Source of the DNA: Candidatus Gastranaerophilales bacterium
GTDB lineage: Bacteria; Cyanobacteriota; Vampirovibrionia; Gastranaerophilales; CAJFVJ01
Length of the DNA stretch: 64,000 nt
Direction of reading: 5' to 3'
Assembly: GCA_944323485.1 (NCBI GenBank)
Contig: CALUSR010000005.1
Location: forward strand, 1-64,000
The notes beneath the pieces were generated by a model. That model was not told the DNA's origin. It did not search any database and was given only the letters and a program-made list of their open reading frames with translations. Below are positions 1 through 64,000 of this stretch, in pieces; position 1 is the first letter of the stretch; each line of letters opens with the position of its first letter. A program made the translations under genes and the position numbers.

Positions 1-94
1 AATGAAGCCGCTCCCATCGGTTTTACAAGGTCTTCATCCGTTCCGTCAAGAGAAGGTAATGAAGCTGCGCCCATCGGTTTTACAAGATCTTCAT
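1..94. repeat. Two 57-bp-period tandem repeats within the coding region
   Basis: Positions 1-37 and 58-94 are nearly identical, with a few third-position differences. They encode the repeated segment DEDLVKPMGAAS in the C-terminal part of the minus-strand gene. The array probably extends past position 1. Confidence 0.75.
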
Positions 95-1106
95 CAGAAT
101 AAGCAGAGATAACTTCTTCGGGTGCCTGAATAGATACCTTTTCATTCAAGTCATCAAGCAAATCCTGAGTATGATCCAAATCATCATCATCGCTGTCATT
201 TTTCACAACGGACAACCAGTCTGATTTCAGCTTGTCTGACTCATCATTATGTTCACCAACAGAAATAACTCCTGCATCAGAGAGTTCTTCAATTTCATTC
301 AGCTCGCTGTTAAACTCTTCATCGGCAATCTTATCATCTTCATCCTTAAGCTCACCGGGGATAACAGTTATTTCTTCAGAAGAGTGAGGAATTTTTCTTG
401 TAAAGACATCAAGACTCTTATCCTTCAAAAGCTTTGGATTTTCAGCCAATAACTTCGCATAAGCATCAAAACAGCTGAAATTCTTCAACTCCTCAACACA
501 ACTTTTTTCAGAAGCAAAAATTGTATAAACAACTTTTCTTAAATTTTCAGAATCCATCTCTCCGTCAAGAAAGCTGACAAACAATTCCCGTAAAGTATTT
601 ACATCAAAATATTCTTCATAATCTTTTGGAGTAGTTCGTGATATTACTCTGAAGATATTGTCCATAGGAAGAAGATTTTTTACTTCAACAAAGTAGTTAT
701 CTTCATCTGAATTATCAAAATCAATGCGTTCAACAGGAATAAAACCGAAAAACTTGAATGTTGACATATCAGAATTTAACTGTGCTGCGACATAAACATC
801 AGAAAGGATATCAGCTTCTCTCATTATTTTCGGGATAAAAATCTTGTTGTTTCTGACAAGACAAATATTTATACGGATTCCGTCAATACCCAAGTCTATA
901 CACTCAAAAGCATCAAAAAACGGCTTTATGTTTATAAGACTTTTTGATATATCAATATTCTCCCAGTAGTCTTTCAAAACCTCAACCGAAGAGAATAATG
1001 CGAGAGCAGCCCTGTAATAATCTTCTGAAGCTTCTTCTCCACCATAATTTTTTACAAATTCACAAGCTTTTTGTCTTATTAAATCAGTTATCTCTATTGA
1101 CTTCAT
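1..1106 (-). CDS. Lineage-specific hypothetical protein (DUF1822-like?), C-terminus cut by the window
   Basis: A minus-strand reading frame is open from the ATG at 1106 to the window edge (about 368 codons, no stop). A GGA lies about 8 nt upstream of the start. The protein begins MKSIEITDLIRQKACEFVKN. The first two thirds look globular, with segments such as DLGIDGIRINICLVRNNKI and FIPVERIDFDN. A long acidic region follows (runs of D and E). The visible end has two copies of a 19-residue unit containing DEDLVKPMGAAS. The globular part reminds me of the cyanobacterial DUF1822 family, but that is memory of sequence style, not a search. No signal peptide is seen. The function is unknown. The repeats may continue beyond the window. 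Confidence 0.7.
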   Translation of the reverse strand, partial: MKSIEITDLIRQKACEFVKNYGGEEASEDYYRAALALFSSVEVLKDYWENIDISKSLINIKPFFDAFECIDLGIDGIRINICLVRNNKIFIPKIMREADILSDVYVAAQLNSDMSTFKFFGFIPVERIDFDNSDEDNYFVEVKNLLPMDNIFRVISRTTPKDYEEYFDVNTLRELFVSFLDGEMDSENLRKVVYTIFASEKSCVEELKNFSCFDAYAKLLAENPKLLKDKSLDVFTRKIPHSSEEITVIPGELKDEDDKIADEEFNSELNEIEELSDAGVISVGEHNDESDKLKSDWLSVVKNDSDDDDLDHTQDLLDDLNEKVSIQAPEEVISAYSDEDLVKPMGAASLPSLDGTDEDLVKPMGAAS

Positions 1107-1325
1107 CCCAGAATCCTTTTTTCATCCCCCAACCAATATAATAATATATTATAGTGCTCGGATATTTTGTATTTTTACATTGAATTAATCGTCTATATGT
1201 AGTATACTGATAGCTTGTAGAGTTTGTAAACTTTTTTAAATTTTGTTAACACTTTTATCAATAAATAATATTCATTGGTTTTCTAAAAGTAGTTTGGTTT
1301 TATTTTACAGTTAGAGGTATGCATT

Positions 1326-1796
1326 ATGGTTAATAGTGTAAATAATACTACAGGGATTAGTTCTTATCCTCAAAGTTTTCAAGACTTAATTCAAAAACCG
1401 CAAAACTCAGCGCCTCAAGGTGCTCAACCGACAGCGGCAGAAGGAGATAAGGTTACTATCTCGAAAAAATCAAAAGGGAAAAAAATAGCAGCAGGAATAG
1501 GCATTGCAGCTGCTGCCGTATTGGCTTTATCAACAGCTCTGCACAAACTGCAGCCGCAAATCTTTACTGATATGCTTGCAAAAGAAGGTTTTGGCGGAAC
1601 AATTGCAAGAGGAATAGACAATGTCGGCAAATTCATCTCTGATATCCCGGGAAAAATCTCAAATCTATTCCACAAAAAAACAGAACAGCAAAACATGAAC
1701 CAACAGGATACCCAAGACATTGCTGATGACCTTGAAGAAGCGTTTGAGGATAATCTTGAAAAAGTGTTTGAGGATAAGCAATTTATTGATCTGTAA
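1326..1796 (+). CDS. Small single-pass membrane protein, hypothetical
   Basis: 156 residues. The N-terminal 45 residues are Ser/Asn/Pro/Gln-rich and look disordered. A basic stretch (KKSKGKK, about residues 47-54) precedes one hydrophobic Ala-rich segment (about 55-70). The rest is amphipathic and ends in an acidic tail (DDLEEAFEDNLEKVFED). The basic-then-TM layout resembles the gene at 45236. There is no classical signal peptide, so it may be a tail-out inner-membrane protein. It is a stand-alone unit with about 220 bp of AT-rich upstream DNA and its own terminator. The family is not recognised. A 146-codon antisense frame covers the same DNA but has no features of a protein. Confidence 0.65.
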   Translation: MVNSVNNTTGISSYPQSFQDLIQKPQNSAPQGAQPTAAEGDKVTISKKSKGKKIAAGIGIAAAAVLALSTALHKLQPQIFTDMLAKEGFGGTIARGIDNVGKFISDIPGKISNLFHKKTEQQNMNQQDTQDIADDLEEAFEDNLEKVFEDKQFIDL

Positions 1797-1832
1797 AGAA
1801 CCAGCTTAAATAGTTTATTAAGTTTTCTTAAC

Positions 1833-1870
1833 AAAAGTGCTAAAAAGTATATACTTTTTAGCACTTTTTT
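1833..1870 (+). terminator. Rho-independent terminator
   Basis: A long hairpin: AAAAGTGCTAAAAAGT pairs with its complement ACTTTTTAGCACTTTT across a TATA loop, ending in a T-run. It is AT-rich and nearly symmetric, so it could act on both strands. It follows the gene at 1326. Confidence 0.8.
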
Positions 1871-1930
1871 AGATAAGTTCGTTTTTATTTATATATAGAG
1901 TCTACACAAAACAGTTTGGAGGAACAAAAA

Positions 1931-2119
1931 ATGGCAAGAGTTCTTATTTCTATGCCGGAAGAATTTTTGAGCAAAATCGATGAAGTAGCAGACAACGAAC
2001 AACGTTCTCGCAGCGAGCTTATTCGTGAAGCACTGAGAACTTACATCCACCGCTCAAGAGTCCGCGAAAATACTATAGCAGCAAAAAATGCATCCATACT
2101 GGAAGCATTACTGGATTAG
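1931..2119 (+). CDS. Ribbon-helix-helix (CopG-type) DNA-binding protein
   Basis: 62 residues. The start is placed at the ATG at 1931, preceded by GGAGG at 1918-1922; an in-frame TTG at 1916 lies on the Shine-Dalgarno and is rejected. The sequence shows the ribbon-helix-helix pattern: a short beta strand (ARVLISMPEE), then helix FLSKIDEVADNE, then RSRSELIREALRTYI. This is the signature of CopG/NikR/ParD-type dimers that bind DNA through the beta ribbon. It is monocistronic, with terminators on both sides. No toxin partner is adjacent, so a general small repressor is more likely than an antitoxin. The target is unknown. Confidence 0.75.
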   Translation: MARVLISMPEEFLSKIDEVADNEQRSRSELIREALRTYIHRSRVRENTIAAKNASILEALLD

Positions 2120-2141
2120 AACAAGATTCGCACCCACCAAC

Positions 2142-2173
2142 AAAAAACGAGGCCTAAACAGCCTCGTTTTTTA
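2142..2173 (+). terminator. Rho-independent terminator
   Basis: Hairpin AACGAGGC-loop-GCCTCGTT followed by TTTTT, directly after the ribbon-helix-helix gene. Confidence 0.85.
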
Positions 2174-2243
2174 TATTATTTATTTTCAAAAATAAAAATA
2201 TAATATATTATTATTTTCATTAAGAATATTTTTTGGATGAAAT

Positions 2244-3356
2244 ATGAACTTCAATAACCCCGAGCTCAAATACTGGCTTGCTTTCTCAAAATGCAACAAA
2301 GTAGGAAATGTTTTTCTTGAAAAAATTTATGACAGCTTCAAATCTTTGAATGAAGCCTGGCATGCATCTTCATCAGATTTGCTGTTTTATTCCGACTTAA
2401 CCCACAAACAGATTGAAGAATTTGCACAGGAACGCAAAAAAATTAATCCTGAACAACTAATCGACGAGCTGTTCGAAAAAAACATATCAGTCATCACTAT
2501 AGCTGATGATAACTATCCGCCGCTATTGAGAGAAATTCCGAAACGACCCGCTATCTTTTTCTTTCGAGGTAACCTCAAAGAATGTAATCTATCAAAAACA
2601 CTTGCTGTAGTAGGCAGCAGAAAAATCAGCAAATATGCATCAGATGTCCTCACACAGCTTATTTCTGATTTCCCTTCAAAAGATATGACCATAATAAGCG
2701 GAATGGCGCTGGGAGCTGACGCATGCGCACATCAGGCAGCGCTCAAAAACGGCATAAAGACCATTGCCGTTCTAGGAAGCGGATTTGATTATATTTATCC
2801 GAGAGAAAATATCAACATCTACAAAAAAATTCTTGATGATAACGGAGCAGTTATCTCAGAATATTACTTTGATATGTCTCCGCAACCGTGGATGTTCCCG
2901 CATCGAAACAGAATCGTAAGCGGTTTATCTCAGGGGACACTCATTGCAGAAGCAGCTGAAAAAAGCGGAGCACTCATCACAGCAAGAACAGCTCTCGAAC
3001 AAAACAGAGAAGTCATGTGCATCCCCGGGGCAATCACAAACCCGAATACAAAAGGAATATATAAATTAATAAAAGAAGGTGCCTCAATCGTCACGGAACC
3101 TCAAGATATATTCAATTATCTGAACTGGAAAATCGAAGATAAAACTGCTTCCGAAAAAAATAAAACTACAGATTTTCTTGACAATGAAGAAAAAGTATAT
3201 AAAACTTTAAGTTTAGATCCCTCAACTCTTGATGAAATAATTTCAAAAACAAATCTGAGCGCAGAAGAAATTCTCATAACACTGACAACTCTTGAGCTGA
3301 AAGGATTTATTCAAAAAACAGGAACACAACAGTACGCTAGGACACTGAAAAAATAA
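2244..3356 (+). CDS. dprA: DNA-processing protein DprA
   Basis: 370 residues, the usual length. DprA binds single-stranded DNA entering by transformation and loads RecA. The N-terminal part carries a helix-hairpin-helix-like/SAM-like region. The Rossmann-type core starts near residue 115 with LAVVGSRKISKYA and continues through SGMALGADACAHQAAL, VLGSGFDYIYPREN, FPHRNRIVSGLS, EAAEKSGALITARTALEQ and PGAITNPNTKGIYKLIKEGA. A C-terminal winged-helix-like segment (about 310-368) matches the DML1 region. The stop codon overlaps the topA start (TAATG), so the two are translationally coupled. The dprA-topA order is common in many bacteria. Presence suggests natural competence or general recombination mediation. 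Confidence 0.95.
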   Translation: MNFNNPELKYWLAFSKCNKVGNVFLEKIYDSFKSLNEAWHASSSDLLFYSDLTHKQIEEFAQERKKINPEQLIDELFEKNISVITIADDNYPPLLREIPKRPAIFFFRGNLKECNLSKTLAVVGSRKISKYASDVLTQLISDFPSKDMTIISGMALGADACAHQAALKNGIKTIAVLGSGFDYIYPRENINIYKKILDDNGAVISEYYFDMSPQPWMFPHRNRIVSGLSQGTLIAEAAEKSGALITARTALEQNREVMCIPGAITNPNTKGIYKLIKEGASIVTEPQDIFNYLNWKIEDKTASEKNKTTDFLDNEEKVYKTLSLDPSTLDEIISKTNLSAEEILITLTTLELKGFIQKTGTQQYARTLKK

Positions 3357-5635
3357 TGGCAAAAACAGCTGAAAAAAAAGAAACAAAAAAATCCGATAAA
3401 AAACCAAAAATCTTGCTGATAGTAGAGTCCCCTGCAAAAGCAAAGACTATCAAAAAAATTCTTGGCGACAACTACGAAATCAAAGCAAGCTACGGACATA
3501 TCAGAGATTTTCCCAAAAAAGTCCTCGGCTTTGACATAAAAGACTTTACGCCTACTTTTGAAATCATCTCTGAAAAGAAAAAAGTAGTCAAAGAACTGAA
3601 TGACTCTGCAAAAAAGGCTGATATAATCTACCTCGCACCAGACCCTGACCGTGAGGGAGAAGCTATTGCATGGCATATATCAGAAGTCCTAAACACAAAA
3701 GGCAAAGATGTCAAAAGAGTCGTGTTCAACGAAATCACCAAAAACGCAATCAAAGACGCCGTAGCCTCCCCGAGAATGATTGATATGGATAAGGTGAAAG
3801 CCCAGCAAACCCGCCAGATTCTCGATAGACTCGTGGGTTATAAACTTAGCCCTCTCTTATGGGAAAAACTGAGAAACTACAAACTCTCAGCAGGCAGAGT
3901 CCAGAGCGTCGCAGTAAAACTTATCTGCGACAGGGAAGAAGAAATTCTTGCATTTATACCTCAGGAATACTGGACTATCTCAGGTGATTTTTCTTCAGAT
4001 AAAGCAAAAAAAGACTTCAAAGCTGAGTTGATAAAATATAAAGATAAAAAAATTGAAATCAAAAACGAAGAAGAAGCTCAAAAAATAGTAAAAGCTCTCG
4101 AACAAAACAAAGAGTTTGATGTCTCAAAAGTCACCAAAAGACAAATAAACAAAAAACCGCAGCCGCCTTTTATCACAAGTACCCTGCAAAGAGATATCTA
4201 CAACAAACTAGGATATCCCGTTGCAAAAGTTATGCAGATAGCTCAAAAACTCTATGAAGGTATTGAACTCGGAGATGACACCCCGATTGGTTTGATTACA
4301 TATATGAGAACAGACAGTACAAGGGTATCTGATGAAGCTGTTGAGGCTGCAAAAAACTTCATCACGGATACCTATGGCGAAAATTATTATCCGAAAGAAG
4401 CTCAGAACTATACATCGAAAAAAACAAAAAACGTACAGGATGCGCATGAAGCAATAAGACCGACTTACATAGATAAAACGCCCGAGTCTATCAAAAAATA
4501 TCTCAGCGCAGACCAGTATAAAGTATATAAAATTATATGGGAGCGTTTTATTTCAAGCCAGATGGCAAATGCGCTGATTAACAGCACAAATGTCGAGCTG
4601 AGTGCTGATGACTATACTTTTAAGCTAACAGGCAGTGTTATTGCATTCGAAGGGTATATGAAAGTCTACAGCTCGTCAGAAGAAGAGAGTGAAGAATCAA
4701 AAATTATCCCTGAATTCAAAGAGGGAGATAAAGCTACTCTCAAAAAAATAGACCCGAAACAGCATTTTACACAGCCGCCGCCGAGATATACAGAAGCAAG
4801 TCTTGTTAAAACTCTCGAAGAATACGGAATAGGTCGTCCGAGTACATATGCACCGATTATCTCAAAAATCCAGCAAAGAGGGTATGTCGTAAAAAATGAA
4901 AGAGCCCTCTCTCCTACACCGCTTGGAAAAACAGTTAACGAGCAGCTTGTTTCTCACTTCTCAAATATAATTAACTTTAAATTCACAGCTGATATGGAAT
5001 CAAAACTGGATGATATCGCAGACAAAAAAGTTGAATGGAAAGACGTCCTCGAAAATTTCTATGAGCCTTTTGTAGAAACTCTTGATGAAGCAAGAAAAAA
5101 TATGGGACAGGTTCAAATTTTGAGCGATAAAGTATGCCCGAATTGCGGTAAGCCGATGGTTGTAAGAACAAGCAGATGGAAAACTCAGTTTCTCGGCTGC
5201 TCGGGTTATCCCGAATGCAAAACAATGATGCCTCTGAGCGGAGAAAATAAAGTCGCAGTCGAAGACAAACCATCTGACGAGATATGCGAAAAATGCGGTT
5301 CGCCTATGGTCATCAAACAGGGACCGTACGGGGAATACCTTGGCTGTACAAATGATGAATGCAAACATAAAAAGAAAATTATCGTAAAAACAGGTGTTAA
5401 ATGCCCGAAATGTAAAAAAGGAGATATCATACAGAGAAAATCACGCTACGGCAAAATTTTCTACGGATGCAGCGAATATCCGAATTGCGATTTTGCCCTC
5501 TGGAATGAACCGATTGATGAGAAATGCCCCGAGTGCGGCTCAATCCTCACAAAAAAATTCACAAAACGCTTTGGCAACAACATTGTCTGCTCAAACAAAG
5601 ATTGCGGTTACAAACGCCCTATGGATGAGGAATAA
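3356..5635 (+). CDS. topA: DNA topoisomerase I (type IA)
   Basis: 759 residues. It relaxes negative supercoils through a transient 5'-phosphotyrosyl link. A lysine-rich leader (about 20 residues) precedes the TOPRIM domain, with LLIVESPAKAKTIKKILG and the acidic motif APDPDREGEAIAWHI. The catalytic tyrosine is Tyr316 in GLITYMRTDSTRVS. Residues about 600-755 hold four zinc-ribbon units, each with two CxxC-type pairs (CPNC, CEKC, CPKC and CPEC begin them). Four zinc ribbons fit cyanobacterial and Firmicutes-type enzymes. It overlaps dprA by one base and is followed 3 nt later by aroE, so the three are probably one transcript. Confidence 0.97.
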   Translation: MAKTAEKKETKKSDKKPKILLIVESPAKAKTIKKILGDNYEIKASYGHIRDFPKKVLGFDIKDFTPTFEIISEKKKVVKELNDSAKKADIIYLAPDPDREGEAIAWHISEVLNTKGKDVKRVVFNEITKNAIKDAVASPRMIDMDKVKAQQTRQILDRLVGYKLSPLLWEKLRNYKLSAGRVQSVAVKLICDREEEILAFIPQEYWTISGDFSSDKAKKDFKAELIKYKDKKIEIKNEEEAQKIVKALEQNKEFDVSKVTKRQINKKPQPPFITSTLQRDIYNKLGYPVAKVMQIAQKLYEGIELGDDTPIGLITYMRTDSTRVSDEAVEAAKNFITDTYGENYYPKEAQNYTSKKTKNVQDAHEAIRPTYIDKTPESIKKYLSADQYKVYKIIWERFISSQMANALINSTNVELSADDYTFKLTGSVIAFEGYMKVYSSSEEESEESKIIPEFKEGDKATLKKIDPKQHFTQPPPRYTEASLVKTLEEYGIGRPSTYAPIISKIQQRGYVVKNERALSPTPLGKTVNEQLVSHFSNIINFKFTADMESKLDDIADKKVEWKDVLENFYEPFVETLDEARKNMGQVQILSDKVCPNCGKPMVVRTSRWKTQFLGCSGYPECKTMMPLSGENKVAVEDKPSDEICEKCGSPMVIKQGPYGEYLGCTNDECKHKKKIIVKTGVKCPKCKKGDIIQRKSRYGKIFYGCSEYPNCDFALWNEPIDEKCPECGSILTKKFTKRFGNNIVCSNKDCGYKRPMDEE

Positions 5636-5638
5636 AAT

Positions 5639-6484
5639 ATGTACAAATTTGCACTAATCGGATATCCTCTCGGTCACTCGTTATCTCCCGTAATTCATCA
5701 AACAGCGATGGAATACTGTGATATGCTAGGCAGCTACGAACTTCTGCCGACACCGCCTGAAGACCTGGTCAGCAGGATAAAATACCTCAAAGTAAATAAC
5801 TACAACGGATTTAACATAACAATCCCTCATAAAGTTCCGATAACATTCTTTCTTTCTTCAATGGATGAAGTAGCAGACCTTGCAGGTGCCGTTAATACAG
5901 TTATAATTGACAAAGATAAAGAACTGCATGGTTACAACACAGACGTTCATGGTTTTGTTAGCGGGCTGAGCGAAAGCATGAAGCTGCTTTTGAAATACCA
6001 GAAAGCGGTAATTTTCGGAACAGGCGGAGCCTCTCGTGCTGTTGTCATCGGACTTTCTCAGGTTGGTATAAAAGAAATCGATTTCTACTCACGTGATATC
6101 TCAAAACTTGACGTTCTGAAAAAATTCTATCAGGAAAAGTTTCCTCAGATAAAATTTAGATTCTTCCAGTATACAGAAAAAATAGATCTCTCGGATACAA
6201 TGATTGCAGTGAATACAACACCTCTCGGAATGCTTGGAAAATATGCGGGAGTTTCCCCGGTCGAGCAGTATGTTGTTGACTCGCTTCCTGATAAAGGCAT
6301 AGTATACGACATTGTCTACAACCCGATTGAAACAGAGTTCATCAAACAGGCAAAAAAAAGAAAGCTCCAAACCGTATCAGGCATAAATATGCTTGTTAAC
6401 CAGGGACTCAAAGCATTTGAGTTGTGGACAGGAAAAATCGTTCCTGCTAATATGGTCATTGAGGCAGTCTTAAAAAGATTATAA
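5639..6484 (+). CDS. aroE: Shikimate dehydrogenase (NADP+)
   Basis: 281 residues. It reduces 3-dehydroshikimate to shikimate in aromatic amino acid synthesis. The substrate site is visible as GYPLGHSLSPVIHQ (SLS serines) and NITIPHKVPITFF with the catalytic Lys. The cofactor site shows the glycine-rich GTGGASRAV and NTTPLGM. The C-terminal GINMLVNQGLKAFELWTG is typical of the family. It starts 3 nt after topA and is followed 2 nt later by the MFS gene, so it sits within the dprA-topA-aroE-MFS run. No other shikimate pathway gene is in the window. Confidence 0.95.
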   Translation: MYKFALIGYPLGHSLSPVIHQTAMEYCDMLGSYELLPTPPEDLVSRIKYLKVNNYNGFNITIPHKVPITFFLSSMDEVADLAGAVNTVIIDKDKELHGYNTDVHGFVSGLSESMKLLLKYQKAVIFGTGGASRAVVIGLSQVGIKEIDFYSRDISKLDVLKKFYQEKFPQIKFRFFQYTEKIDLSDTMIAVNTTPLGMLGKYAGVSPVEQYVVDSLPDKGIVYDIVYNPIETEFIKQAKKRKLQTVSGINMLVNQGLKAFELWTGKIVPANMVIEAVLKRL

Positions 6485-6486
6485 AA

Positions 6487-7662
6487 ATGGATGAACAAAA
6501 ACGACAGGAAAGAGCCGCAGGACTGTTATCCCTCGGTCATTTTTCAATAGATAACTACAGCAACTATATAACTCCGCTGCTGCCGTTTATCGCAGCAAAA
6601 ATGAATATCACAATATCAATAATCAGCTTGATTATAAGCTTTTCACATCTTGGAGCATCAATATTTCAACCGGTCTTCGGTCATATTGCAGACCATTTCA
6701 AAAAAAGATTTTTTGTATTCTGGGGAATGGTTCTCGCTGCCGTATTTATGCCACTTGCAGCTATGACAAACAATGTCTGGCTTCTAGGATTGTTTATACT
6801 GATAGGTAGCATAGGTATAGGTTTTTACCACCCGCAGGCGAGCGGACTGGTCAACAAATTCGGCATAAATAAAATCAGCAAAAACATGGGTATCTTCCTT
6901 GCTTCAGGAACAATAGGCTACGCATGCGGTCCTGTATTCTCATCATTTATCGTGAAATACTTCGGATATGACAACTCTTTTGTCGGTATTATCCCCGGGG
7001 TCATCGTTGCTTTTTTGATTTATTTTCTGCTTCCGAAGATTCCTCAAAACTTTGTTGAAGCCAAAAAAGAAGAGACAAATCTCTCTCTTGTTATCAAAGA
7101 AGTTTTGAAAAACAAAATTCTTATGATTTTAATCTGGGTTGCAATTGTTAAATCTCTTGTAGCTATGACATTCACGTTTTTTATACCTTTCGTCCTGAAA
7201 GATTACAACTACAGCGTTGTATCTATAGGTATTCTCATCAGCACTTTCTCACTGCTCGGAGGTCTCGGATCCTTCATAGGTGGAAAAATTGTTCCGAGAA
7301 CAGGAGCAAAATTATGTTATTACATATCAGTTCTGCCTATTTTGCCTATGTCGTTAGGATTTCTTTTCTTCCTCGATAAGAGTGTGATATGGTTCTCGAT
7401 TTTGTTTGCCCTATCAGGATTTTTTACATTCTTCTCAGCCTCAGTTAATATGGTTATGGCTCAAAATCTGATGCCAGAGCATAAAGGTTTTATCTCAGGA
7501 ATAATTGGCGGATTCTGTTGGGGAGTAATAGGAATTATGCTCACACCTATAGGATTTCTTGCGGAAAAAACAGGAATTATTCCTATACTTGTGGCAATAT
7601 CGTTCATCGCATTTGCATCATCAATACTTGTTAAATACTTACCTGAAGATCAGGCTCTTTAG
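6487..7662 (+). CDS. MFS transporter, fosmidomycin-resistance (Fsr)-like
   Basis: 391 residues with about 12 hydrophobic segments and the usual central cytoplasmic loop near residue 195. The N-terminal signature LSLGHFSIDNYSNYITPLLPF and the loop GHIADHFKKRFFVFWGM (an MFS motif A variant between TM2 and TM3), with GIGFYHPQASGLV, are like the Fsr group of drug exporters. The true substrate cannot be told from sequence. It is the last gene of the dprA run, and its 3' end overlaps the convergent thioesterase gene by 32 nt. Confidence 0.8.
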   Translation: MDEQKRQERAAGLLSLGHFSIDNYSNYITPLLPFIAAKMNITISIISLIISFSHLGASIFQPVFGHIADHFKKRFFVFWGMVLAAVFMPLAAMTNNVWLLGLFILIGSIGIGFYHPQASGLVNKFGINKISKNMGIFLASGTIGYACGPVFSSFIVKYFGYDNSFVGIIPGVIVAFLIYFLLPKIPQNFVEAKKEETNLSLVIKEVLKNKILMILIWVAIVKSLVAMTFTFFIPFVLKDYNYSVVSIGILISTFSLLGGLGSFIGGKIVPRTGAKLCYYISVLPILPMSLGFLFFLDKSVIWFSILFALSGFFTFFSASVNMVMAQNLMPEHKGFISGIIGGFCWGVIGIMLTPIGFLAEKTGIIPILVAISFIAFASSILVKYLPEDQAL

Positions 7663-8068
7663 ATTCAATTGACTCAAAAAGAGGCTTATAAATAAACTCG
7701 GGAAGTCTTCTGTAGAGTTTTCCGTTTTTGTCTATTGCAACAACAGTTACAGATGCTTCTATTACAGGAGAGTTATCTGATATTCTTTTTATTTTTTGAG
7801 AAAAAGTAATGCTAAATTTCGACATTTTCTCTATAGTTGTCTCCATCAAGAGCTCTTCAAAATTTTTTGCAGGAGATTTGTATTTGCAGTTCAAATCAAC
7901 AACCGGAAACGTATAACCGTCTTTTTCAAGCTGCTCTGTGCTTAAATCGACTAAAGAGAGATATTCAACACGCCCCTGCTCTAACCATCTGAAATACCCG
8001 CCATGCCAGACCACACCATAAGAATCAGTATCGGCATAATAAACTTTAATCTTAGCAGAATGCTTCAT
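7631..8068 (-). CDS. Hotdog-fold acyl-CoA thioesterase (YbgC/FadM type)
   Basis: 145 residues from the ATG at 8068, which has a strong GGAGG 7 nt upstream. Upstream in-frame codons run through the SRP RNA gene and are not coding. The hotdog signature is YYADTDSYGVVWHGGYFRWLEQGR: an Asp in the DxxGVVxHxxY pattern is the catalytic residue in 4-hydroxybenzoyl-CoA thioesterase and YbgC relatives. It probably hydrolyses short or medium acyl-CoA esters in the cytoplasm. It lies just downstream of ffs on the same strand, so the two may share a promoter. Its 3' end overlaps the convergent MFS gene. Confidence 0.88.
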   Translation of the reverse strand: MKHSAKIKVYYADTDSYGVVWHGGYFRWLEQGRVEYLSLVDLSTEQLEKDGYTFPVVDLNCKYKSPAKNFEELLMETTIEKMSKFSITFSQKIKRISDNSPVIEASVTVVAIDKNGKLYRRLPEFIYKPLFESIESKEPDLQVSI

Positions 8069-8091
8069 CTCTCTACCTCCTATAAAGACAA

Positions 8092-8174
8092 AAGAGGCGA
8101 CACCCGAAAGTTTATGGCTTATTGCTGCTACGTTCCCGTCCTGACAAGGTTCACCGACTTCCGCCGTCGCCACC
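8092..8174 (-). ncRNA. ffs: Signal recognition particle RNA, small bacterial (4.5S) type
   Basis: The minus strand carries the universally conserved SRP helix 8 core: GTGAACCTTGTCAGG, then an asymmetric loop, then ACGTAGCAGCAATAAGC. Flanking ends pair as GGCGAC with GTCGCC, giving a hairpin of about 83 nt. It binds Ffh and directs cotranslational membrane targeting. The exact 5' and 3' ends are estimates from the stem. The thioesterase gene begins about 24 nt downstream. Confidence 0.9.
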
Positions 8175-8341
8175 GTTTTGCGGTAAGTTTATTTTATCAT
8201 AAAAAACAAAAAAATACCGAAAAAATTAACCCTAAGGAACAAAAAATCTAAACCCCATGGTCGATTATAAAAAATGGTCAAACATCTACAATGGAATAGG
8301 AGATGAGAATATAAAAATTATTCGGGGAGCAAAAAACTTAA

Positions 8342-9133
8342 ATGGGGAAAGTATTAGAGGATCTTAAAAAGAAACTTGGCTCGGCGACAGGAGCAAAAAT
8401 AGAGCAGAAAACAGACGAAAAAAATCATGAGGAGTACAAGTCTTTCATCAGAGCAGAAGCAATGAAGCTCAATAACATGTTTGATGATGCAATAGAAGAA
8501 TACAAAAAAGTACTCAAACTAAATCCTCATCACCTTGAAGCAATGAAAGGACTTGGTGTTGTATACAAATATTCATCAGAAAATGAAAAAGCTCTTGAAA
8601 TATTCAAAAAAGCAATAAATGAAATGCCTTTTGATAAAGTCATTTACAATGAAGCAGCATCATGCTGCATAAAGCTAAATAGAGCAGAAGAAGCAAAAAA
8701 ACTGCTAAAAAAAGCCATTAAACTCGATAAAGAGTACTCTGAAGCTCACTTTAATCTTGCTCTGGCTCATGAAATTCTCGAAGAAAATGAGCTGGCTTTC
8801 AAGGTTTATACAAAACTTATAGAAATCAGACCATCTTATATACCTGCATATAATAACCTTGGCAGCCTTCATCTTCGTGAGGGAGATCCGAAAGAAGCTC
8901 TGAAAGTTTTCAAAAAAATACTCAAAATAAACCCGGAGTTTCTGAAAGCAATCTTGGGAGCTGCATTATCTTATGATAAACTCGGAGAATTTTCTCTGGC
9001 ATCAAGATACTATAAAAAATATCTAGAGAAAAAACCTTCCTCTGACAATGCCGTATACATAAATGAAAGACTCGAAGATATCACAAATAAAAAGTCTTAT
9101 AGAAAACATGCTCATCTGACTTTAGTTAAATAA
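8342..9133 (+). CDS. TPR-repeat protein
   Basis: 263 residues. After a charged N-terminal region (about 30 residues), at least five tetratricopeptide repeats fill residues 35-235. Typical patterns include EEYKKVLKLNPHHLEAMKGLG, FNLALAHEILEENELAFKVY and YNNLGSLHLREGDPKEALKVF. TPR solenoids mediate protein-protein contacts. There is no signal peptide, so it is probably cytoplasmic. A GGGGAG lies 15-20 nt upstream of the start, and the 167 bp between ffs and this gene holds nothing else that I can support. Its end overlaps the convergent CPBP gene by 12 nt. The partner is unknown. Confidence 0.85.
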   Translation: MGKVLEDLKKKLGSATGAKIEQKTDEKNHEEYKSFIRAEAMKLNNMFDDAIEEYKKVLKLNPHHLEAMKGLGVVYKYSSENEKALEIFKKAINEMPFDKVIYNEAASCCIKLNRAEEAKKLLKKAIKLDKEYSEAHFNLALAHEILEENELAFKVYTKLIEIRPSYIPAYNNLGSLHLREGDPKEALKVFKKILKINPEFLKAILGAALSYDKLGEFSLASRYYKKYLEKKPSSDNAVYINERLEDITNKKSYRKHAHLTLVK

Positions 9134-9802
9134 AAGAGTGTAAGCTAGTAAGTTATTAAAAAGATGTATCATAATACATGGAATAAGTGAGTGTGTCTGC
9201 AATCTGACAAAAGAAAGCGCAAAGCCTAAAAACAACACACTCAAAAAAGCAGTTGAATACTCCCAGTATCCCGTATGCAAAACGGCAAATAAAAGAGCAG
9301 ATAGAAGAACACCGATTTTAATCCCGAGTTGTTTTATCAAAATATTTTGCAAAAATCCTCTGAAAAAAATTTCTTCACCAAATGGAGCAGCTATCAGTGT
9401 CAGCAAATATACTTTACGAAGAAAAACAAAGTCAGCGTTCTCAAAAAAAGCAGGCATAGGAGGAGTTACACTCCCGAACAAAAAATTTAACATCGAGCTG
9501 AATAACACAACAACCAGAAATCCTACAATAGAATAAACGAAATACAACATTATATTGCTTCTTCGAAACCCGATGAAAGACAAAATCCCCTGAGAGTTCG
9601 GTTTTGATAGTTCATAAACAAAAACACTAACAATAACTACAATGTTGAGTATGATTTGATTGGTCATATCAAAAAGAGGCGGATTCAAAATACTCGGATT
9701 AAGAAAATTTCCGGCAGAGAACAAAACCGCACAGATGCAAAAAATGTATGCAACAACAACAAACAAGTCGTTCATTAAATTTGTATTTTCTCTCTTGTAC
9801 AT
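9122..9802 (-). CDS. CPBP-family (CAAX/Abi) intramembrane metalloprotease
   Basis: 226 residues with about six or seven hydrophobic segments. The family motifs are present: EEIFFRGFLQN (EExxxR, about residue 143), a conserved His in LHTGYW, and HLFNNLL near the C-terminus. Bacterial members act as membrane proteases or in bacteriocin immunity and signalling; the substrate cannot be inferred. The start at 9802 has AGGGA nearby; an ATG nine codons later (MNDLF) is possible. It is divergent from the MCE gene, with only 44 bp between the two starts. Confidence 0.85.
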   Translation of the reverse strand: MYKRENTNLMNDLFVVVAYIFCICAVLFSAGNFLNPSILNPPLFDMTNQIILNIVVIVSVFVYELSKPNSQGILSFIGFRRSNIMLYFVYSIVGFLVVVLFSSMLNFLFGSVTPPMPAFFENADFVFLRKVYLLTLIAAPFGEEIFFRGFLQNILIKQLGIKIGVLLSALLFAVLHTGYWEYSTAFLSVLFLGFALSFVRLQTHSLIPCIMIHLFNNLLAYTLLFN

Positions 9803-9832
9803 AATGGATATCCCTATTTTTGTGATTATTGT

Positions 9833-9838
9833 ATAATA
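9833..9838 (+). promoter_or_regulatory. -10 element, near-leaderless promoter of the MCE gene
   Basis: A perfect TATAAT preceded by TG (one base off the extended -10 spacing) lies 8 bp before the ATG at 9847. Transcription would start at about 9845, so the mRNA would have almost no 5' leader. No good -35 hexamer is seen. Confidence 0.5.
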
Positions 9839-9846
9839 TTAGTAAG

Positions 9847-10767
9847 ATGAAAAAGTTTGTATTATACACTGCTGAAATTATTATATGGCTTGTTGCAATA
9901 TATTTTATCGCACAGGTCACTATATCAACGTTTTATCCCCAACTGACCGAATATAGAGAATACACTGTAAAACTAAAAGATATCGACGGTCTGATTGTTG
10001 GCTCTCCCGTACGTCTGATGGGTATGCAGATAGGTACTGTTTCCAATATTACATACGACGAAGACAAAATTCTTCTCACAATGAGAATCAGAAAAAAAGG
10101 TGTTAACCTCCCGCCAAGTACAATTTTTACGATAGAAGGAGCCAGCCTCGGAGGCAACAGGTCTATAGAACTCATTCCTCATGAAGATCAAAGTGAAGAA
10201 CATATATCAATAAAAGAACATAAAAGAATGATTTCCATGATAAAAGACGCAAATGAAGCAATCGATGATATGATTTCAGGTTTTGTTTCAATGCTTGAGA
10301 TAGTCAATACAAGAACCCCAAAGGAACTCGAAGAGAAAATTGCTTTCTTCAACTCTCAGCTCGATGAATTTGATATACTCTCTTCGAGAATAAACAAAGA
10401 TATCGAAGCAGGTATCAGAACAAACCCTGAAAATATACGAAACATAAAAACAAATCTCGGTAAAATGATGCAAACATCATCTGACCCGAGGCTGAAAGAC
10501 AGCATCATAACCGTTGATAAGTGCCTCCACTCAATACAAAAACAGAGCAAATGCATGAGCGAAAAATCTCAAACGCTACAGGCTGATCAAATACGATTAC
10601 AAACCCAGCAGTCATTGAGACAAATGCAGCAGGCAAATGAACTGAACGAAGAAGAAACAAAAAATATTATCGACTCCATCAATGCAGCGGCTGATGGCAT
10701 AAACAGCTTTGCAAACTCTCTGAATGAGATGACAAAAAATCTTAAAACCAAAAAGCAAAAAGACTAA
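9847..10767 (+). CDS. MlaD/MCE-domain lipid transport protein
   Basis: 306 residues from the ATG at 9847; an upstream in-frame TTG overlaps the -10 box and is rejected. One N-terminal TM segment (about 5-25) is followed by an MCE domain (about 35-115) with GLIVGSPVRLMGMQIGTVSNI and a second half ending NRSIELIPHE. Residues 120-300 are helical and coiled-coil-like, rich in Gln, Glu and Asn. Such proteins form periplasmic hexamers that carry phospholipids between membranes, as in cyanobacterial and chloroplast TGD2. No MlaE permease or MlaF ATPase gene is nearby. Its stop overlaps the convergent cobO gene by 4 nt. Confidence 0.88.
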   Translation: MKKFVLYTAEIIIWLVAIYFIAQVTISTFYPQLTEYREYTVKLKDIDGLIVGSPVRLMGMQIGTVSNITYDEDKILLTMRIRKKGVNLPPSTIFTIEGASLGGNRSIELIPHEDQSEEHISIKEHKRMISMIKDANEAIDDMISGFVSMLEIVNTRTPKELEEKIAFFNSQLDEFDILSSRINKDIEAGIRTNPENIRNIKTNLGKMMQTSSDPRLKDSIITVDKCLHSIQKQSKCMSEKSQTLQADQIRLQTQQSLRQMQQANELNEEETKNIIDSINAAADGINSFANSLNEMTKNLKTKKQKD

Positions 10768-11333
10768 AACTCAATTCCTTTTCTTGCACAAACACCTATA
10801 TCCCAATAGTGCTTAACAGGTTTAATTTCTGATACAAGGTGAGCCATCTCTACAATATCAGGATGAGCATGACGACCTGTGAGAACAATTTCAAGATTTT
10901 GAGGTTTATTTTTCAAAAAATTTTTCATCTCATCAAGAGAAATCAATCCGAGTTCTATTGCAATATTTGCTTCATCAAGAATAATAAGCTGATAATTGCC
11001 TGACTCAGCCGCTCTCTGAGCAAGCATCCACCCCTTTGTCACTTCATCTTTATCTCTTTGAGAAACATTATCAGAATAAACAATCCTGTCTAATCCTGCC
11101 TGAACTATCTCAAGACGATTCATAAGACTCTTGCTCAGCTTACGAAAAGAGTATAACTCTCCATAATCCTGCCCTCCTTTGGTAAAGAGTATAATCAACA
11201 CATTCCACCCGCGCCCCAAAGCACGCATTGCAAGCCCTAATGAAGCAGTCGTCTTACCTTTGCCATCTCCCGTATAAACCTGAATATATCCTCGTTGATC
11301 AAAAGAAGGATTTACCAAATTGTTATCTGTCAT
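10764..11333 (-). CDS. cobO: Cob(I)yrinic acid a,c-diamide adenosyltransferase
   Basis: 189 residues. It adenosylates the cobalt of corrinoids from ATP to make the coenzyme B12 form. The P-loop is GDGKGKTTASLGLAMRALG (about residues 22-40). Other family segments are ILFTKGGQDYGELY, IILDEANIAIELGL and LTGRHAHPDIVEMAHLVSEI. No other B12 biosynthesis gene is in the window, so it may serve salvage. The XRE regulator gene lies 20 nt upstream on the same strand, so the two may be cotranscribed. Confidence 0.93.
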   Translation of the reverse strand: MTDNNLVNPSFDQRGYIQVYTGDGKGKTTASLGLAMRALGRGWNVLIILFTKGGQDYGELYSFRKLSKSLMNRLEIVQAGLDRIVYSDNVSQRDKDEVTKGWMLAQRAAESGNYQLIILDEANIAIELGLISLDEMKNFLKNKPQNLEIVLTGRHAHPDIVEMAHLVSEIKPVKHYWDIGVCARKGIEF

Positions 11334-11353
11334 CTTTTATCTCGTATTCATTC

Positions 11354-11707
11354 TTACTCTTTTACAAGAGAACCTTTCTTAAGAAAACCGATTATTGCAT
11401 GTGCGGTACTCTTTTTATACTTAACGGGAGCAATCTGCATAAGCGCAATTGCCTCTGCAACAAGAGGGTCTTTGTCATACCATCTTCTTTTCTGATGTTT
11501 TTTCCCCTCATTTAAAAACCATTCAACTGGTTTATTATACAACTCAGCAAGTTTCAAAAGTTCAAAAACATCAACTTTTCGTGCACCTGATTCTATTATC
11601 GATATCGCCGATATCGGCAGATTCATAAACTTCGCCACACTTTCCTGCTTCAGCCCCGATTCAAGACGCGCCTGTCTAAGACGTTCACAAAATTTTTCCC
11701 TATCCAT
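11354..11707 (-). CDS. XRE-family HTH transcriptional regulator
   Basis: 117 residues. The N-terminal HTH (about residues 5-62) reads LRQARLESGLKQESVAKFMN, followed by the recognition-helix region ISAISIIESGARKV, typical of Cro/C1-type XRE proteins. The C-terminal half (about 70-117) is helical, with no sensor domain I recognise. AAAGG precedes the start. The cobO gene follows in the same direction. The promoter region (11708-11789) is shared with the divergent cyclo-ligase gene and contains AT-rich -10-like sequences on both strands. Confidence 0.85.
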   Translation of the reverse strand: MDREKFCERLRQARLESGLKQESVAKFMNLPISAISIIESGARKVDVFELLKLAELYNKPVEWFLNEGKKHQKRRWYDKDPLVAEAIALMQIAPVKYKKSTAHAIIGFLKKGSLVKE

Positions 11708-11789
11708 CTTCTACCTTTACGTATATAATCTAAAATAAACACCTTTTCTGATATTATATTATAAAATTTATGAGAATGAAAAACAGATT

Positions 11790-12347
11790 ATGCAAAATAA
11801 AAAAATATTAAGAACTTTCGCAAAAGAAAAACGAAAAACGCTGAATATCAAAGAAATCAGCAGACAAATCAGAGAAAATATCAAAAAACTCTCAGAATAC
11901 AAATCAGCAGACAATATCCTTCTCTATGCACCAATCAATAACGAAACAGATGTTCTGCAGCTATTGGATGAAAGCAAAAATTTTTACCTCCCGAAAGTAA
12001 ATCAGGATAGAAAAACTCTCTCTATCTTCTCTCACAAAAAAAACTCCGTTCTAATCAACAACTTTTGGGGCATACCGGAACCTGATACAGAAAGAGAAAA
12101 ACAAATTTCTCCATCAGCTCTTGATATAGTTGTTATCCCTGCCCTGATGGCAGATAAAAGAGGTTTCAGACTGGGATATGGCGGCGGTTTTTATGACAGA
12201 TTTCTGCCATTTCTATCAAAAAATTGTACCAAAATAATCCCGATTCCCCATATATTATTATATGATGAACTGCCTTATGAAGAACATGACCAAAGAGCTG
12301 ACTATATAATCACTGAAAAAGAAATTTTTCAAATAAGGGATTTATAA
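11790..12347 (+). CDS. 5-formyltetrahydrofolate cyclo-ligase
   Basis: 185 residues. It converts 5-formyl-THF plus ATP to 5,10-methenyl-THF. Landmarks are KEKRKTLN near the N-terminus, NNETDVLQLL, and the ATP/substrate motif LGYGGGFYDRFLPFL (about residues 127-141), with a short helical C-terminus. The last codons (RDL-stop) lie in the terminal inverted repeat of a MITE: the stop TAA is part of TTTATAAG in that repeat. The element therefore appears to have replaced the native 3' end of the gene. The enzyme core looks intact. Confidence 0.92.
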   Translation: MQNKKILRTFAKEKRKTLNIKEISRQIRENIKKLSEYKSADNILLYAPINNETDVLQLLDESKNFYLPKVNQDRKTLSIFSHKKNSVLINNFWGIPEPDTEREKQISPSALDIVVIPALMADKRGFRLGYGGGFYDRFLPFLSKNCTKIIPIPHILLYDELPYEEHDQRADYIITEKEIFQIRDL

Positions 12348-12475
12348 GCAAATTCCAGAGATACTATTAAAAGTCCGTCATTCTGAGGGCTAAATCTTTT
12401 TTGTTTAGATACTTCGCTAACGCTCAGTATGACGTTGTTTTGGAAACTTTTGGCGAAATTTACCATATAAATTCC
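12337..12475. mobile_element. MITE-like element, copy 1
   Basis: A 139-bp non-coding element. Its ends are inverted repeats: GGGATTTATAAGCAAATTCC at the left and, reading in from the right, GGAATTTATATGGTAAATTT. The core contains CGTCATTCTGAG and CTCAGTATGACG as an inner inverted repeat. A second copy in inverse orientation is at 42816-42966, and a degenerate core at 38010. Such short palindromic elements are normally mobilised in trans by a transposase, and none is in the window. It overlaps the end of the cyclo-ligase gene. Confidence 0.75.
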
Positions 12476-12532
12476 TCAAATAAACTCTTGACTGATTTTT
12501 TTCAGCGTGTTACTTTAATCATACAGACCTGA

Positions 12533-12605
12533 GGGCGTTTAGCTCAGTTGGTAGAGCGTTTCGTTTACACCGAAAGGGTCGGGAGTTCGAGTCTCTCAAC
12601 GCCCA
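12533..12605 (+). tRNA. tRNA-Val (TAC)
   Basis: 73 nt cloverleaf. Acceptor GGGCGTT pairs with AACGCCC, discriminator A. D-arm GCTCAGTTGGTAGAGC. Anticodon stem TTTCG/CGAAA with loop TTTACAC, giving anticodon TAC. T-arm GGGAG-TTCGAGT-CTCTC. CCA is not encoded. A T-run follows. Confidence 0.96.
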
Positions 12606-12648
12606 TTTTTGATAGAGCCATAAAGGCTCTTTTTTTGTATGATATTTT

Positions 12649-13611
12649 TCAATTCAAAATACCCTCTAACAACTCTTCTTGCTTCTGCACACGATACAAG
12701 AACAACCTCAAAAAACGCTCCGGACCAAGCACTCGAAGCACAGGTCCAAATGAGAGCAGTTTTATCAAAATTTCAAGCTCTTCAGTCTTTCGATAAAAAA
12801 TTTTTGTCTTGCAAGTATTTGTCAGGCGATCAAACTCACTATATTTTTTATACGACGAAAACTCAACCATAAAACGTTCTATGGCATTTCTTTTATCATA
12901 AACTTCAACAATCACAGGCTCTTCCATTTCAAATTTTTCTATATATTTCTCTAGGTCAAGAACACCTTCAAAATTTTCATTAGACGCTCTGACATCAAGA
13001 ATCCTGCACATATTCAAACAGACATAATCATCTACACATCCGTTCCTAATCCGTGCTGAATAAAATCTGAATTTGTTATCCTTCGATGAAAACTCAAACT
13101 TTAACGGGATATAATGTCCTATTGTAATCTTATCATTTTTTGGACTTCTATAAATAACTTTTATGACATTTCTGTTATCCATAGCTTTGTTTATTTTGTG
13201 AAAATACCTGATATAACTGATATCAGAGAAATTATCACCGTCAGAATATCGGTCATAATATTTAAAAAACTTCTGATCATATAATGGAGAAATACCATCA
13301 AGTAGAGAGCCATCAAACTCCTTTGATAACAAAGAGAATCTTTCATCAAGACTAATTGCTTTAAGCCATGATTTTTCAATATTTGTAAGCGGCAATTTTA
13401 TCTTATTTTCAAGAAGTGAATAATACTTATCTCCTTTCTTTTCTATAAATGGCAGTTCTTGCAGCATTGGAAGAATATAAAAACAGCTCTCGGCAAATCC
13501 ATTTTCTCGAATAATTTTCTGAACTTCAATCTCACTAAGCGGAGCTTTGTTCACTATCTCCTGTACAACCCGGTAATAACATCCGAAAATTTCAGAGAAT
13601 AAATTATTCAT
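12649..13611 (-). CDS. WYL-domain transcriptional regulator, downstream member of a pair
   Basis: 320 residues from the ATG at 13611, which has GGAGAGGG just upstream; the ATG at 13638 lies inside the preceding gene and lacks a ribosome site. The central part (about 140-230) resembles a WYL beta-sandwich: IKVIYRSPKNDKITIGHYIP and RFYSARIRNG. The C-terminal tail LLSFGPVLRVLGPERFLR matches the WCX extension of WYL proteins. The canonical W-Y-L triad is not exact. The N-terminus may be a degenerate winged helix. It overlaps the previous gene by 8 nt, so the two are coexpressed and perhaps act as a heterodimer. Ligand and target are unknown. Confidence 0.75.
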   Translation of the reverse strand: MNNLFSEIFGCYYRVVQEIVNKAPLSEIEVQKIIRENGFAESCFYILPMLQELPFIEKKGDKYYSLLENKIKLPLTNIEKSWLKAISLDERFSLLSKEFDGSLLDGISPLYDQKFFKYYDRYSDGDNFSDISYIRYFHKINKAMDNRNVIKVIYRSPKNDKITIGHYIPLKFEFSSKDNKFRFYSARIRNGCVDDYVCLNMCRILDVRASNENFEGVLDLEKYIEKFEMEEPVIVEVYDKRNAIERFMVEFSSYKKYSEFDRLTNTCKTKIFYRKTEELEILIKLLSFGPVLRVLGPERFLRLFLYRVQKQEELLEGILN

Positions 13612-14845
13612 AAATTCCCTCTCCTCTGCTAGGAACATACATCTGGGTCATAGTTTTTATATCTTCATAGAACAACTGTATAACCCTTTTATTATCCCCT
13701 TCAAGTTTGATTATTCTGCCGGTAAACGTTTTTATCCATGTTGTAAGCTCATTTGTATCATAAATATCAACTGAATATTTATAGATATTTTCATCAATCT
13801 TCTCAATATTCCCGCCCCTTCCTTCACGCTCAAGCCGTTTTATAACAAAATTTTCTGTCTTCTCATTAATATAAAGAGTCATCTCAAAATGTTCGGGTTT
13901 GATATTCTTTATCAACGCTGTAGAAAAAGCTGCCTCAACACACGTTCTCAATGAATCAAGTTCATATTGAAAATTCTCATCTCTGTCTAATATTTTCACA
14001 TTTTTTATATAATCAAGACGATAAACAGCAAACCTGTATTTTCCAGGTGCCTGAGCAACAACATATCTTCTGCCGGTTTGAACACTTATATAAATCATCA
14101 ACGGAAGAATATCAAGTTTTTTTAACACCTCATCACGCTTGCTGTAGTTTTCTATCTCAACACGTTTTTCTTCGAAAATCGCTGCTATAATATCAAGCAA
14201 GATATTATCTTCTAGAGTATTGACTATAAAATGATGTTTAAACACAAATTTTGTATTTTTTAGATTCATCCTATCTGCAATATAACTTCCAATAACTCCA
14301 AATGGAGTAGCTTCACTAAAATAAACAACGGCATCCGAAGAAATTCCGGAATCTTCAACAAAACATCCGCCAAGAGAATAAAAATACGCTTTCTTATCCT
14401 TTTTAACTTCGACAATTCCATATCCGGAATATTCTTTCAACTTGTTCCTAACTGTTTGAGGCTCAAAGCATTCCAAAGATTTTTCATTAACTTTATCAAC
14501 AATATCATCAAGTGAGAGCCACTCACTGCCTGTCAAAATATCAATAATTAAAAAATGTAAAACAATATCATTTTTTGTAAAACTCTTTGACTTGTACGCA
14601 CGATAAAAAGGATTTTGAGTAATCTTCGATGAGTCAACGGATAGAAAAACCCTTTTTCCGCTACCAGAATAATCCCATTTGAGAAAATCTCCAAGATAGT
14701 TTTCAACTCTGCGGCGTTCGTTATCATAAGTGCGCTTGCTTTTATAAGAAAAATCACTCCTTGTCTTAAAGCCAAATACAAAAAAATCACGCATATAATC
14801 CCTTATACGTCCAAAGTTTTTAATCAGCTCATTATATTCAGACAT
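13604..14845 (-). CDS. WYL-domain transcriptional regulator, upstream member of a pair
   Basis: 413 residues. The N-terminal ~70 residues are rich in Arg, Tyr and Phe. A winged-helix-like segment follows (about 85-160, LTGSEWLSLDDIVDKVNEKS). The central part (about 225-310) holds a WYL-type fold with DILPLMIYISVQTGRRYVVA and FAVYRLDYIKNVKIL. The C-terminus (about 330-405) resembles the WCX extension, with LTTWIKTFTGRIIKLEG. Two-gene WYL pairs like this occur in Firmicutes and other gut bacteria. WYL domains often sense nucleotides or nucleic acid signals. It faces away from the tRNA-Phe/His-rtcB cluster. Confidence 0.72.
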   Translation of the reverse strand: MSEYNELIKNFGRIRDYMRDFFVFGFKTRSDFSYKSKRTYDNERRRVENYLGDFLKWDYSGSGKRVFLSVDSSKITQNPFYRAYKSKSFTKNDIVLHFLIIDILTGSEWLSLDDIVDKVNEKSLECFEPQTVRNKLKEYSGYGIVEVKKDKKAYFYSLGGCFVEDSGISSDAVVYFSEATPFGVIGSYIADRMNLKNTKFVFKHHFIVNTLEDNILLDIIAAIFEEKRVEIENYSKRDEVLKKLDILPLMIYISVQTGRRYVVAQAPGKYRFAVYRLDYIKNVKILDRDENFQYELDSLRTCVEAAFSTALIKNIKPEHFEMTLYINEKTENFVIKRLEREGRGGNIEKIDENIYKYSVDIYDTNELTTWIKTFTGRIIKLEGDNKRVIQLFYEDIKTMTQMYVPSRGEGIYE

Positions 14846-14985
14846 TATTCAGCTCCTGTTTATTATATTATACAAAAAATTTGCACCAGATACGGTCATA
14901 TAAAAGTTTGCCTCTTCAAGTTCGCAACTTTTTTTAAATGATTTCTATCGCCTGATAGTTTATTCTAAAAATGCAAACAAGAATC

Positions 14986-15058
14986 GGCTTTGCAACTCAG
15001 CCGGTAGAGCGTTGCCCTGAAGAGGCAGGCGTCACTTGTTCGAATCAAGTCAGAGCCA
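14986..15058 (+). tRNA. tRNA-Phe (GAA)
   Basis: 73 nt. Acceptor GGCTTTG/CAGAGCC with one G-U pair, discriminator A. D-arm ACTCAGCCGGTAGAGC. Anticodon stem TTGCC/GGCAG-type with loop CTGAAGA, anticodon GAA. T-arm ACTTG-TTCGAAT-CAAGT. CCA is not encoded. Confidence 0.94.
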
Positions 15059-15068
15059 ATTTATTTGT

Positions 15069-15140
15069 GGGGCTTGTAGTTTAGTGGTAAAACCTTCGGT
15101 TGTGACTCGAATATCGAGAGTTCAATTCTCTCCAAGCCCC
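15069..15140 (+). tRNA. tRNA-His (GTG)
   Basis: 72 nt with the His-specific extra 5' G (G-1) facing discriminator C73. Acceptor GGGCTTG/CAAGCCC. Anticodon stem TTCGG/TCGAA with loop TTGTGAC, anticodon GTG. T-arm GAGAG-TTCAATT-CTCTC. It starts 10 nt after tRNA-Phe, so they are probably cotranscribed. The 3' end runs into a C10 tract. Confidence 0.95.
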
Positions 15141-15177
15141 CCCCCACTACAAAATGCAAACCGGAGTATAAACAACA

Positions 15178-16407
15178 ATGATGGACATAGCAGGAAAATA
15201 CAACAGTGCCAAAATCTTCACTGATACCGTTGATGAACTTTCAGTTGCTCAGATAAAAAAACTCTGCAACCAGGAATTCATAAAAGGATCTAAAATCAGA
15301 ATTATGCCGGATGTCCATGCTGGCGCAGGGTGCACAATCGGAACAACGATGACAATAAAAGACAAAGTTGTTCCAAATCTTGTCGGTGTTGATATCGGAT
15401 GCGGTATGGAAACAATATTAATCAAAGAAAAATCCATAAATTTTAACGAGTTTGACAGATTTATCTATGAAAATATTCCCTCGGGAATGGACATCAGAAA
15501 AATCCCTCACAAATACAGCCCGGATATCGAAATTGATAACCTGAAATGTCTTGAAAACATAAACAAAAATCGTGCCATTAAAAGCATCGGAACTCTCGGC
15601 GGCGGAAATCATTTTATAGAAATTGATAAAGACGACTGCGGCAATTTATACATTGTCATCCACTCAGGAAGCAGGCATCTTGGAAAAGAAGTAGCTGAAT
15701 ACTATCAGGAAGAAGCTTATAAAGAGCTGAACCACTGTTCTCAAAAAATGCTTGAAAAGGTAATTGAAGATTTAAAAGCAAGCGGACGACAATCAGAAAT
15801 CCAAAGTACAATTGCAAAAATGAAAAAACAGGTGTTGACAGACATTCCGCAAAACCTTGCTTATGCAAGCGGAAGGCTGTTTGATGATTATATTCATGAT
15901 ATGAAAATTGTACAAAAATATGCTGTTATAAACAGAAAAGCCATTGCAAACGAACTTATTCAAGGTTTAAATTTAAGCGTAAAAGAAGAATTTACCACCA
16001 TTCATAACTACATTGATACAGAAACTATGATACTTAGAAAAGGTGCAGTTTCTGCTAGAAAAGGCGAAAAACTTTTAATCCCTATAAACATGCGTGACGG
16101 AAGCCTGGTTTGTATAGGAAAAGGGAATGAAGACTGGAATTGCTCAGCACCGCACGGCGCAGGCAGATTGTATAGCAGAACACAGGCAAAAAAGAATTTT
16201 ACCGTAGATGAGTTCAAAGAGTCTATGGAAGGAATTTTTACAACGTCAATAAATGACAAAACACTTGATGAATGCCCGATGGCATACAAAACAATGGATG
16301 ATATAGTGAACAATATTTCTCCGACAGCAGATATAGTTAAAATAATCAAACCTATATACAATTTTAAAGCAGGAGAATATTTCAACAGACAGAAAATCAA
16401 AGAGTAA
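15178..16407 (+). CDS. rtcB: RNA-splicing ligase RtcB
   Basis: 409 residues, full length. It joins 2',3'-cyclic phosphate or 3'-phosphate ends to 5'-OH RNA ends using GTP and Mn2+. Metal and guanylation motifs are clear: PDVHAGAGCTIGTT, VGVDIGCGM (metal Cys), GGGNHFIE, HSGSRHLGKEV and the guanylated His in SAPHGAGRLYSRTQA. GGAG at 15163 supports the ATG at 15178. The gene starts 37 bp after tRNA-His; closeness to tRNA genes fits a role in tRNA repair, but cotranscription is only inferred. No archease gene is nearby. A decayed phage fragment meets its 3' end. Confidence 0.96.
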   Translation: MMDIAGKYNSAKIFTDTVDELSVAQIKKLCNQEFIKGSKIRIMPDVHAGAGCTIGTTMTIKDKVVPNLVGVDIGCGMETILIKEKSINFNEFDRFIYENIPSGMDIRKIPHKYSPDIEIDNLKCLENINKNRAIKSIGTLGGGNHFIEIDKDDCGNLYIVIHSGSRHLGKEVAEYYQEEAYKELNHCSQKMLEKVIEDLKASGRQSEIQSTIAKMKKQVLTDIPQNLAYASGRLFDDYIHDMKIVQKYAVINRKAIANELIQGLNLSVKEEFTTIHNYIDTETMILRKGAVSARKGEKLLIPINMRDGSLVCIGKGNEDWNCSAPHGAGRLYSRTQAKKNFTVDEFKESMEGIFTTSINDKTLDECPMAYKTMDDIVNNISPTADIVKIIKPIYNFKAGEYFNRQKIKE

Positions 16408-16710
16408 ATTTGCATACTTAGAATCAGTTGCCTGTTTTGATTTTCTATTAATATATTGCTGCCAAATCTTACAGTATAAGTGTTCCTGTCGCCTCCTCCA
16501 TCTTTGTCCCATAACAGAAATAAAGAAATCTTCCAGCTCTTTTCTGCCTCTGAAATTTTTGTCAAATTTGAGTGCAAAAGTTCTTTTTGGATAGGTCCAG
16601 ACAGGATATCTCTGTTCTTTCCTCTTCATCTTCTCATTGATTTGAGTCTTAAACTCAATAGATGAAGTATAAGAATCATCGTAAGGTATGCTAAAAACAG
16701 GCAGTGTCAT
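16408..16710 (-). pseudogene. Frameshifted phage tail gene remnant (DUF2460-like)
   Basis: From the ATG at 16710 the minus strand encodes MTLPVFSIPYDDSY, then EQRYPVWTYPKRTFALKFD and ELEDFFISV. The sense then continues in another frame from about 16515: LFLLWDKDGGGDRNTYTVRFG and ILIENQNRQLI. Together these two parts follow the pattern of short phage tail assembly proteins (EQR..W..P+R, then W-D..GGD...YTVRF). The frame change and the loss of the 3' end in rtcB mark it as a decayed gene. It is prophage debris. Family assignment is from motif memory. Confidence 0.6.
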
Positions 16711-16747
16711 AAATTTTCTTCATGTTTTGTAATAAAAGGCTTGAATA

Positions 16748-16777
16748 ATGATATTATATATGATATCATAATATCAT
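16748..16777. promoter_or_regulatory. Palindromic operator of hicAB
   Basis: Inverted repeat ATGATATTAT / ATAATATCAT with perfect 10-bp arms and a 10-bp spacer. Its right arm overlaps the hicA start codon at 16776. HicB-type antitoxins repress their own operon through such sites, so this is probably the HicB (or HicAB) binding site. Confidence 0.65.
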
Positions 16778-17012
16778 GAGCAAATATGATAAATTGATTC
16801 AAAAAATAATCGATAATAAAGATATTTCTTATGAAGAGGCGGAAAAAGTGTTAATTTCTTATGGCTATGTTCCTAAGGCTCCGAGAAGCGGAAGCTCGCA
16901 TATAACGTTTCGCCGCTCAGAATCTGAAAAAATTGTCTTGGTCAAAACTCAAAAACCTTTAAAAAAATATCTGATAAAAGCAATAAAGGAGGCTATAACA
17001 AAAAATGATTAA
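16776..17012 (+). CDS. hicA: HicA-family mRNA interferase toxin
   Basis: 78 residues. HicA toxins have a dsRBD-like fold and cleave mRNA, with one catalytic His. Here it is His42 in SGSSHITFRR, followed by KIVLVKTQKPLKKYLIKAI. The segment SYEEAEKVLISYGYVPKAPR is also typical. The start codon lies inside the palindromic operator. The gene overlaps hicB by 8 nt, the usual toxin-first order of hicAB. The toxin looks intact. Confidence 0.88.
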   Translation: MSKYDKLIQKIIDNKDISYEEAEKVLISYGYVPKAPRSGSSHITFRRSESEKIVLVKTQKPLKKYLIKAIKEAITKND

Positions 17013-17364
17013 AGATTTTAATTATTATATGAGTTTAAATTGGACATATCTTCTCGAGTGGGATGATGTAGACAATTGCTATATAGCTACAGTTGCGGAA
17101 TTAAAAGGCTGCATGGCCGATGGAGAAACTTGCGAAGAGGCTCTCAAAAATATCAAAGATGCACTTGCTTCTTATATCGATGCATCATTGGAATATAACG
17201 ACTCTATCCCTGAACCTCTAAAACCTGTTGATTTTAAAGGGAAAATACCATATAGAACAACCCCTGAAAAACATTATAAAATTGCTAAAAAAGCAAAACA
17301 AAAAGGAACAAGTATCAATAAACTATTAGACGAAGCGGTGTCTAATTATTTAGAGAAAAACTAA
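17005..17364 (+). CDS. hicB: HicB-family antitoxin
   Basis: 119 residues. The N-terminal HicB fold (about 10-75) has YLLEWDDVDNCYIATVAELKG and GETCEEALKNIKDALASYID. The C-terminal part (about 90-119, HYKIAKKAKQKGTSINKLLDEAV) looks like a ribbon-helix-helix DNA-binding end, fitting autoregulation through the upstream palindrome. AAAGGAGG lies just before the start within hicA. A secreted protein gene follows after 3 nt and may be in the same operon. Confidence 0.9.
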   Translation: MIKDFNYYMSLNWTYLLEWDDVDNCYIATVAELKGCMADGETCEEALKNIKDALASYIDASLEYNDSIPEPLKPVDFKGKIPYRTTPEKHYKIAKKAKQKGTSINKLLDEAVSNYLEKN

Positions 17365-17367
17365 CAA

Positions 17368-17937
17368 ATGAGAAAAATTTTTATTATTTTATTTTTTCTA
17401 TTTTTGACAATACAGCCATCGGGCGCATTGACTCTTGAGGGCGGAGTGACATACACTGTTGAGACCGCCAGAGCTGCTGCGTTCGATGGTGTTGCGACAA
17501 AGATTGATATGAGTCCATACAAAGAATATTTAAAAGACCTATATACTTTAACAAATCAGTCCTGTATTGAAAGAGGTATATATTACTTAGATGCCAGTTA
17601 TGGTGAACCTAGGAGATTAGGAGGCTTTTATACTTTTGGAATATTAACTACTTATGCAATAGTTTATAAAAGAGAGCCATATCATACATATTATTATTCC
17701 AGGAATGGAACCCTACTCCGAATTGATATAATAACTAAAAAAACTCAAAAATATCCGATAAAAGAAGCAGCATATACACCAACCGGAGAATTAAAAGCTG
17801 TTATTTTTCATGTTTCAGACCAAGAGGGATATAGTTTTGATAGAGATGGAAAATTTTTAGGTCACTGGATAGGTGACTATAGATATACGGAAAAAGGGCG
17901 AAAAATCCCATGGTCAAAAAGAAAATCATTAAACTAG
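17368..17937 (+). CDS. Secreted hypothetical protein, third gene of the hicAB transcript
   Basis: 189 residues. A clear signal peptide (RKIFIILFFLFLTIQPSGA, cleavage near residue 20) is followed by a soluble domain. The middle has YYYSRNGTLLRIDI and FDRDGKFLGHWIGDY, short beta-hairpin-like units. The N-terminal segment TYTVETARAAAFDG looks conserved in style, but I do not know the family. The 3-nt gap to hicB implies cotranscription, which is odd for a periplasmic or secreted product of a toxin-antitoxin operon. The 3' end meets the remnant of a minus-strand gene. Confidence 0.7.
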   Translation: MRKIFIILFFLFLTIQPSGALTLEGGVTYTVETARAAAFDGVATKIDMSPYKEYLKDLYTLTNQSCIERGIYYLDASYGEPRRLGGFYTFGILTTYAIVYKREPYHTYYYSRNGTLLRIDIITKKTQKYPIKEAAYTPTGELKAVIFHVSDQEGYSFDRDGKFLGHWIGDYRYTEKGRKIPWSKRKSLN

Positions 17938-18045
17938 ACATTTCTGATAGTATCTCTCATTCCCTGTTTGTTGTCTTTGATAGCACCTCTGACCATAGAA
18001 AGCCCTGACTGGTTCATCCACTGCTGGAAGAGTTTCTGCCCAAAA
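17934..18045 (-). pseudogene. C-terminal fragment of an unidentified gene
   Basis: The minus strand reads FGQKLFQQWMNQSGLSMVRG then AIKDNKQGMRDTIRNV and a stop, with well-formed codons but no start or upstream domain. It looks like the tail of a deleted gene. The family is not recognised. It may belong to the same decayed prophage as the tail gene at 16408. Confidence 0.4.
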
Positions 18046-18134
18046 AACAAGAATTATAAAGATATCCTGCCGATTTGCTTTTTCTTTTCAATGATTATAC
18101 AATCTCTGTATCCAATCACAGCAGGAGAACACTC

Positions 18135-18449
18135 ATGACACAGCAGGTCATAAACCTCAAGGACATCGAATATACTGACACCATCAACAAAAAACTCGTC
18201 TTCGACAACGAGCAGAGCTCGCTTACTCTGATATCATTCAAAGCAGGCTCACAACGGGCAATTCACTGCGATGAAAAAGACGAAGTTGCTCAAATAATAG
18301 AAGGTTCTGCAGAAATAACCATAGGCGACAGAACATATCACCTCAATGAAGGCGATATGATAGTTATGCCCGCAAAAACTCCTCACGGTCTCAAAGCCGT
18401 CAAAGATACAAAAATGCTCCTGCTCAGACCAAAACACGTACACAACTGA
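18135..18449 (+). CDS. Small cupin-domain protein
   Basis: 104 residues from the ATG at 18135, with AGGAG 9 nt upstream. One cupin barrel: motif 1 is near FKAGSQRAIHCDEKDEVAQIIEGSAEI (His/Glu ligands) and motif 2 is YHLNEGDMIVMPAKTPHGLKA. Single-domain cupins like this bind a metal and often a small ligand; many are sugar- or antibiotic-related, or act with oxidoreductases. The exact role is unknown. A C-GCAxxG-C-C family gene follows 20 nt later and is likely cotranscribed. Confidence 0.88.
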   Translation: MTQQVINLKDIEYTDTINKKLVFDNEQSSLTLISFKAGSQRAIHCDEKDEVAQIIEGSAEITIGDRTYHLNEGDMIVMPAKTPHGLKAVKDTKMLLLRPKHVHN

Positions 18450-18469
18450 TATTCTCAAGAGAAAATATA

Positions 18470-18919
18470 ATGGGTGAAAAATCAAAAAAAGCAAAAGACC
18501 TTTTCCTCAACGGTTACAACTGTGCGCAATCTGTCTTCTGTGCATTTTGCGAAGATTTTGACATAAGCTTTGAACAAGGGCTCAAACTTTCATCCTCTTT
18601 TGGCGGAGGTATGGGAAGACTGAGAGAAGTTTGCGGAACTGTCAGCGCAATGTTTATGATAGCCGGATTGAAATACGGCTACACCGAAAACAACAACGAC
18701 GAAGTCAAAGCAAAACACTACAAACTTATCCAGGAACTTGCCGAAAAATTCAGACAAAAACACGGTACAATAATATGCAGGGAGCTTCTCAACAAAGAAC
18801 CTGACGGGTATATCCCGGAAAAACGAACAAAAGAATATTATGCAAAACGACCCTGCGCAAAATTTGTAGAATATGCAGCAGAAATAATTGAAGAAAAACT
18901 TATGAATCATATTTCTTAA
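18470..18919 (+). CDS. C_GCAxxG_C_C family redox-type protein
   Basis: 149 residues. The family's Cys pattern is visible: NGYNCAQSVFCAF, then FGGGMGRLREVCGTVSAMFM, IICRELL and PCAKFVEYAAEII. These proteins are predicted to bind a metal or cofactor through the conserved Cys residues and occur mainly in anaerobes. It is probably an operon partner of the cupin gene, which suggests a shared anaerobic redox or metal function. No function is experimentally clear for the family, as far as I know. Confidence 0.85.
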   Translation: MGEKSKKAKDLFLNGYNCAQSVFCAFCEDFDISFEQGLKLSSSFGGGMGRLREVCGTVSAMFMIAGLKYGYTENNNDEVKAKHYKLIQELAEKFRQKHGTIICRELLNKEPDGYIPEKRTKEYYAKRPCAKFVEYAAEIIEEKLMNHIS

Positions 18920-18959
18920 ACCATTACATCTTCTGAATTATTCTTTTTGAGAAGACATA

Positions 18960-18968
18960 TGCTAAAAT
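18960..18968 (+). promoter_or_regulatory. Extended -10 promoter (TGCTAAAAT)
   Basis: TGCTAAAAT (TG-N-TAAAAT) lies 34 bp before the GTG start at 19002. The same motif recurs before ssrA, fdtA and, in variants, other genes in the window. No clear -35 box is present. Confidence 0.5.
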
Positions 18969-19001
18969 GATTTTGGTTTATCAAAATCGGAAAATAGCGC
19001 T

Positions 19002-19523
19002 GTGGGTCGAATCCTAAGAACTATCGTAGCAATAGTTATCAGTATATTATGGATTAGCATATCTGCTTTTTTGTTCTTGAATATGGCAAGTTACAAAATA
19101 GTATGTAAAAAAAGCACTGGAAATTGTATTTTGGCAAAAAAGACAACTCTTGAAAAAACTTATACAAAATATAAAGAAATACCAATTGCCTCAATAAAAA
19201 ATGCGGTATTGAAAAAAGAAGAAAGAAGAGAAAAAGAAACCAGAAACGGAAGACGCAGAACACGAACCGTATACTATTATACTCTTTGTTTTGAAACCTC
19301 AAGAGCACCTATCTGTACTTTTTACAATACATCTTCATACTCAAAAGCCATAGAGACCGAAAGAAACTTCAACAGATATCTCCAAAACTCGCAAAATGTT
19401 TTTGAGCTGACAAAAGAAAACAACTCGGGTATTTTGGCAATTATATTCATTCTTATAGGTTTTTCATTCCCATTCATTGCTTATTTTGCGAAACCATCGG
19501 CAAATAATGATTTGAACGGCTAA
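19002..19523 (+). CDS. Two-TM membrane protein with conserved Cys pairs, paralog A
   Basis: 173 residues with a GTG start. An N-terminal TM (about 5-28) is followed by a domain with C-x7-C (VCKKSTGNCIL), IPIASIKNAVLKKEER, a basic segment, YYYTLCFETSRAPICTF, and a C-terminal TM (about 145-165). It is homologous to the next three genes and most like the one at 20224. The soluble domain has the strand-hairpin pattern of bacterial PH-like (bPH/DUF304-style) membrane proteins, which is inference. The conserved Cys residues could form disulfides if the domain is periplasmic. Confidence 0.65.
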   Translation: MGRILRTIVAIVISILWISISAFLFLNMASYKIVCKKSTGNCILAKKTTLEKTYTKYKEIPIASIKNAVLKKEERREKETRNGRRRTRTVYYYTLCFETSRAPICTFYNTSSYSKAIETERNFNRYLQNSQNVFELTKENNSGILAIIFILIGFSFPFIAYFAKPSANNDLNG

Positions 19524-19532
19524 GGATTGATT

Positions 19533-20090
19533 ATGACTAAATTACAAAGAACAAAACTACTTATTATGCTGGCTCTTTTTTCTGCAATGTTATTGTTCTC
19601 AAGCGCAGGCTTATTTGCAATTTTTTCAGCAACCACAAAAAACATAACCTGCGACCGAAGCAAAGATATGTGTACAATTACAAGACAGAGAATAATAGAC
19701 CTTTCCCCTGATGTCTCTTATATACGACTATCAAAAATAAAACGCTCTTATACCAAATCAAAAACAAAGACAAGGCGCACCTATTCAAGTACTTATGGAC
19801 GTTTTGTCAACGAAACAAAAACACATTATTACCTTTGTCTTGAAACTACCGAGAAGAAATGTTTGCTAATATTTGATGGAACAGAATTTCGATTAGATGA
19901 CATATATAAAGCGGATGACAAAATTAACAGCTATTTGAAATCAAACGAACAATACCTCAAAGCAAAGATAACAAAAACAAAAGATATACTTGCCGGATTA
20001 TATATACTAGCTCTGGGACTGTTTGTGCCGGGTTTTCTTATGCTAAAATTTAGCGAAGTAAAAGACCTAAAAGAAATACAAAGCCGTTAA
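19533..20090 (+). CDS. Two-TM membrane protein with conserved Cys pairs, paralog B
   Basis: 185 residues from the ATG at 19533, with AAGGA 6 nt upstream (the in-frame TTG at 19527 is too close to it). N-terminal TM about 10-35. The soluble domain has ITCDRSKDMCTITRQR, IRLSKIKRSYTKS and YYLCLETTEKKCLLIF, with a C-terminal TM about 155-172. It shares the C-x6-C and C-x8-C pattern of paralog A but is closer to the gene at 20802. It starts 9 nt after paralog A, so A and B form a two-gene unit that has been duplicated. Confidence 0.65.
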   Translation: MTKLQRTKLLIMLALFSAMLLFSSAGLFAIFSATTKNITCDRSKDMCTITRQRIIDLSPDVSYIRLSKIKRSYTKSKTKTRRTYSSTYGRFVNETKTHYYLCLETTEKKCLLIFDGTEFRLDDIYKADDKINSYLKSNEQYLKAKITKTKDILAGLYILALGLFVPGFLMLKFSEVKDLKEIQSR

Positions 20091-20182
20091 AAAACTCATC
20101 AAATGTCCGATAAATACAAATATTAACTCCATACATTTTATGAATTATTTTTGCATAACACCAAAAAAGCAGCCTGATTGTA

Positions 20183-20191
20183 TGTTAAAAT
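20183..20191 (+). promoter_or_regulatory. Extended -10 promoter (TGTTAAAAT) of the second paralog pair
   Basis: TGTTAAAAT lies 33 bp before the ATG at 20224, the same distance as TGCTAAAAT before 19002. Each A-B pair thus seems to have its own promoter, copied with the duplication. Confidence 0.45.
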
Positions 20192-20223
20192 ATTTCTTGT
20201 TTACGAATCAGGAAAGTTTCGGT

Positions 20224-20760
20224 ATGATTAATGTTTCACGTTTAATATCCGCATTAATTTTCAGCGTTATATGGATTAGTGCCTGTTTTTTTTACGGCAT
20301 CGTCACCGTAACAAATTACAAACTGATATGCCAAAAAAGCATAAATAGCTGTATGCTAACCAAAAAGAGAACTTTTGACAAAGACTTTGCTGTCTACAAA
20401 GAAGTTCCTATCTCGTCCATAAAAAAAGCAATAATTATGCAAAAGACGGAAAAACGAACAAGAAAAGTAGACGGAGAAAAAAGAACATACGATAAAATTT
20501 TTTACCAGCTGTGTTTTTACACACAAAAAGAGCCTGTCTGCACTTTCTATTACTCCACTGATAAAGAAACAGCTTTAAGCCAAAAAGACAGTATTAACAA
20601 CTATCTTTTTGCAAACAACACTCAAGATAGGTATGAAATCGCAAGCAGCAACGAAGCAAATATTCCTCTTATAGTTACATTCATAATCATGGGATGTCTT
20701 TTGCCATTTACGGCCATATCAAAAAAATCTTCAAAAAGACGTCGGTACTACGGCTCATAA
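20224..20760 (+). CDS. Two-TM membrane protein, paralog A'
   Basis: 178 residues from the ATG at 20224, preceded by AGGAAAG; an upstream in-frame ATG at 20140 spans the promoter and is rejected. N-terminal TM about 5-28, then LICQKSINSCMLTKKRTFDK, VPISSIKKAIIMQ, YQLCFYTQKEPVCTFYY, and a C-terminal TM about 148-168. It aligns along its length with the gene at 19002 (same order C-x7-C, PI(A/S)SIK, C-x9-C). The C-terminus is basic (KKSSKRRRYYGS). Confidence 0.65.
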   Translation: MINVSRLISALIFSVIWISACFFYGIVTVTNYKLICQKSINSCMLTKKRTFDKDFAVYKEVPISSIKKAIIMQKTEKRTRKVDGEKRTYDKIFYQLCFYTQKEPVCTFYYSTDKETALSQKDSINNYLFANNTQDRYEIASSNEANIPLIVTFIIMGCLLPFTAISKKSSKRRRYYGS

Positions 20761-20801
20761 CAAAAATCATTGCCCTGCAAAAAACTGAAAGGAACATTTT
20801 T

Positions 20802-21362
20802 ATGTCAACAGAGTTATTGAAAAAAAAATTATTTCTATCACTTCCTTTTGCTCTGGTGGCGCTTGGTTTCTTTATTTTTTCGCTCGTTCTGTTTTTTACG
20901 GCGGAAGATAAAGAACTGCTATGCGTACGCAGCAAAAATATGTGCACTATCTCTACCAAAAGAATTATTGATTCATCCCCGACAGAATCGTTTATAAAAT
21001 TATCAAAAATAGAAAAAGTCTATACAAAATCAGAAATAAGAGAAAGCTCTGACGGTGAAACAGCCAGGACTCACTACACACTTTGTGCAAAAACGCCTGA
21101 AAGAAGATGTCTTGAAATATTTGATTCATACGACCTTGGTGTAGCAGATCTTTATACGGCGGAAATGGATTTTAACCAATACTTGATATCCAAAAATGAA
21201 AATTTCACGGTAAAAAAAACAAAAAATCATCAAATCTGGGTAGCTTTTTTATTAATATTCTTCTCTCTCATAGGGTGGACAATATTATATGAAATAATAA
21301 GTGCAAAAAATTTAAAAAAAGTTAAATACGGCGCAAAAACTTACTACCAGACAGAAAACTAG
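20802..21362 (+). CDS. Two-TM membrane protein, paralog B'
   Basis: 186 residues from the ATG at 20802 (AAGGAAC upstream). N-terminal TM about 10-32, then LLCVRSKNMCTISTKRIIDS, FIKLSKIEKVYTKSE, YTLCAKTPERRCLEIF, and a C-terminal TM about 147-165. It aligns with the gene at 19533, including RSK.MCTI..(Q/K)RIIDxSP. It completes the A-B-A'-B' array. The divergence between copies suggests an old duplication under selection, not a recent assembly artefact. Confidence 0.65.
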   Translation: MSTELLKKKLFLSLPFALVALGFFIFSLVLFFTAEDKELLCVRSKNMCTISTKRIIDSSPTESFIKLSKIEKVYTKSEIRESSDGETARTHYTLCAKTPERRCLEIFDSYDLGVADLYTAEMDFNQYLISKNENFTVKKTKNHQIWVAFLLIFFSLIGWTILYEIISAKNLKKVKYGAKTYYQTEN

Positions 21363-21397
21363 CAAAAAAGAAAAACTCCCGGCTTTTCGGGAGTTCC
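21363..21397 (-). terminator. Rho-independent terminator of the minus-strand HTH gene
   Basis: On the minus strand, AACTCCCG-AAAA-CGGGAGTT style hairpin followed by TTTTTCTTTTTT. It terminates transcription of the gene at 21438-21659 and lies right after the plus-strand paralog B'. Confidence 0.75.
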
Positions 21398-21437
21398 TTG
21401 TGTGAGGGAGTTTCATTCATTCGTCAGCTAAAAAATC

Positions 21438-21659
21438 TTATCGACAAAGAGTTGAATGCTCTTTGAATACGGGATAGATATCTTCATATTTGCAGTTCAA
21501 CAATCTGCATATCTTGAGCACATTCTCCCCTGATGGCTGTGTCTTGTTCCACACCCAGCTGTAAACAGTTTGATGAGGCAAATCAAGTTTCTGAGCCAAC
21601 CGATAAACACTCCATCCCCGAAATTCTCTTGTCGCTTCTTTTAGATTGTTTTTTATCAT
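21438..21659 (-). CDS. Small HTH protein (Cro-like)
   Basis: 73 residues. The HTH is WSVYRLAQKLDLPHQTVYSWVWNKTQPS, with LKICRLLNCKYEDIYPV after it, as in XRE/Cro proteins. It is divergent from the S24 repressor gene at 22024 with a small gene between, the layout of a phage immunity region (Cro-like versus CI-like). It is followed by a terminator, so the divergent transcript ends here and no lytic genes remain. Confidence 0.8.
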   Translation of the reverse strand: MIKNNLKEATREFRGWSVYRLAQKLDLPHQTVYSWVWNKTQPSGENVLKICRLLNCKYEDIYPVFKEHSTLCR

Positions 21660-21673
21660 ACTCTCATATCTCC

Positions 21674-21820
21674 TTAGTCATACAAAAAATTCCTGATTGT
21701 ATTTATCGCCTCAATGTGCGATGGCAGCGAAACATGCCCGCTGTTAACCTGCTTATAATAATTAGTTAACTCAATAAAGAAATATACCTTTGATTCTCCG
21801 CTTACTTTTGTCTTAATCAT
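21674..21820 (-). CDS. Small hypothetical protein in the immunity-type region
   Basis: 48 residues from the ATG at 21820 (GAAAGG upstream; longer in-frame starts would cross the operator region). Sequence features: SGESKVYFFIELTNYYKQV and LPSHIEAINTIRNFLYD. No domain recognised. It is first in the divergent transcript, 14 nt before the Cro-like gene. Confidence 0.5.
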   Translation of the reverse strand: MIKTKVSGESKVYFFIELTNYYKQVNSGHVSLPSHIEAINTIRNFLYD

Positions 21821-21957
21821 AATCTTACCTTTCTTTTTTTGCACCTCAAAGCAAGACAGCACAACTCTTCTGCTTATCTTTGATTGTCTAAAATAAGTTC
21901 TCACAAAATTTAACTTTATTTTATGATTTGTATGTTTTGTTAATAATAAATTAAAAT

Positions 21958-21999
21958 ATTTGCTTGCAAATGTCAAGTATTTAATTTACAATTGCAAAT
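21958..21999. promoter_or_regulatory. Paired operators and promoter of the S24 repressor gene
   Basis: Two similar palindromic sites: a perfect ATTTGCTTGCAAAT at 21958-21971 and an imperfect ATTTACAATTGCAAAT at 21984-21999. A promoter fits between and over them (TTGCAA at 21965, TACAAT at 21987, 16-bp spacer), reading toward the repressor. The repressor or the Cro-like protein probably binds here. Confidence 0.6.
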
Positions 22000-22023
22000 A
22001 GGTAAGATATGGAGAAGGTTTTC

Positions 22024-22650
22024 ATGAAATTACACCAGGCAATAGAAGAAATTACGGGACTGAAAAAAAGCAAAGTGAGCTATACTGACATTGCTCAGGC
22101 TCTTGGAGTCTCAAGACAATACGCAAACCAGATAAAAGAAAAAGAACTCACTCTTGAACAGCTCAAGCAGCTTGAAGAATATTTTGACATCAAATTTAAC
22201 ATCCCTGATGAGGTTGAGGAAGCTGATTTCACAATCGTAGAACACATCAACATCTCACCTAGCTGCGGACATGGAACATCTGTTTATCACGATGTTGAAG
22301 TTACACCTGTAAAGCTAGGAAATGACCTCATCAAAAATATCTTCAAAATTTCAACCCCCAAAAGCCTCAAAACTTTTCAAGCATCTGGAGATAGTATGTC
22401 TCCCTCAATCGAAGACGGGGATATTCTCCTCGTTGATACTGATAGAAAAGACTTTCACAACGGAGGAATATTTCTGATTACTATCAATGAAGACTGGTTC
22501 ATCAAAAGACTGCGCCAGAAAATCAACGGAGACCTCGAGATTATCTCTGACAACAAGGAAAAATATCCGACAGAAACAATCAGACAGTCAGACGAAGTTA
22601 CTCTTGACATCAAAGGGCGCATAATAAAAAATCTCAGCAGAGGACTGTAA
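22024..22650 (+). CDS. LexA/CI-type repressor with S24 autoprotease domain
   Basis: 209 residues from the ATG at 22024, with GGAGAAGG 5 nt upstream (an ATG at 22009 is less well placed). N-terminal HTH: SYTDIAQALGVSRQYANQIK. The C-terminal S24 domain has the nucleophile Ser124 in SGDSMSPSIEDGDILLVD and the base Lys161 in FIKRLRQ. A Cys81-Gly82 pair in SCGHGTS is a good self-cleavage site, as in UmuD (LexA usually uses Ala-Gly). It is likely a prophage-type repressor inactivated after DNA damage. Its promoter carries two operators. Confidence 0.88.
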   Translation: MKLHQAIEEITGLKKSKVSYTDIAQALGVSRQYANQIKEKELTLEQLKQLEEYFDIKFNIPDEVEEADFTIVEHINISPSCGHGTSVYHDVEVTPVKLGNDLIKNIFKISTPKSLKTFQASGDSMSPSIEDGDILLVDTDRKDFHNGGIFLITINEDWFIKRLRQKINGDLEIISDNKEKYPTETIRQSDEVTLDIKGRIIKNLSRGL

Positions 22651-22705
22651 AAATAAAATACTTTGATAGTATAATATCTCTGTAGAAAAGAAAAAGGATT
22701 TTTTT

Positions 22706-23101
22706 ATGAAAAAAGTAATTGCTGCTCTGATTTTTTCTCTTGTTTGTCTACAGGCAATCGCAGCCTCCGCAGATTGGTTAGTAATCAGCGAAACAAGATT
22801 TTTATACCTGCCTTCAATAAAAAGAACAGGTGACATAGTTTCTGTTTGGGTAAAAATCATAAACAAAAACAACATGAAACTCTCACCAAATCAGAATGTT
22901 GCCTATACCCTTATGTATCACCAGTATGATTGCAGAAACAAGAAAGTTAAAGTAGATAAAATAATCACATACAACTCAAAAGATAAAGAACTTTCAAAAG
23001 GCAGACCAAGACTCTCATGGCAGACCATAAAACCGAATACAACCTTTGAGACAGAAGGCGGAATATTGTGCAAATATAAAATAACTAAGAAAAAGAAATA
23101 A
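22706..23101 (+). CDS. Small secreted protein, surface-adhesin-E-like
   Basis: 131 residues. Signal peptide KKVIAALIFSLVCLQAIAASA, cleavage near residue 22. The mature part begins DWLVISETRFLYLPSIKRTGDIVSVWVKI, the pattern of small periplasmic proteins annotated as surface-adhesin E. Two Cys residues (YDCRNKK, GILCKY) may form a disulfide. The domain recurs twice in the larger protein at 24179 (NWHKISENKYFDL...VSTVWVKEY). Its stop overlaps the next start (TAATG). Confidence 0.65.
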   Translation: MKKVIAALIFSLVCLQAIAASADWLVISETRFLYLPSIKRTGDIVSVWVKIINKNNMKLSPNQNVAYTLMYHQYDCRNKKVKVDKIITYNSKDKELSKGRPRLSWQTIKPNTTFETEGGILCKYKITKKKK

Positions 23102-23457
23102 TGAAAAACTTTATCCTTTTAATATTATATCTCTGTATTTTGCAGAGTAGTTCTTTTGCTTCTGACTCGGATAATATACACTGCAAAAAACTGAAGAAAA
23201 ACTACAAACTCTGTGAAATCAGAACAAATATTAATGATAAAGATATTGACCATATTATCGAAAAAGTAGTTTTCAAATGTGACACAAAAGAATTTCGCAT
23301 CCTCTCTGTTTCTGGCTTTGACAAAGAGGGGAAACTGACTTATTCTGACGGGGAACCATTTTCAAATAAAGATGCTCTCAAAAAAAATATTCTCTATGCG
23401 GTTACAAAGGGTTCTCTTGGTGAAACTTGGTATAACAGCGTTTGTTCTCATAAATAA
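23101..23457 (+). CDS. Small secreted Cys-containing protein
   Basis: 118 residues. Signal peptide about 1-20 (ILLILYLCILQSSSFA). The mature part has Cys residues in IHCKKLKKNYKLCEI, VFKCDTKEF and NSVCSHK, four in all, suiting two disulfides. It overlaps the preceding secreted protein gene by one base and resembles the C-terminal halves of the same group. Function unknown. Confidence 0.6.
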   Translation: MKNFILLILYLCILQSSSFASDSDNIHCKKLKKNYKLCEIRTNINDKDIDHIIEKVVFKCDTKEFRILSVSGFDKEGKLTYSDGEPFSNKDALKKNILYAVTKGSLGETWYNSVCSHK

Positions 23458-23536
23458 TAATGCCCTGACTTATTATTTTTTCAACAACAAACATATAAAA
23501 TTATACCTGATATTTCACATAATTTGGGAGAATCTG

Positions 23537-24088
23537 ATGGGTAAATTTTTGACGTATAAAGCGGAACTCAGGCAGTCTGATGAAGAAAACAAATGGTATA
23601 CAAAACACAATCAGCTCTTTTTCGACGACGATGAAAGAATATTCCTTGTTCCACGAAACTATTTAACAGATGGCTATACCATTCCGAACGGGCTTGCCTG
23701 GTTAGGCGGAGGAAAAATGCAATGGGATATCCGCCCGGCAATAGGACATGACTATGAATGCCAATATCACTCGGAAATTGTTGTTAAGCTTTCTGAGCAA
23801 GAACTGAGAGCAAAAGGATACCTAAAAGAAAAAAATAAATACGGAACAACTATCACAATATGCGAAAATATTCCTCCTCAATACCTTGAAGTAAGACCTA
23901 CTACTTTCAAAAAAGCGAACGATAAATTCGAACGAATGATGAAAGCTGTCAGTTCAATCAGTGAAATGCGCATTAAACTCCTGAGATTTGGCGTAAACTT
24001 CAACATCGGATGGTTGAAAACAGGTAAAAAACAAATCGACCTGAATAACCTTTACAAACAACAGCAGAAAGCACTTTCAAACTTATAA
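23537..24088 (+). CDS. DUF1353-like phage-associated protein
   Basis: 183 residues from the ATG at 23537 (GGGAGAA upstream); a longer in-frame start overlaps the preceding gene. The central region FLVPRNYLTDGYTIPNGLAW and DIRPAIGHDYECQYH follows the DUF1353 pattern (VP..F.TD.ASIP ... HDYLY), a family found in phages and near lysis genes. The C-terminal 50 residues are basic and helical. Prophage origin fits the repressor region upstream and the tail remnant at 16408. Confidence 0.6.
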   Translation: MGKFLTYKAELRQSDEENKWYTKHNQLFFDDDERIFLVPRNYLTDGYTIPNGLAWLGGGKMQWDIRPAIGHDYECQYHSEIVVKLSEQELRAKGYLKEKNKYGTTITICENIPPQYLEVRPTTFKKANDKFERMMKAVSSISEMRIKLLRFGVNFNIGWLKTGKKQIDLNNLYKQQQKALSNL

Positions 24089-24178
24089 GTTATTTATAAA
24101 CGACATCTACATCTTTATTTCTTTTGCCAAAACTTTATGATATCATATTGAAAAAGAAATATGAGGTTTTAGTAAATT

Positions 24179-25339
24179 ATGAAAAAGATTGCCGTATTTA
24201 TCTCAGCAGTTGTCATAGGAGCATCTCTTTGTGCCTTCGTAAATGCACAGACTACGGATGCAACAACTCCAACGCCGGCAGCTGCAACAACACAAGAAAA
24301 AACAGCTCCTGCTGTTCAACCGACACAGCAGAATTCTGACATACAGCCTGTTGACAACACTCAACAGCAAACGTCAAACAGCAGCACAACACCTGTTTCA
24401 GATAAAGAAAAAACTGCACCTCCGAAGATGGATGCACCATCACCAGATAATACAAAAACTTCTGCTCCAGCAATGACCGTTCAACCGTCTCAAACAGCAG
24501 CACCTCAGCAAGAAGACCTCGGTGACTGGGTTGAAATAGGAAGGGATTCTTTCTTTAACCTGAGAAACTTTGAATATTCTGACGACGGACTTATCGGATA
24601 CTGGGTAAAACTCGGAAAAGGTAATGCTCTTAAGGCTGTTGAACGTACAACAACAGGTCATGAAGACTATTTTCTTGTTTCAAACTGCAAAAACAACACT
24701 ATTACTTATCTTGACAAAGTTTTATACGACGAGCAGGGGAATGTTATTGGTGATAGAAAATCAGGTTCTGATTTCCCGAATGTTGCAAAAAATCCGGCAC
24801 AATATGCATTTGAAGCAGTTAATCCTGATTCTACAGAGCAGTATATTCAAAGAAATGCCTGCCTTGTTTATGATTATGTAAAAGCAAAAGGCAACACTTT
24901 CAACAGAGCGGACCTTGCAAAACTCTTTTCACCAACAAAAACAGCAGAGGTAACAACGACATCAAAAACCGTACTTGTTTCAGATGTCTACCCTATATCA
25001 GAAAATCCGAACTGGCATAAGATTTCAGAGAATAAATATTTTGATTTAACCTCTGTAAAAACATCTGACAAAGGTGTTTCCACTGTTTGGGTAAAAGAGT
25101 ATAATGACGGCTCTTTTGAGCTTATTGACACCAAAAAAATTCTCTACAATATGTCACTTGTTCAATATGACTGCGCAAACAAGAAAACAAAAATCTTGAG
25201 ATCTATTGACTATGATTTGAACCAAAAAGTTATAAGAGATTTTGACTATTCAAACTTTGCAATATGGAAAGTTTCTCAAGATAAAAACAGCGATCTTGAA
25301 TATGCTTTCCTCTGCACATACAAAAAAGATATGAAATGA
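24179..25339 (+). CDS. Secreted protein with low-complexity linker and two adhesin-E-like domains
   Basis: 386 residues. Signal peptide about 1-22 (ending AFVNA). Residues 23-115 are a Thr/Pro/Gln/Ala-rich linker. Two related domains follow: about 117-235 (DWVEIGRDSFFNL, GYWVKLGKG, two Cys) and about 275-380 (NWHKISENKYFDL, VSTVWVKEY, two Cys). Each ends with an internal Cys pair, like the small protein at 22706. The linker suggests a cell-wall- or outer-membrane-spanning arm. It ends in an ATGA overlap with the hydrolase gene. Confidence 0.7.
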   Translation: MKKIAVFISAVVIGASLCAFVNAQTTDATTPTPAAATTQEKTAPAVQPTQQNSDIQPVDNTQQQTSNSSTTPVSDKEKTAPPKMDAPSPDNTKTSAPAMTVQPSQTAAPQQEDLGDWVEIGRDSFFNLRNFEYSDDGLIGYWVKLGKGNALKAVERTTTGHEDYFLVSNCKNNTITYLDKVLYDEQGNVIGDRKSGSDFPNVAKNPAQYAFEAVNPDSTEQYIQRNACLVYDYVKAKGNTFNRADLAKLFSPTKTAEVTTTSKTVLVSDVYPISENPNWHKISENKYFDLTSVKTSDKGVSTVWVKEYNDGSFELIDTKKILYNMSLVQYDCANKKTKILRSIDYDLNQKVIRDFDYSNFAIWKVSQDKNSDLEYAFLCTYKKDMK

Positions 25340-26085
25340 AGGAACTGTTTCTAAATTCAAAATCGCTCAAAATAGCAATAAATCTTTATACCGGCGGGCA
25401 TGATGGGTGTATCATCATAGCCCCCGGTTGGTTTATGACTAAAGATTCAAAAGCTTTCTCAGAACTCTCTGAAATGCTCTCTGATGACTTTGATGTCATC
25501 ACAATGGATTTTCGGGGACACGGCAGAAGCACGGGAGCATACACTTTTACACAAAAGGAAACAGCTGACCTTGATGCTGTTATCAACTATGCAAAAGGAT
25601 ATTACAAAAAAATTAACCTTCTTGGTTTCTCTTTAGGTGCCGCAATGGTATTGATAGCAGGAGCAAAAAAAGAAAACAATATTTCAAAAATAATTGCGGT
25701 AAGTCCTCCTGTTTCTTTTGATAAAATAGAAAACCACTGCTGGAAAAAAGAAGCGTGGGCTTCAACCCTGAAAAAATGTGAACTCAAAAGATGGTTTTCA
25801 ATAAGACCGAGTTTGAGAGGATTATTCTCAAAAGATAAACCGGTACCTGAGGATATCATCGATAAAATAGAAGCACCGATACTGTTTATTGCGGGAGAAA
25901 AAGACCCGACAGTATATTGCTGGCATACTGAAGAACTGTATAAAAAAGCAAATGAAAAAAAACAGCTTGAAATAATTAAAAACGGACTTCATGCTGAAGA
26001 TTTGTTTCTGAAAGATAAGATATATTTTGTCAAACTATGCAAAGACTGGTTACAAAATACGGAGTATTGTGCAGCAAAAAAATAA
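25336..26085 (+). CDS. Alpha/beta-hydrolase
   Basis: 249 residues. The oxyanion strand APGWFMTKDSKAF, the D-FRGHGRS turn (ITMDFRGHGRSTG), and the nucleophile elbow GFSLGAAM (GxSxG) are clear. The acid Asp is in FIAGEKDPTVYC and the His in GLHAEDLF. A cytoplasmic esterase or acyl hydrolase is likely; the substrate is unknown. The ATGA overlap with the secreted protein gene implies coupled translation. Confidence 0.88.
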   Translation: MKELFLNSKSLKIAINLYTGGHDGCIIIAPGWFMTKDSKAFSELSEMLSDDFDVITMDFRGHGRSTGAYTFTQKETADLDAVINYAKGYYKKINLLGFSLGAAMVLIAGAKKENNISKIIAVSPPVSFDKIENHCWKKEAWASTLKKCELKRWFSIRPSLRGLFSKDKPVPEDIIDKIEAPILFIAGEKDPTVYCWHTEELYKKANEKKQLEIIKNGLHAEDLFLKDKIYFVKLCKDWLQNTEYCAAKK

Positions 26086-26127
26086 AGTGTATTATTGTTG
26101 TAATTAATAAAATAACGGATAAAATTT

Positions 26128-27183
26128 ATGACTAAAAATGATTTAAAACTATCTCTATCAGAAAAAATAACATTTGTATCTATGCTAACAAATTATTTTC
26201 AGGCAGAAATTCCTGTTTCGGAAGCATTACATCTTGTTGAGCAGGATTGTTCAAATCGAAAAATAAAATATCTTGCACACAGTTTAACCTCGGCTATTGC
26301 AAAAGGAAATAGCCTTTATAAAGCTCTTGATAAATTTCATGACACTTTCGGTGATATATTTATGGCAATTGCAAGAGCTGGAGAAGAGTCAGGGGAAATC
26401 GACAAAAACTGGAAGCGTCTTTTGACAATCCTTGAGTCAGAAAAACAAATCAGAGATAAAATAATTTTTGCAATGATATACCCTTGCATACTGACAATAA
26501 TCGGACTTATTGTTATAGTCATATTTTTGGGATGGGTATTCCCTTCTTTTGCCGAAACAATAACAGGCAACGGCGGAAACCTGCCTGCTTCTCTCGTCTT
26601 TTTACTTGCTTTCAGGGCATTTATTTTTAATAATTTTATACTGCTGGGACTTGCAATTATAGCAGCGGTCGTAGCTTTTATCTATGCTATGAAACAAAAA
26701 GCCTGCAGAGATTTTGTTGATAAAATAGCAGTAAAAATCCCTGTTTTATCAAATCTCATAAAATATCTCAATCTTATGCACTTCTTTGCCATATTTCAAG
26801 TTACATATGATGCAGGTATACCGATAGTTCATTCTTTAGAGCTTGCGACATCCTCCGTAAAAAATTCTTATATTTACGGAAAATTCAAACAAATTCCGAT
26901 AAAAATAGAAAAAGGGCTTACTTTAGCAAAAACTTTGAAAATGACAGATATTGTTCCGTTTGATATGATTGCAATTATTTCATCGGGAGAAAATTCAGGT
27001 AAGCTAGGTCAGATGCTGCAAACGGTGTCAAAAACTCTCGAAGAAAAAGTTGACGCAGCAATCAAAGCTCTTGTTAAACTGATTGAACCAATTTTGATAG
27101 TAATATTCGGAATATTTGTTCTTTATATGCTTGTTGTTTTCGTTAAATCAAATCTGGCAATGCTTAACTCTATTCCGATGTAA
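26128..27183 (+). CDS. Type II secretion / type IV pilus inner-membrane protein (GspF/PilC family)
   Basis: 351 residues, somewhat shorter than the usual ~400. Two T2SSF domains: about 12-135 (EKITFVSMLTNYFQAEIPVSEAL, MAIARAGEESGEID) and about 215-340 (FFAIFQVTYDAGIPIVHSLELA, MIAIISSGENSGKLGQML). TM segments lie near 115-140, 165-190 and 320-345. Family members form the platform under the ATPase of pili and secretion systems. No pilin, ATPase or secretin gene is adjacent, so it is an orphan gene here. Confidence 0.9.
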   Translation: MTKNDLKLSLSEKITFVSMLTNYFQAEIPVSEALHLVEQDCSNRKIKYLAHSLTSAIAKGNSLYKALDKFHDTFGDIFMAIARAGEESGEIDKNWKRLLTILESEKQIRDKIIFAMIYPCILTIIGLIVIVIFLGWVFPSFAETITGNGGNLPASLVFLLAFRAFIFNNFILLGLAIIAAVVAFIYAMKQKACRDFVDKIAVKIPVLSNLIKYLNLMHFFAIFQVTYDAGIPIVHSLELATSSVKNSYIYGKFKQIPIKIEKGLTLAKTLKMTDIVPFDMIAIISSGENSGKLGQMLQTVSKTLEEKVDAAIKALVKLIEPILIVIFGIFVLYMLVVFVKSNLAMLNSIPM

Positions 27184-27218
27184 TTGTATGAGCTTCTTTA
27201 TTTTCAGGATTAAAAAAA

Positions 27219-27446
27219 ATGAAACAAAAACTAAAACTAAAAGGACACATAATCGACTCGCTTGTTCTCTCGAAACTTCTTGATGAAATCAGCAACTTAG
27301 GCATCGAATGTTATGCAACTGATATCAAAGTAGGCAAAAGGAGAGAAGATAATTCTGAAGCAACTTTTATTATCGAAACGGATGATTCAAAAAAAATGAC
27401 AGAAGCTATCAAACTCGCAAAAGAACAGGGAGCGTACGAAGACTGA
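27219..27446 (+). CDS. Stand-alone LOR/SDH conserved domain protein
   Basis: 75 residues: LKGHIIDSLVLSKLLDEISN, then ECYATDIKVGKRREDNSEAT, then ETDDSKKMTEAIKLAKEQGA. This matches the LOR/SDH bifunctional enzyme conserved domain, normally joined to larger proteins such as the cyanobacterial ArgZ/AgrE arginine dihydrolase-ornithine cyclodeaminase or archaeal TIGR00300 proteins. Here it is a complete small gene with AGGA upstream. Its partner enzyme is not in the window. The assignment is from motif memory. Confidence 0.65.
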   Translation: MKQKLKLKGHIIDSLVLSKLLDEISNLGIECYATDIKVGKRREDNSEATFIIETDDSKKMTEAIKLAKEQGAYED

Positions 27447-27447
27447 T

Positions 27448-28782
27448 TTATTCACTGACAGGGTTTTCAGCTTTGATACGTCTTTCTATCCGCAACTTGA
27501 GAACTCTAGTTGAATCTGTTTTCACAACTCGATACGTGAAAAATTCATCTGATACTTCATCATTCTCAGCAGCAATACGTCCGAGTTTTTTCACAAAATA
27601 TCCGCCTATTGTTTTGACATCCTCGTCATCATCAAGAGATACATTGAAATACTCATTGAATTCATCGGTTCTCATCTTGCCGCAAATTTCATAAACATTA
27701 TCTCCCGTTTGTTTGACGTCTTTTTCTTCTTCATCAAACTCGTCCTGAACTTCTCCGAATATTTCTTCAAGAACATCCTCAAGAGTAACAAGTCCGCTGG
27801 TACCTCCGAATTCATCGACAACAATTGCCATCTGGAAGCGGCGTTTCTGGAACTCAACAGCAAGATTATCTATAGTCATTGTTTCCGGTATAAAAAATGC
27901 TTCTCTCAAAATAGATGAGAGTTCTATTTTTTTATGTTCAGCAATAATGGGATAGATGTCTTTTATGTGCAAAAATCCGACAATATGGTCAAGGTCGCAG
28001 CCATAGACGGGATATCTTGTATACTGATTTTCGATAATAATTTTGCTCAAATTCTCCTGAGAGATATCAAGAGGAATACAAACCATATCCGGACGGGGAA
28101 TCATTATCTGCTCTGCTGTCAAATCAGAAAACTTGAACACGTTCTGGAGCATCTCAGTTTCCTTTTCATTCAGCACACCGCCTTTATAACTTGCATCAAT
28201 CAGCATATTCAACTCTTCAGTCGAGTGAACCATATGATGCCCCGAAGCAGGTTCTATCCGGCACATTCTGAGTAATATATTTCCCAAACCGTTCAAAAGG
28301 AAAATCATTGGAGCAAAAAGTCTTGTAACAACATACATCGGTTTTGCAACAAAAAGAGTAGTTCCTTCAGGAAACTGCAGCGCTATAGACTTCGGCATCA
28401 GCTCGCCGATAACAACATGCAAAACGGTAATCAAAGCAAATGCAATGGTAATTGCAACCGTATGAGTTGTAAAAGATTCAAAAGAATCAGGTAAAAAACC
28501 GAACAGAGGATGTATAAGTCTTGCAATAGTTGATTCTCCAACCCAACCTATACCCAAGCTGGATATTGTAATCCCGAGTTGGACGGCTGCGATATATCTG
28601 TCAATGTTTTTTACAGCATCAAGAGCAAGTTTTGCATCAAAGTTTCCCTCGTTTGAAAGCTGTAATATACGGGTTTTTCTGACTCCAACCAGGGCAAACT
28701 CGGCTGCGACAAAAAAAGCATTTAAAAGTAACAGGAAAGTGATTATGAACAGATTTAATATAAGCGAAATATCTATGGACAT
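27448..28782 (-). CDS. CNNM/CorC (HlyC) family membrane protein with CBS domains
   Basis: 444 residues. The N-terminal DUF21 domain (about 1-195) has four hydrophobic segments, with FFVAAEFALVGVRKTRI and SSLGIGWVGESTIA. Two CBS domains follow (about 205-330; IMIPRPDMVCIPLD, YTRYPVYGCDLDHIVGFLHI, VVDEFGGTSGLVTLEDVLEE). The C-terminal CorC_HlyC domain is about 345-430. Relatives transport or regulate Mg2+/Co2+; the old hemolysin name is not meant literally. It converges on the LOR/SDH gene with 1 nt between stops. Confidence 0.92.
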   Translation of the reverse strand: MSIDISLILNLFIITFLLLLNAFFVAAEFALVGVRKTRILQLSNEGNFDAKLALDAVKNIDRYIAAVQLGITISSLGIGWVGESTIARLIHPLFGFLPDSFESFTTHTVAITIAFALITVLHVVIGELMPKSIALQFPEGTTLFVAKPMYVVTRLFAPMIFLLNGLGNILLRMCRIEPASGHHMVHSTEELNMLIDASYKGGVLNEKETEMLQNVFKFSDLTAEQIMIPRPDMVCIPLDISQENLSKIIIENQYTRYPVYGCDLDHIVGFLHIKDIYPIIAEHKKIELSSILREAFFIPETMTIDNLAVEFQKRRFQMAIVVDEFGGTSGLVTLEDVLEEIFGEVQDEFDEEEKDVKQTGDNVYEICGKMRTDEFNEYFNVSLDDDEDVKTIGGYFVKKLGRIAAENDEVSDEFFTYRVVKTDSTRVLKLRIERRIKAENPVSE

Positions 28783-28820
28783 AAGGTTTCCAAATATGTA
28801 TTCAATAACTGGATAATAAT

Positions 28821-28860
28821 ATAAAAAAAGAAACTTTTCAACTTTGTAAAGCTGAAAAGT
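28821..28860 (-). terminator. Rho-independent terminator
   Basis: On the minus strand, hairpin ACTTTTCA-GCTTT-AC-AAAG-TTGAAAAGT followed by TTCTTTTTTT. It ends the transcript of the gene at 28897-30159. Confidence 0.75.
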
Positions 28861-28896
28861 ATAAAAATGAATAAAGGAAATATATAACTAAGTAAA

Positions 28897-30159
28897 TCAA
28901 GCAAATAATTTGAAACTCATCTCTATAGTTTTTTCTATAAGTTTTTGTGCTCCGTCTATTTCGTTTGTGACTGCCTTCTGTTGTGTTTCTGCAGTTTTTT
29001 GCTGCATATCAAATTCTTGATCTTTTGATTTTATTTTTGCAGTTTCTGCATCATATTTTGCAATAGCTGCTTCATCATCATCGGTATAATATTCATCGCT
29101 TATATCAGGACCGGTTCTCCAGTCATAGTTTTTGATTGCTTCTTTGACATAATATTTTTTGCCGTCTTTTGTATATGAACCGTCTGCGGCTATTTTTACT
29201 CCATCAAGCGCATATGACCCGTCAGAATAATAACGAACACCGTTTGATTCATAAGAACCGTCTGCATAATGTCTTATACCATCAGTTGTTGTATAAGATT
29301 TATCCTGATAATGACGGACTCCGTCGCCTGTTGTATAAGAACCGTCGTCATGATATACAGGTCCGTTGTCAATTTCTATTGTTCTGACTCCGCCTTTTGT
29401 TGCGCCTACCAGATTGAAGGTTTCGCCTGTATATAATATTGCATTATGTCTGTTTGAGTCTGTAATAGGAACTGTTGTTACTCCGTATGCTCTTGCAGCA
29501 TTTCTATTAGGATTATAATAAATATTCGGGTTTGCATTCATCAGCTCTTGTCTTTTTTTCATAAACTCTGATGAATAAGGTTCTATATCAGGATAGTTAT
29601 TCATAATAATTCTATCAAGACAGTCATTTTTTCCAGAACCCCATGCATCAACAGATACAGAGTTGACTGCTACCTGATCATTTATGGTTTGAGTTGTGAT
29701 TGTTCCTTTTGTATTGTTTGCTATATCTGAATTATATCCGTTATCAGAATTGTATCCATATCCGGCATCAGAAGCTGAATAGTCCTCATCAAGCCTTGCT
29801 AAACGCCATTTGCCGTTTCTTAAATTGTTTTCTATATTCCATGATGTAACAGGTTCACCCTGATCATTCTTCTCTTTAGATAAATCTATTACCTGATTGT
29901 CTGCCATATTCAAAACCATCAGGTTTACTTTCTTGAGGTTTTCTTCGTTCAAAGAAAGTGTAAGTTCTTCACCGTTAGAATCGGTAGTTTTTACATACAA
30001 AATTCTGTTAGAAAGTTTTCTTGCTTTTTCTGCAGCAAGACTTTCCATATCACGGGTAAGTTGCAGTCTTCTGTCACTTATCTGCATAACAAGATATTCC
30101 AAATCGCTTTTTCTCAGTGTGAGCAAGTCCAAATGTGCCTGCGATGCTGCTAGACCCAT
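28897..30159 (-). CDS. Lineage-type helical protein with GSY/YYxDG repeats
   Basis: 420 residues. The N-terminus MGLAASQAHLDLLTLRKSDL followed by ~50 helical residues is a form I know from several gut-bacterial proteins of unknown role. Residues about 265-345 hold five to six copies of an 11-14-residue unit (YADGSY, YYSDGSY, KIAADGSY, YYxDKSY) like short beta-hairpin repeats. The C-terminal ~60 residues form a long coiled-coil-like helix ending in LIEKTIEMSFKLFA. No signal peptide. AAGGAG lies upstream of the start. It could be a secreted structural or flagellum/hook-like substrate, but this is inference only. Confidence 0.6.
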   Translation of the reverse strand: MGLAASQAHLDLLTLRKSDLEYLVMQISDRRLQLTRDMESLAAEKARKLSNRILYVKTTDSNGEELTLSLNEENLKKVNLMVLNMADNQVIDLSKEKNDQGEPVTSWNIENNLRNGKWRLARLDEDYSASDAGYGYNSDNGYNSDIANNTKGTITTQTINDQVAVNSVSVDAWGSGKNDCLDRIIMNNYPDIEPYSSEFMKKRQELMNANPNIYYNPNRNAARAYGVTTVPITDSNRHNAILYTGETFNLVGATKGGVRTIEIDNGPVYHDDGSYTTGDGVRHYQDKSYTTTDGIRHYADGSYESNGVRYYSDGSYALDGVKIAADGSYTKDGKKYYVKEAIKNYDWRTGPDISDEYYTDDDEAAIAKYDAETAKIKSKDQEFDMQQKTAETQQKAVTNEIDGAQKLIEKTIEMSFKLFA

Positions 30160-30274
30160 ATTTTATATCTCCTTTTTACCGCTTTGTAGATTCATAACTT
30201 ACATTTATATAAAAACAAATAATATATACAAAATGCATAAAAAGTATATATCATTACATAAATTAACAAAACGG

Positions 30275-32038
30275 CTAAAGCTTATCACTATGGCGTTTTA
30301 ACAATTTGCTGAAATCAGGTGACGAACTAAGCTCAAAATGAAATCTTCCCGTCGGCTGTGATGATTCAAACCTGTTGTTCCCGAGTCCGAAGCCCCAGTA
30401 TAATCTTGCGCTAAGATTCTCTTTCAGCGCTATTCTCAACCCGAGACCAACACTTGTGAGAAAATGGTGCTTGCTCAAACTTTCATCATACAAACCCGAT
30501 GGAAATACTCCACCATGGTCAACAAATACTGCACCTTTTATCATTTTTCGAAGATTTACATAGCCTAGTTTTTCATTCCCGGCTTTCTCAGGTAAAAAAG
30601 GTAAAGGCAGAAGCAGTTCTGCACTTGCCATATAACCGCTTTTTCCTAACAGGAGGCTTTCTGAAAAACCTCTAACTGTTGAAATTCCTCCGAGCTGATA
30701 TTGTTCAATCCAGGGTAAGTTTCTGTTCGGAGAATATTGCCCTCCCAATCTGAATTGTCCTATAATCCCGTGTCCGAAGTCATGCAGTCTTGTAATATTT
30801 CCTTCGTATTTGAAGAAGTTATGCTGCCCGCTGAGCATATACATCCCGACAGAAGCATAATGACCTGAGTACCATATACCCTTAGGCGTATCTTTTCTTA
30901 AGCTAAATCCCTGAGTCAGAGAAAAAACATTTGTATCGTCAATTTCGCTCTTATCAAAGAAAGTTGTAGAATATTTAAAGTTTGCAGATGAAAAACTATC
31001 AAGAGTAAAATCAGATTTGCTGATTATCGGATGAGTAATATATCCGCTGTAAGAGAAGGCATTCCCTGAATATCTGTCGTACATACCTCCGAGAGTACTA
31101 AGGTTATTATAAGAAAACAAAAAACCTGCGTTTGTCCCGTATTTGTTTATCGGTATATGATAATCTCCGAACACAACCTGAGAGTGTCTTCCGAGGAAAG
31201 AGCCTATTGTCATCTTATCTCTTACACCCAAAAGGCTGTCGGCACTCAGAACAGCGCCTCCTCTCAACAAACCAGAGCCGTCTCTTCCTGAGTTATCAAA
31301 TACTCCCGTAAGATGAAAGGGAAACGGATCATCTGCATTGATTTTTATATCGGTAGAGTTCGGGTCTTTCCCCTGAGAAATTCTTGCGTCCAGTTTAACC
31401 GAGTTTGTATTGTTGAATTTTATGAGGTCTTCTTCAAGTGCTCTCAGCTTAAATATTTTTCCGCTTTCTGCATGGAGTCTGTCTTCTATGTATTTTGTTT
31501 TTGTATATTTGTTTCCCGATATTGAAATATCACCTACTTTTCCCTCAGAAAGTTCTATTTTTACGATACCTGATGAAAAATCCTGCGGTGGCAGATAGGC
31601 ATAAGAAGTGATATAGTCGTTAATAATATAAAATTTTGAAATATCATTCACAACTGATTGAATTTCTTTGAGAGAAACTTCTTCATCTATAATCGGAACA
31701 ACAAGCTGCTGGAGTTGAGTTTCCGTAAAAACTTCCGATTTTGTCGGGAACTCGACCTGTTTTATGAGGAATTTTTCAACATCATCGGGTTCCTGAACAT
31801 AGTTTTTTGCCTCTTCGACATTTGTGAGGCTTTTCATCGTATCCCGCTGTTTTTCATCTGAAGTATTGTCTTTTGATAATTCGATAACTTCTTTTACTTC
31901 AGCTGACTGTTCGTATTTTTTCAACTCGGGAACCGCATTCGGATTTTTGAGAGGCATATCTTCTGATAATGAAATATTGTTTGCTGAGAAGGCAATCATA
32001 TACAAAAAAATCAATGCCATAAAAATTTTTTTTTGCAT
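30275..32038 (-). CDS. TpsB-type outer-membrane transporter (ShlB/FhaC/HecB family)
   Basis: 587 residues from the ATG at 32038 (GAGAG upstream); the in-frame TTG at 32050 is rejected. Signal peptide about 1-20. Residues 95-200 hold a POTRA-type region (FPTKSEVFTETQLQQLV...GKVGDISISGNKYTKT) and about 200-250 a second one. The rest is an Omp85-type beta barrel with the loop-6 motif QLGGISTVRGF and a terminal strand ending in SSPDFSKLLK. These proteins export large TpsA adhesins or hemolysins across the outer membrane. No TpsA gene is next to it. It shows that the cell has an outer membrane. Confidence 0.88.
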   Translation of the reverse strand: MQKKIFMALIFLYMIAFSANNISLSEDMPLKNPNAVPELKKYEQSAEVKEVIELSKDNTSDEKQRDTMKSLTNVEEAKNYVQEPDDVEKFLIKQVEFPTKSEVFTETQLQQLVVPIIDEEVSLKEIQSVVNDISKFYIINDYITSYAYLPPQDFSSGIVKIELSEGKVGDISISGNKYTKTKYIEDRLHAESGKIFKLRALEEDLIKFNNTNSVKLDARISQGKDPNSTDIKINADDPFPFHLTGVFDNSGRDGSGLLRGGAVLSADSLLGVRDKMTIGSFLGRHSQVVFGDYHIPINKYGTNAGFLFSYNNLSTLGGMYDRYSGNAFSYSGYITHPIISKSDFTLDSFSSANFKYSTTFFDKSEIDDTNVFSLTQGFSLRKDTPKGIWYSGHYASVGMYMLSGQHNFFKYEGNITRLHDFGHGIIGQFRLGGQYSPNRNLPWIEQYQLGGISTVRGFSESLLLGKSGYMASAELLLPLPFLPEKAGNEKLGYVNLRKMIKGAVFVDHGGVFPSGLYDESLSKHHFLTSVGLGLRIALKENLSARLYWGFGLGNNRFESSQPTGRFHFELSSSPDFSKLLKRHSDKL

Positions 32039-32123
32039 AAACACTCTCAAACTCTACCTTATCCGAATAAAATTATATTATCATTATTGAATTATTAAAG
32101 CAAAGAATGTTAGAATAAAAATC

Positions 32124-32645
32124 ATGCTTAAAAAGTGTTTTTTCAATATATTTCTATTAATTTTTGCTGTTTTTTCAGGTTCAAATTTTGCGTTTGCTCA
32201 AAATGCGATGAAACCTGTCGGGCTCAATATTTTGATAAATAAAGACGGATTTGCCGGTTTTAACCATCCGGTTGAAGTCTTGAACAGACGAAGTATCACC
32301 GAAGATATAAACAATGCAAGAAGCAAAACCCTGAGAAAAGATATTAGAGTTCCTCTAAAGAACACTATGTTTAGGATAGTCGACTCATCAAGCAGCGAAA
32401 CAAACACTAAAGTTGTCGATGTTATAGACATTTCAAAAAACGGTATGCTGATTGAAACATCTTCAAGAGCTAACATCGGAGAAGAAATAAATATTGATTT
32501 TGAATACAGAGATATGCCTTTTGAAATTCAGGGGGTTGTTGTGAGAGTCCCATCAGATGACAGAGCAGGAATAAAGTTTGTAAATCTCGATACAGTCAAC
32601 TCAACCATTATTTTATATTTAAGCATGTTTGAGGAATCTCTCTGA
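32124..32645 (+). CDS. PilZ-domain protein with a signal peptide
   Basis: 173 residues. Signal peptide KKCFFNIFLLIFAVFSGSNFAFA (cleavage near residue 25). The PilZ domain (about 68-170) carries both c-di-GMP-binding motifs: R71-x3-R75 in LRKDIRVP and D102-x-S104-x2-G107 in DISKNGMLIE. PilZ domains normally sense cytoplasmic c-di-GMP, so an exported one is unusual. The start at 32124 is well placed, and a start after the signal peptide (MKPVG) is possible but has no ribosome site. Its 3' end overlaps the convergent histidine kinase gene by 38 nt. Confidence 0.75.
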   Translation: MLKKCFFNIFLLIFAVFSGSNFAFAQNAMKPVGLNILINKDGFAGFNHPVEVLNRRSITEDINNARSKTLRKDIRVPLKNTMFRIVDSSSSETNTKVVDVIDISKNGMLIETSSRANIGEEINIDFEYRDMPFEIQGVVVRVPSDDRAGIKFVNLDTVNSTIILYLSMFEESL

Positions 32646-34278
32646 TAATAGCTGTTTTTCTCAAAATAACATCAAAAAACACTTTTGTTCCGACGCCTCT
32701 TGTACTTTCAATATGGATTTCACTTCCCATAATTTTTAGAAGATGCTTGCAGATAGTTAATCCAAGACCTACTCCCTCGTATTTTTTTGTAATAGAAGAA
32801 TCGGCCTGAACAAAGGAGTCAAATATAGTATCCTTAATTTTTTCATCAACCCCGATGCCAGTATCAGTTATTTCAAAGTAGATTTTTGAATAATAATCGG
32901 TATCATCAAGCATTTTACAGCAGAAGTTTATCATCCCTCGATCAGTGAATTTTATTGCATTATCAAGAATATTATTAAACACCCGTGACAATTTAAGAGC
33001 ATCTCCATATAGCACAGGAGATATATTTTCATCAAAATTAAGTTCAATATCAAGTCCTTTGCTGTTTTTTCCAGTTTTTATTTCTTCAAGAACCTCAATA
33101 ACAAGTTCCTTCAGACCAAAACTTGAACAGCTCAACTCCATCCCCCCTGTTTCAATTTTCGAAAAATCAAGCAGAGAGTCAATCAGTTTGAGAAGATGTT
33201 TTGAAGATTTCATGGCATTTGAAAGGAGCCTTTTGGGTTTCTCATCTTTTATTGATAAATCAAGAAGTTCAAGAAATCCGATTATACCGCCTATCGGTGT
33301 TCTGATTTCATGACTTACATTTGCTATCAGTTCGCTTTTCATCTTATTTGCCTGTATTGCTTCTTCCTGTGTTTGCAAAAGATATTTTTCTATAGTCTTT
33401 CTATCTGAAATATCATGCACAAGAACAGTTATCCCGAGAACATTTCCGTATTCATCAACAACGGGAGATTTTCTGAATTCCATCCATTTTTTACCGTCAA
33501 GAGTCAGCACTTCCTTTTCAAGACTTACTGTTTTTCGTTCTTCTATTACTTCTTTATCCATGGAGGTAATATCATTATCAGCAATACACAGTGACTTTCC
33601 GACAATATCTTCCAATTTCAGATGCATAAATTCTTCAAACTTTCGGTTTCCTATAACAACTTTCCCTTCTCTGTCTTTTAGATAAACTATCGAATCAATG
33701 TTATTCAACAGAGAATGCATCTGGAATTGCCTCTCATTCAACTGCTGCTCAAGCAATTTTTCCTGGGTTATATCTCTTGCAATAGTTATTATTCCCTCTG
33801 TTTCATCATTCACAACAAAAGGAATTTTTCTCACATCAAAAATTTTTTCGCATTCATCAATATTTATATGTTTTATGTAGCTTACACCGTATTTTTTTTG
33901 AAATATTTTATTGTTTATCTCAATCAGTTCATCAGAAACTTCTCTCTCAAGAAAATCATAATAAGTCTTGCCAATAAGTTTTTTCTTGCTACGTAGTTTG
34001 AATATATCAAGGAAAATGTCATTGCTTGCCATAAAACGATGTTTCTTATCAAGCAAAAACATAGCATCCGGAATATAGTCAAATATTTCAATAATAAATC
34101 TGTGTTGATTCTTAAGCTGACGCTTGCTTTCAAGAAGATTATCAACAAAAAATACAACAATAAAAACAAGAATCCCCTCAAACACACTCATAGGGAAATC
34201 AGAACTAAAAACTACAAAACTAATTGAACCTAATACCAAAAAATAGAGCGAAACTCGCACAAAATGTTTCAAAACCAT
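32608..34278 (-). CDS. PAS-domain hybrid-free sensor histidine kinase
   Basis: About 556 residues from the ATG at 34278 (a GTG at 34287 is possible). Two N-terminal TM segments (about 10-50) with almost no periplasmic loop. Two PAS domains (about 68-175 and 188-298) each end in a PAC-like D-I-(T/S) motif. The dimerisation domain has the phospho-acceptor His in ELIANVSHEIRTPIGG (about residue 323). The catalytic domain has the N box (FNNILDNAIKFTDRG), the G1 box (DTGIGV) and the G2 box (GVGLGLTICKHLL). There is no receiver domain and no adjacent response regulator. PAS domains suggest redox or small-ligand sensing inside the cell. Confidence 0.92.
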   Translation of the reverse strand: MVLKHFVRVSLYFLVLGSISFVVFSSDFPMSVFEGILVFIVVFFVDNLLESKRQLKNQHRFIIEIFDYIPDAMFLLDKKHRFMASNDIFLDIFKLRSKKKLIGKTYYDFLEREVSDELIEINNKIFQKKYGVSYIKHINIDECEKIFDVRKIPFVVNDETEGIITIARDITQEKLLEQQLNERQFQMHSLLNNIDSIVYLKDREGKVVIGNRKFEEFMHLKLEDIVGKSLCIADNDITSMDKEVIEERKTVSLEKEVLTLDGKKWMEFRKSPVVDEYGNVLGITVLVHDISDRKTIEKYLLQTQEEAIQANKMKSELIANVSHEIRTPIGGIIGFLELLDLSIKDEKPKRLLSNAMKSSKHLLKLIDSLLDFSKIETGGMELSCSSFGLKELVIEVLEEIKTGKNSKGLDIELNFDENISPVLYGDALKLSRVFNNILDNAIKFTDRGMINFCCKMLDDTDYYSKIYFEITDTGIGVDEKIKDTIFDSFVQADSSITKKYEGVGLGLTICKHLLKIMGSEIHIESTRGVGTKVFFDVILRKTAIIREIPQTCLNIK

Positions 34279-34389
34279 CGCTGCCACCAGCCTTCCGATA
34301 TCAAATGATATCTTTTTATTTAAAGAATCATGATATAGAAAGATTCAAACAATATCATCAGACAGGTGTCTATATTTTTTAAAAAATTT

Positions 34390-34833
34390 TTATGCCTGAA
34401 TATTTAATTTTTTCCCGACTTGAGGCTGCTTTTTCATATACTCTGCCTGACTCATAATAGACCTTGCCTGAGCGGCAACTTTATAATCCTGAGATGATGG
34501 GTCTGATGGAGCCATAGCAGCACCAATAACAGTTCTTGCATCGCTGATTGTTTTATCAGGGTCTTTTGGGTTCAGCGCAGGCATTTTGATGTCAACATGC
34601 CCGCCAACCGGAATGCCTTCAGAGTTTTTTTCTATGACAATTGCTCCGCCAAATGAACCTGCTGCAGCTTTATGAGCAGCTTCATGCCTATAGATATCAT
34701 TATAATTCTTTGAAATGAGAGCTTCTTTTTGACTTTCTCTCGATTGCTGTGCCTTTTTGTTATTCTGATTGTTCTGGCGCTCAAGGGTTTTGTTCAGATT
34801 GTTTGAATAGATATTTAATAAACTAAGTGCCAC
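34390..34833 (-). CDS. SprA-related putative metalloprotease (CJM1_0395-like)
   Basis: 147 residues with a GTG start (GAGG 8 nt upstream). The signature YRHEAAHKAAAGSFGG contains the HExxH motif, with GIPVGGHVDIKMPAL and DARTVIGAAMAPSDPSSQD after it. This matches the SprA-related family of small predicted zinc proteases seen in many Gram-negative bacteria. The N-terminus is Gln/Asn-rich. The third zinc ligand is not clear. Function unknown. Confidence 0.75.
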   Translation of the reverse strand: MALSLLNIYSNNLNKTLERQNNQNNKKAQQSRESQKEALISKNYNDIYRHEAAHKAAAGSFGGAIVIEKNSEGIPVGGHVDIKMPALNPKDPDKTISDARTVIGAAMAPSDPSSQDYKVAAQARSIMSQAEYMKKQPQVGKKLNIQA

Positions 34834-34939
34834 TACCTTAACCTCTTCAAAAAATATTTTTTGATACTACGATAGTAACACAAACATTTAAAAATTTCAC
34901 TATTTTTTTAAAGAAATATTAAAACTTATTTTGACTATT

Positions 34940-35425
34940 TTATACAATACTCTCTTCTTTTATCTTGCATACATCAATCCATGATGTACTGCGAGATATT
35001 TGATACAACTCCTCAGGAGAAAGTTCTACCGCAGAATTTGAACTGCCGGCAGCTGGGAAAACCGTCTCAAAACGCCTAATCGATTCATCACAAAAAACTT
35101 GCACCAGAGGATTGTCGATGCCGAAAGGACAGACGCCGCCTATTGCATGTCCCGTAAATTCAACTACTTCTTCAGGCGTAAGCATTTTTGCCTTAATTGA
35201 GAAATAGTCTTTGAATTTTTTATTATCAATTTTGGTATCACCTGCAGCACATATAAGAATGCACCCGTTTTCACTTTTGAACGAAAGAGTTTTTACGATG
35301 CGGGCAGGTATTACACCTGCTGCTTTTGCTGCAAGTTCCACAGTTGCACTAGATTCCGAAAATTCAAGAATATTGTGTTCTTTTCCGTATTTCTTCAGGT
35401 ATTCTCTCACTTTTTCTATAGACAT
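34940..35425 (-). CDS. YbaK/EbsC-type aminoacyl-tRNA deacylase
   Basis: 161 residues. The YbaK/ProX fold has RIVKTLSFKS (Lys that holds the tRNA phosphate), GDTKIDNKKFKDYF, GHAIGGVCPFGIDNPLVQVFCD, and EVVEFTGH. The central GGVCPFG and the CDxS-like loop are typical of proteins that hydrolyse misacylated tRNA, such as Cys-tRNA-Pro or Ala-tRNA-Pro. GAGAGGA lies upstream of the start. It is followed by a terminator-like hairpin. Confidence 0.9.
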   Translation of the reverse strand: MSIEKVREYLKKYGKEHNILEFSESSATVELAAKAAGVIPARIVKTLSFKSENGCILICAAGDTKIDNKKFKDYFSIKAKMLTPEEVVEFTGHAIGGVCPFGIDNPLVQVFCDESIRRFETVFPAAGSSNSAVELSPEELYQISRSTSWIDVCKIKEESIV

Positions 35426-35488
35426 AAAATAATTTCCTCTCTGCCTTATCTCAAATACAGTCTATCAAACGGGAATATTTTATTCAAT

Positions 35489-35519
35489 AAAAAAGCAGGT
35501 CTTAATGACCTGCTTTTTG
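35489..35519 (-). terminator. Rho-independent terminator, bidirectional
   Basis: AAAAAGCAGGTC-TTAAT-GACCTGCTTTTT, with T-runs on both strands. It ends the minus-strand GGGtGRT operon. Confidence 0.85.
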
Positions 35520-35535
35520 TATATTCTCAAAAAAC

Positions 35536-36534
35536 TTATGATAAAGCTTTTGATACAGCAACAGCAACTGCAACGGTTGCTCCAACCATCGGGTTGTTGC
35601 CCATACCGATAATACCCATCATCTCAACGTGAGCAGGAACAGATGAAGAACCTGCAAATTGAGCGTCAGAGTGCATTCTTCCCATAGTATCAGTCATACC
35701 GTAAGATGCAGGTCCTGCTGCTACGTTATCAGGGTGGAGAGTTCTTCCAGTACCGCCGCCTGATGCAACTGAGAAGTATTTTTTACCGTTTTCTACAGCC
35801 CATTTTTTGTATGTTCCTGCTACAGGATGTTGGAAACGTGTCGGATTTGTTGAGTTACCTGTGATTGAAACATCAACTCCTTCTTTAATCATGATAGCAA
35901 CGCCTTCAGAAACATCATCGGCACCGTAGCATTTAACTTTAGCTCTTTCGCCGTCTGAGAACGGTGTTTCTTTAACAACCTTCAACTCGCCTGTTTTGTA
36001 ATCATATTGTGTTTCAACATGAGTAAAGCCGTTGATTCTTGAGATGATATAAGCTGCATCTTTACCAAGGCCGTTGAGGATTACTCTTAATGGTTTTTGT
36101 CTTACTTTGTTTGCATTTCTTGCAATACCTATAGCTCCTTCAGCAGCGGCAAAAGACTCATGACCTGCAAGGAAGCAGAAACATTCAGTTTCTTCTCTCA
36201 ACAACATAGCACCGAGATTACCATGCCCCAAACCGACTTTTCTCTGGTCGCCGACTGACCCAGGAACACAGAAAGCCTGAAGACCTTCACCAATCAAACT
36301 TGCTGCATCAGCTGCAGACTTAGCACCTTTTTTCAAAGCAATTGCTGCACCGAGAGTATATGCCCAAACAGCATTTTCAAATGCTATCGGCTGGATGCCT
36401 TTTACGATTTTATCAACATCAACACCTTTAGAGAGGCAGAAATCTCTTGCTTCTTCCAAAGATTTGAAGCCGTATTCAGGCAAAATTTTATCAAGCTTTG
36501 CCTGACGTCTGTCTTGTCCTTCAAATTTAATCAT
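35536..36534 (-). CDS. GGGtGRT family protein
   Basis: 332 residues. The naming motif GGGTGRTLHPDNVAAG (about residues 240-255) and the Gly/Met-rich C-terminus (GMTDTMGRMHSD, GIIGMGNNPMVGATVAVAVAV) are characteristic. The N-terminal part shows FCLAGHESFAAAEGAIGIAR-like segments (here FCFLAGHESFAAAEGAIG). The family has no established enzymatic function that I know of. It is regularly encoded with an IscU-like scaffold protein, as here (51 nt downstream of it), so a Fe-S- or sulfur-linked role in anaerobes is plausible. AAGAGGA precedes the start. Confidence 0.85.
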   Translation of the reverse strand: MIKFEGQDRRQAKLDKILPEYGFKSLEEARDFCLSKGVDVDKIVKGIQPIAFENAVWAYTLGAAIALKKGAKSAADAASLIGEGLQAFCVPGSVGDQRKVGLGHGNLGAMLLREETECFCFLAGHESFAAAEGAIGIARNANKVRQKPLRVILNGLGKDAAYIISRINGFTHVETQYDYKTGELKVVKETPFSDGERAKVKCYGADDVSEGVAIMIKEGVDVSITGNSTNPTRFQHPVAGTYKKWAVENGKKYFSVASGGGTGRTLHPDNVAAGPASYGMTDTMGRMHSDAQFAGSSSVPAHVEMMGIIGMGNNPMVGATVAVAVAVSKALS

Positions 36535-36585
36535 ATATTTTTTCCTCTTAATTAATTTTCTAGTACCACTTGTTTATCTTAAAGT

Positions 36586-37287
36586 TTATTCTTTTCTCGG
36601 GTCAATTTTCTTGACAGCTTCGGCAAATCTGCCATAAGTTCCGATGTTTGATTCGAATGCTTCTTTCGGATCTGTGCCTTTTTTGATTGCATCCATCATC
36701 TTGCCAAGGTTTATAAACTTATATCCGATAATCTCATCGTTTTTATCAAGACCTAATTCAAGAATATAACCTTCTGCAACTTCAAGATATCTTGGTCCTT
36801 TTTGTTTTGTAGAGAAAATAGTACCGACTTGAGAGCGAAGACCTTTTCCCAAATCTTCGAGCCCTGCTCCTACAGGAAGACCGTTATCAGAAAAAGCGGT
36901 TTGCGTACGTCCGTATACAATCTGGAGGAATAACTCTCTCATTGCAACATTGATAGCATCACAGACGAGGTCTGTGTTCAATGCTTCGAGGATTGTTTTC
37001 CCCGGAAGAATTTCACCAGCCATAGCTGCAGAGTGAGTCATCCCCGAGCAGCCTAGCGTTTCTACAAGTGCTTCCTGAATAACACCATCTTTTACGTTGA
37101 GTGTCAATTTGCAAGTACCCTGTTGAGGAGCACAGCATCCGCAACCGTGAGTCAAACCTGAAATATCTTCGATTTTCTTGGCTTTTGTCCAGTCACCCTC
37201 TTGAGGGATAGGAGCAGGCTCACCTTTTACGCCTCTTTTTACACAACACATTTCTTTTACTTCTTCAGTAACTTGAATACGATCCAT
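36586..37287 (-). CDS. IscU/NifU-like iron-sulfur scaffold protein
   Basis: 233 residues. Residues about 55-140 carry an IscU-type core: CGCCAPQQGTCKL, VETLGCSGMTHSAAMAGEIL. Conserved Cys residues (GCGCCAPQQGTC, GCSG) can hold a Fe-S cluster. An additional N-terminal CC (EMCCVKRG) precedes the core. The C-terminal half (about 150-233) is specific to this form. It forms a two-gene unit with the GGGtGRT gene. AAAGGAGGT lies just upstream of the start. It probably assembles or transfers clusters for an unknown target. Confidence 0.87.
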   Translation of the reverse strand: MDRIQVTEEVKEMCCVKRGVKGEPAPIPQEGDWTKAKKIEDISGLTHGCGCCAPQQGTCKLTLNVKDGVIQEALVETLGCSGMTHSAAMAGEILPGKTILEALNTDLVCDAINVAMRELFLQIVYGRTQTAFSDNGLPVGAGLEDLGKGLRSQVGTIFSTKQKGPRYLEVAEGYILELGLDKNDEIIGYKFINLGKMMDAIKKGTDPKEAFESNIGTYGRFAEAVKKIDPRKE

Positions 37288-37464
37288 GTGACCTCCTTTA
37301 TTTCATAGTTGTATTCACAACAAATCATGATTAACCGTAATATATACTTTAATAATAATATAACCAAATAATTTTGCCATCAAAAATTTTTTATCCTAAA
37401 AAACATCCGGACTACGACGCTCTTGCTATTGTCAACAAAGAAAGAAGAATATACAATCCGGCTC

Positions 37465-37986
37465 ATGAATCTCCAGGAAATAAATATAATAACAAATCTC
37501 ATCCTGACTTTTTGTCTTGTCCTGTTTGCCTGGTGGCAATGGCTCGCAGTCGAAGAGCAAAACAAACAAAACCTTTTCAGACTGAAGATAGAACATTTTA
37601 GCAGATACAAACAGTTTCTTTATACAATCATGCAAATGTTTTCTCAGGATGGAGAAAGGACTGTTCTTGCAAACGCAAACTTTTCAAGAATCGCTAAAAT
37701 TCTTGACGATATGTCTGTTATGAGAGATGAAAGTCTTTTTTTATTTATAAACAAAATTTATTCCTTTGAAAACAACCTGCTGGAAAAACTCACAGAGATG
37801 CGCACTCACTGCGAAACACAAAAAGATGATTATATTTTGAAAGATGAACAACAGATAATATCCGAACAACTAAAACAATGCTCGGCGGCATTTTCGGAAG
37901 ATTTATACGTACTTCGAAAACCAGGACCGATAATTTCTGCTGTCAGAAAAGTCAAAGGAAATCTAAACAGCCTGAGAACAAAATGA
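37465..37986 (+). CDS. Hypothetical protein with an N-terminal TM segment
   Basis: 173 residues from the ATG at 37465; longer starts at 37423 are possible but lack a ribosome site. One TM (about 5-25, IITNLILTFCLVLFAWWQWL) is followed by a helical, charged cytoplasmic-style region with three Cys residues. No family recognised. Starting around 37374 another frame encodes a 75-residue reading frame with no plausible start codon. The gene lies between the Fe-S scaffold gene and a degenerate MITE core. Confidence 0.5.
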   Translation: MNLQEINIITNLILTFCLVLFAWWQWLAVEEQNKQNLFRLKIEHFSRYKQFLYTIMQMFSQDGERTVLANANFSRIAKILDDMSVMRDESLFLFINKIYSFENNLLEKLTEMRTHCETQKDDYILKDEQQIISEQLKQCSAAFSEDLYVLRKPGPIISAVRKVKGNLNSLRTK

Positions 37987-38009
37987 CAAAAAAGCGTTGA
38001 GAGTCACTC

Positions 38010-38086
38010 CCGTCATTCTAATGGCAATTGCCAGAAGAAGCAGTGACTGCTCAAAAAAGATATTTCGCTTACGCTCAATATGATGT
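38010..38086. repeat. Degenerate core of the MITE family
   Basis: CCGTCATTCTAAT at the left and CGCTTACGCTCAATATGATG at the right match the MITE core (CGTCATTCTGAG...CGCTAACGCTCAGTATGACG) with several changes, and the terminal repeats are missing. It touches the 3' end of the DUF3737 gene. Confidence 0.55.
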
Positions 38087-38949
38087 TATGCACAGATTTC
38101 TTTTTTTTGTCTGATATTGACAACTCCTCTGCATTTCATAACAGCATCCTCCATAATAACTTCTCCAACGCTGTCAGCAGTTATTATTCCAGATTTTGGA
38201 TTTTTAACGGAGAGAATATGTCCTTTTATGTCAGCTTCTACATCCGAATATTCAAATGAGAGATCAGTATTTTCCATTGTACAATTTATAAGTTTGAGAT
38301 TTTTGCAATAGCAAAGAGGCTGAGTTCCCGAAATTTTACAATTGATGAACGTGAGGTTTTCAGAGAACCATCCGAGATACTCACCTTTGACGACCGAGTT
38401 TTCAACAAGAATATTTTTGCTGTGCCAGAATGCATCCTTTGTATCAAGAACGGAATCAGAGATGTGTATATTGTTCATATACTGAAAAGAGTATTTCTCG
38501 GTCATATTGAGTTTGTTTATTTTGACATTTTTTGACTCAAATAAAAAATACATAGCGTCAATTGTCGAATTTGTAATCTCTACATTTTTGCATCTCCAAC
38601 CGAACTCGGGAGAGTTGATTGTACAGTTATCTACAGTTATATCTTTGCACTCACGCAGGCATTTGATGCCGTCAATCTTACAGTTTGAGATAATTCCTTT
38701 TGATGAATACCAGATAGGTGCTCTTGTTTTATCATCCAAAGATGAACTTTCAAGCTCAAACCCCTTTGCATGCCAGAGAGGATAACGCAAAGAGAATTTT
38801 GATTCTTTTACTGAAAAATTTCTGCACTCTTTTAACACAGACTCACCATCGGCAGGACCTGCAAAAATGCAGCCAATAACATCTGTATTTTTCAAATTAT
38901 ACAGAGAACGTTCTTCATCAAAGGATTGGTTCTTTATTTGTTTTCTCAT
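38086..38949 (-). CDS. DUF3737 family protein
   Basis: 287 residues. It shows a right-handed beta-helix-like pattern of short repeats: many segments of the form (N/D)CxIxG or SxxLxxxxxFWHSKN, for example NCKIDGIKCLRECKDI, NSTIDAMYFLFESKNV, and ENSVVKGEYLGWFSENL. This matches the DUF3737 family, whose role is unknown. The start codon (GGAGA upstream) lies within the end of the EamA gene (32-nt overlap). The group 38086-41785 is probably one operon. Confidence 0.88.
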   Translation of the reverse strand: MRKQIKNQSFDEERSLYNLKNTDVIGCIFAGPADGESVLKECRNFSVKESKFSLRYPLWHAKGFELESSSLDDKTRAPIWYSSKGIISNCKIDGIKCLRECKDITVDNCTINSPEFGWRCKNVEITNSTIDAMYFLFESKNVKINKLNMTEKYSFQYMNNIHISDSVLDTKDAFWHSKNILVENSVVKGEYLGWFSENLTFINCKISGTQPLCYCKNLKLINCTMENTDLSFEYSDVEADIKGHILSVKNPKSGIITADSVGEVIMEDAVMKCRGVVNIRQKKEICA

Positions 38950-39871
38950 TAGATATCTCCTTTATATTATTCGTATTAAATCTTTTTATCTGTATTTGGG
39001 ATAAGATAATCGCTGCAGCCATAATCACACATCCTGTAATTTCTCTCATGGTAAGAGTTTCATGCAAAATCAGCATTCCTCCAATGACGGCGAATACTGC
39101 TTCAGAACTGAGTATCAGAGTTGCAAGGACGGGATGGGTAGCTTTATGTCCGAAAATTTGCAAGGTATAAGCAACCCCGGTTACAACGACACCTATAAAT
39201 AAAATCGGCTTGTATCCGGAGATAATCGCACTCAAAGAAGGCTCTTCGAATATAAACATAAAAGGAAGAGATAAGATGCCTGCCGTCAAAAATTGCACTC
39301 CGGATAATTTCAGGGCATTTGCTTTTTTTGAATAGTGGCTGACAACAACTATATGCAGCGCAAAGAAAAAAGCACTGAGAAGAAGAAAAATATCCCACAT
39401 ATCAAAACTCATAGCGCCTTTTGCACAGAGGAGATACATCCCGAACAGAGCGGCAGCTATGCTGATTTTCACGTTTGTCCCAAGCTTATGTTTCAAAAAT
39501 ACTGCAATCACCGGAACAAAAAGAATATACAAAGACGTAATAAAACCTGCTTTCCCTGCCTGAGCATAAATCATGCAGTACTGGTTTATTGAAAAAGCTA
39601 TAAAAAGAACAAATCCTGCAAATATACCGCCTTTTATTAAATCTTTATCAGAGTATTTTTGAGGAGCTTCAGGATTCATCATATTGAATAAAAAAATCAG
39701 AGGAATCAAAGACAAACTTCCGATAAAGCATCTCAAAGTGTTAAAGGTAAAAGGTCCGACATAGGTCATCCCGAGTTTTTGAGCGACAAAAGACAAACCT
39801 GATATCAGCGCTGCAGCAAGCAGCGACAGATTACAGAGTATAAATAAATTTTTTGAAGGTGTCTTGTTCAT
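38918..39871 (-). CDS. EamA (DMT) family transporter
   Basis: 317 residues from the ATG at 39871, which has GAGGA 5 nt upstream. About ten hydrophobic segments in two EamA repeats (about 10-145 and 155-300). Motifs include GLSFVAQKLGMTYVGPFTFN and LILSSEAVFAVIGGMLIL. Such transporters export metabolites or amino acids; the substrate cannot be told. It is in the operon with DUF3737, hydrolase and aldo/keto reductase genes. Confidence 0.9.
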   Translation of the reverse strand: MNKTPSKNLFILCNLSLLAAALISGLSFVAQKLGMTYVGPFTFNTLRCFIGSLSLIPLIFLFNMMNPEAPQKYSDKDLIKGGIFAGFVLFIAFSINQYCMIYAQAGKAGFITSLYILFVPVIAVFLKHKLGTNVKISIAAALFGMYLLCAKGAMSFDMWDIFLLLSAFFFALHIVVVSHYSKKANALKLSGVQFLTAGILSLPFMFIFEEPSLSAIISGYKPILFIGVVVTGVAYTLQIFGHKATHPVLATLILSSEAVFAVIGGMLILHETLTMREITGCVIMAAAIILSQIQIKRFNTNNIKEISNEKTNKEPIL

Positions 39872-39884
39872 ATTTTTCCTCATC

Positions 39885-40757
39885 TTATGCAGGAAGAAGG
39901 ACAGACTCTTCGACCAGATCAAGTATGACTTTTGCGTATTCGTTATGTTTGCCGTAGAAAATATGAGAAGCTCCAGGCACTACAACAACTCTGTTTTCTT
40001 CAGGATGCTTGCAGTATGAATTTATGTTCTCCATAAAAGCCTTTGCATCACCGTTTGTCAGACTGTCTTTTTCTCCGATAACAAAAGCTCCGTTAATTTT
40101 AATAGAGTGCAATGAGTCAGTTTCTCCATCGCCGCTGATTACAGGACAATTCTTGAGGTTATACGCATTATAAAAAGACAGGACAGTTTCTGCGCTCATC
40201 GGCGAAAATCCGCCGAAGAGATAGGGAAGAATTTCTTTATTTCTGCCTTCTTCGACAAATTGTTTTGCAAGTTTGAGGCATACATCAATGTTTGGCATAA
40301 CCTGCCACCAGTGTCCCAAATCTATAGGCGCCGTAACTATAAAATAGTCTGCAAAGTCATCAGGTGTATTCCCGAGATAGTTAATAATTTTGTTTGACCC
40401 GAGTGAATGCCCTGCAAGAACGATTTTTTTGAACCCGAGTTCTCTTGCATATTTGACATACGATTCGACATCTTCATATGCGAGGGAAAAGTCATCAAAA
40501 ACAACTCCTGTATTCACCTGCTTTTTCAGATTTATGTCAGAGTAGCAGAAGAAAGAGAATGCATCCATAGCATGTCCTGCGATAAAAGCTATATTATTTT
40601 GAGAAAGCAGCTCTCCCGTTGCAGGAAGCAGGTCATTCTGGAATACATTGGAACATATTCCGCTCATCATAACGACAACCGTATCCATTGATGTGTTTCC
40701 CCACATCGCTCCTTTGAGTTCCAGACCTCTTGGTGTATTTACTCTTATTATATCCAT
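39885..40757 (-). CDS. Alpha/beta-hydrolase
   Basis: 290 residues from the ATG at 40757, with AAGGAGG 8 nt upstream. Oxyanion/early strand VVVMMSGICSNVFQND, nucleophile elbow AGHSLGSNKII (GxSxG), acid in VIGEKDSLTNGDA, and catalytic His in PGASHIFYGKHNEY. Length and form suggest an esterase or serine hydrolase of unknown substrate. It sits between the EamA and aldo/keto reductase genes with short gaps. Confidence 0.88.
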   Translation of the reverse strand: MDIIRVNTPRGLELKGAMWGNTSMDTVVVMMSGICSNVFQNDLLPATGELLSQNNIAFIAGHAMDAFSFFCYSDINLKKQVNTGVVFDDFSLAYEDVESYVKYARELGFKKIVLAGHSLGSNKIINYLGNTPDDFADYFIVTAPIDLGHWWQVMPNIDVCLKLAKQFVEEGRNKEILPYLFGGFSPMSAETVLSFYNAYNLKNCPVISGDGETDSLHSIKINGAFVIGEKDSLTNGDAKAFMENINSYCKHPEENRVVVVPGASHIFYGKHNEYAKVILDLVEESVLLPA

Positions 40758-40768
40758 TGGTTCCTCCT

Positions 40769-41563
40769 TCAGTACCATCCGAACAGTGTTTTGTTGCTGT
40801 TCAGCGTTTCAATTTTTCTCATATCAGATTCCTCAAGGCAAAAATCAAAAATATCTATATTTTCTTTTAGTCTTTGAGTTTTTGAAGATTTTGGAATTAC
40901 GGAAACTCCCTGTTGGACAAGATATTTCAATCCGATTTGCGCAGCGGTTTTACCGTAAGCTCTTCCGATTTCTTTCAAAATTGAATTGTTGAAAAAATTA
41001 TTTTTTCCGCAGGCAAACGGACTCCATGCCTGCATATGCGTGTTATGTCTTTCAAGTATTTCCTGCAGTTCTTTTTGCCTGTAGAAAACATGGCATTCAA
41101 CCTGATTTAGAGCGGGAATAACTTCACAGTGTTTTATAAAATCAAGATATTGCCGTTTATTGAAATTTGAAATTCCGATTGCTTTGACCTTACCTGCTGA
41201 AAGAGCCTCTTTCATTGCTTGGTACATGGATAGACTCTCCGAATAAGGTTCATGAATCAACAACATGTCAATATAATCAGTTTGAAGATTATCAAGAGAA
41301 CTGTTTATATCCGCTTTGGCTCTTTCATAAGATGCACTCGGAGAATATAACTTTGTTGTGATAAAAAGACTTTCTCTTTTTGCATCTTTGATAACATTCC
41401 CGACTTCTTTTTCATTCCCGTACATACGTGCTGTATCTATCAGGCTGTATCCTGCTTCTATAGCTTCCGATACACATTTTTCGCACTCATATCCCCGCAG
41501 AGCATAAGTCCCAAGACCCAGCACAGGCATTTTTTGATTATTGTTCAATATGATGTATTCCAT
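40769..41563 (-). CDS. Aldo/keto reductase
   Basis: 264 residues. NADPH-dependent carbonyl reductase of the TIM-barrel AKR family. The catalytic tetrad is visible: Asp43 and Tyr48 in LIDTARMYGNE, Lys71 in TTKLYSP, His104 in LLIHEPYSE. GISNFNKRQY and VIPKSSKTQRLKENIDIFDF are also typical. It is divergently transcribed from the LysR gene at 41914, which may regulate it. A frameshifted small gene lies 2 nt upstream. Confidence 0.93.
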   Translation of the reverse strand: MEYIILNNNQKMPVLGLGTYALRGYECEKCVSEAIEAGYSLIDTARMYGNEKEVGNVIKDAKRESLFITTKLYSPSASYERAKADINSSLDNLQTDYIDMLLIHEPYSESLSMYQAMKEALSAGKVKAIGISNFNKRQYLDFIKHCEVIPALNQVECHVFYRQKELQEILERHNTHMQAWSPFACGKNNFFNNSILKEIGRAYGKTAAQIGLKYLVQQGVSVIPKSSKTQRLKENIDIFDFCLEESDMRKIETLNSNKTLFGWY

Positions 41564-41565
41564 TT

Positions 41566-41785
41566 TTATACCCCCTGTTGATGCTTCATCTCAAAAATCA
41601 GATAATCAAGACAATCAAGTTTTTTCTGATTATCGTGAATTGAATCAAGAAGAGAGTTCCTGTGTTCGTTCAACAAACGCAGCCGCTCTTTTTGCGTGCC
41701 GATTTGCAGCATGTTCTATCAACATATCAGAACATCCTGCATCTTTCAGATTGGAGATAATATTTGCTGTCTGCATCATAATCAT
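41566..41785 (-). pseudogene. Frameshifted small conserved protein gene
   Basis: From the ATG at 41785 (AAGGAAG upstream) the minus strand gives MIMMQTANIISNLKDAGCSD then MLIEH. The sense continues in another frame from about 41712 as LQIGTQKERLRLLNEHRNSL and ends DSIHDNQKKLDCLDYLIFEM...-stop. The parts together match short (~70 residue) proteins often found beside flavoproteins and oxidoreductases in gut Firmicutes. A single-base change near 41706-41715 explains the break. It could be a pseudogene, an assembly error, or a programmed frameshift. Confidence 0.6.
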
Positions 41786-41857
41786 TTCTTCCTTATTTTT
41801 TTATTATGACCTGTTTTAGCCAAATAGCAAATACTTATACTATATACTACATAATGC

Positions 41858-41886
41858 TTGACAGGCATAACACTGGAATGATAAAA
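41858..41886 (+). promoter_or_regulatory. Sigma-70-type promoter of the LysR gene
   Basis: Perfect TTGACA (41858-41863), 17-bp spacer, then ATAAAA (41881-41886) in the context GATAAAAT. The ATG follows 28 bp later. Confidence 0.6.
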
Positions 41887-41913
41887 TAAAACAGCGGCAA
41901 ACGAGGTTATATT

Positions 41914-42804
41914 ATGGAAATAAGGGTATTAAGATATTTTCTGACGGTTGCCAGGGAAGGCAGCATTACAAGAGCTGCAAATTTTTTACATCTTACGCAA
42001 CCGACACTCTCAAGGCAGCTGCAGGATTTGGAGAAAGAACTGGGGCAAAAGCTTTTTGTCAGAGGAAGCCACAATATTTCTCTGACCCCTGAAGGAATGA
42101 TTCTGAGAAAAAGAGCCGAAGAAATAGTTGATATGGTTGACAAAACGGAGTCAGTGTTCCGTTCAATCTCAGATACCGTAAGCGGTGATGTTTATATCGG
42201 CGGTGGAGAAACAGAGTCTATGAAATACATAGCAGAGGTGGTAAAAAATATGCAGGATGAATATCCTGCAATCAAATATCATCTCTACAGCGGAAATGCC
42301 GAGGATGTTACCGAACGTTTGGATAAGGGGCTTTTAGACTTTGGTATTTTAATCCAGCCGACAGATTTATCAAAATATGAGTATATCACGCTCCCATCAA
42401 AAGATGTGTGGGGAGTTCTCATGAAAAAAAACAGCACTCTTGCGTCAAAAGAAGAAATAAAACTTGATGATTTATATGGTTTGCCTCTCATATGTTCAAG
42501 ACAGGTTGTCAGAAGAACTTCAGTGAAAAATGACTTTCTTGAATGGTTTGGCGGAAATTTTGAAAAAATGAATGTGGTTGCTACATACAATCTTGTTTAC
42601 AATGCAAGAATTATGGTTGAAGAGGGGATAGGATATGCTTTAACGTTGGATAAACTTGTAAACACCATGCATACAAGCAACATCGTTTTCAGACCTCTTT
42701 CTCCAAAGCTTGAATCAGGATTAGATATTGTATGGAAAAAATATCAGATTTTCTCACCTGCCGCTAATCTCTTTTTATCCAAGCTGAAAGAGAAATTTTT
42801 ATAA
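41914..42804 (+). CDS. LysR-family transcriptional regulator
   Basis: 296 residues. N-terminal winged HTH: MEIRVLRYFLTVAREGSITR, ANFLHLTQPTLSRQLQDLEK. The C-terminal substrate-binding domain (about 90-296) is of periplasmic-binding-protein type. It is divergent from the aldo/keto reductase operon, the classical LysR arrangement, so it probably controls that operon in response to an unknown effector. A MITE lies 12 bp after its stop. Confidence 0.93.
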   Translation: MEIRVLRYFLTVAREGSITRAANFLHLTQPTLSRQLQDLEKELGQKLFVRGSHNISLTPEGMILRKRAEEIVDMVDKTESVFRSISDTVSGDVYIGGGETESMKYIAEVVKNMQDEYPAIKYHLYSGNAEDVTERLDKGLLDFGILIQPTDLSKYEYITLPSKDVWGVLMKKNSTLASKEEIKLDDLYGLPLICSRQVVRRTSVKNDFLEWFGGNFEKMNVVATYNLVYNARIMVEEGIGYALTLDKLVNTMHTSNIVFRPLSPKLESGLDIVWKKYQIFSPAANLFLSKLKEKFL

Positions 42805-42815
42805 ACTATTTTGCA

Positions 42816-42966
42816 GGGGATTTATACCGCAAATTCCGTCCAAAATCTTTACAACAACGCCATACTGAGCGTTAGCGAAGTATCTAAACAAAAAGGATTC
42901 TTCGGGCTAAAGCCCTCAGAATGACGGACTTCTAGCAGTATATGAGGAATTTGCTATATAAGTTCC
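42816..42966. mobile_element. MITE-like element, copy 2 (intact)
   Basis: 151 bp, inverse orientation to copy 1. Terminal inverted repeats: GGGGATTTATACCGCAAATTCC at the left end and, from the right, GGAACTTATATAGCAAATTCC. The core shares CTAAACAAAAAGGATTC and CTCAGAATGACG with copy 1. It has an extra stem of about 16 bp (GGGCTAAAGCCC) missing in copy 1. No reading frame. Located between the LysR and MerR genes. Confidence 0.8.
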
Positions 42967-42999
42967 TTTTCTTGAGAGTTACTATCAGATATTTTTTTG

Positions 43000-43008
43000 T
43001 GCTAATAT
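43000..43008 (+). promoter_or_regulatory. Extended -10 promoter (TGCTAATAT) of the MerR gene
   Basis: TGCTAATAT lies 31 bp before the ATG at 43039, another case of the TGnTAnnAT extended -10 that recurs in this window. Confidence 0.45.
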
Positions 43009-43038
43009 ATTTTTACTCAGAAGAATAAGGAATCTGAT

Positions 43039-43458
43039 ATGTATACAATAAAAGAAGTCGCAGAAAAAATGGATGTATCTGAGCATACTCTCAGATTTTG
43101 GGCAAAAAGCGGTTTTTTTCCGTTTATTAAAAGAGATGCAAATAATATACGCCAGTTCTCCGAGAGTGATTTGGAATGGGTCAGAATAGTCAAATGCCTG
43201 CGTTCTGTCGGTACAGAGAATAAAGCGATAAAAAGATATATTGATTTGTGCATAGTAGGCGACTCAACAATTCAAGAACGCTATGAAATTATTCAAGCAA
43301 CAAAAAACAAAGCGCAGCAGCAGATGGAAGATTTAAAAAAACAACTTGCATTGTTGGATTATAAAGAAAAATTTTATCAAAATCTCATCAAAAATAATCT
43401 GAAAGACAGCTGGAATCCTATGAACAACAGAAACTTTGACAATGATAAAGCAGTATAA
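43039..43458 (+). CDS. MerR-family transcriptional regulator
   Basis: 139 residues. Winged-helix MerR head: YTIKEVAEKMDVSEHTLRFW, then DANNIRQFSESDLEWVRIV. A long coiled-coil dimerisation helix follows (about 80-120). No Cys residues suited to metal binding are in the C-terminal region, so it is not a typical metal sensor. It resembles MerR proteins linked to aldo/keto reductase and oxidoreductase genes, as found upstream here. Confidence 0.9.
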   Translation: MYTIKEVAEKMDVSEHTLRFWAKSGFFPFIKRDANNIRQFSESDLEWVRIVKCLRSVGTENKAIKRYIDLCIVGDSTIQERYEIIQATKNKAQQQMEDLKKQLALLDYKEKFYQNLIKNNLKDSWNPMNNRNFDNDKAV

Positions 43459-43464
43459 AAAAGC

Positions 43465-43494
43465 AAAAAAAAACGACCCGTCGGTCGATTTTTA
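43465..43494 (+). terminator. Rho-independent terminator
   Basis: AAAAACGACC-CGTC-GGTCGATTTTT follows the MerR stop codon and is nearly palindromic. Confidence 0.7.
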
Positions 43495-43519
43495 GCTTTG
43501 TAGAATTTCTCTGTTAGGT

Positions 43520-43665
43520 TAAGTATGTGGTGTGTGGTAGTTTCTCTCTTTTTTCTTGTTCTCTCTGCGGTAGGTTTTTGTTTTCTCTCTTCGTTCTCTC
43601 TTGTGTAGACTTAGATTTGCTCTCTTCTGTGTTTTGTTTTCCTCTCTATGTATATATAAACACAG
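43520..43665. other. TCTCTC-rich non-coding segment
   Basis: About 145 bp with at least six copies of TCTCTC or CTCTCT separated by T-rich and G-containing spacers (TTTCTCTCTTTTTT, TTCTCTCTGCGG, TTTTCTCTCTTCG, TTCTCTCTTGTG, CTCTCTTCTGTG, CCTCTCTATG). The complement has repeated AGAGAG. The base bias is unlike any neighbouring gene. Reading frames across it have no sensible protein features. The remainder of the gap (to 43775) is AT-rich without clear signals. It may be an RNA gene, a 3' UTR of the MFS gene, or a protein-binding tract. Confidence 0.35.
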
Positions 43666-43775
43666 GTTCACATAAAAAAGTGCTAAAAAATATTTATTTT
43701 ATATATACTTTTAAAATATTTATTAATAATTATGTTTAAAAATTTTTCTGAGTGGAAGTCTCTTACTAAATCAAC

Positions 43776-44936
43776 TTACAACCTTTTATATTCATATCGT
43801 TTATAAAAATAGAATAAAATAGCAAACCCGATAAAAGCAAAGACTGCACCTGGAAAAGCGGTGTAGTTATAACCAAGCCCGTGTTCAATCGGCAATCCTC
43901 CGACATAAGCGCCTATAGCATTACCCAAATTGAAAGATATCTGAGAACAAGATGCTCCAAGCATCTCTCCGCCTTTTGCATTTTTGATTAACAACAACTG
44001 CTGAGGAGCAGACACCGCAAACAAACATGCAGTACATACACACATCAGAAATACGGATACAAAAGCATTTGACGAAAAGAAAAATATAAGCACAAGAGCT
44101 ATACAGGCGATTAGCTGTGTAATGCCGGCTACTATTGACGGAGAGAACTTATCTGATAGTTTTCCCCCGTAAAAATTCCCGACACACATGCCTGCTCCTG
44201 CAAGAATCATCATCAAAGAAACATATTGAGGAGCAATGTGTGAAACTTTAACAAGAAGAGGATTTATATAACTATACCAGCAGAATATGCCGCCATTGCC
44301 CATAATAACAGCCGCTATCAACAGCCATGGAGCAAGAGATTTGAATATTCTAAACTGCCCCCGAAATCCTGTATCTGGCAGAGGGGAAATATGAGGTATC
44401 ATACGAATTATAGAATACAGCACAAAAAAGCCGAATAACCCTACAAGAAGAAAAGTAAGACGCCAAGAAAAATTATGGCTGATGAACGTTCCAAGAGGGA
44501 TACCTGCAAGGTTTGAAATAGTCATCCCGGATACCATTGTAGCAACAGCTTGATTTCCTTTTCCTCTGTCTGCGAGTTTGTCTGCAACAATCGCTCCGAC
44601 GCCGAAGAAGGCACCATGCGGCAATCCTGCAATAAATCTTAGAAGACAGAAGACAAAATAGTTGTTTGCAAAAGCCGTCAGCAAATTTGCAATGGTAAAA
44701 ACAGATACAAGAACGAGAAGTACACTCTTGAGAGGTTTGCTCCTCCCGAATATAACAAGCAGTATGGATCCAAAAACAACCCCGAGGGCATAAAATGATA
44801 TAAAATTACCTGCAGCAGGAATTGATACCCCCATAGCTTTTGCGGTATCAGGTAAAATTCCCATCATTACATATTCTGTCAAACCAAGCCCGAAAGTACC
44901 AAGAGCCAGCGGCAAAAGACATGCACTCTTTCTCAT
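43776..44936 (-). CDS. MFS efflux transporter (AraJ/sugar-efflux type)
   Basis: 386 residues with about 12 TM segments. Motif A-like loop: GSILLVIFGRSKPLKSVLL. Conserved parts: LGTFGLGLTEYVMMGILPD, GLPHGAFFGVGAIVADKLA, ISFNLGNAIGAYVGG. These resemble the AraJ/YdhP-type drug or arabinose exporters. The substrate is unknown. AAGGA lies upstream of the start. Confidence 0.9.
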   Translation of the reverse strand: MRKSACLLPLALGTFGLGLTEYVMMGILPDTAKAMGVSIPAAGNFISFYALGVVFGSILLVIFGRSKPLKSVLLVLVSVFTIANLLTAFANNYFVFCLLRFIAGLPHGAFFGVGAIVADKLADRGKGNQAVATMVSGMTISNLAGIPLGTFISHNFSWRLTFLLVGLFGFFVLYSIIRMIPHISPLPDTGFRGQFRIFKSLAPWLLIAAVIMGNGGIFCWYSYINPLLVKVSHIAPQYVSLMMILAGAGMCVGNFYGGKLSDKFSPSIVAGITQLIACIALVLIFFFSSNAFVSVFLMCVCTACLFAVSAPQQLLLIKNAKGGEMLGASCSQISFNLGNAIGAYVGGLPIEHGLGYNYTAFPGAVFAFIGFAILFYFYKRYEYKRL

Positions 44937-45052
44937 TTTTCCTTCTCAAAAAATTTTCCCCAAAAATTATATAGCAAAAAATTTGTTCTGAAAATTTTGT
45001 ACTTGATTTTATTTTGTCGTTTGATACAATTTCTAATGTCATAAAACAACAT

Positions 45053-45125
45053 AGCGGCATCGTCTAGTGGTTCAGGATCGCAGACCCTCATTCTGCTGAC
45101 ACGGGTTCGAATCCCGTTGCCGCTA
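45053..45125 (+). tRNA. tRNA-Glu (CTC), with C at position 33
   Basis: 73 nt. Acceptor AGCGGCA/TGCCGCT, discriminator A. D-arm GTCTAGTGGTTCAGGAT, as in other tRNA-Glu. Anticodon stem GCAGA/TCTGC with loop CCCTCAT, anticodon CTC. T-arm ACGGG-TTCGAAT-CCCGT. Position 33 is C, not the near-universal U. CCA is not encoded; a T-run follows. Confidence 0.85.
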
Positions 45126-45235
45126 TTTTTTTGTATTTTTTGAGATGTAAATAATTATTTCATAATTGGTTTTCTGTTGGTAACTTTTTTTATTTATCAA
45201 CTTTACTCTACTGTGCATAAAATAAGGACATTATT

Positions 45236-45586
45236 ATGGCAGTAAATAACATTCCCCCAAAAAGTCCTTTCAGCGATTTTGAGAAGCCAAGAACTCAAGG
45301 ACAACTTCCATCCAAGCCTGTTGAAGTAAAGCAAAATCAACAATTGCCTCAAAAACAAAATCTTATCGAAAAAACTCCAAAAGAAGAGAAAAACAATTTA
45401 TTGGAAAAAGCAAAAAAATTATTTTCGACCAAAAAAGCGAAAATAATTGCAGTTACTGCAGCAGTCATCGCAGTTGCCTCTATAGCGACAGCTGCCGTAT
45501 TAAAACACAGAGCTCCTAAAGCGCCTCCTGAACTGGAGAATGCTCTTAGAGAGTTGTTAGATGTGACAAACGACTTGTTTAGCTAA
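45236..45586 (+). CDS. Small single-pass membrane protein, lineage-specific
   Basis: 116 residues. A Pro/Gln/Lys-rich N-terminal half (about 1-65) precedes one TM (about 70-90, IIAVTAAVIAVASIATAAVL). A short helical tail ends the protein (LENALRELLDVTNDLF). The layout is like the gene at 1326: disordered N-terminus, basic stretch, TM, short tail. AAGGA lies upstream of the start. Family not recognised. Confidence 0.6.
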   Translation: MAVNNIPPKSPFSDFEKPRTQGQLPSKPVEVKQNQQLPQKQNLIEKTPKEEKNNLLEKAKKLFSTKKAKIIAVTAAVIAVASIATAAVLKHRAPKAPPELENALRELLDVTNDLFS

Positions 45587-45614
45587 CAAAAAAGAAAGGA
45601 AAGGATTTGGTTAT

Positions 45615-46253
45615 ATGTATATTACTCCGGTAAATTTTTCTCACCCAGCTACAGGCAGAAATAAAACTCAGAATTCCTACAGTTCTTCTTTAAGTAAAAA
45701 TAACTATAATTTAAATTCTTATAATACAGACACTGTTTCCTTTAAAGGATTACCGCTAAGAAAAACTCCGTTTGAAAAAGCATTATCAGAACTCGGACTT
45801 TCAAAAAAAGTTCAAAAAGGGATTACACAATTTTTTGACAACGGAAAGAATTTTTTTAAAAAAACTATAAAATCTATTGACTCAGAGGACATCCCTGAAG
45901 AGCTGTCGGATGAAGCAAAACAGCTTAGACAGATTGGAGAAGACGGTTTGGAATACTTTAGACAACTTACTACAAAAGGAAAGATTGATCCTGCTACTGA
46001 AAAACAAACAATGGAGAATGTGTCAAACTATATACAAATAATGAGGCAACAACTTTCTGCCCCTGAATATGATGATTTGGAATTGAAGGAAACTTTTTTA
46101 GATATGTTCAATTTTGTGGATGATATGATGAAAAAACCTGTTGAATCCACGCAAGAAGGCATAGATGCACTAAAAAAAATGGCAGGATTTTTTAAAGAAT
46201 TAAAGAAAAATGAAGAATTTAGAAGTATTTTATCTGAAGTTATGAAAAAATAA
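45615..46253 (+). CDS. Hypothetical protein with an N-terminal VSFKG motif
   Basis: 212 residues. The N-terminal ~40 residues are Asn/Ser/Tyr-rich (TGRNKTQNSYSSSLSKNNYN) and lead to TVSFKGLPLRK near residue 43. The rest is helical and charged (LSDEAKQLRQIGEDGLEYFR, FLDMFNFVDDMMKKP). The SFKG tag also occurs in related forms in the genes at 47886 and 57711. No signal peptide. Function unknown. It follows the membrane protein gene by 28 nt and may be cotranscribed. Confidence 0.6.
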   Translation: MYITPVNFSHPATGRNKTQNSYSSSLSKNNYNLNSYNTDTVSFKGLPLRKTPFEKALSELGLSKKVQKGITQFFDNGKNFFKKTIKSIDSEDIPEELSDEAKQLRQIGEDGLEYFRQLTTKGKIDPATEKQTMENVSNYIQIMRQQLSAPEYDDLELKETFLDMFNFVDDMMKKPVESTQEGIDALKKMAGFFKELKKNEEFRSILSEVMKK

Positions 46254-46256
46254 TCT

Positions 46257-47090
46257 TCAAAAAGCTTCTTCGACAAGCTGCTGATTAAGCTCTTTATCCT
46301 TCTGCATTGTTTGTTTTGCCATCACATCATCCATCTTTGGTTTGTATGGCCTGTCTTCTTTCAAAGCTGAATAAGAATCAGCTACAGATACTATTTGAGC
46401 AGGCAAATTCTTAGCTTTTTGCACATCATCAAATGATGTGTGATGAAGACGTACAGCTTCGATTGTTTTTGCACTCAAATCAGTAGTTTTGAGAATTTCT
46501 GCGCCAAGTTCCGTATGCAAATCAACAACAGCCTTCTCATCTGGTGTCAGCTCTGATGGTTTGTTCAAAATTTCCGGAGGAATGAATACTTTTCCTATAT
46601 CATGCAGAAGAGCGCCCTGCAATGCTGCCGTCAAATCATCATCTTTGAGATTATGCCTGTTTGCAAGAGCTTTCGCTTTATCATAAGTTTCTATAAAATG
46701 ACTTTTCGATGCATCAAGATTTTGCATATATATCACCGGATTCAGTCCTTTTGAACCGAGCAGTTCTTTAATTCTCGGGTTTGTTGCAATTGCATTCGAA
46801 ATCGTTTTTTCTGTCATATATTGATTGAGAAATAACGACGGACTATATAGAGTAATACATTTTTTTATCGGATTTGAAAATAAGCCCGTATTCTCCTTTT
46901 TGGAAGAACATTCAAATGAGTCATTTTTCAGAGGAGATGATTGATGCGTATATTGATTATACGGAGCTTCTCCAAATCCGATGTTTGATAAGTTATTTAA
47001 ATTTAAAACAGAATTTATTCTATTCAATTTTAAAAACCCGTAACCTAAATGCAGTAGTTCCCCTATGTTTATATAAAAACAAAAAGTCAA
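46257..47090 (-). CDS. HD-GYP-type phosphohydrolase-like protein
   Basis: 277 residues (the N-terminal start is uncertain; the first ~85 residues are low-complexity and Asn/Ser-rich). The HD domain (about 130-260) has GALLHDIGKVFIPPEIL, LHTELGAEIL, VRLHHTSF and VADSYSALKEDRPYKPK. The HD pair and the RPYKP form match the HD-GYP family, which hydrolyses cyclic di-GMP; the GYP motif itself is altered. With the exported PilZ protein it hints at c-di-GMP signalling, though the two are 14 kb apart. Converges on the gene at 45615. Confidence 0.75.
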   Translation of the reverse strand: MTFCFYINIGELLHLGYGFLKLNRINSVLNLNNLSNIGFGEAPYNQYTHQSSPLKNDSFECSSKKENTGLFSNPIKKCITLYSPSLFLNQYMTEKTISNAIATNPRIKELLGSKGLNPVIYMQNLDASKSHFIETYDKAKALANRHNLKDDDLTAALQGALLHDIGKVFIPPEILNKPSELTPDEKAVVDLHTELGAEILKTTDLSAKTIEAVRLHHTSFDDVQKAKNLPAQIVSVADSYSALKEDRPYKPKMDDVMAKQTMQKDKELNQQLVEEAF

Positions 47091-47186
47091 AAAATATTGC
47101 CACTAAGAGTAATCAGAGTTCAAAAAATGTGAACCTCCATACTGAAGAAACTCCTCTTTCTTCCTTACAACCCGGCTGAGTATGGA

Positions 47187-47822
47187 ATGTTAAGTATGAA
47201 TTGTGATAAAATTCCTGCTATGGAGCTTGAAAACTACAAAATATATTTGACTCTTCTTGAAGAAAGAGTAATCAAAAAACATTTTGATGAACAAAAACCA
47301 TACATTCTCTGCAGGAAAGGGTGTGCTCACTGCTGCAAAAACGGAGAATTTCCTCTCTCAGAAGTAGAGATGAAATACCTTATGTTCGGATATGAAAAAC
47401 TTAAACAAGATAAAAAAGATGCAATCAAAAAGAAAATAAATAATCTCATCTCGCAGGCAAAAGAAAATAAACAACCACGTTTCCGCCATGCCTGCCCTTT
47501 TTTGTTTGATGACATCTGCAGCATATATGAGTTTCGTCCGATTATCTGCAGAACACACGGGCTTATGTTTTTTGTTGAAGAAAACGGCATACAAAAAAAT
47601 AAAATACCTGACTGCGCAAAAATAGGACTAAACTATTCATCCGTTTATGATGCCGGAAAAAATATAATATCAGATGAAATGTGGAAGAAATCAGGAATCA
47701 AACCCCTCCCATGCGCTTATAATCTGAGTTTAAAAACATTGACAAATCCTGAAATCACAAAAGAACTCGGATTTGTCTGCGGCAAATCAAAACCGCTAAT
47801 AGAATGGTTTATAAAATTTTAA
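47187..47822 (+). CDS. YkgJ-family cysteine-cluster protein
   Basis: 211 residues. The family's metal-binding Cys pattern: LCRKGCAHCCKNGEFPLSEVE, then CPFLFDDICSIYEFRPIICR and THG. An eight-Cys arrangement like this is annotated as a zinc- or iron-chelating cluster domain (UPF0153). A later Cys (LPCAYN, FVCGKS) may add to it. It is probably cytoplasmic and related to RNA or protein modification, but the exact role is unknown. Confidence 0.85.
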   Translation: MLSMNCDKIPAMELENYKIYLTLLEERVIKKHFDEQKPYILCRKGCAHCCKNGEFPLSEVEMKYLMFGYEKLKQDKKDAIKKKINNLISQAKENKQPRFRHACPFLFDDICSIYEFRPIICRTHGLMFFVEENGIQKNKIPDCAKIGLNYSSVYDAGKNIISDEMWKKSGIKPLPCAYNLSLKTLTNPEITKELGFVCGKSKPLIEWFIKF

Positions 47823-47885
47823 TCTTCTGACAATTTTTCAAGTCCGTTTGTTTTGTTAAAAAAAACATACAAAAAAGGAACGGTT

Positions 47886-48656
47886 ATGAACATACAAAAA
47901 ATTTCGCTCCCTCAAATAGTTTCTTTTTCAGGGAAAGATGATGACAAAAAAAATATAAAAAAAGAACCTCAAACATTAAAACAGCCTGAAGCAAGTGCTC
48001 AGGATGCGCTTGATAGTATGGGACGGGCACAGATAATCAATATGCCTCAAAGACCCAAAAAGTTGAAAACAATAGAAGAAAAATGCGACTATTTTATTGA
48101 TAAATACAAAAAAGAAATAGATGCTGTTCAACATGGCGCAAGTGTTCCATTATCAACACCTGAAGAATTCATTGAATCAAGAGAAAACGTAATAAACAGA
48201 CTGACGATACTCAAATCACTTGATGAAAGATATTCCAAAAAACTCGGAAAAAGAGAGTTGATGGACATAGGATTTGATTATAATGATACAGATACACTGA
48301 AAAAAAATATAGAAATAATGAACGGTCTTGATGACAAATTTCTTCCAAAGATTCGTCCGTTTGCTATGCCGTATTTTCTTGAGTTTCCGAGATTGCAGGA
48401 ATCATTTGACCGGCTTGGAAAGATGAATGATGTGCTCTTTGAACATCTCTCTACCTCAGCATTCACGGATGCCGTGCTTGAAACAGATGTCTGCACTGAA
48501 TCTGAGTCAACAATCAAAAAGTTTATGATACTGCAGCAAGCAATAGACTGCGGTCAAATAACAGACAAACAGATTGATGACTGGTTCAGCGGGAAAATAA
48601 TCCTCGATGTGGATCTGCCCAAAGCAGAGATAGTTGATATGAAAAAGCCTGACTAA
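47886..48656 (+). CDS. Hypothetical protein with an N-terminal VSFSG motif
   Basis: 256 residues from the ATG at 47886 (AGGAA 5 nt upstream); an upstream in-frame ATG at 47853 is less likely. VSFSGKDDDKK occurs near residue 12. The rest is charged and helical, with a KNIEIMNGLDDKFLPKIRPF segment and two Cys residues. No known domain. A stop at 48654-48656 is followed in the same frame by the serine-recombinase fragment. Confidence 0.55.
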   Translation: MNIQKISLPQIVSFSGKDDDKKNIKKEPQTLKQPEASAQDALDSMGRAQIINMPQRPKKLKTIEEKCDYFIDKYKKEIDAVQHGASVPLSTPEEFIESRENVINRLTILKSLDERYSKKLGKRELMDIGFDYNDTDTLKKNIEIMNGLDDKFLPKIRPFAMPYFLEFPRLQESFDRLGKMNDVLFEHLSTSAFTDAVLETDVCTESESTIKKFMILQQAIDCGQITDKQIDDWFSGKIILDVDLPKAEIVDMKKPD

Positions 48657-49022
48657 ACTATACATTCAGGCGATATAAAATCACTTGAAGCCCTCAATAA
48701 AAGAATAAAACTCCTGAAAAGCCGCATACAAAAACTATATGAAGACAGAGCCGACGGGATTATCGAAGATGAATTTTATTTTAATAAAAAAAATCAATGG
48801 CAAAATGAACTTGATGAAATTTTAATAAAATATAATTCAACACTACGTGTCAATCGAACTTTTTTGGAGAACGCCGAAACTCTGTTCGAACTCTGTAAAA
48901 ACGCTCATAGTGCGTATTTACGCCAAACGCCTTCAGAAAAAATAAAAATGTTAAAACTCGTGTGTTCGAACTTTTTGTTCGACTGTAAAATAACACCTGG
49001 TTTGACTATTTTGTACATGTAG
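48657..49022 (+). pseudogene. C-terminal fragment of a serine recombinase
   Basis: Directly after the stop of the preceding gene the same frame encodes LYEDRADGIIEDEFYFNKKN, QWQNELDEILIKYN, and AYLRQTPSEKIKMLKLVCSN, ending in a stop at 49020-49022. This matches the C-terminal helical region of large serine recombinases (the LY.DYxDGxIxEExF region and the following EEKRKLL segment). The catalytic and zinc-ribbon domains are absent. The final ~15 residues diverge where the 33-bp repeat ends. It is a decayed integration gene. Confidence 0.65.
48951..48983 (+). repeat. 33-bp direct repeat, left copy
   Basis: Begins TTAAAACTCGTGTGTTCGAA and ends CTTTTTGTTCGAC. It is identical to 51583-51615 and lies in the same recombinase reading frame (LKLVCSNFLFD). 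It bounds the restriction-modification module on the left. Confidence 0.8.
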
Positions 49023-49201
49023 TTTGATATGGGAAGGGTGGGATCCGAACCCTTTCATCTTTAATGATAACTCATTTCTTCAGAATATCAAGTCTATTTC
49101 ATAAATTGTCCGAAACAGGACAAGAAAAGTTTTATATATTCATTTAAGGTTAAGTTTATGCCATTTTGATAAACTAAATAGAACCTGAAGTATACTAGAA
49201 A

Positions 49202-50191
49202 CTAATGTATTTCTAAAAATTTGTATCCATTAAAATGTACCATGTGTTCTGGCGTTTCAGCTATCCAAACCTCAGTTTCCCAAGCTATATCTAAAATCCA
49301 TTTTTTGAAATCTTTTTTTGTCAAAAAAGCTGTTATGAAAATAATCTCCGCCGTACATTTATTCAATTGTTCTTTTAATTTTCTTACTCTTATTTCACTC
49401 ATTGGACCTGCACTATGTACTGCCTCGCATAAAAATAACAGATTTTTGTCTTTACTATAAGCAATCACATCAGGAAGTTCTTCGTGCTTTATATTAAAAC
49501 ATTTTAATTCTTCTAATTTTTTATCATCCTTGTATAAAAACTTGTTTGTAGTGTCACCAATATACAACACTTGCGAATTAAAACCAAATTTGGTAAGGAA
49601 ATTCTCTACAATTTCTTTTTGTAGTACGTTATGTTCTCCAAATGACAGTTCAATATTTTCACCAGAAGGTAGTGCAACAGGAATCTTTTGTAAATTTCTT
49701 CTGTGTTCCATTTCTTCTTTAAGAGATTTATTTTCAAATAAAAACTTATTTAATTCTACTTCCCAGTTTGATTTGCCATATGCCTTTATTAAAGAAGCAA
49801 ACAGAGGATTTAATCCATATCCTCGAGTAGGATTATTAGTTGCCTTTTCTTCCAACATACAGGAGTTAAAAACAATTCCAGCAGATACTAATAATATCAA
49901 ATCTTTTCTTCTTATATCATCGTACGAGCCAGACGAAATATTTTCAGAATAATATTTATTTTCAAATTCAATAATATCTCTTGTTTTTAGAAAATAATTA
50001 TCATTAATTGTTAATACTTCTGAAAAAGAATTTTTTATATTACCTACGGCTAATAAAGCTAAAACCATACGCTCTTTTCTTCTATCAGACAAATTATCGA
50101 GTGGAATGCCTATGAAATTTAAAATATCCAACGTATCAAAAATTATTTTCTGAAGTTTATTATTTTTGTTTCCAGTTAATTTTATTCTCAT
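49202..50191 (-). CDS. BsuBI/PstI-family type II restriction endonuclease
   Basis: 329 residues. The C-terminal half shows the family core: EELPDVIAYSKDKNLLFLCE, AVHSAGPMSEIRVRKLKE, and AWETEVWIAETPEHMVHFNG. The PD...E-x-V arrangement is the family's catalytic region. The N-terminal half (about 1-150) is helical and winged-helix-like. The start overlaps the methyltransferase stop (ATGA). Codon use is A/T-richer than in neighbours, consistent with transfer. PstI and BsuBI cut CTGCAG; the specificity of this protein is not known. Confidence 0.8.
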   Translation of the reverse strand: MRIKLTGNKNNKLQKIIFDTLDILNFIGIPLDNLSDRRKERMVLALLAVGNIKNSFSEVLTINDNYFLKTRDIIEFENKYYSENISSGSYDDIRRKDLILLVSAGIVFNSCMLEEKATNNPTRGYGLNPLFASLIKAYGKSNWEVELNKFLFENKSLKEEMEHRRNLQKIPVALPSGENIELSFGEHNVLQKEIVENFLTKFGFNSQVLYIGDTTNKFLYKDDKKLEELKCFNIKHEELPDVIAYSKDKNLLFLCEAVHSAGPMSEIRVRKLKEQLNKCTAEIIFITAFLTKKDFKKWILDIAWETEVWIAETPEHMVHFNGYKFLEIH

Positions 50192-51198
50192 ATCGCCTCT
50201 AAAATATTTAGTTGTTTGCTATAACAATAATTATCATTTTGTTTGCATAAATTATAGTATGAATCTTTTATTGCAAGAGCAATTTTATATGCCATAAGGG
50301 GTGGAACCGCATTGCCTATTTGATTAAATTGCTCGGTTTCGTTTCCACAAAATTCAAACCAATCGGGAAAACTTTGAAGTCGTGCAGCTTCTCTATGTAG
50401 TAAACGTCTTCTTTTACCATCTTTCAATTTTATTCTTTGCATATCACTAGTTGCTCCTGCTAGATTCCTACAGGTAAGAGTTCTTGCTGGCTTATCAGGA
50501 TGTAAATCTCTAGGAACTTTGCAACAAGATGCTTTTTCATATCTTGCTATATATTCATCTTGAGATTTTGTTAAAAACTTACTATCTGGTGGGGTTGTAT
50601 ACATCATATCGCCAATAGCATCTTCTACATTTACTTTTTTATTTTCTTTGTTTGGGAAAGTAAAATTATTTTTATGCCCTACTACAATTAATCTCTCTCT
50701 ATTTTGTGGAACCCCATAATCAACAGCATTCAGGCAATTAACACTTATTTTATATCCTAAATTGGTTAATTCATTTATTATTAATTCTAAATACCATTTG
50801 TGTGAATACATCAAATTCCTAACATTTTCAAACATAAAAATATTAGGTCGAATTGTCTTAATCGCATCTATAAATATAGGGAAGCCGTCTCTTGCGTCTT
50901 CCATACCTTTTTGCACGCCCCTAATACTAAAAGGCTGACAAGGTGGACCTCCTATCACAATATCGGCTTTGGGATATCTAAAGCCAACGAATAATTTCTC
51001 ATTGTAGCAAATGCCTGATAAATTCGCATTATATGTATCAGAAGCCGCCCTATTCATTTCGTAACCCACTGTTGTAAATCCTGCTGCTTCAAAGCCTAGT
51101 GACAACCCTCCACAACCAGCAAATAGATCAAGTACAATAACTTCATTATTGTCTTTTTTGGGTCTCAAATTCTCGTTTATTATTTTTAGAAATGACAT
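50188..51198 (-). CDS. DNA (cytosine-5) methyltransferase
   Basis: 336 residues with all main motifs in order: I (VLDLFAGCGGLSLGFEAAGF), IV with the catalytic Cys (IVIGGPPCQPFSIRG), VI (FENVRNL), VIII (VPQNRERLIVVG), IX, and X (QIGNAVPPLMAYKIALAI). The target-recognition region is between motifs VIII and IX (about 200-265). It presumably methylates the site cut by the adjacent nuclease. BsuBI/PstI nucleases are typically paired with N6-adenine methyltransferases, so a C5 enzyme partner is noteworthy. The gene is first in the module. Confidence 0.93.
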   Translation of the reverse strand: MSFLKIINENLRPKKDNNEVIVLDLFAGCGGLSLGFEAAGFTTVGYEMNRAASDTYNANLSGICYNEKLFVGFRYPKADIVIGGPPCQPFSIRGVQKGMEDARDGFPIFIDAIKTIRPNIFMFENVRNLMYSHKWYLELIINELTNLGYKISVNCLNAVDYGVPQNRERLIVVGHKNNFTFPNKENKKVNVEDAIGDMMYTTPPDSKFLTKSQDEYIARYEKASCCKVPRDLHPDKPARTLTCRNLAGATSDMQRIKLKDGKRRRLLHREAARLQSFPDWFEFCGNETEQFNQIGNAVPPLMAYKIALAIKDSYYNLCKQNDNYCYSKQLNILEAI

Positions 51199-51582
51199 CT
51201 AATTCCCTCTTCTATAAGATACCATAAAAATTAAAATTTATTAATTTTATTTAGTTGTCTAAAAATCTTTACAAAGTAACGATTTTTTACTTATTAGAAT
51301 TCATTTTGCATAATTTGTTAAATTTTTTCGATTTAATTTCAAGTTTTTAATTCCTTATGAAACTGGACTTTACAAAAATAATCATTTTATCTGTACACTT
51401 CAAAATCGGTGTGCAATTCAGCTATATTAAGAAAATCTCAATCTATCCGTACAGTCCGAAAAAAGTCCAGTTCGGCAGTTTGATTTTTTTGGTAAACTTA
51501 ATTTTCCGACCTGAAAACGCCCTCACGGAGCAGGCTCTCCAAAATAATCAAAGTATCCGTGCAAATCAATCTGGTCGTTAAA
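51199..51582. other. AT-rich junction left of the recombinase end fragment
   Basis: A 384-bp stretch without a supported gene. It holds the promoter region of the methyltransferase (just upstream of 51198) and an 11-bp inverted repeat, AACTGGACTTT at 51362 and AAAGTCCAGTT at 51465. A 75-codon frame at 51357 has no recognisable features. No further signal was seen. Confidence 0.4.
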
Positions 51583-51615
51583 TTAAAACTCGTGTGTTCG
51601 AACTTTTTGTTCGAC
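51583..51615 (+). repeat. 33-bp direct repeat, right copy
   Basis: Identical to 48951-48983. It starts exactly at the point where the recombinase-like reading frame resumes (LKLVCSNFLFDGK). Confidence 0.8.
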
Positions 51616-51747
51616 GGCAAAAACATTATCGCACAAGCATTTTCGCCTTTTGATGTTATTATAAAAAAAGAAAACTTCAAAAAACTGGAGACGGCGGGAA
51701 TCGAACCCGCGTCCAAAACGGACATAATTAGACGTCTACGAGCGTAG
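51583..51747 (+). pseudogene. C-terminal end of a serine recombinase beside ssrA
   Basis: Reading LKLVCSNFLFDGKNIIAQAF then SPFDVIIKKENFKKLE, the frame continues into the antisense of the ssrA 3' end (ETAGIEPA, a typical false translation of a tRNA-like 3' end). SPFDVI and the closing segment are the usual extreme C-terminus of large serine recombinases. The upstream part of the gene is missing. With the fragment at 48657 it represents one or two disrupted recombinase copies. Confidence 0.6.
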
Positions 51748-52082
51748 GTTATAAATTGATTTCACCCAAAGACGGATACAACCGACTCCTAACTATGGGC
51801 TGAGCAATTTAACCGTGCCCGGCTTGAGAGAAAGCTTAATGCGCACATACTCTCATAGAACGCACGCAGCCGGTATGGTTGACCGAATAATCCGACCGGC
51901 AGGGATTATTCAGTGGCCGATGCTTAAGTTCGATTAAGCAGCCATTGCCGGAGCAAAAGCGAATTCGGCATTGATGACATTAGATTTGCCATTTATTGTT
52001 TTTTGCTTGTTTGTAACGGAGAACAGCACTCCGACTCGCAGCCTGATTATGCGAACCGCCCTGTCAAGACCAAAACGTCCCC
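51686..52082 (-). ncRNA. ssrA: Transfer-messenger RNA (tmRNA)
   Basis: 397 nt. The tRNA-like domain: 5' GGGGACG pairs with 3' CGTCTCC, discriminator A, T-arm GCGGG-TTCGATT-CCCGC. The 5' half has TTTTGGTCTTGACAGGGCGG, near the conserved form. The messenger part has a resume codon, probably ACA after CCGTT, and encodes a tag beginning TNKQKTINGKSN and ending NAEFAFAPAMAA, then TAA. The AMAA end differs from the common ALAA/AVAA, but the Ala-Ala needed by ClpXP is kept. CCA is not encoded. A decayed recombinase lies at its 3' end, a known integration hot spot. Confidence 0.93.
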
Positions 52083-52115
52083 ATATAAAATTTTCAATGT
52101 ACCGGATTCTATTTT

Positions 52116-52124
52116 ATTTTAGCA
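52116..52124 (-). promoter_or_regulatory. Extended -10 promoter (TGCTAAAAT) of ssrA
   Basis: On the minus strand TGCTAAAAT lies about 34 bp before the mature 5' end of tmRNA, leaving a short leader for RNase P removal. It is the same motif as before 19002 and 56180. Confidence 0.55.
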
Positions 52125-52127
52125 TAA

Positions 52128-52277
52128 CTATTCATAAAATTTCTTTTTCTTAGAAAAGACAGCCTCGGGAAAATTCGAATTTGACAACACTATTTCACGA
52201 TACTCATTCTTATCCACATCAACTCCGATATTTTTCAAATTGAATTTATTTTTTCCCTTCTTCTTCTCTTTTGACAT
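52128..52277 (-). CDS. Small basic protein, 49 residues
   Basis: Minus strand: starts MSKEKKKGKNKFNLKNIGVD and ends NFPEAVFSKKKKFYE. AGGGA lies 7 nt upstream of the ATG at 52277. The Lys-rich N-terminus and aromatic C-terminus look like a real small protein and not random sequence. The family is unknown. Its stop lies just before the ssrA promoter. Confidence 0.5.
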   Translation of the reverse strand: MSKEKKKGKNKFNLKNIGVDVDKNEYREIVLSNSNFPEAVFSKKKKFYE

Positions 52278-52391
52278 AAAAACATCCCTAAAATATTGTA
52301 ACAAATTATGTCATATCATCACAATATCATAAAGAAAAGAATTATTCATCCGATAAGAAAAATACTACGTTGTTATCTATGGGAGAAAAAA

Positions 52392-54443
52392 ATGAGTGTA
52401 GATATTAATCAGCTTGCGCTAAAAAGCAATGAAGTATTAAACAAACAAAAATCATCAAAAAAAATAAAAGATAAACTTACAGGCAAAGGAATGGATTTGA
52501 CGAACGGTCTATCAGAAAAAGAATTGAAAAAAATTGACAAAAACGGAGACGGCAAAGTAACTCAAAAAGAATTCATAGAAAATTTTGATAAAAGAGACCA
52601 GAAGACAGCCAAAAAACTTTATCAGGAATACTTTGAAGCATTTAAAGAAAAAACAACAAAAAAAGAAGCTTCAAAAAATGCTGCTGCACAACAAACCTCA
52701 AACACAGCAGAAAAAGAAACTTCAAAAAGCGCTGCTGCACAACAGAAAGCTGCAAAATCAACAAAAAAAGCAAGCCTGCTGAATGCGACAAAAGTTAGCG
52801 AAACTCAAATAACCAAATATAAAAACGGACAAACAAAGACAAAAACAACAAAAGACAAAAACGGCAATACAGTAGTAATCAACTACAATAAAAACGGTCA
52901 AAAATCATCCAAAATAACAACAGCTAAAGACGGTACACAAACAGAAATAAACTATAAAGATAATAAACCCGTAAAAAGAAGCGTATCAGACAAACAAGGA
53001 AAAGTTGAGACAGAAACGACTTATTCTTACAATGAAAAAGGAGTTCTCAAGAAAAAACGGACAACAGACTTTGATAATAATACTCACAAAACAACAACTT
53101 ATAATGAGGACAAAAAGCCCCAAAAGACTATAACAATAACACAAACAGGAAAAACCATTTCAAAAACCTCTTATTCTTATGACTCAAAAGGAAATCTTAC
53201 ATCAAAAAATAAAACCAACAGTATAACAGGTGCCAAAACAACTTATACCTATGATAAAAACGGTAACCTTGATACAAAAACAACCGTAGCAAAAAACGGA
53301 AATACAACATCTGTAGACTACGGAAAAATAACCTCACAAAACGGTGAACAATCAAGAATAGCAACCATTACAAAAAATGGAAAAACATACACCGAAAAAC
53401 AAATTTTTACAAACGGAAAAGTATCAAAAAAACAACGCTATGAAGGAGTGGTAAGCCAAAAAGAACTTTCTTCAAAAAATTCTCCTCAGCCAATTTCAGA
53501 AACTCAAATTTCAAGAGATGCTCTCGGCAGAATTTCTGAAACTGTTCAAGTCTTATACAACAAAGACGGCAGCGCCAAATCTGTTAAAATAGGTTCTTAT
53601 AATAAAGGTCGTACTCTATCAAAAAGCATATACGGCATAGACGAAGAAAACGCCTCTGACGCAAAAACTATCACAACAGATAATTACCAAAAATATCTCG
53701 GGAAAAAAGAAAAAGTATCTCACTACGATAACTATGGAAACTTCGTGAGAACAGGTGATATTCTCTCAGAAGAAGAAGCCGCCAAAAACCTTGAAAAAGC
53801 CCTTGAGAATGCCCAAACTGCATATACTCAAGAAATAAGCGCTTATCCTGAACTGACCGAGGCAAACAATTTAAATATGAAATATACAAACGCTTATCTT
53901 GAATATGAAATAGCCGGCTACAACGGTGAAGACCAAAAAGCAGAGCAAATACTGGAAGAAGAGATGCTGCCTCTTTATGCAGAGTTGGAAGATTTACCGG
54001 AAGACCTTCATATTGAAGCAGAAAACAGAAAAAAAGCAACTAAAGCACTAAAAGCTGCCTTCGAAGACTATGAAGCAGCCTTAGGCGTTGAAGCGGACCA
54101 GGATGTGAAAGCTATAAAAGACGCTTTATTTGAATCTCTATTCTGGACTGTCGGTATATCAAAAGATGCGGAAGCTTACGATGAAATAAAAGAACAGGAC
54201 AAAATCATAGAAGAAATGGCGCCTCTTGAAGACGAATACGCTGATATCCTCAAAGAAAAAGGAGATACAAAAACAGCAGAATTCTTCGACAAACTCGCAG
54301 ATCAGCACAAATCTATAGTAAAAGATATCAATACCTCAAATTCAAAACAGGTGGATAAAACAGACGCTGCAGAATGGCAAAAAGAAACTTCAAAACTCTT
54401 TGAAGAATATAAACAGGCAATAGAAAAAGCTCTTAAAAATTAG
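52392..54443 (+). CDS. Large EF-hand protein with YD-like repeats
   Basis: 683 residues from the ATG at 52392 (GGGAG upstream; an in-frame ATG at 52308 is rejected). An EF-hand loop DKNGDGKVTQKE sits at about residues 49-60. A Lys/Ala/Thr/Gln-rich linker follows (about 75-135). Residues about 140-400 hold 10 or more short repeats like YNxNGxKxxKxTxxxDGxTxxxxY, resembling YD/RHS-type repeats. The C-terminal ~200 residues form coiled-coil helices (ALENAQTAYTQEISAYPELT). No signal peptide is seen. It may be a Ca2+-binding scaffold or a secreted toxin-like filament; this is inference. Confidence 0.65.
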   Translation: MSVDINQLALKSNEVLNKQKSSKKIKDKLTGKGMDLTNGLSEKELKKIDKNGDGKVTQKEFIENFDKRDQKTAKKLYQEYFEAFKEKTTKKEASKNAAAQQTSNTAEKETSKSAAAQQKAAKSTKKASLLNATKVSETQITKYKNGQTKTKTTKDKNGNTVVINYNKNGQKSSKITTAKDGTQTEINYKDNKPVKRSVSDKQGKVETETTYSYNEKGVLKKKRTTDFDNNTHKTTTYNEDKKPQKTITITQTGKTISKTSYSYDSKGNLTSKNKTNSITGAKTTYTYDKNGNLDTKTTVAKNGNTTSVDYGKITSQNGEQSRIATITKNGKTYTEKQIFTNGKVSKKQRYEGVVSQKELSSKNSPQPISETQISRDALGRISETVQVLYNKDGSAKSVKIGSYNKGRTLSKSIYGIDEENASDAKTITTDNYQKYLGKKEKVSHYDNYGNFVRTGDILSEEEAAKNLEKALENAQTAYTQEISAYPELTEANNLNMKYTNAYLEYEIAGYNGEDQKAEQILEEEMLPLYAELEDLPEDLHIEAENRKKATKALKAAFEDYEAALGVEADQDVKAIKDALFESLFWTVGISKDAEAYDEIKEQDKIIEEMAPLEDEYADILKEKGDTKTAEFFDKLADQHKSIVKDINTSNSKQVDKTDAAEWQKETSKLFEEYKQAIEKALKN

Positions 54444-54452
54444 CACTAGCAA

Positions 54453-54488
54453 AAGGAGGAATTTCTTTGAAGAAATTCCTCTTTTTTA
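54453..54488 (+). terminator. Rho-independent terminator
   Basis: AGGAGGAATTTC-TTTG-AAGAAATTCCTC followed by TTTTTT, just after the EF-hand protein gene. Confidence 0.85.
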
Positions 54489-54770
54489 ATAAATTAGCGT
54501 TTCTTTTATCTTTATAAATTCTTTCAAAATCAAATGTATTATCTAAGAAAACAGTAAAAATAAACTTTTTTCTCAGAGCCAAATATTTTCTGCATTTTTG
54601 CCAAGCGCAAGGGGGAAAGATTAAGTTTGGTACGGGACTGCATTCATAAAAAACTACATTTTGAAAAACTCTCTATATCATCAAAGACTTTTTTGACAGT
54701 TTGTAACTTATTATTGCAAATACCCCTCTTGCGTTGCATAATAAATACAAAATATATAGGAGTAATCTTT
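54489..54770 (+). other. Leader region of pgi with a long-range inverted repeat
   Basis: CAAGCGCAAGGGGG at 54602 can pair with CCCCTCTTGCGTTG near 54723 (imperfect, about 14 bp), enclosing ~110 nt. A TTGACA at 54692 could be a -35 box, but no good -10 follows at standard spacing. The rest is AT-rich without a gene. A structured leader is possible. Confidence 0.3.
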
Positions 54771-56006
54771 ATGGAAAATGCAACTATGGAAAATGTAAAC
54801 GTAAAAATCGGTTCGCTCGACCTCTCAAAATACGCTCAATTTGCTAAAGAAGCAGTCGAAGACGTTTCTTCAAGGGCAGGCCGAAGCGGACAATTTCTGA
54901 ACTGGATAGATTTTCTTCCAAACAACCAGCTCAACAACCTGAACGCACTTTATGACCTTGCTCAAAAAGCAAAAGAAGGCAAATATACAGACCTTGCTAT
55001 CTTGGGCATAGGCGGTTCAAGACATACAACGGAATCTATGATGAAACTTTTGGGAATGGATGCTCATATCCACTTCTACTCTTCAGTAGACCCTGAGAGC
55101 TTCAAAAGATTTATCAACACTCTTGATCTCGATAAGACAAAATTCCTTGTAGTATCAAAATCAGGCGGAACTCTTGAAACAACAACAGCATATGAAAGCG
55201 CAAAAAAACTTATGCAAGAACATCTCGGGAAAGATGATGTTTCTGACAGATTTATCGCTATGACAGATATATCAAGCGAAAAAAGCAACCTGAGAAGAAT
55301 TGTCAACTCTGGAGAAATAAAACTCTCAGGCTTAGTTCATGATGATGTAGGCGGCAGATTTTCTATCTTCGATGATGCAACCATCTTCACTCTTGCTTAT
55401 GCAGGCGTATCGAAAGAAGAAACTGCAAATATGCTCAAAGCTTCACTGAATGCACAAAAGGACTTCCTTAATCCGGATATCAACAAAAACGAAGCTCTCA
55501 AGCTTGCAGCCTTCAACGTGGAAGCTAAAAACTCAGGAAAAAACAAACATTTTGTTGAATACTTCGGCGATGCTTTCATGGGAACTACTCTATGGGAAAA
55601 ACAGCTCAAGAACGAATCTCTGAAAGCTCAAATCTCAACAGATACAAACGTTGGTCCTGGATACCTCCACTACAATGCTGAAGCAGACCTCGATGAAGCA
55701 AACAAAGACTCTTTCTTCACTTTTGTTTATGCAACACCGCAGGATAAAGTGACATCAGCCGTCCTAGAAGGAGTAATCTCGGCTTACAGCGCACAACATC
55801 CCGTATCTCAAATCGAAATCAAAGACTTCAGCGTAGAATCAATCGCAAGATTTATCGAGCTGAAACACTTCGAAACTCTATATACAGGAAACATCCTGAG
55901 AAGAGAAAAAGGCAATATCACCCCTCAAACTGAGGCAATGCCAGAAGTGCTCCAGCCAAACGTTGAAAAATACAAAAAAGAAGTCAAAAAAGCAATGCAA
56001 AAATAA
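54771..56006 (+). CDS. pgi: Glucose-6-phosphate isomerase
   Basis: 411 residues from the ATG at 54771 (AGGAG 8 nt upstream); a longer in-frame start at 54627 has no support. It interconverts glucose-6-P and fructose-6-P. The SIS-type folds carry LAILGIGGSRHTTESMMKLL, VVSKSGGTLETTTAYESAKK and DDVGGRFSIFDDATIFTLAY. The family Glu/His/Lys region is present in GTTLWEKQLKNESLKAQIS and toward the end. It is shorter than the cyanobacterial ~525-residue form and closer to ~450-residue Firmicutes-type enzymes. The GIGGSRHT variant differs from the usual GIGGSYLG. Confidence 0.9.
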   Translation: MENATMENVNVKIGSLDLSKYAQFAKEAVEDVSSRAGRSGQFLNWIDFLPNNQLNNLNALYDLAQKAKEGKYTDLAILGIGGSRHTTESMMKLLGMDAHIHFYSSVDPESFKRFINTLDLDKTKFLVVSKSGGTLETTTAYESAKKLMQEHLGKDDVSDRFIAMTDISSEKSNLRRIVNSGEIKLSGLVHDDVGGRFSIFDDATIFTLAYAGVSKEETANMLKASLNAQKDFLNPDINKNEALKLAAFNVEAKNSGKNKHFVEYFGDAFMGTTLWEKQLKNESLKAQISTDTNVGPGYLHYNAEADLDEANKDSFFTFVYATPQDKVTSAVLEGVISAYSAQHPVSQIEIKDFSVESIARFIELKHFETLYTGNILRREKGNITPQTEAMPEVLQPNVEKYKKEVKKAMQK

Positions 56007-56030
56007 AAAACTTCTTCAACAAAAAATCCC

Positions 56031-56057
56031 TCTGAATTAATATCAGAGGGATTTTTA
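56031..56057 (+). terminator. Rho-independent terminator
   Basis: AAAAAATCCCTCTGA-ATTAATA-TCAGAGGGATTTTT. It follows pgi and is nearly bidirectional. Confidence 0.85.
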
Positions 56058-56142
56058 TTATCTTCAAAAGTCTCCTTGCAAAAAATACTTTGATTCTCAC
56101 AAACAGAGTCCCCCTGATTCCCTTCCTCTATTCATAAGAAAA

Positions 56143-56151
56143 TGCTAAAAT
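56143..56151 (+). promoter_or_regulatory. Extended -10 promoter (TGCTAAAAT) of the fdtA operon
   Basis: TGCTAAAAT lies 29 bp before the ATG at 56180, the same motif as upstream of ssrA and 19002. Confidence 0.5.
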
Positions 56152-56179
56152 AAAAACCAAACACCGAAGAGGAAAATAC

Positions 56180-56578
56180 ATGGACTACAAACTTATACAA
56201 ATGAAAGTATTCGGGGATGAACGGGGTAAACTCGTTTCTTTAGAAGCAAACAAAAACATCCCGTTCGAAATTAAACGTGTCTACTATATATTCGACACAC
56301 TTCCCGATCAGGAAAGAGGACAACACGCCCACAAAACACTCGAACAAATTATCGTGGCAATGGATGGAGCCTGCCAGTTTGTCCTCGATGATGGAAAAAC
56401 GAGAGAAACTCTCTGGCTTAACAGACCTGATGTAGGGCTCTATATCGGCAAAAATATGTGGAGAGAAATGCGCCACTTCTCTTATGGCTGCAAACTCATG
56501 ATACTCGCAAGCGAATACTTCGATGAAAAAGAATATATCAGAAACTACGACGACTTCCTGAAAGAGGTGAAAAAATGA
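56180..56578 (+). CDS. fdtA: dTDP-4-oxo-6-deoxyglucose 3,4-ketoisomerase-like cupin (FdtA/QdtA)
   Basis: 132 residues. WxcM/FdtA-type cupin with [41 protein letters not shown] (the catalytic His region), and [21 protein letters not shown]. It isomerises dTDP-4-keto-6-deoxyglucose toward Fuc3NAc or Qui3NAc sugars. Two hexapeptide acyltransferases follow in the operon, but the aminotransferase (FdtB/QdtB) is not present. The sugar is probably placed on a surface polysaccharide. Overlaps the next gene by 4 nt. Confidence 0.88.
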
Positions 56579-57009
56579 TACACCCCCTCTCGGATGTCCA
56601 AAGTAAAAATATAGGAGAAAACACAAATATCTGGCAGTTCTGCGTCATCCTCAAAAACGCCCAAATCGGCTCAAATTGCAACATCTGCTCGCATGTATTC
56701 ATCGAAAATGACGTAAAAATAGGCAATAACGTTACCATAAAAAACGGAGTCCAAATCTGGGATGGAATAGAAATTGAAGATAATGTCTTCATCGGTCCGA
56801 ATGTCACGTTCTGCAACGACAGATATCCAAAATCAGGAAACAAAAACTTTAAACTCGAAAAAATTATCATCAAAAAAGGTGCCTCTATCGGCGCAAATTC
56901 AACGATTCTCCCGGGAGTTACAATAGGCGAAAATGCAATGATAGCAGCCGGCAGCATCGTAACAAAAAACGTCGAGAAAAACACAACACTCATACAAAAA
57001 AGGAAGTAA
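56575..57009 (+). CDS. Left-handed beta-helix acyltransferase (FdtC/WbbJ-like)
   Basis: 144 residues. At least seven hexapeptide repeats ([60 protein letters not shown]). Such enzymes form trimers and use acetyl-CoA to acylate amino or hydroxyl groups of sugars. The N-terminal [12 protein letters not shown] is typical of FdtC-type dTDP-3-aminohexose N-acetyltransferases. It follows fdtA with a 4-nt overlap, so it likely acts on the same sugar. Confidence 0.85.
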
Positions 57010-57014
57010 AATTC

Positions 57015-57566
57015 ATGAACGAAAAAGAAAAAATGATATCAGGTCTCATATACAACCCGAATACAGAAAACCTCATCAACGACAGAGCAAGAGCAAAAGA
57101 CCTCTGCTGCAAATTCAACACCCTGCCACCATCAGAGAGAGAAGCAAGAAAAAATATCATAAAACAACTTTTCTCAAAAACAACGGATGAATTTCTCATC
57201 GAATCATCCTTCTACTGCGACTATGGCTATAACATCGAAATCGGCAACAACTTTTATATAAACCATAACTGCGTAATCCTCGACTGCGCAAAAGTTACCT
57301 TTGGGGATAATGTGTTTATAGGACCGAACTGCGGATTTTATACGGCAATTCATCCTATTAACGCAGAAGAAAGAAACTCAGGATTGGAAAGCGCAAAACC
57401 GATATCCATCGGAAATAACGCATGGATTGGCGGCAACGTAACAGTCCTCCCGGGTGTTGAGATAGGTGACAATACAGTAATCGGCGCAGGCAGCGTCGTA
57501 ACAAAAAATATTCCAAAAAATGTCGTCGCCGTCGGAAATCCATGCCGGATAATCAAACAAATTTAA
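57015..57566 (+). CDS. Sugar O-acetyltransferase (maltose/galactoside O-acetyltransferase type)
   Basis: 183 residues. N-terminal Mac domain (about 5-60: KEKMISGLIYNPNTENLIND) and a hexapeptide-repeat helix (about 75-180: IEIGNNFYINHNCVILD, GNNAWIGGNVTVLPGVEIGDNTVIGAGSVV). The catalytic His is in YTAIHPINAEER. It is the usual LacA/Maa form and probably O-acetylates a sugar, here of a surface polysaccharide by context. It follows the previous acyltransferase by 5 nt. Confidence 0.9.
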   Translation: MNEKEKMISGLIYNPNTENLINDRARAKDLCCKFNTLPPSEREARKNIIKQLFSKTTDEFLIESSFYCDYGYNIEIGNNFYINHNCVILDCAKVTFGDNVFIGPNCGFYTAIHPINAEERNSGLESAKPISIGNNAWIGGNVTVLPGVEIGDNTVIGAGSVVTKNIPKNVVAVGNPCRIIKQI

Positions 57567-57575
57567 CCTAAAATC

Positions 57576-57614
57576 AAAGAGAAAGAGGCTGATAAAACAG
57601 CCTCTTTCTCTTTT
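57576..57614 (+). terminator. Rho-independent terminator
   Basis: AGAGAAAGAGGCTG-ATAAAA-CAGCCTCTTTCTCT then TTTT. It ends the fdtA operon. Confidence 0.88.
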
Positions 57615-57710
57615 GTTGCAAGAATTTAGCAGAATAAAAAATTCTTATCAAAAATTTTTTCTCACAAACTTTATATCTATATTCCAATACCCAAAATAAA
57701 AAGGCAGACT

Positions 57711-59897
57711 ATGAACATATCCCCGATTACCCTCCCTGTTTTCTTACAACAATATCAACAAAAAACAGAAAAATATACTCTCAAACAACCTTCCCTATCA
57801 GATGTTTTTATCCGTTCATCAAAACCGCAAAACACCTCATTCTCTGGCAATCAACCCAATCAATTTACTATTGATGAATTTTATATCTCTGATACGGATA
57901 ATAAAACATATCAAAAGTATATAGAACAAAAACTTGAGAAACCGGCTCTCCCTTATGCCTATAACGAGCTGCCGCAAGTAATCGGAGCTAAAAAAAATAT
58001 CTTCGGAGGAACCGAAGAGGTTTATAACTACAACCGTGATAAACTTCAAAAAAAAGCTGTCTACACAGGTCCGTATGTCCCGACCCCGAAAGATTCCTCA
58101 GCCCCCAAAATCAACACTGAAGAACTGAAAGCAGAATTAAAAAAAACAAACTCTCTTGACTATACAATCCCAATTGCAGAAAATAGCCACTACAAACCTG
58201 AATATGCCCCAAATGCTTACATAACACAATCTCAAGAACAATATCTCAACAAAACCTCAAATACTGACCTGACAATACGTTATGGAGCTGTCGTAAACTG
58301 GTCTGATTCAAAAATAGCAAGAGATATAATGCAAAATTTCTACGACGGACACAACCAAACATTGGAAGGAACCCGCCTCAACATACAATACGACCGTACA
58401 ACAAAAAAATACACCGTAAAAATAAAAGGTAACAGCACATACCCCTATGATTTTATACAATATATAGGCAAAGGCACAAAATTCAATGATACAACATCCG
58501 CAGGAGGCTTTGGAGAAGGCTCAAAAATCCTTGCCTGCAATCTTCTTGCCCGTCAAGACAAAAAAGGCAAATTTTCAACGGACTATGTAAAATACTCAAG
58601 CGCCGACTGGCAGATTACGCTTTCAAGAAGCTCAGATGACTTAGACTCAGCTATAATGCAAAGAACTCTCGAAAAAGTACCAGAACAAAACGGCAATAGC
58701 ATCGAATTCACAACAAATAATAAAGAGCTGATATATAGGATAATAGACAGCCTGAACTGGTTTGAAAGCCCTTATAATGAAGATTTTCAAAACCTTGACT
58801 TTGACAACGGTATCTTCGGGTTAAAACTTCTGGGTTCTGGGGAGCAAGGCAATCTGTATCTTACCCAGAGGTTTGAATACGAAAAAACCGACAACTGGGA
58901 TAACTCTATTCGAAATGCCGATGTAATCTTCAGAAAAAAACCTGACAGTTCCATTTTCTCCGTATCAAGAGATAGAACATACCTGAATAAGTATGATATC
59001 GAAACGATTTCAGAAAATATTGTTGAAGAATTTTCTGATGATGAAATTCTCGATTTGATAATAAAACTTGACTCTATCTGGAAATCACCCAAACGTGATG
59101 ATGCAATGACAAAAATAACAGAAGCTCTTGCGCAAGAAGCATCTTCAAGGAAAATAGGAATTGACTTCAAAGACAAAAAATTTGTAGCAGTACCGAAATT
59201 TACGGGAGAAAAAGACCTTGAATTTCTCTCACTCCTTGGTTATACCCCTGTCAATAGTGCACTGAAATATCTTGTTCCAACACTGGAAGAAATTAATACA
59301 ACAATGAGCAATCATATTCCAGTAGAACCTACTGAAAATGAAATTAAAAGAATGATACTCCTCACAGAGGCAACAAAACTTATTCAATCATCAACTTCAA
59401 AACAAATAGTTCTAGATACAGGCAGAGCATTCGCCAAGAATATTCCTCCATATTCCGAAGAATATATAATAAAAGGTAATAAAGAAGACCTGTTTTTCAT
59501 AAGACAACTTCAACAACTGAAAAAAGATTATGTTTCATCAGAATTATTTTCAGAAGAAGACTGCGAACAACCCGTATTTTTATTTGATAAAACGCAGGAA
59601 GGCAAACTTGATAACTCCGTTGCTCAGGCAATAACAGGATATGATAAAAACTTGAAAACAACTAAATTCTACGGTCACTGGATTGATAGAAACTACCTCA
59701 ACTCAGGAAACTTTTACAAACTGCTTGCAACATACCTGCATGAAATTAACCATCAACACGGCGGCGACGGCTCATCGGAATTTACTTATGCTTTGACCGA
59801 AGAATTAGGAATAATCCTCTCAATTCTCTCATCTCAACCTGAAACAGCTTCCAAATTGAATATGCTCGCTCAAAAATTCGAGCAAATACCCTCCTAA
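57711..59897 (+). CDS. Predicted GHKL-type ATPase fused to an HExxH metallopeptidase-like domain
   Basis: 728 residues. The N-terminus has the lineage tag NTSFSG (about residue 41). Residues about 185-345 carry GHKL (HSP90/MutL/histidine-kinase-type) ATP-binding marks: the N-box KIARDIMQNFYDGHNQ with Asn209 and Asp212, and the glycine box TSAGGFGEGSKILACNLL (GGFGEG, 265-270). The middle (about 350-560) is less clear. The C-terminal region has YLHEINHQHGGDGSSEFTYA: His677-Glu678-x2-His681, a zincin HExxH motif, with Glu690 as a possible third ligand. There is no signal peptide and no TM segment. I do not recognise a named family. AAGG precedes the start. It is flanked by terminators and the Lrp promoter, so it is a single-gene unit. 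Confidence 0.7.
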   Translation: MNISPITLPVFLQQYQQKTEKYTLKQPSLSDVFIRSSKPQNTSFSGNQPNQFTIDEFYISDTDNKTYQKYIEQKLEKPALPYAYNELPQVIGAKKNIFGGTEEVYNYNRDKLQKKAVYTGPYVPTPKDSSAPKINTEELKAELKKTNSLDYTIPIAENSHYKPEYAPNAYITQSQEQYLNKTSNTDLTIRYGAVVNWSDSKIARDIMQNFYDGHNQTLEGTRLNIQYDRTTKKYTVKIKGNSTYPYDFIQYIGKGTKFNDTTSAGGFGEGSKILACNLLARQDKKGKFSTDYVKYSSADWQITLSRSSDDLDSAIMQRTLEKVPEQNGNSIEFTTNNKELIYRIIDSLNWFESPYNEDFQNLDFDNGIFGLKLLGSGEQGNLYLTQRFEYEKTDNWDNSIRNADVIFRKKPDSSIFSVSRDRTYLNKYDIETISENIVEEFSDDEILDLIIKLDSIWKSPKRDDAMTKITEALAQEASSRKIGIDFKDKKFVAVPKFTGEKDLEFLSLLGYTPVNSALKYLVPTLEEINTTMSNHIPVEPTENEIKRMILLTEATKLIQSSTSKQIVLDTGRAFAKNIPPYSEEYIIKGNKEDLFFIRQLQQLKKDYVSSELFSEEDCEQPVFLFDKTQEGKLDNSVAQAITGYDKNLKTTKFYGHWIDRNYLNSGNFYKLLATYLHEINHQHGGDGSSEFTYALTEELGIILSILSSQPETASKLNMLAQKFEQIPS

Positions 59898-60005
59898 AAA
59901 TCCTCAAAAACGAGTAATTTGTATCTTTTTTTGCATAAACAATTACTTATGCTCTATAATTAATCATAAAAAGAACAATATTATCAGGAGAAGGAGTTTT
60001 ATGCT

Positions 60006-60488
60006 ATGAGAGAAGAATTACTGTCGATTATAGAAAGAAACAGCAGAATAGATCTGAAAGAACTGGCGGTTATCCTCGGAGTCGAAGAAATCGATGTTGT
60101 GAATGAACTCTCTGCTCTTGAAAAAGAAGGTATTATCTGCGGATATCATACCCTGATTGACTGGGATAAAACTTCTCTTGAAAAAGTTACTGCGCTCATA
60201 GAAGTCAGAGTTACTCCACAGCGGGGACAGGGATTTGATAAAATAGCCGAGAGAATATACAAATATCCGGAAGTCAGAACGGTTTATCTCATCTCTGGCG
60301 GATATGACCTCCTTGTCACTCTTGAGGAAAAGTCCCTAAAAGAAATATCAAACTTTGTTTCTGATAAACTCTCGACTCTGGAGAGCGTACTGAGTACAGC
60401 CACCCATTTTATCCTCAAAAGATATAAAGACCACGGAACAATCCTCGATAAAAAACATGAAGATGAAAGAGAGGTCATCACTCCATGA
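60006..60488 (+). CDS. Lrp/AsnC-family transcriptional regulator
   Basis: 160 residues. N-terminal HTH (IERNSRIDLKELAVILGVEE, ALEKEGIICGYHTLID) and a C-terminal RAM domain (about 65-145; ALIEVRVTPQRGQGFDKIAE, TVYLISGGYDLLVTLEEKS). Lrp proteins sense amino acids. It is cotranscribed with the aminotransferase by an ATGA overlap, so it probably controls or reports on amino-acid balance. AAGGAG lies 9 nt upstream of the ATG. Confidence 0.92.
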   Translation: MREELLSIIERNSRIDLKELAVILGVEEIDVVNELSALEKEGIICGYHTLIDWDKTSLEKVTALIEVRVTPQRGQGFDKIAERIYKYPEVRTVYLISGGYDLLVTLEEKSLKEISNFVSDKLSTLESVLSTATHFILKRYKDHGTILDKKHEDEREVITP

Positions 60489-61672
60489 AATACCCTCTCT
60501 CTGATAAAGTTGTTACCCTGAAACCATCAGGCATAAGAAAATTTTTTGATATTGTAAGCGAGATGAAAGATGCTATATCTCTCGGTGTTGGAGAACCTGA
60601 TTTTGAAACCCCGTGGCACATCAGGGATGAAGGGATTTATGCTCTTGAAAAAGGCAGAACGTTTTACACGTCAAATTCAGGACTGAAAGAACTCAGGCAG
60701 GAAATCGCAAACTACCAGAAAAGAACTCAAAATATTGACTATGACCCGATGTCAGAAATTATTGTTACGGTAGGCGGTTCAGAAGCAATTGATATAGGCC
60801 TTCGAGCACTCATCAACCCCGGCGATGAAGTTATCATCCCTCAGCCGTCTTATGTCTCATATGAACCTTGTGCCATTCTCGCAGATGCAACCCCTGTCAT
60901 AATCAATCTTAAAGCCGAAAACGAATTCAGGCTGACAGCTCAAGAACTGAGAGAAGCAATTACGGACAAGACAAAAATTCTCATTTTGCCCTATCCTAAT
61001 AATCCGACAGGTGCAATTATGGAGCAAAAAGACCTCGAAGAAATATCTGAAGTTATCATAGAAAAAAATCTCCTCGTTATGTCTGATGAAATTTACAGCG
61101 CTCTGACATATAAAGGTAACCACGTATCTATAGCAAGCCTTCCAGGGATGAAAGAAAGAACAATCCTCATCAACGGTTTTTCAAAAGCTTATGCAATGAC
61201 AGGCTGGCGTCTTGGTTATGCCTGCGCACCTGTAGAAATCATCGAACAAATGACTAAAATCCATCAATATGCAATTATGTGCGCCCCTACAACCAGCCAG
61301 TATGCTGCTGTAGAAGCTCTAAGAAAAGGTGACAACGACGTTGAAGAAATGAGAAAAGCATATAATCAGAGAAGAAGATTTCTTATTAATGCATTCAAAG
61401 AAATGAATCTCGAATGCTTCGAACCATATGGTGCATTCTACGTCTTCCCCTGCATAAAAGAATTCGGTATGACCAGCGAAGAATTTGCAACACGCTTTCT
61501 TGAAGAACAAAAAGTGGCGGCAGTCCCTGGAAATGCTTTCGGTGAAAGCGGTGAAGGCTTTTTGAGAATATCCTATGCCTATTCTTTAGACAACCTCAAA
61601 GAGGCAATCTCAAGGCTCAAACAATTTGTGACAAAATTGAGAGAAGAACAAAAACAAAAAACAGCACTCTGA
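60485..61672 (+). CDS. PLP-dependent aminotransferase, class I/II
   Basis: 395 residues. AspC/PatA-type fold with ISLGVGEPDFETPWHIRD, YTSNSGLKELRQEIANY, PYPNNPTGAIME, SDEIYSALTY, and the PLP lysine in LINGFSKAYAMTGWRLGYA (Lys in SKAYAMTG). It probably transfers amino groups between aspartate or aromatic/branched amino acids and 2-oxo acids. Paired with an Lrp regulator. It converges on the MBOAT gene with 5 nt between stops. Confidence 0.92.
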   Translation: MKYPLSDKVVTLKPSGIRKFFDIVSEMKDAISLGVGEPDFETPWHIRDEGIYALEKGRTFYTSNSGLKELRQEIANYQKRTQNIDYDPMSEIIVTVGGSEAIDIGLRALINPGDEVIIPQPSYVSYEPCAILADATPVIINLKAENEFRLTAQELREAITDKTKILILPYPNNPTGAIMEQKDLEEISEVIIEKNLLVMSDEIYSALTYKGNHVSIASLPGMKERTILINGFSKAYAMTGWRLGYACAPVEIIEQMTKIHQYAIMCAPTTSQYAAVEALRKGDNDVEEMRKAYNQRRRFLINAFKEMNLECFEPYGAFYVFPCIKEFGMTSEEFATRFLEEQKVAAVPGNAFGESGEGFLRISYAYSLDNLKEAISRLKQFVTKLREEQKQKTAL

Positions 61673-61677
61673 GTCTT

Positions 61678-63072
61678 CTAGAATCTGAAATATATAAACG
61701 GATTATATGTAGATGATGCAACAGAAGCTGCCGAAAGAATAAACAAAACAATCAGCCATAAATTAACAAAACATCTCAGGAATTTATTTTTTACCTCAAG
61801 AATACCTCTGAAAACAGGAATTGAGCAGATAAGTGCCGCTGCAAAAATTATTATCTCAAATCTGTCAATATAATATGGAAGAGCATAAGAAATATCATGT
61901 ATTCGCTCTAAACAGAACATATTTTTTATATACACAACGGCATAAGATAAATCATCCGATCTGAATATGACCCAGCCTAAAACAAATACAAATATGGTAT
62001 AGATATGCTTTATCACCCCAACAAAAATATTTTCAGTATCTCTGCTCCACCCGCTCATTTTCTCAAAAATAATAAATACCCCATTCCACAGCCCCCACAC
62101 AACAAAACTCCAGCTGGCGCCATGCCAGAGCCCCGTAAGCAAAAAGACAACAAAAAGATTAACATAGGTTCTGCGAGGAGATATTCTGTTTCCGCCGAGA
62201 GGAATGTACAAATATTGTTTGAACCAGGTAGATAAAGAAATATGCCACCTTCTCCAGAATTCTGTTATTGATTTTGAAATATATGGATAGTTGAAATTCT
62301 CCATAAATTTAAATCCGAAAATAAATCCAAGACCTATAGCCATATCAGAATATCCTGAAAAATCAAAATACAGCTGAAAGGTATAAGCAAAAGCGCCTAA
62401 CCACGCTATCGCAGGAGAAAACGTATCGGCAGGCTGAGAAAAAATCTTATCTGCAATAGCCCCGAGAGTGTTTGCTATTAACATTTTCTTTGATAAACCG
62501 ATAATAAAACGTTTTACTCCATACTGAACTTTATCAAAATTCACTTCACGACTGTCTATCTGCTCAGCAACATCATGATATTTTATAATCGGTCCTGCGA
62601 CTAACTGAGGAAATAAGCATATAAATAATGCCAGTTTATACAAATTTTTCTGAGCCCTGCACTCTCCCCTATATACATCTATCAGATAAGACATAGCCTG
62701 AAAAGTATAAAAAGAAATACCTATCGGCATAATTACTTCAATGAATTTTATATCAAAGGACAACAAATTATTCAAATTATCCAAGACAAAGTTGAAATAC
62801 TTGAAATAAAACAAAAAACTCAAATTTGCAACAGCAGAAACAACAAGCGTAATCTTTTTGAATTTCGGATATTTTTCAATAAACAGAGCTCCAAAATAGT
62901 TGATAAATATTATCATTAGCATCACAAAAAGATATCTTGCCTCACCCCAGGCATAAAATAAAATACTCGCAGCAAGCAATATAAAATTGTGCCACTCTTT
63001 TTTTGAAACAAAACAAAACAGGCAAACTACAGGCAAAAATAAGAATATAAAAGACATCGAGCTGAATAACAT
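61678..63072 (-). CDS. MBOAT-family O-acyltransferase (AlgI-like)
   Basis: 464 residues from the ATG at 63072, with GGAGG 9 nt upstream; an in-frame ATG at 63141 lies in the preceding gene. About 10-12 TM segments. The MBOAT signature is FWRRWHISLSTWFKQYLYIP (Arg/His catalytic region), with a further His in TGLWHGASWSFVVWG. Such proteins transfer acetyl groups across the inner membrane to exported polysaccharides (alginate, cellulose). The gene before it encodes an AlgX/AlgJ-like protein. Confidence 0.92.
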   Translation of the reverse strand: MLFSSMSFIFLFLPVVCLFCFVSKKEWHNFILLAASILFYAWGEARYLFVMLMIIFINYFGALFIEKYPKFKKITLVVSAVANLSFLFYFKYFNFVLDNLNNLLSFDIKFIEVIMPIGISFYTFQAMSYLIDVYRGECRAQKNLYKLALFICLFPQLVAGPIIKYHDVAEQIDSREVNFDKVQYGVKRFIIGLSKKMLIANTLGAIADKIFSQPADTFSPAIAWLGAFAYTFQLYFDFSGYSDMAIGLGFIFGFKFMENFNYPYISKSITEFWRRWHISLSTWFKQYLYIPLGGNRISPRRTYVNLFVVFLLTGLWHGASWSFVVWGLWNGVFIIFEKMSGWSRDTENIFVGVIKHIYTIFVFVLGWVIFRSDDLSYAVVYIKNMFCLERIHDISYALPYYIDRFEIIIFAAALICSIPVFRGILEVKNKFLRCFVNLWLIVLFILSAASVASSTYNPFIYFRF

Positions 63073-63073
63073 C

Positions 63074-64000
63074 TTATCTATCCTCCCGTATATAAAGAGT
63101 ATCAAGCTTATATAGCCCGCTGTAAGACAAACACAACACAAGTATATCCGGTTTGAATTTTATGATATCTTCTTCAAATCTCTTCATCGAAAACTGCTCT
63201 TCATCTTTCAAAAACGGAGAATATGTATATATCCTCTCACTCTCTTTGAAGCTGTAAGGGAAAAACTCTGTCATATTATCTCCGAAAGAATCACCCATCA
63301 ATATTCCCCTGTACCTGCCTTTTTCATATTTATAAAACTTGTGCGGATATTTTTTATAATCATCGAATACAACCGTTTTCAGATTATCAGCATCCTTATG
63401 CAGATAATATCTATACCATACATTCAACAAACTCAAATCATTCAGGTTTAAATAAGATATATAAGACCTTCCGTTGTGGAAAACCCTCGGAAACTCGGAA
63501 CGAATCCTGTTTGAGCGAAACGTAAAATAATCACCTTCACTGACAACGGGAATATCAGGAAAATCTTTTTTTATCTCTTTCATAAGTTTTTTATAACTCA
63601 CAAAAGCGGCATCCTCACTCCAGTGATGATCTCCTTTATAGAACATATACTCTTTTTTTGAAGCCTCTATCATATCATCATAGGGATAAATAATTTTTAC
63701 ACCGAGCTTATCTCTCAAGTAGCTCTGCATAATCTCACTTCTCTCAACTTCAAAAGTTTTGCCGATAAAAGGATACATCTCTCTATGATATACGGCTGAC
63801 TTATCAGGCGGCAGCAGAATGTAGAGTTTGATGCCATTGTTCTTGCAGAACTCCCTTAACTTCCTGATACTGTATTCATATTTATCAAGCTTCTCTTCTG
63901 AGAGATAAGCCCCTGATTTCGACTGATGCAGATGACTGTGCATCCACCCGTTCTGCTTATTCAAAAAGCCCATCTTAGTTGAATAATAATCTTTCGCAAG
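63074..64000 (-). CDS. AlgX/AlgJ-like SGNH-type acetyltransferase, N-terminus cut by the window
   Basis: At least 308 codons; the frame is open to the window end (reads DYYSTKMGFLNKQNGW at the visible start), so the true start is outside. The Ser-His-Asp region has KGDHHWSEDAAFVSYKKLMK, the AlgX/AlgJ His-x2-Ser-type motif, and ILMGDSFGDNMTEFFPYSF with a GDSF Ser nucleophile. Such proteins work with MBOAT partners to O-acetylate exported polysaccharide. Its stop is 1 nt before the AlgI-like start codon. Confidence 0.85.
   Translation of the reverse strand, partial: LAKDYYSTKMGFLNKQNGWMHSHLHQSKSGAYLSEEKLDKYEYSIRKLREFCKNNGIKLYILLPPDKSAVYHREMYPFIGKTFEVERSEIMQSYLRDKLGVKIIYPYDDMIEASKKEYMFYKGDHHWSEDAAFVSYKKLMKEIKKDFPDIPVVSEGDYFTFRSNRIRSEFPRVFHNGRSYISYLNLNDLSLLNVWYRYYLHKDADNLKTVVFDDYKKYPHKFYKYEKGRYRGILMGDSFGDNMTEFFPYSFKESERIYTYSPFLKDEEQFSMKRFEEDIIKFKPDILVLCLSYSGLYKLDTLYIREDR

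Follow-up and report, generated by a model that had tools for sequence, protein, structure and literature searches.

Does the 728-residue protein encoded at 57711..59897 (plus strand, ATG start) of the window, the 64,000-nucleotide stretch of DNA analysed here, join a GHKL-type ATPase to a metallopeptidase in a single chain, and if so, what might such a combination do? An initial annotation made from the sequence had proposed this union; its coordinates and protein length match the open reading frame listing, and the N-box IARDIMQNFYDGHNQ, the glycine box AGGFGEGSKI and the HEINH motif at residues 677–681 read as it stated. The genome containing the window is 2.05 Mb. The protein is closest to its orthologue in Candidatus Adamsella avium (85% identity), and further relatives carry the labels Gastranaerophilales or Melainabacteria; by sequence relationship, the host is therefore a gut bacterium from the non-photosynthetic sister group of the cyanobacteria. 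A strong terminator-like hairpin of 16 pairs (57576..57613; listed on the minus strand, though on the plus strand, too, its sequence forms a stem and then runs into TTTT) separates the gene from an upstream acetyltransferase gene, and an Lrp-type regulator and an aminotransferase lie downstream (names by eye). The gene probably forms a transcription unit by itself. Purifying selection on the protein is strongest in the zincin (dN/dS against the Adamsella avium gene of 0.125, vs 0.17 for GHKL plus transducer and 0.21 overall). A chance co-occurrence of the GHKL and HExxH motifs was ruled out by these ratios together with invariance across 36–50 modules.

An AlphaFold2 model built with 50 aligned modules had a mean pLDDT of 78 over the full protein and exceeded 83 through most of the GHKL and zincin parts. 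The GHKL (Bergerat-fold) domain was placed at residues 182–335 (58254..58715; this and all further protein features are on the plus strand) by AlphaFold, Foldseek and hhalign to phage GHKL proteins, and its pLDDT was mostly 84–97 except in a flexible loop at 253–264. When the whole model was compared with the PDB using Foldseek, all 20 matches at E ≤ 0.001 were to Hsp90, TRAP1 or topoisomerase ATPase regions, and the GHKL domain matched Hsp90, TRAP1 and topoisomerases II and VI with probabilities of 0.9–1.0. The predicted structure strongly supports a GHKL fold; the lack of one, which the initial annotation had set in advance as grounds against its ATPase claim, was not what we found.

The nucleotide site is conserved in an unusual form. 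The N-box (residues 203–213, ARDIMQNFYDG; 58317..58349) has, by conservation, D205 at the general-base position and N209 at the Mg-binding position, both kept in 50/50 modules, with Asp standing where Glu is usual. Also invariant in all 50 modules are W197, R204, Q208, F210, G240, Q386, R422 and residues G265, G268, E269 and G270 of the glycine box (GxxGxG; residues 264–270, AGGFGEG; 58500..58520), and K257 is conserved in 47/50. Motif II (DxGxG) is not intact, the position of its adenine-contacting Asp being Gly240 (58428..58430) in 50/50 modules. In a joint alignment this position is Gly in the 50 modules and a class-level relative (L119), Asp in Firmicutes modules and Ser, Asn or Thr in phages, and the N-box acid is Asp in the same 50 modules and L119 and Glu in nearly all others. 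At the level of aligned residues, the Gastranaerophilales class is set apart by its N-box Asp and by Gly in place of the adenine-contacting Asp. Since the phosphate-site residues are kept and the motif II Asp and N-box Glu are replaced, the phosphate side of the pocket appears conserved and the base side altered; with both replacements, ATP may bind poorly or be hydrolysed slowly.

The AlphaFold model and conservation place a transducer (S5-like) domain at residues 338–440 (58722..59030), and the Foldseek alignments extend through the second domains of topoisomerase and TRAP1. Its RDR motif (420–422; 58968–58976; R422 in 50/50 modules) is found in all phage and plasmid relatives compared, with the arginines retained nearly everywhere in the joint alignment. 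S5 domains supply a basic finger (PMC2292703), and by analogy the RDR arginines likely correspond to it. Beyond the transducer, predicted secondary structure gives an alpha/beta segment common to the phage relatives and within the hhalign span (482–532; 59154..59306) and a helical linker (542–608; 59334..59534).

The zincin domain (residues 615–728; 59553..59894) was delimited by the domain model, Foldseek and hhalign. Modelled alone, the C-terminal 188 residues gave a pLDDT of 84, and the best PDB matches of the zincin alone in Foldseek were selecase, Wss1, jannalysin and HtpX, all weak (E 0.07–1.7, the first three among the best). Profile-profile comparison (hhalign) with the GHKL-linked zincin tails of phages and Firmicutes, an outgroup of six sequences, gave E 2.4e-11. 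The HEINH motif (677–681; 59739..59753) sits on an AlphaFold2-predicted helix at 668–683, and the wider HExxHxxGxD plus F691 (H677, E678, H681, G684, D686, F691) is invariant in 36/36 HExxH-bearing modules, as are A640, I641 and G655. This invariance makes Asp686 (59766..59768) the leading candidate third metal ligand, and the outgroup tails also have an invariant Asp that aligns with D686 by profile comparison. Motif, predicted topology and profile homology point, weakly, to a zincin fold. The union of GHKL and zincin in one protein is thus upheld by fold, conservation and independent homologues with the same order, its zincin half less firmly given those Foldseek E values. Nor do the homologues lack both motifs, which had been named beforehand as evidence against the proposal: GHKL motifs are present in 50/50 modules and HExxH in 36/36 zincin-bearing ones.

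A profile search found relatives in 78/383 same-order genomes, and class-wide in 57/289 genomes sampled, across several other families (a count that takes in same-order genomes). Giant relatives (1185–4366 aa in open frame) carry two GHKL-zincin modules with nucleotide-site motifs intact in both; in the second module the HExxH and Asp are lost and the GHKL motifs are intact, and the phosphate-site residues are invariant in 50/50 modules, these second modules with dead zincin included. Stretches that are EF-hand-like or LysM-like, none of them reaching its Pfam cut-off, occur in the giants' N-terminal extensions. In many ~720-aa relatives a short N-terminal tag is followed, judging by eye, by an apparent transmembrane helix and a coiled coil. 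Directly 3′ of three giant two-module genes lies a conserved protein of ~143 aa (MN.IN...NFKG...RAEREVPEYG.FAPVYEQFANPDKSL; L091:17194-17622, L094:8931-9359, L095:6299-6727), a possible partner of the giants. At L037:10531-13228, two ORFs adjoining a giant gene look by eye like a Mu-type transposase and its ATPase; this locus is also present as IMG/VR contig L054, a Gastranaerophilales-like locus within a viral collection.

The N-terminus of the window protein is disordered (residues 1–61, pLDDT <50; 57711..57893) and bears the lineage tag MNISPI...SFSG, with SFSG at 57837–57848. In this lineage, a tag of approximate form M-x-I-x-x-[IV] ... [SNVP]F[KQS][GA] recurs among unrelated proteins, within their first 60 residues (23/222 N-termini vs 32/1345 internal segments of equal length); a few of the matches are ordinary hydrophobic leaders, and the tag may be a sorting signal. 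By motif search it is borne by window genes at 45615-46250, 47886-48653 and 57711-59894 and elsewhere by L034:3676-4722, L036:5979-7025, L049:5356-7581, L091:17194-17622 and others. Two further window genes lie upstream: the 711-aa product of 52308–54443 is EF-hand-like at its N-terminus, contains RHS-type repeats (scoring above the PF05593 cut-off) and resembles the giants' N-termini in style, a BLAST link to them not being found, and 50191–51198 (minus strand), ~6.5 kb away, resembles a DNA cytosine methyltransferase (VLDLFAGCGGLSLGFEAAG).

The initial annotation had taken the protein to be lineage-specific, and this we reject, because the same architecture occurs in phages, in Firmicutes and Streptomyces plasmids and in a cyanobacterium. 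The tail pattern HExAHxxSGxxDxSxxF matched a 435-aa ORF with GHKL, RDR and HELAHFMSGAHDASLSFE on a phage contig (L131; such contigs are named as phage on the strength of IMG/VR). Exiguobacterium phage vB_EalM-132 protein EalM132_00137 has the tail HETIHRVTGANDNTEAF, the plasmid 'ATP-binding proteins' of Alkaliphilus (WP_212382915.1) and Aneurinibacillus (WP_272443548.1) have HEEVHHMSGAADRTREFE and HEQVHRQSGAYDRTREFE, a Streptomyces plasmid frame has HEGGH, and a protein from the cyanobacterial phylum has HDLAH at the same place. PF13589 scores 51–57 bits (cut-off 25) in both Firmicutes plasmid proteins, and whole-protein hhalign to the phage and plasmid relatives gave E 1.9e-21 over 406 columns. 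Two matches were discarded: one in Hydrogenedentes (L053) was taken to be due to chance, a long ORF over it on the other strand being helicase-like by eye, and one on an Acaryochloris plasmid (H24) is an ordinary histidine kinase. The Alkaliphilus protein has three GHKL modules and one C-terminal HExxH, so that two unrelated tandem designs, this one and the Gastranaerophilales giants, each keep a single intact motif of this zincin type in a polypeptide. The plasmid proteins at L133:1921-5232 and L134:2380-5253, with three and at least two tandem GHKL modules, respectively, and a single C-terminal zincin, are unusual and are annotated just as 'ATP-binding protein'. Many phage relatives are without a zincin. 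The PHROG 6077 profile matches 46/50 modules (best E 9.8e-15) and the window protein at residues 191–291 only (E 3.3e-8), and HExxH was absent from the PHROG 6077 phage proteins that were translated. In a GHKL-domain tree the Gastranaerophilales class is separate from the phage/plasmid group, and support for placement of the zincin-less phage proteins is weak (39–72), so that ancestral fusion with loss and repeated gain are not distinguishable.

Together, these results place a computed GHKL fold and both motif sets in one polypeptide, with the same architecture in unrelated lineages. GHKL domains work as clamps driven by nucleotide, forming dimers when ATP binds (PMC12733681). In our preferred reading, to which we give about an even chance, the protein is a cytosolic, single-chain, nucleotide-switched metallopeptidase. 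We infer that the GHKL domain would bind a nucleoside triphosphate through its N-box, glycine box and transducer RDR; that binding would close a clamp between two GHKL domains, from two chains here and from one chain in the tandem-module relatives; that the movement would be relayed through the transducer and helical linker; and that the C-terminal zincin, its zinc held by H677, H681 and probably D686 with E678 alongside, would be opened or positioned to cut a client protein. The neighbour comparison found no conserved neighbour gene naming this client. The tandem forms, as read from their sequences, would fit a clamp, in that closure between GHKL repeats is possible inside a single chain, which keeps one protease site of this type. 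The 'ATP-gated protease' of the initial annotation is one hypothetical form of this scheme, and the changed residue at the adenine site lowers its certainty. Those energy-dependent proteases that are well characterised run on AAA+ motors; a GHKL clamp coupled to a metallopeptidase would, if true, solve the problem in another way. A bolder reading, held only tentatively, is that an HSP90/MORC-type GHKL clamp in place of an AAA+ unfoldase gates a metallopeptidase in a new class of energy-dependent protease common to phages, plasmids and a class of gut bacteria, whose Asp-to-Gly pocket may read a nucleotide other than ATP. That the design recurs in phages, megaplasmids and Vampirovibrionia hints at a use for it and not at an accident, and the tandem forms, with several nucleotide sites and one live protease site, and the Asp-to-Gly pocket yield clear testable predictions.

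The same pocket could instead belong to a pseudo-ATPase, that is, a non-hydrolysing sensor or structural dimeriser beside a zincin that is independent or controlled by another ligand. Replacement of the adenine-contacting Asp by Gly and of the N-box Glu by Asp (50/50 modules) would fit such a protein. Conservation of N209, the glycine box, K257 (47/50) and R422, on the other hand, suggests continued selection for a bound phosphate group, and we consider this reading rather doubtful. Somewhat less probable, in our judgement, is a captured phage-conflict module like T4 RIIA, in which a GHKL switch with a variable effector tail serves phages against host defences and plasmids or bacteria in the reverse direction. 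The PHROG 6077 matches, viral Foldseek matches to phage GHKL and RIIA proteins and the patchy distribution (78/383 genomes) speak for it, but the class-wide spread and long divergence, the lack of a PADLOC match above noise and the isolation of the Gastranaerophilales genes among housekeeping genes (rpoB, der, metG, groEL and others; by eye) do not. Neighbour comparison across the family loci found no consistently shared neighbour clusters, those shared being either between evidently syntenic loci or of widely repeated types, so a defence-island or operon context was rejected; restriction-modification genes were found beside no family member in the loci read. By analogy with RIIA (PMC7824862), the phage and plasmid members may plausibly take part in such conflicts, but the idea finds no support in the Gastranaerophilales lineage.

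That the protein is a clamp loaded on DNA, its Wss1/SPRTN-like protease removing proteins stuck there, seems to us quite improbable. The only hints of a nucleic-acid link are the GHKL likeness to topoisomerases II and VI and weak zincin matches, with Wss1 among the structures and WLM (PF08325) the commonest weak Pfam match (6/50 modules); however, no DNA-binding domain was recognised, WLM reaches only 17.8 bits in phage relative L131 (gathering cut-off 26) and has no match in the window protein, the third-ligand pattern differs, and some relatives have an apparent transmembrane helix. We regard as very improbable that the protein is a secreted effector, or one delivered from cell to cell, with its GHKL-zincin part at work in a different cell: the giants' long extensions with EF-hand-like and LysM-like segments and the SF.G tag are compatible with export, but no signal peptide was recognised by eye in the window protein, an apparent transmembrane helix and a coiled coil are present in several ~720-aa relatives, and phage and plasmid relatives are without such extensions.

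How, then, does this nucleotide-switched metallopeptidase, as we prefer to read it, compare with known systems? The initial annotation knew no named family, and we likewise found no name in Pfam, NCBIfam, PADLOC or the open-licence PMC papers searched. Searches of Pfam, NCBIfam, PADLOC and PDB sequences with the window protein gave no useful family (in PADLOC only E2, at E 0.007 and 13.8 bits over residues 214–250), and the PMC search for GHKL with zincin or metallopeptidase returned one jumbo-phage survey, in whose available text the fusion is not described. The PHROG 6077 phage GHKL proteins (~365 aa; Vibrio phage 1.122.A, Pectobacterium phage DU_PP_I), which are in the hhalign set, share the N-box, glycine box, RDR and GHKL/transducer/alpha-beta order, whereas the examined members have no zincin, a mostly Glu N-box acid and Ser or Asn in motif II where Gly stands here. 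The unnamed GHKL-zincin proteins (WP_212382915.1, WP_272443548.1, EalM132_00137, L131) share GHKL, RDR and a C-terminal HExxH...D.T/S..F but differ in their tail (HExxHxxSGxxD vs HExxHxxGxD here), in having up to three GHKL modules per zincin and, in the plasmid proteins, in a canonical DxGxG.

MORC/paraMORC proteins likewise pair GHKL and S5-like domains with a C-terminal effector and are sporadically distributed (PMC2292703), but carry nucleases, TIR or unknown domains as effectors and lie in restriction-modification operons, whereas here the effector is a zincin without such neighbours; membership there calls for all ATP-binding motifs intact, and here the motif II Asp is replaced. T4 RIIA-type proteins share a GHKL N-terminus with a divergent C-terminal part and appear among the viral Foldseek matches. 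The likeness is structural only, tblastn to RIIA-annotated proteins giving just marginal matches (E 2–7); a zincin tail is not reported for them in the available part of the source, and the one RIIA-annotated protein translated (L090) is without HExxH. Finally, Wss1/WLM and the minizincins selecase and jannalysin share the HExxH helix and, on weak structural matches, a putative small zincin fold but differ in third ligand and spacing, and the zincin described here is fused to a GHKL domain.
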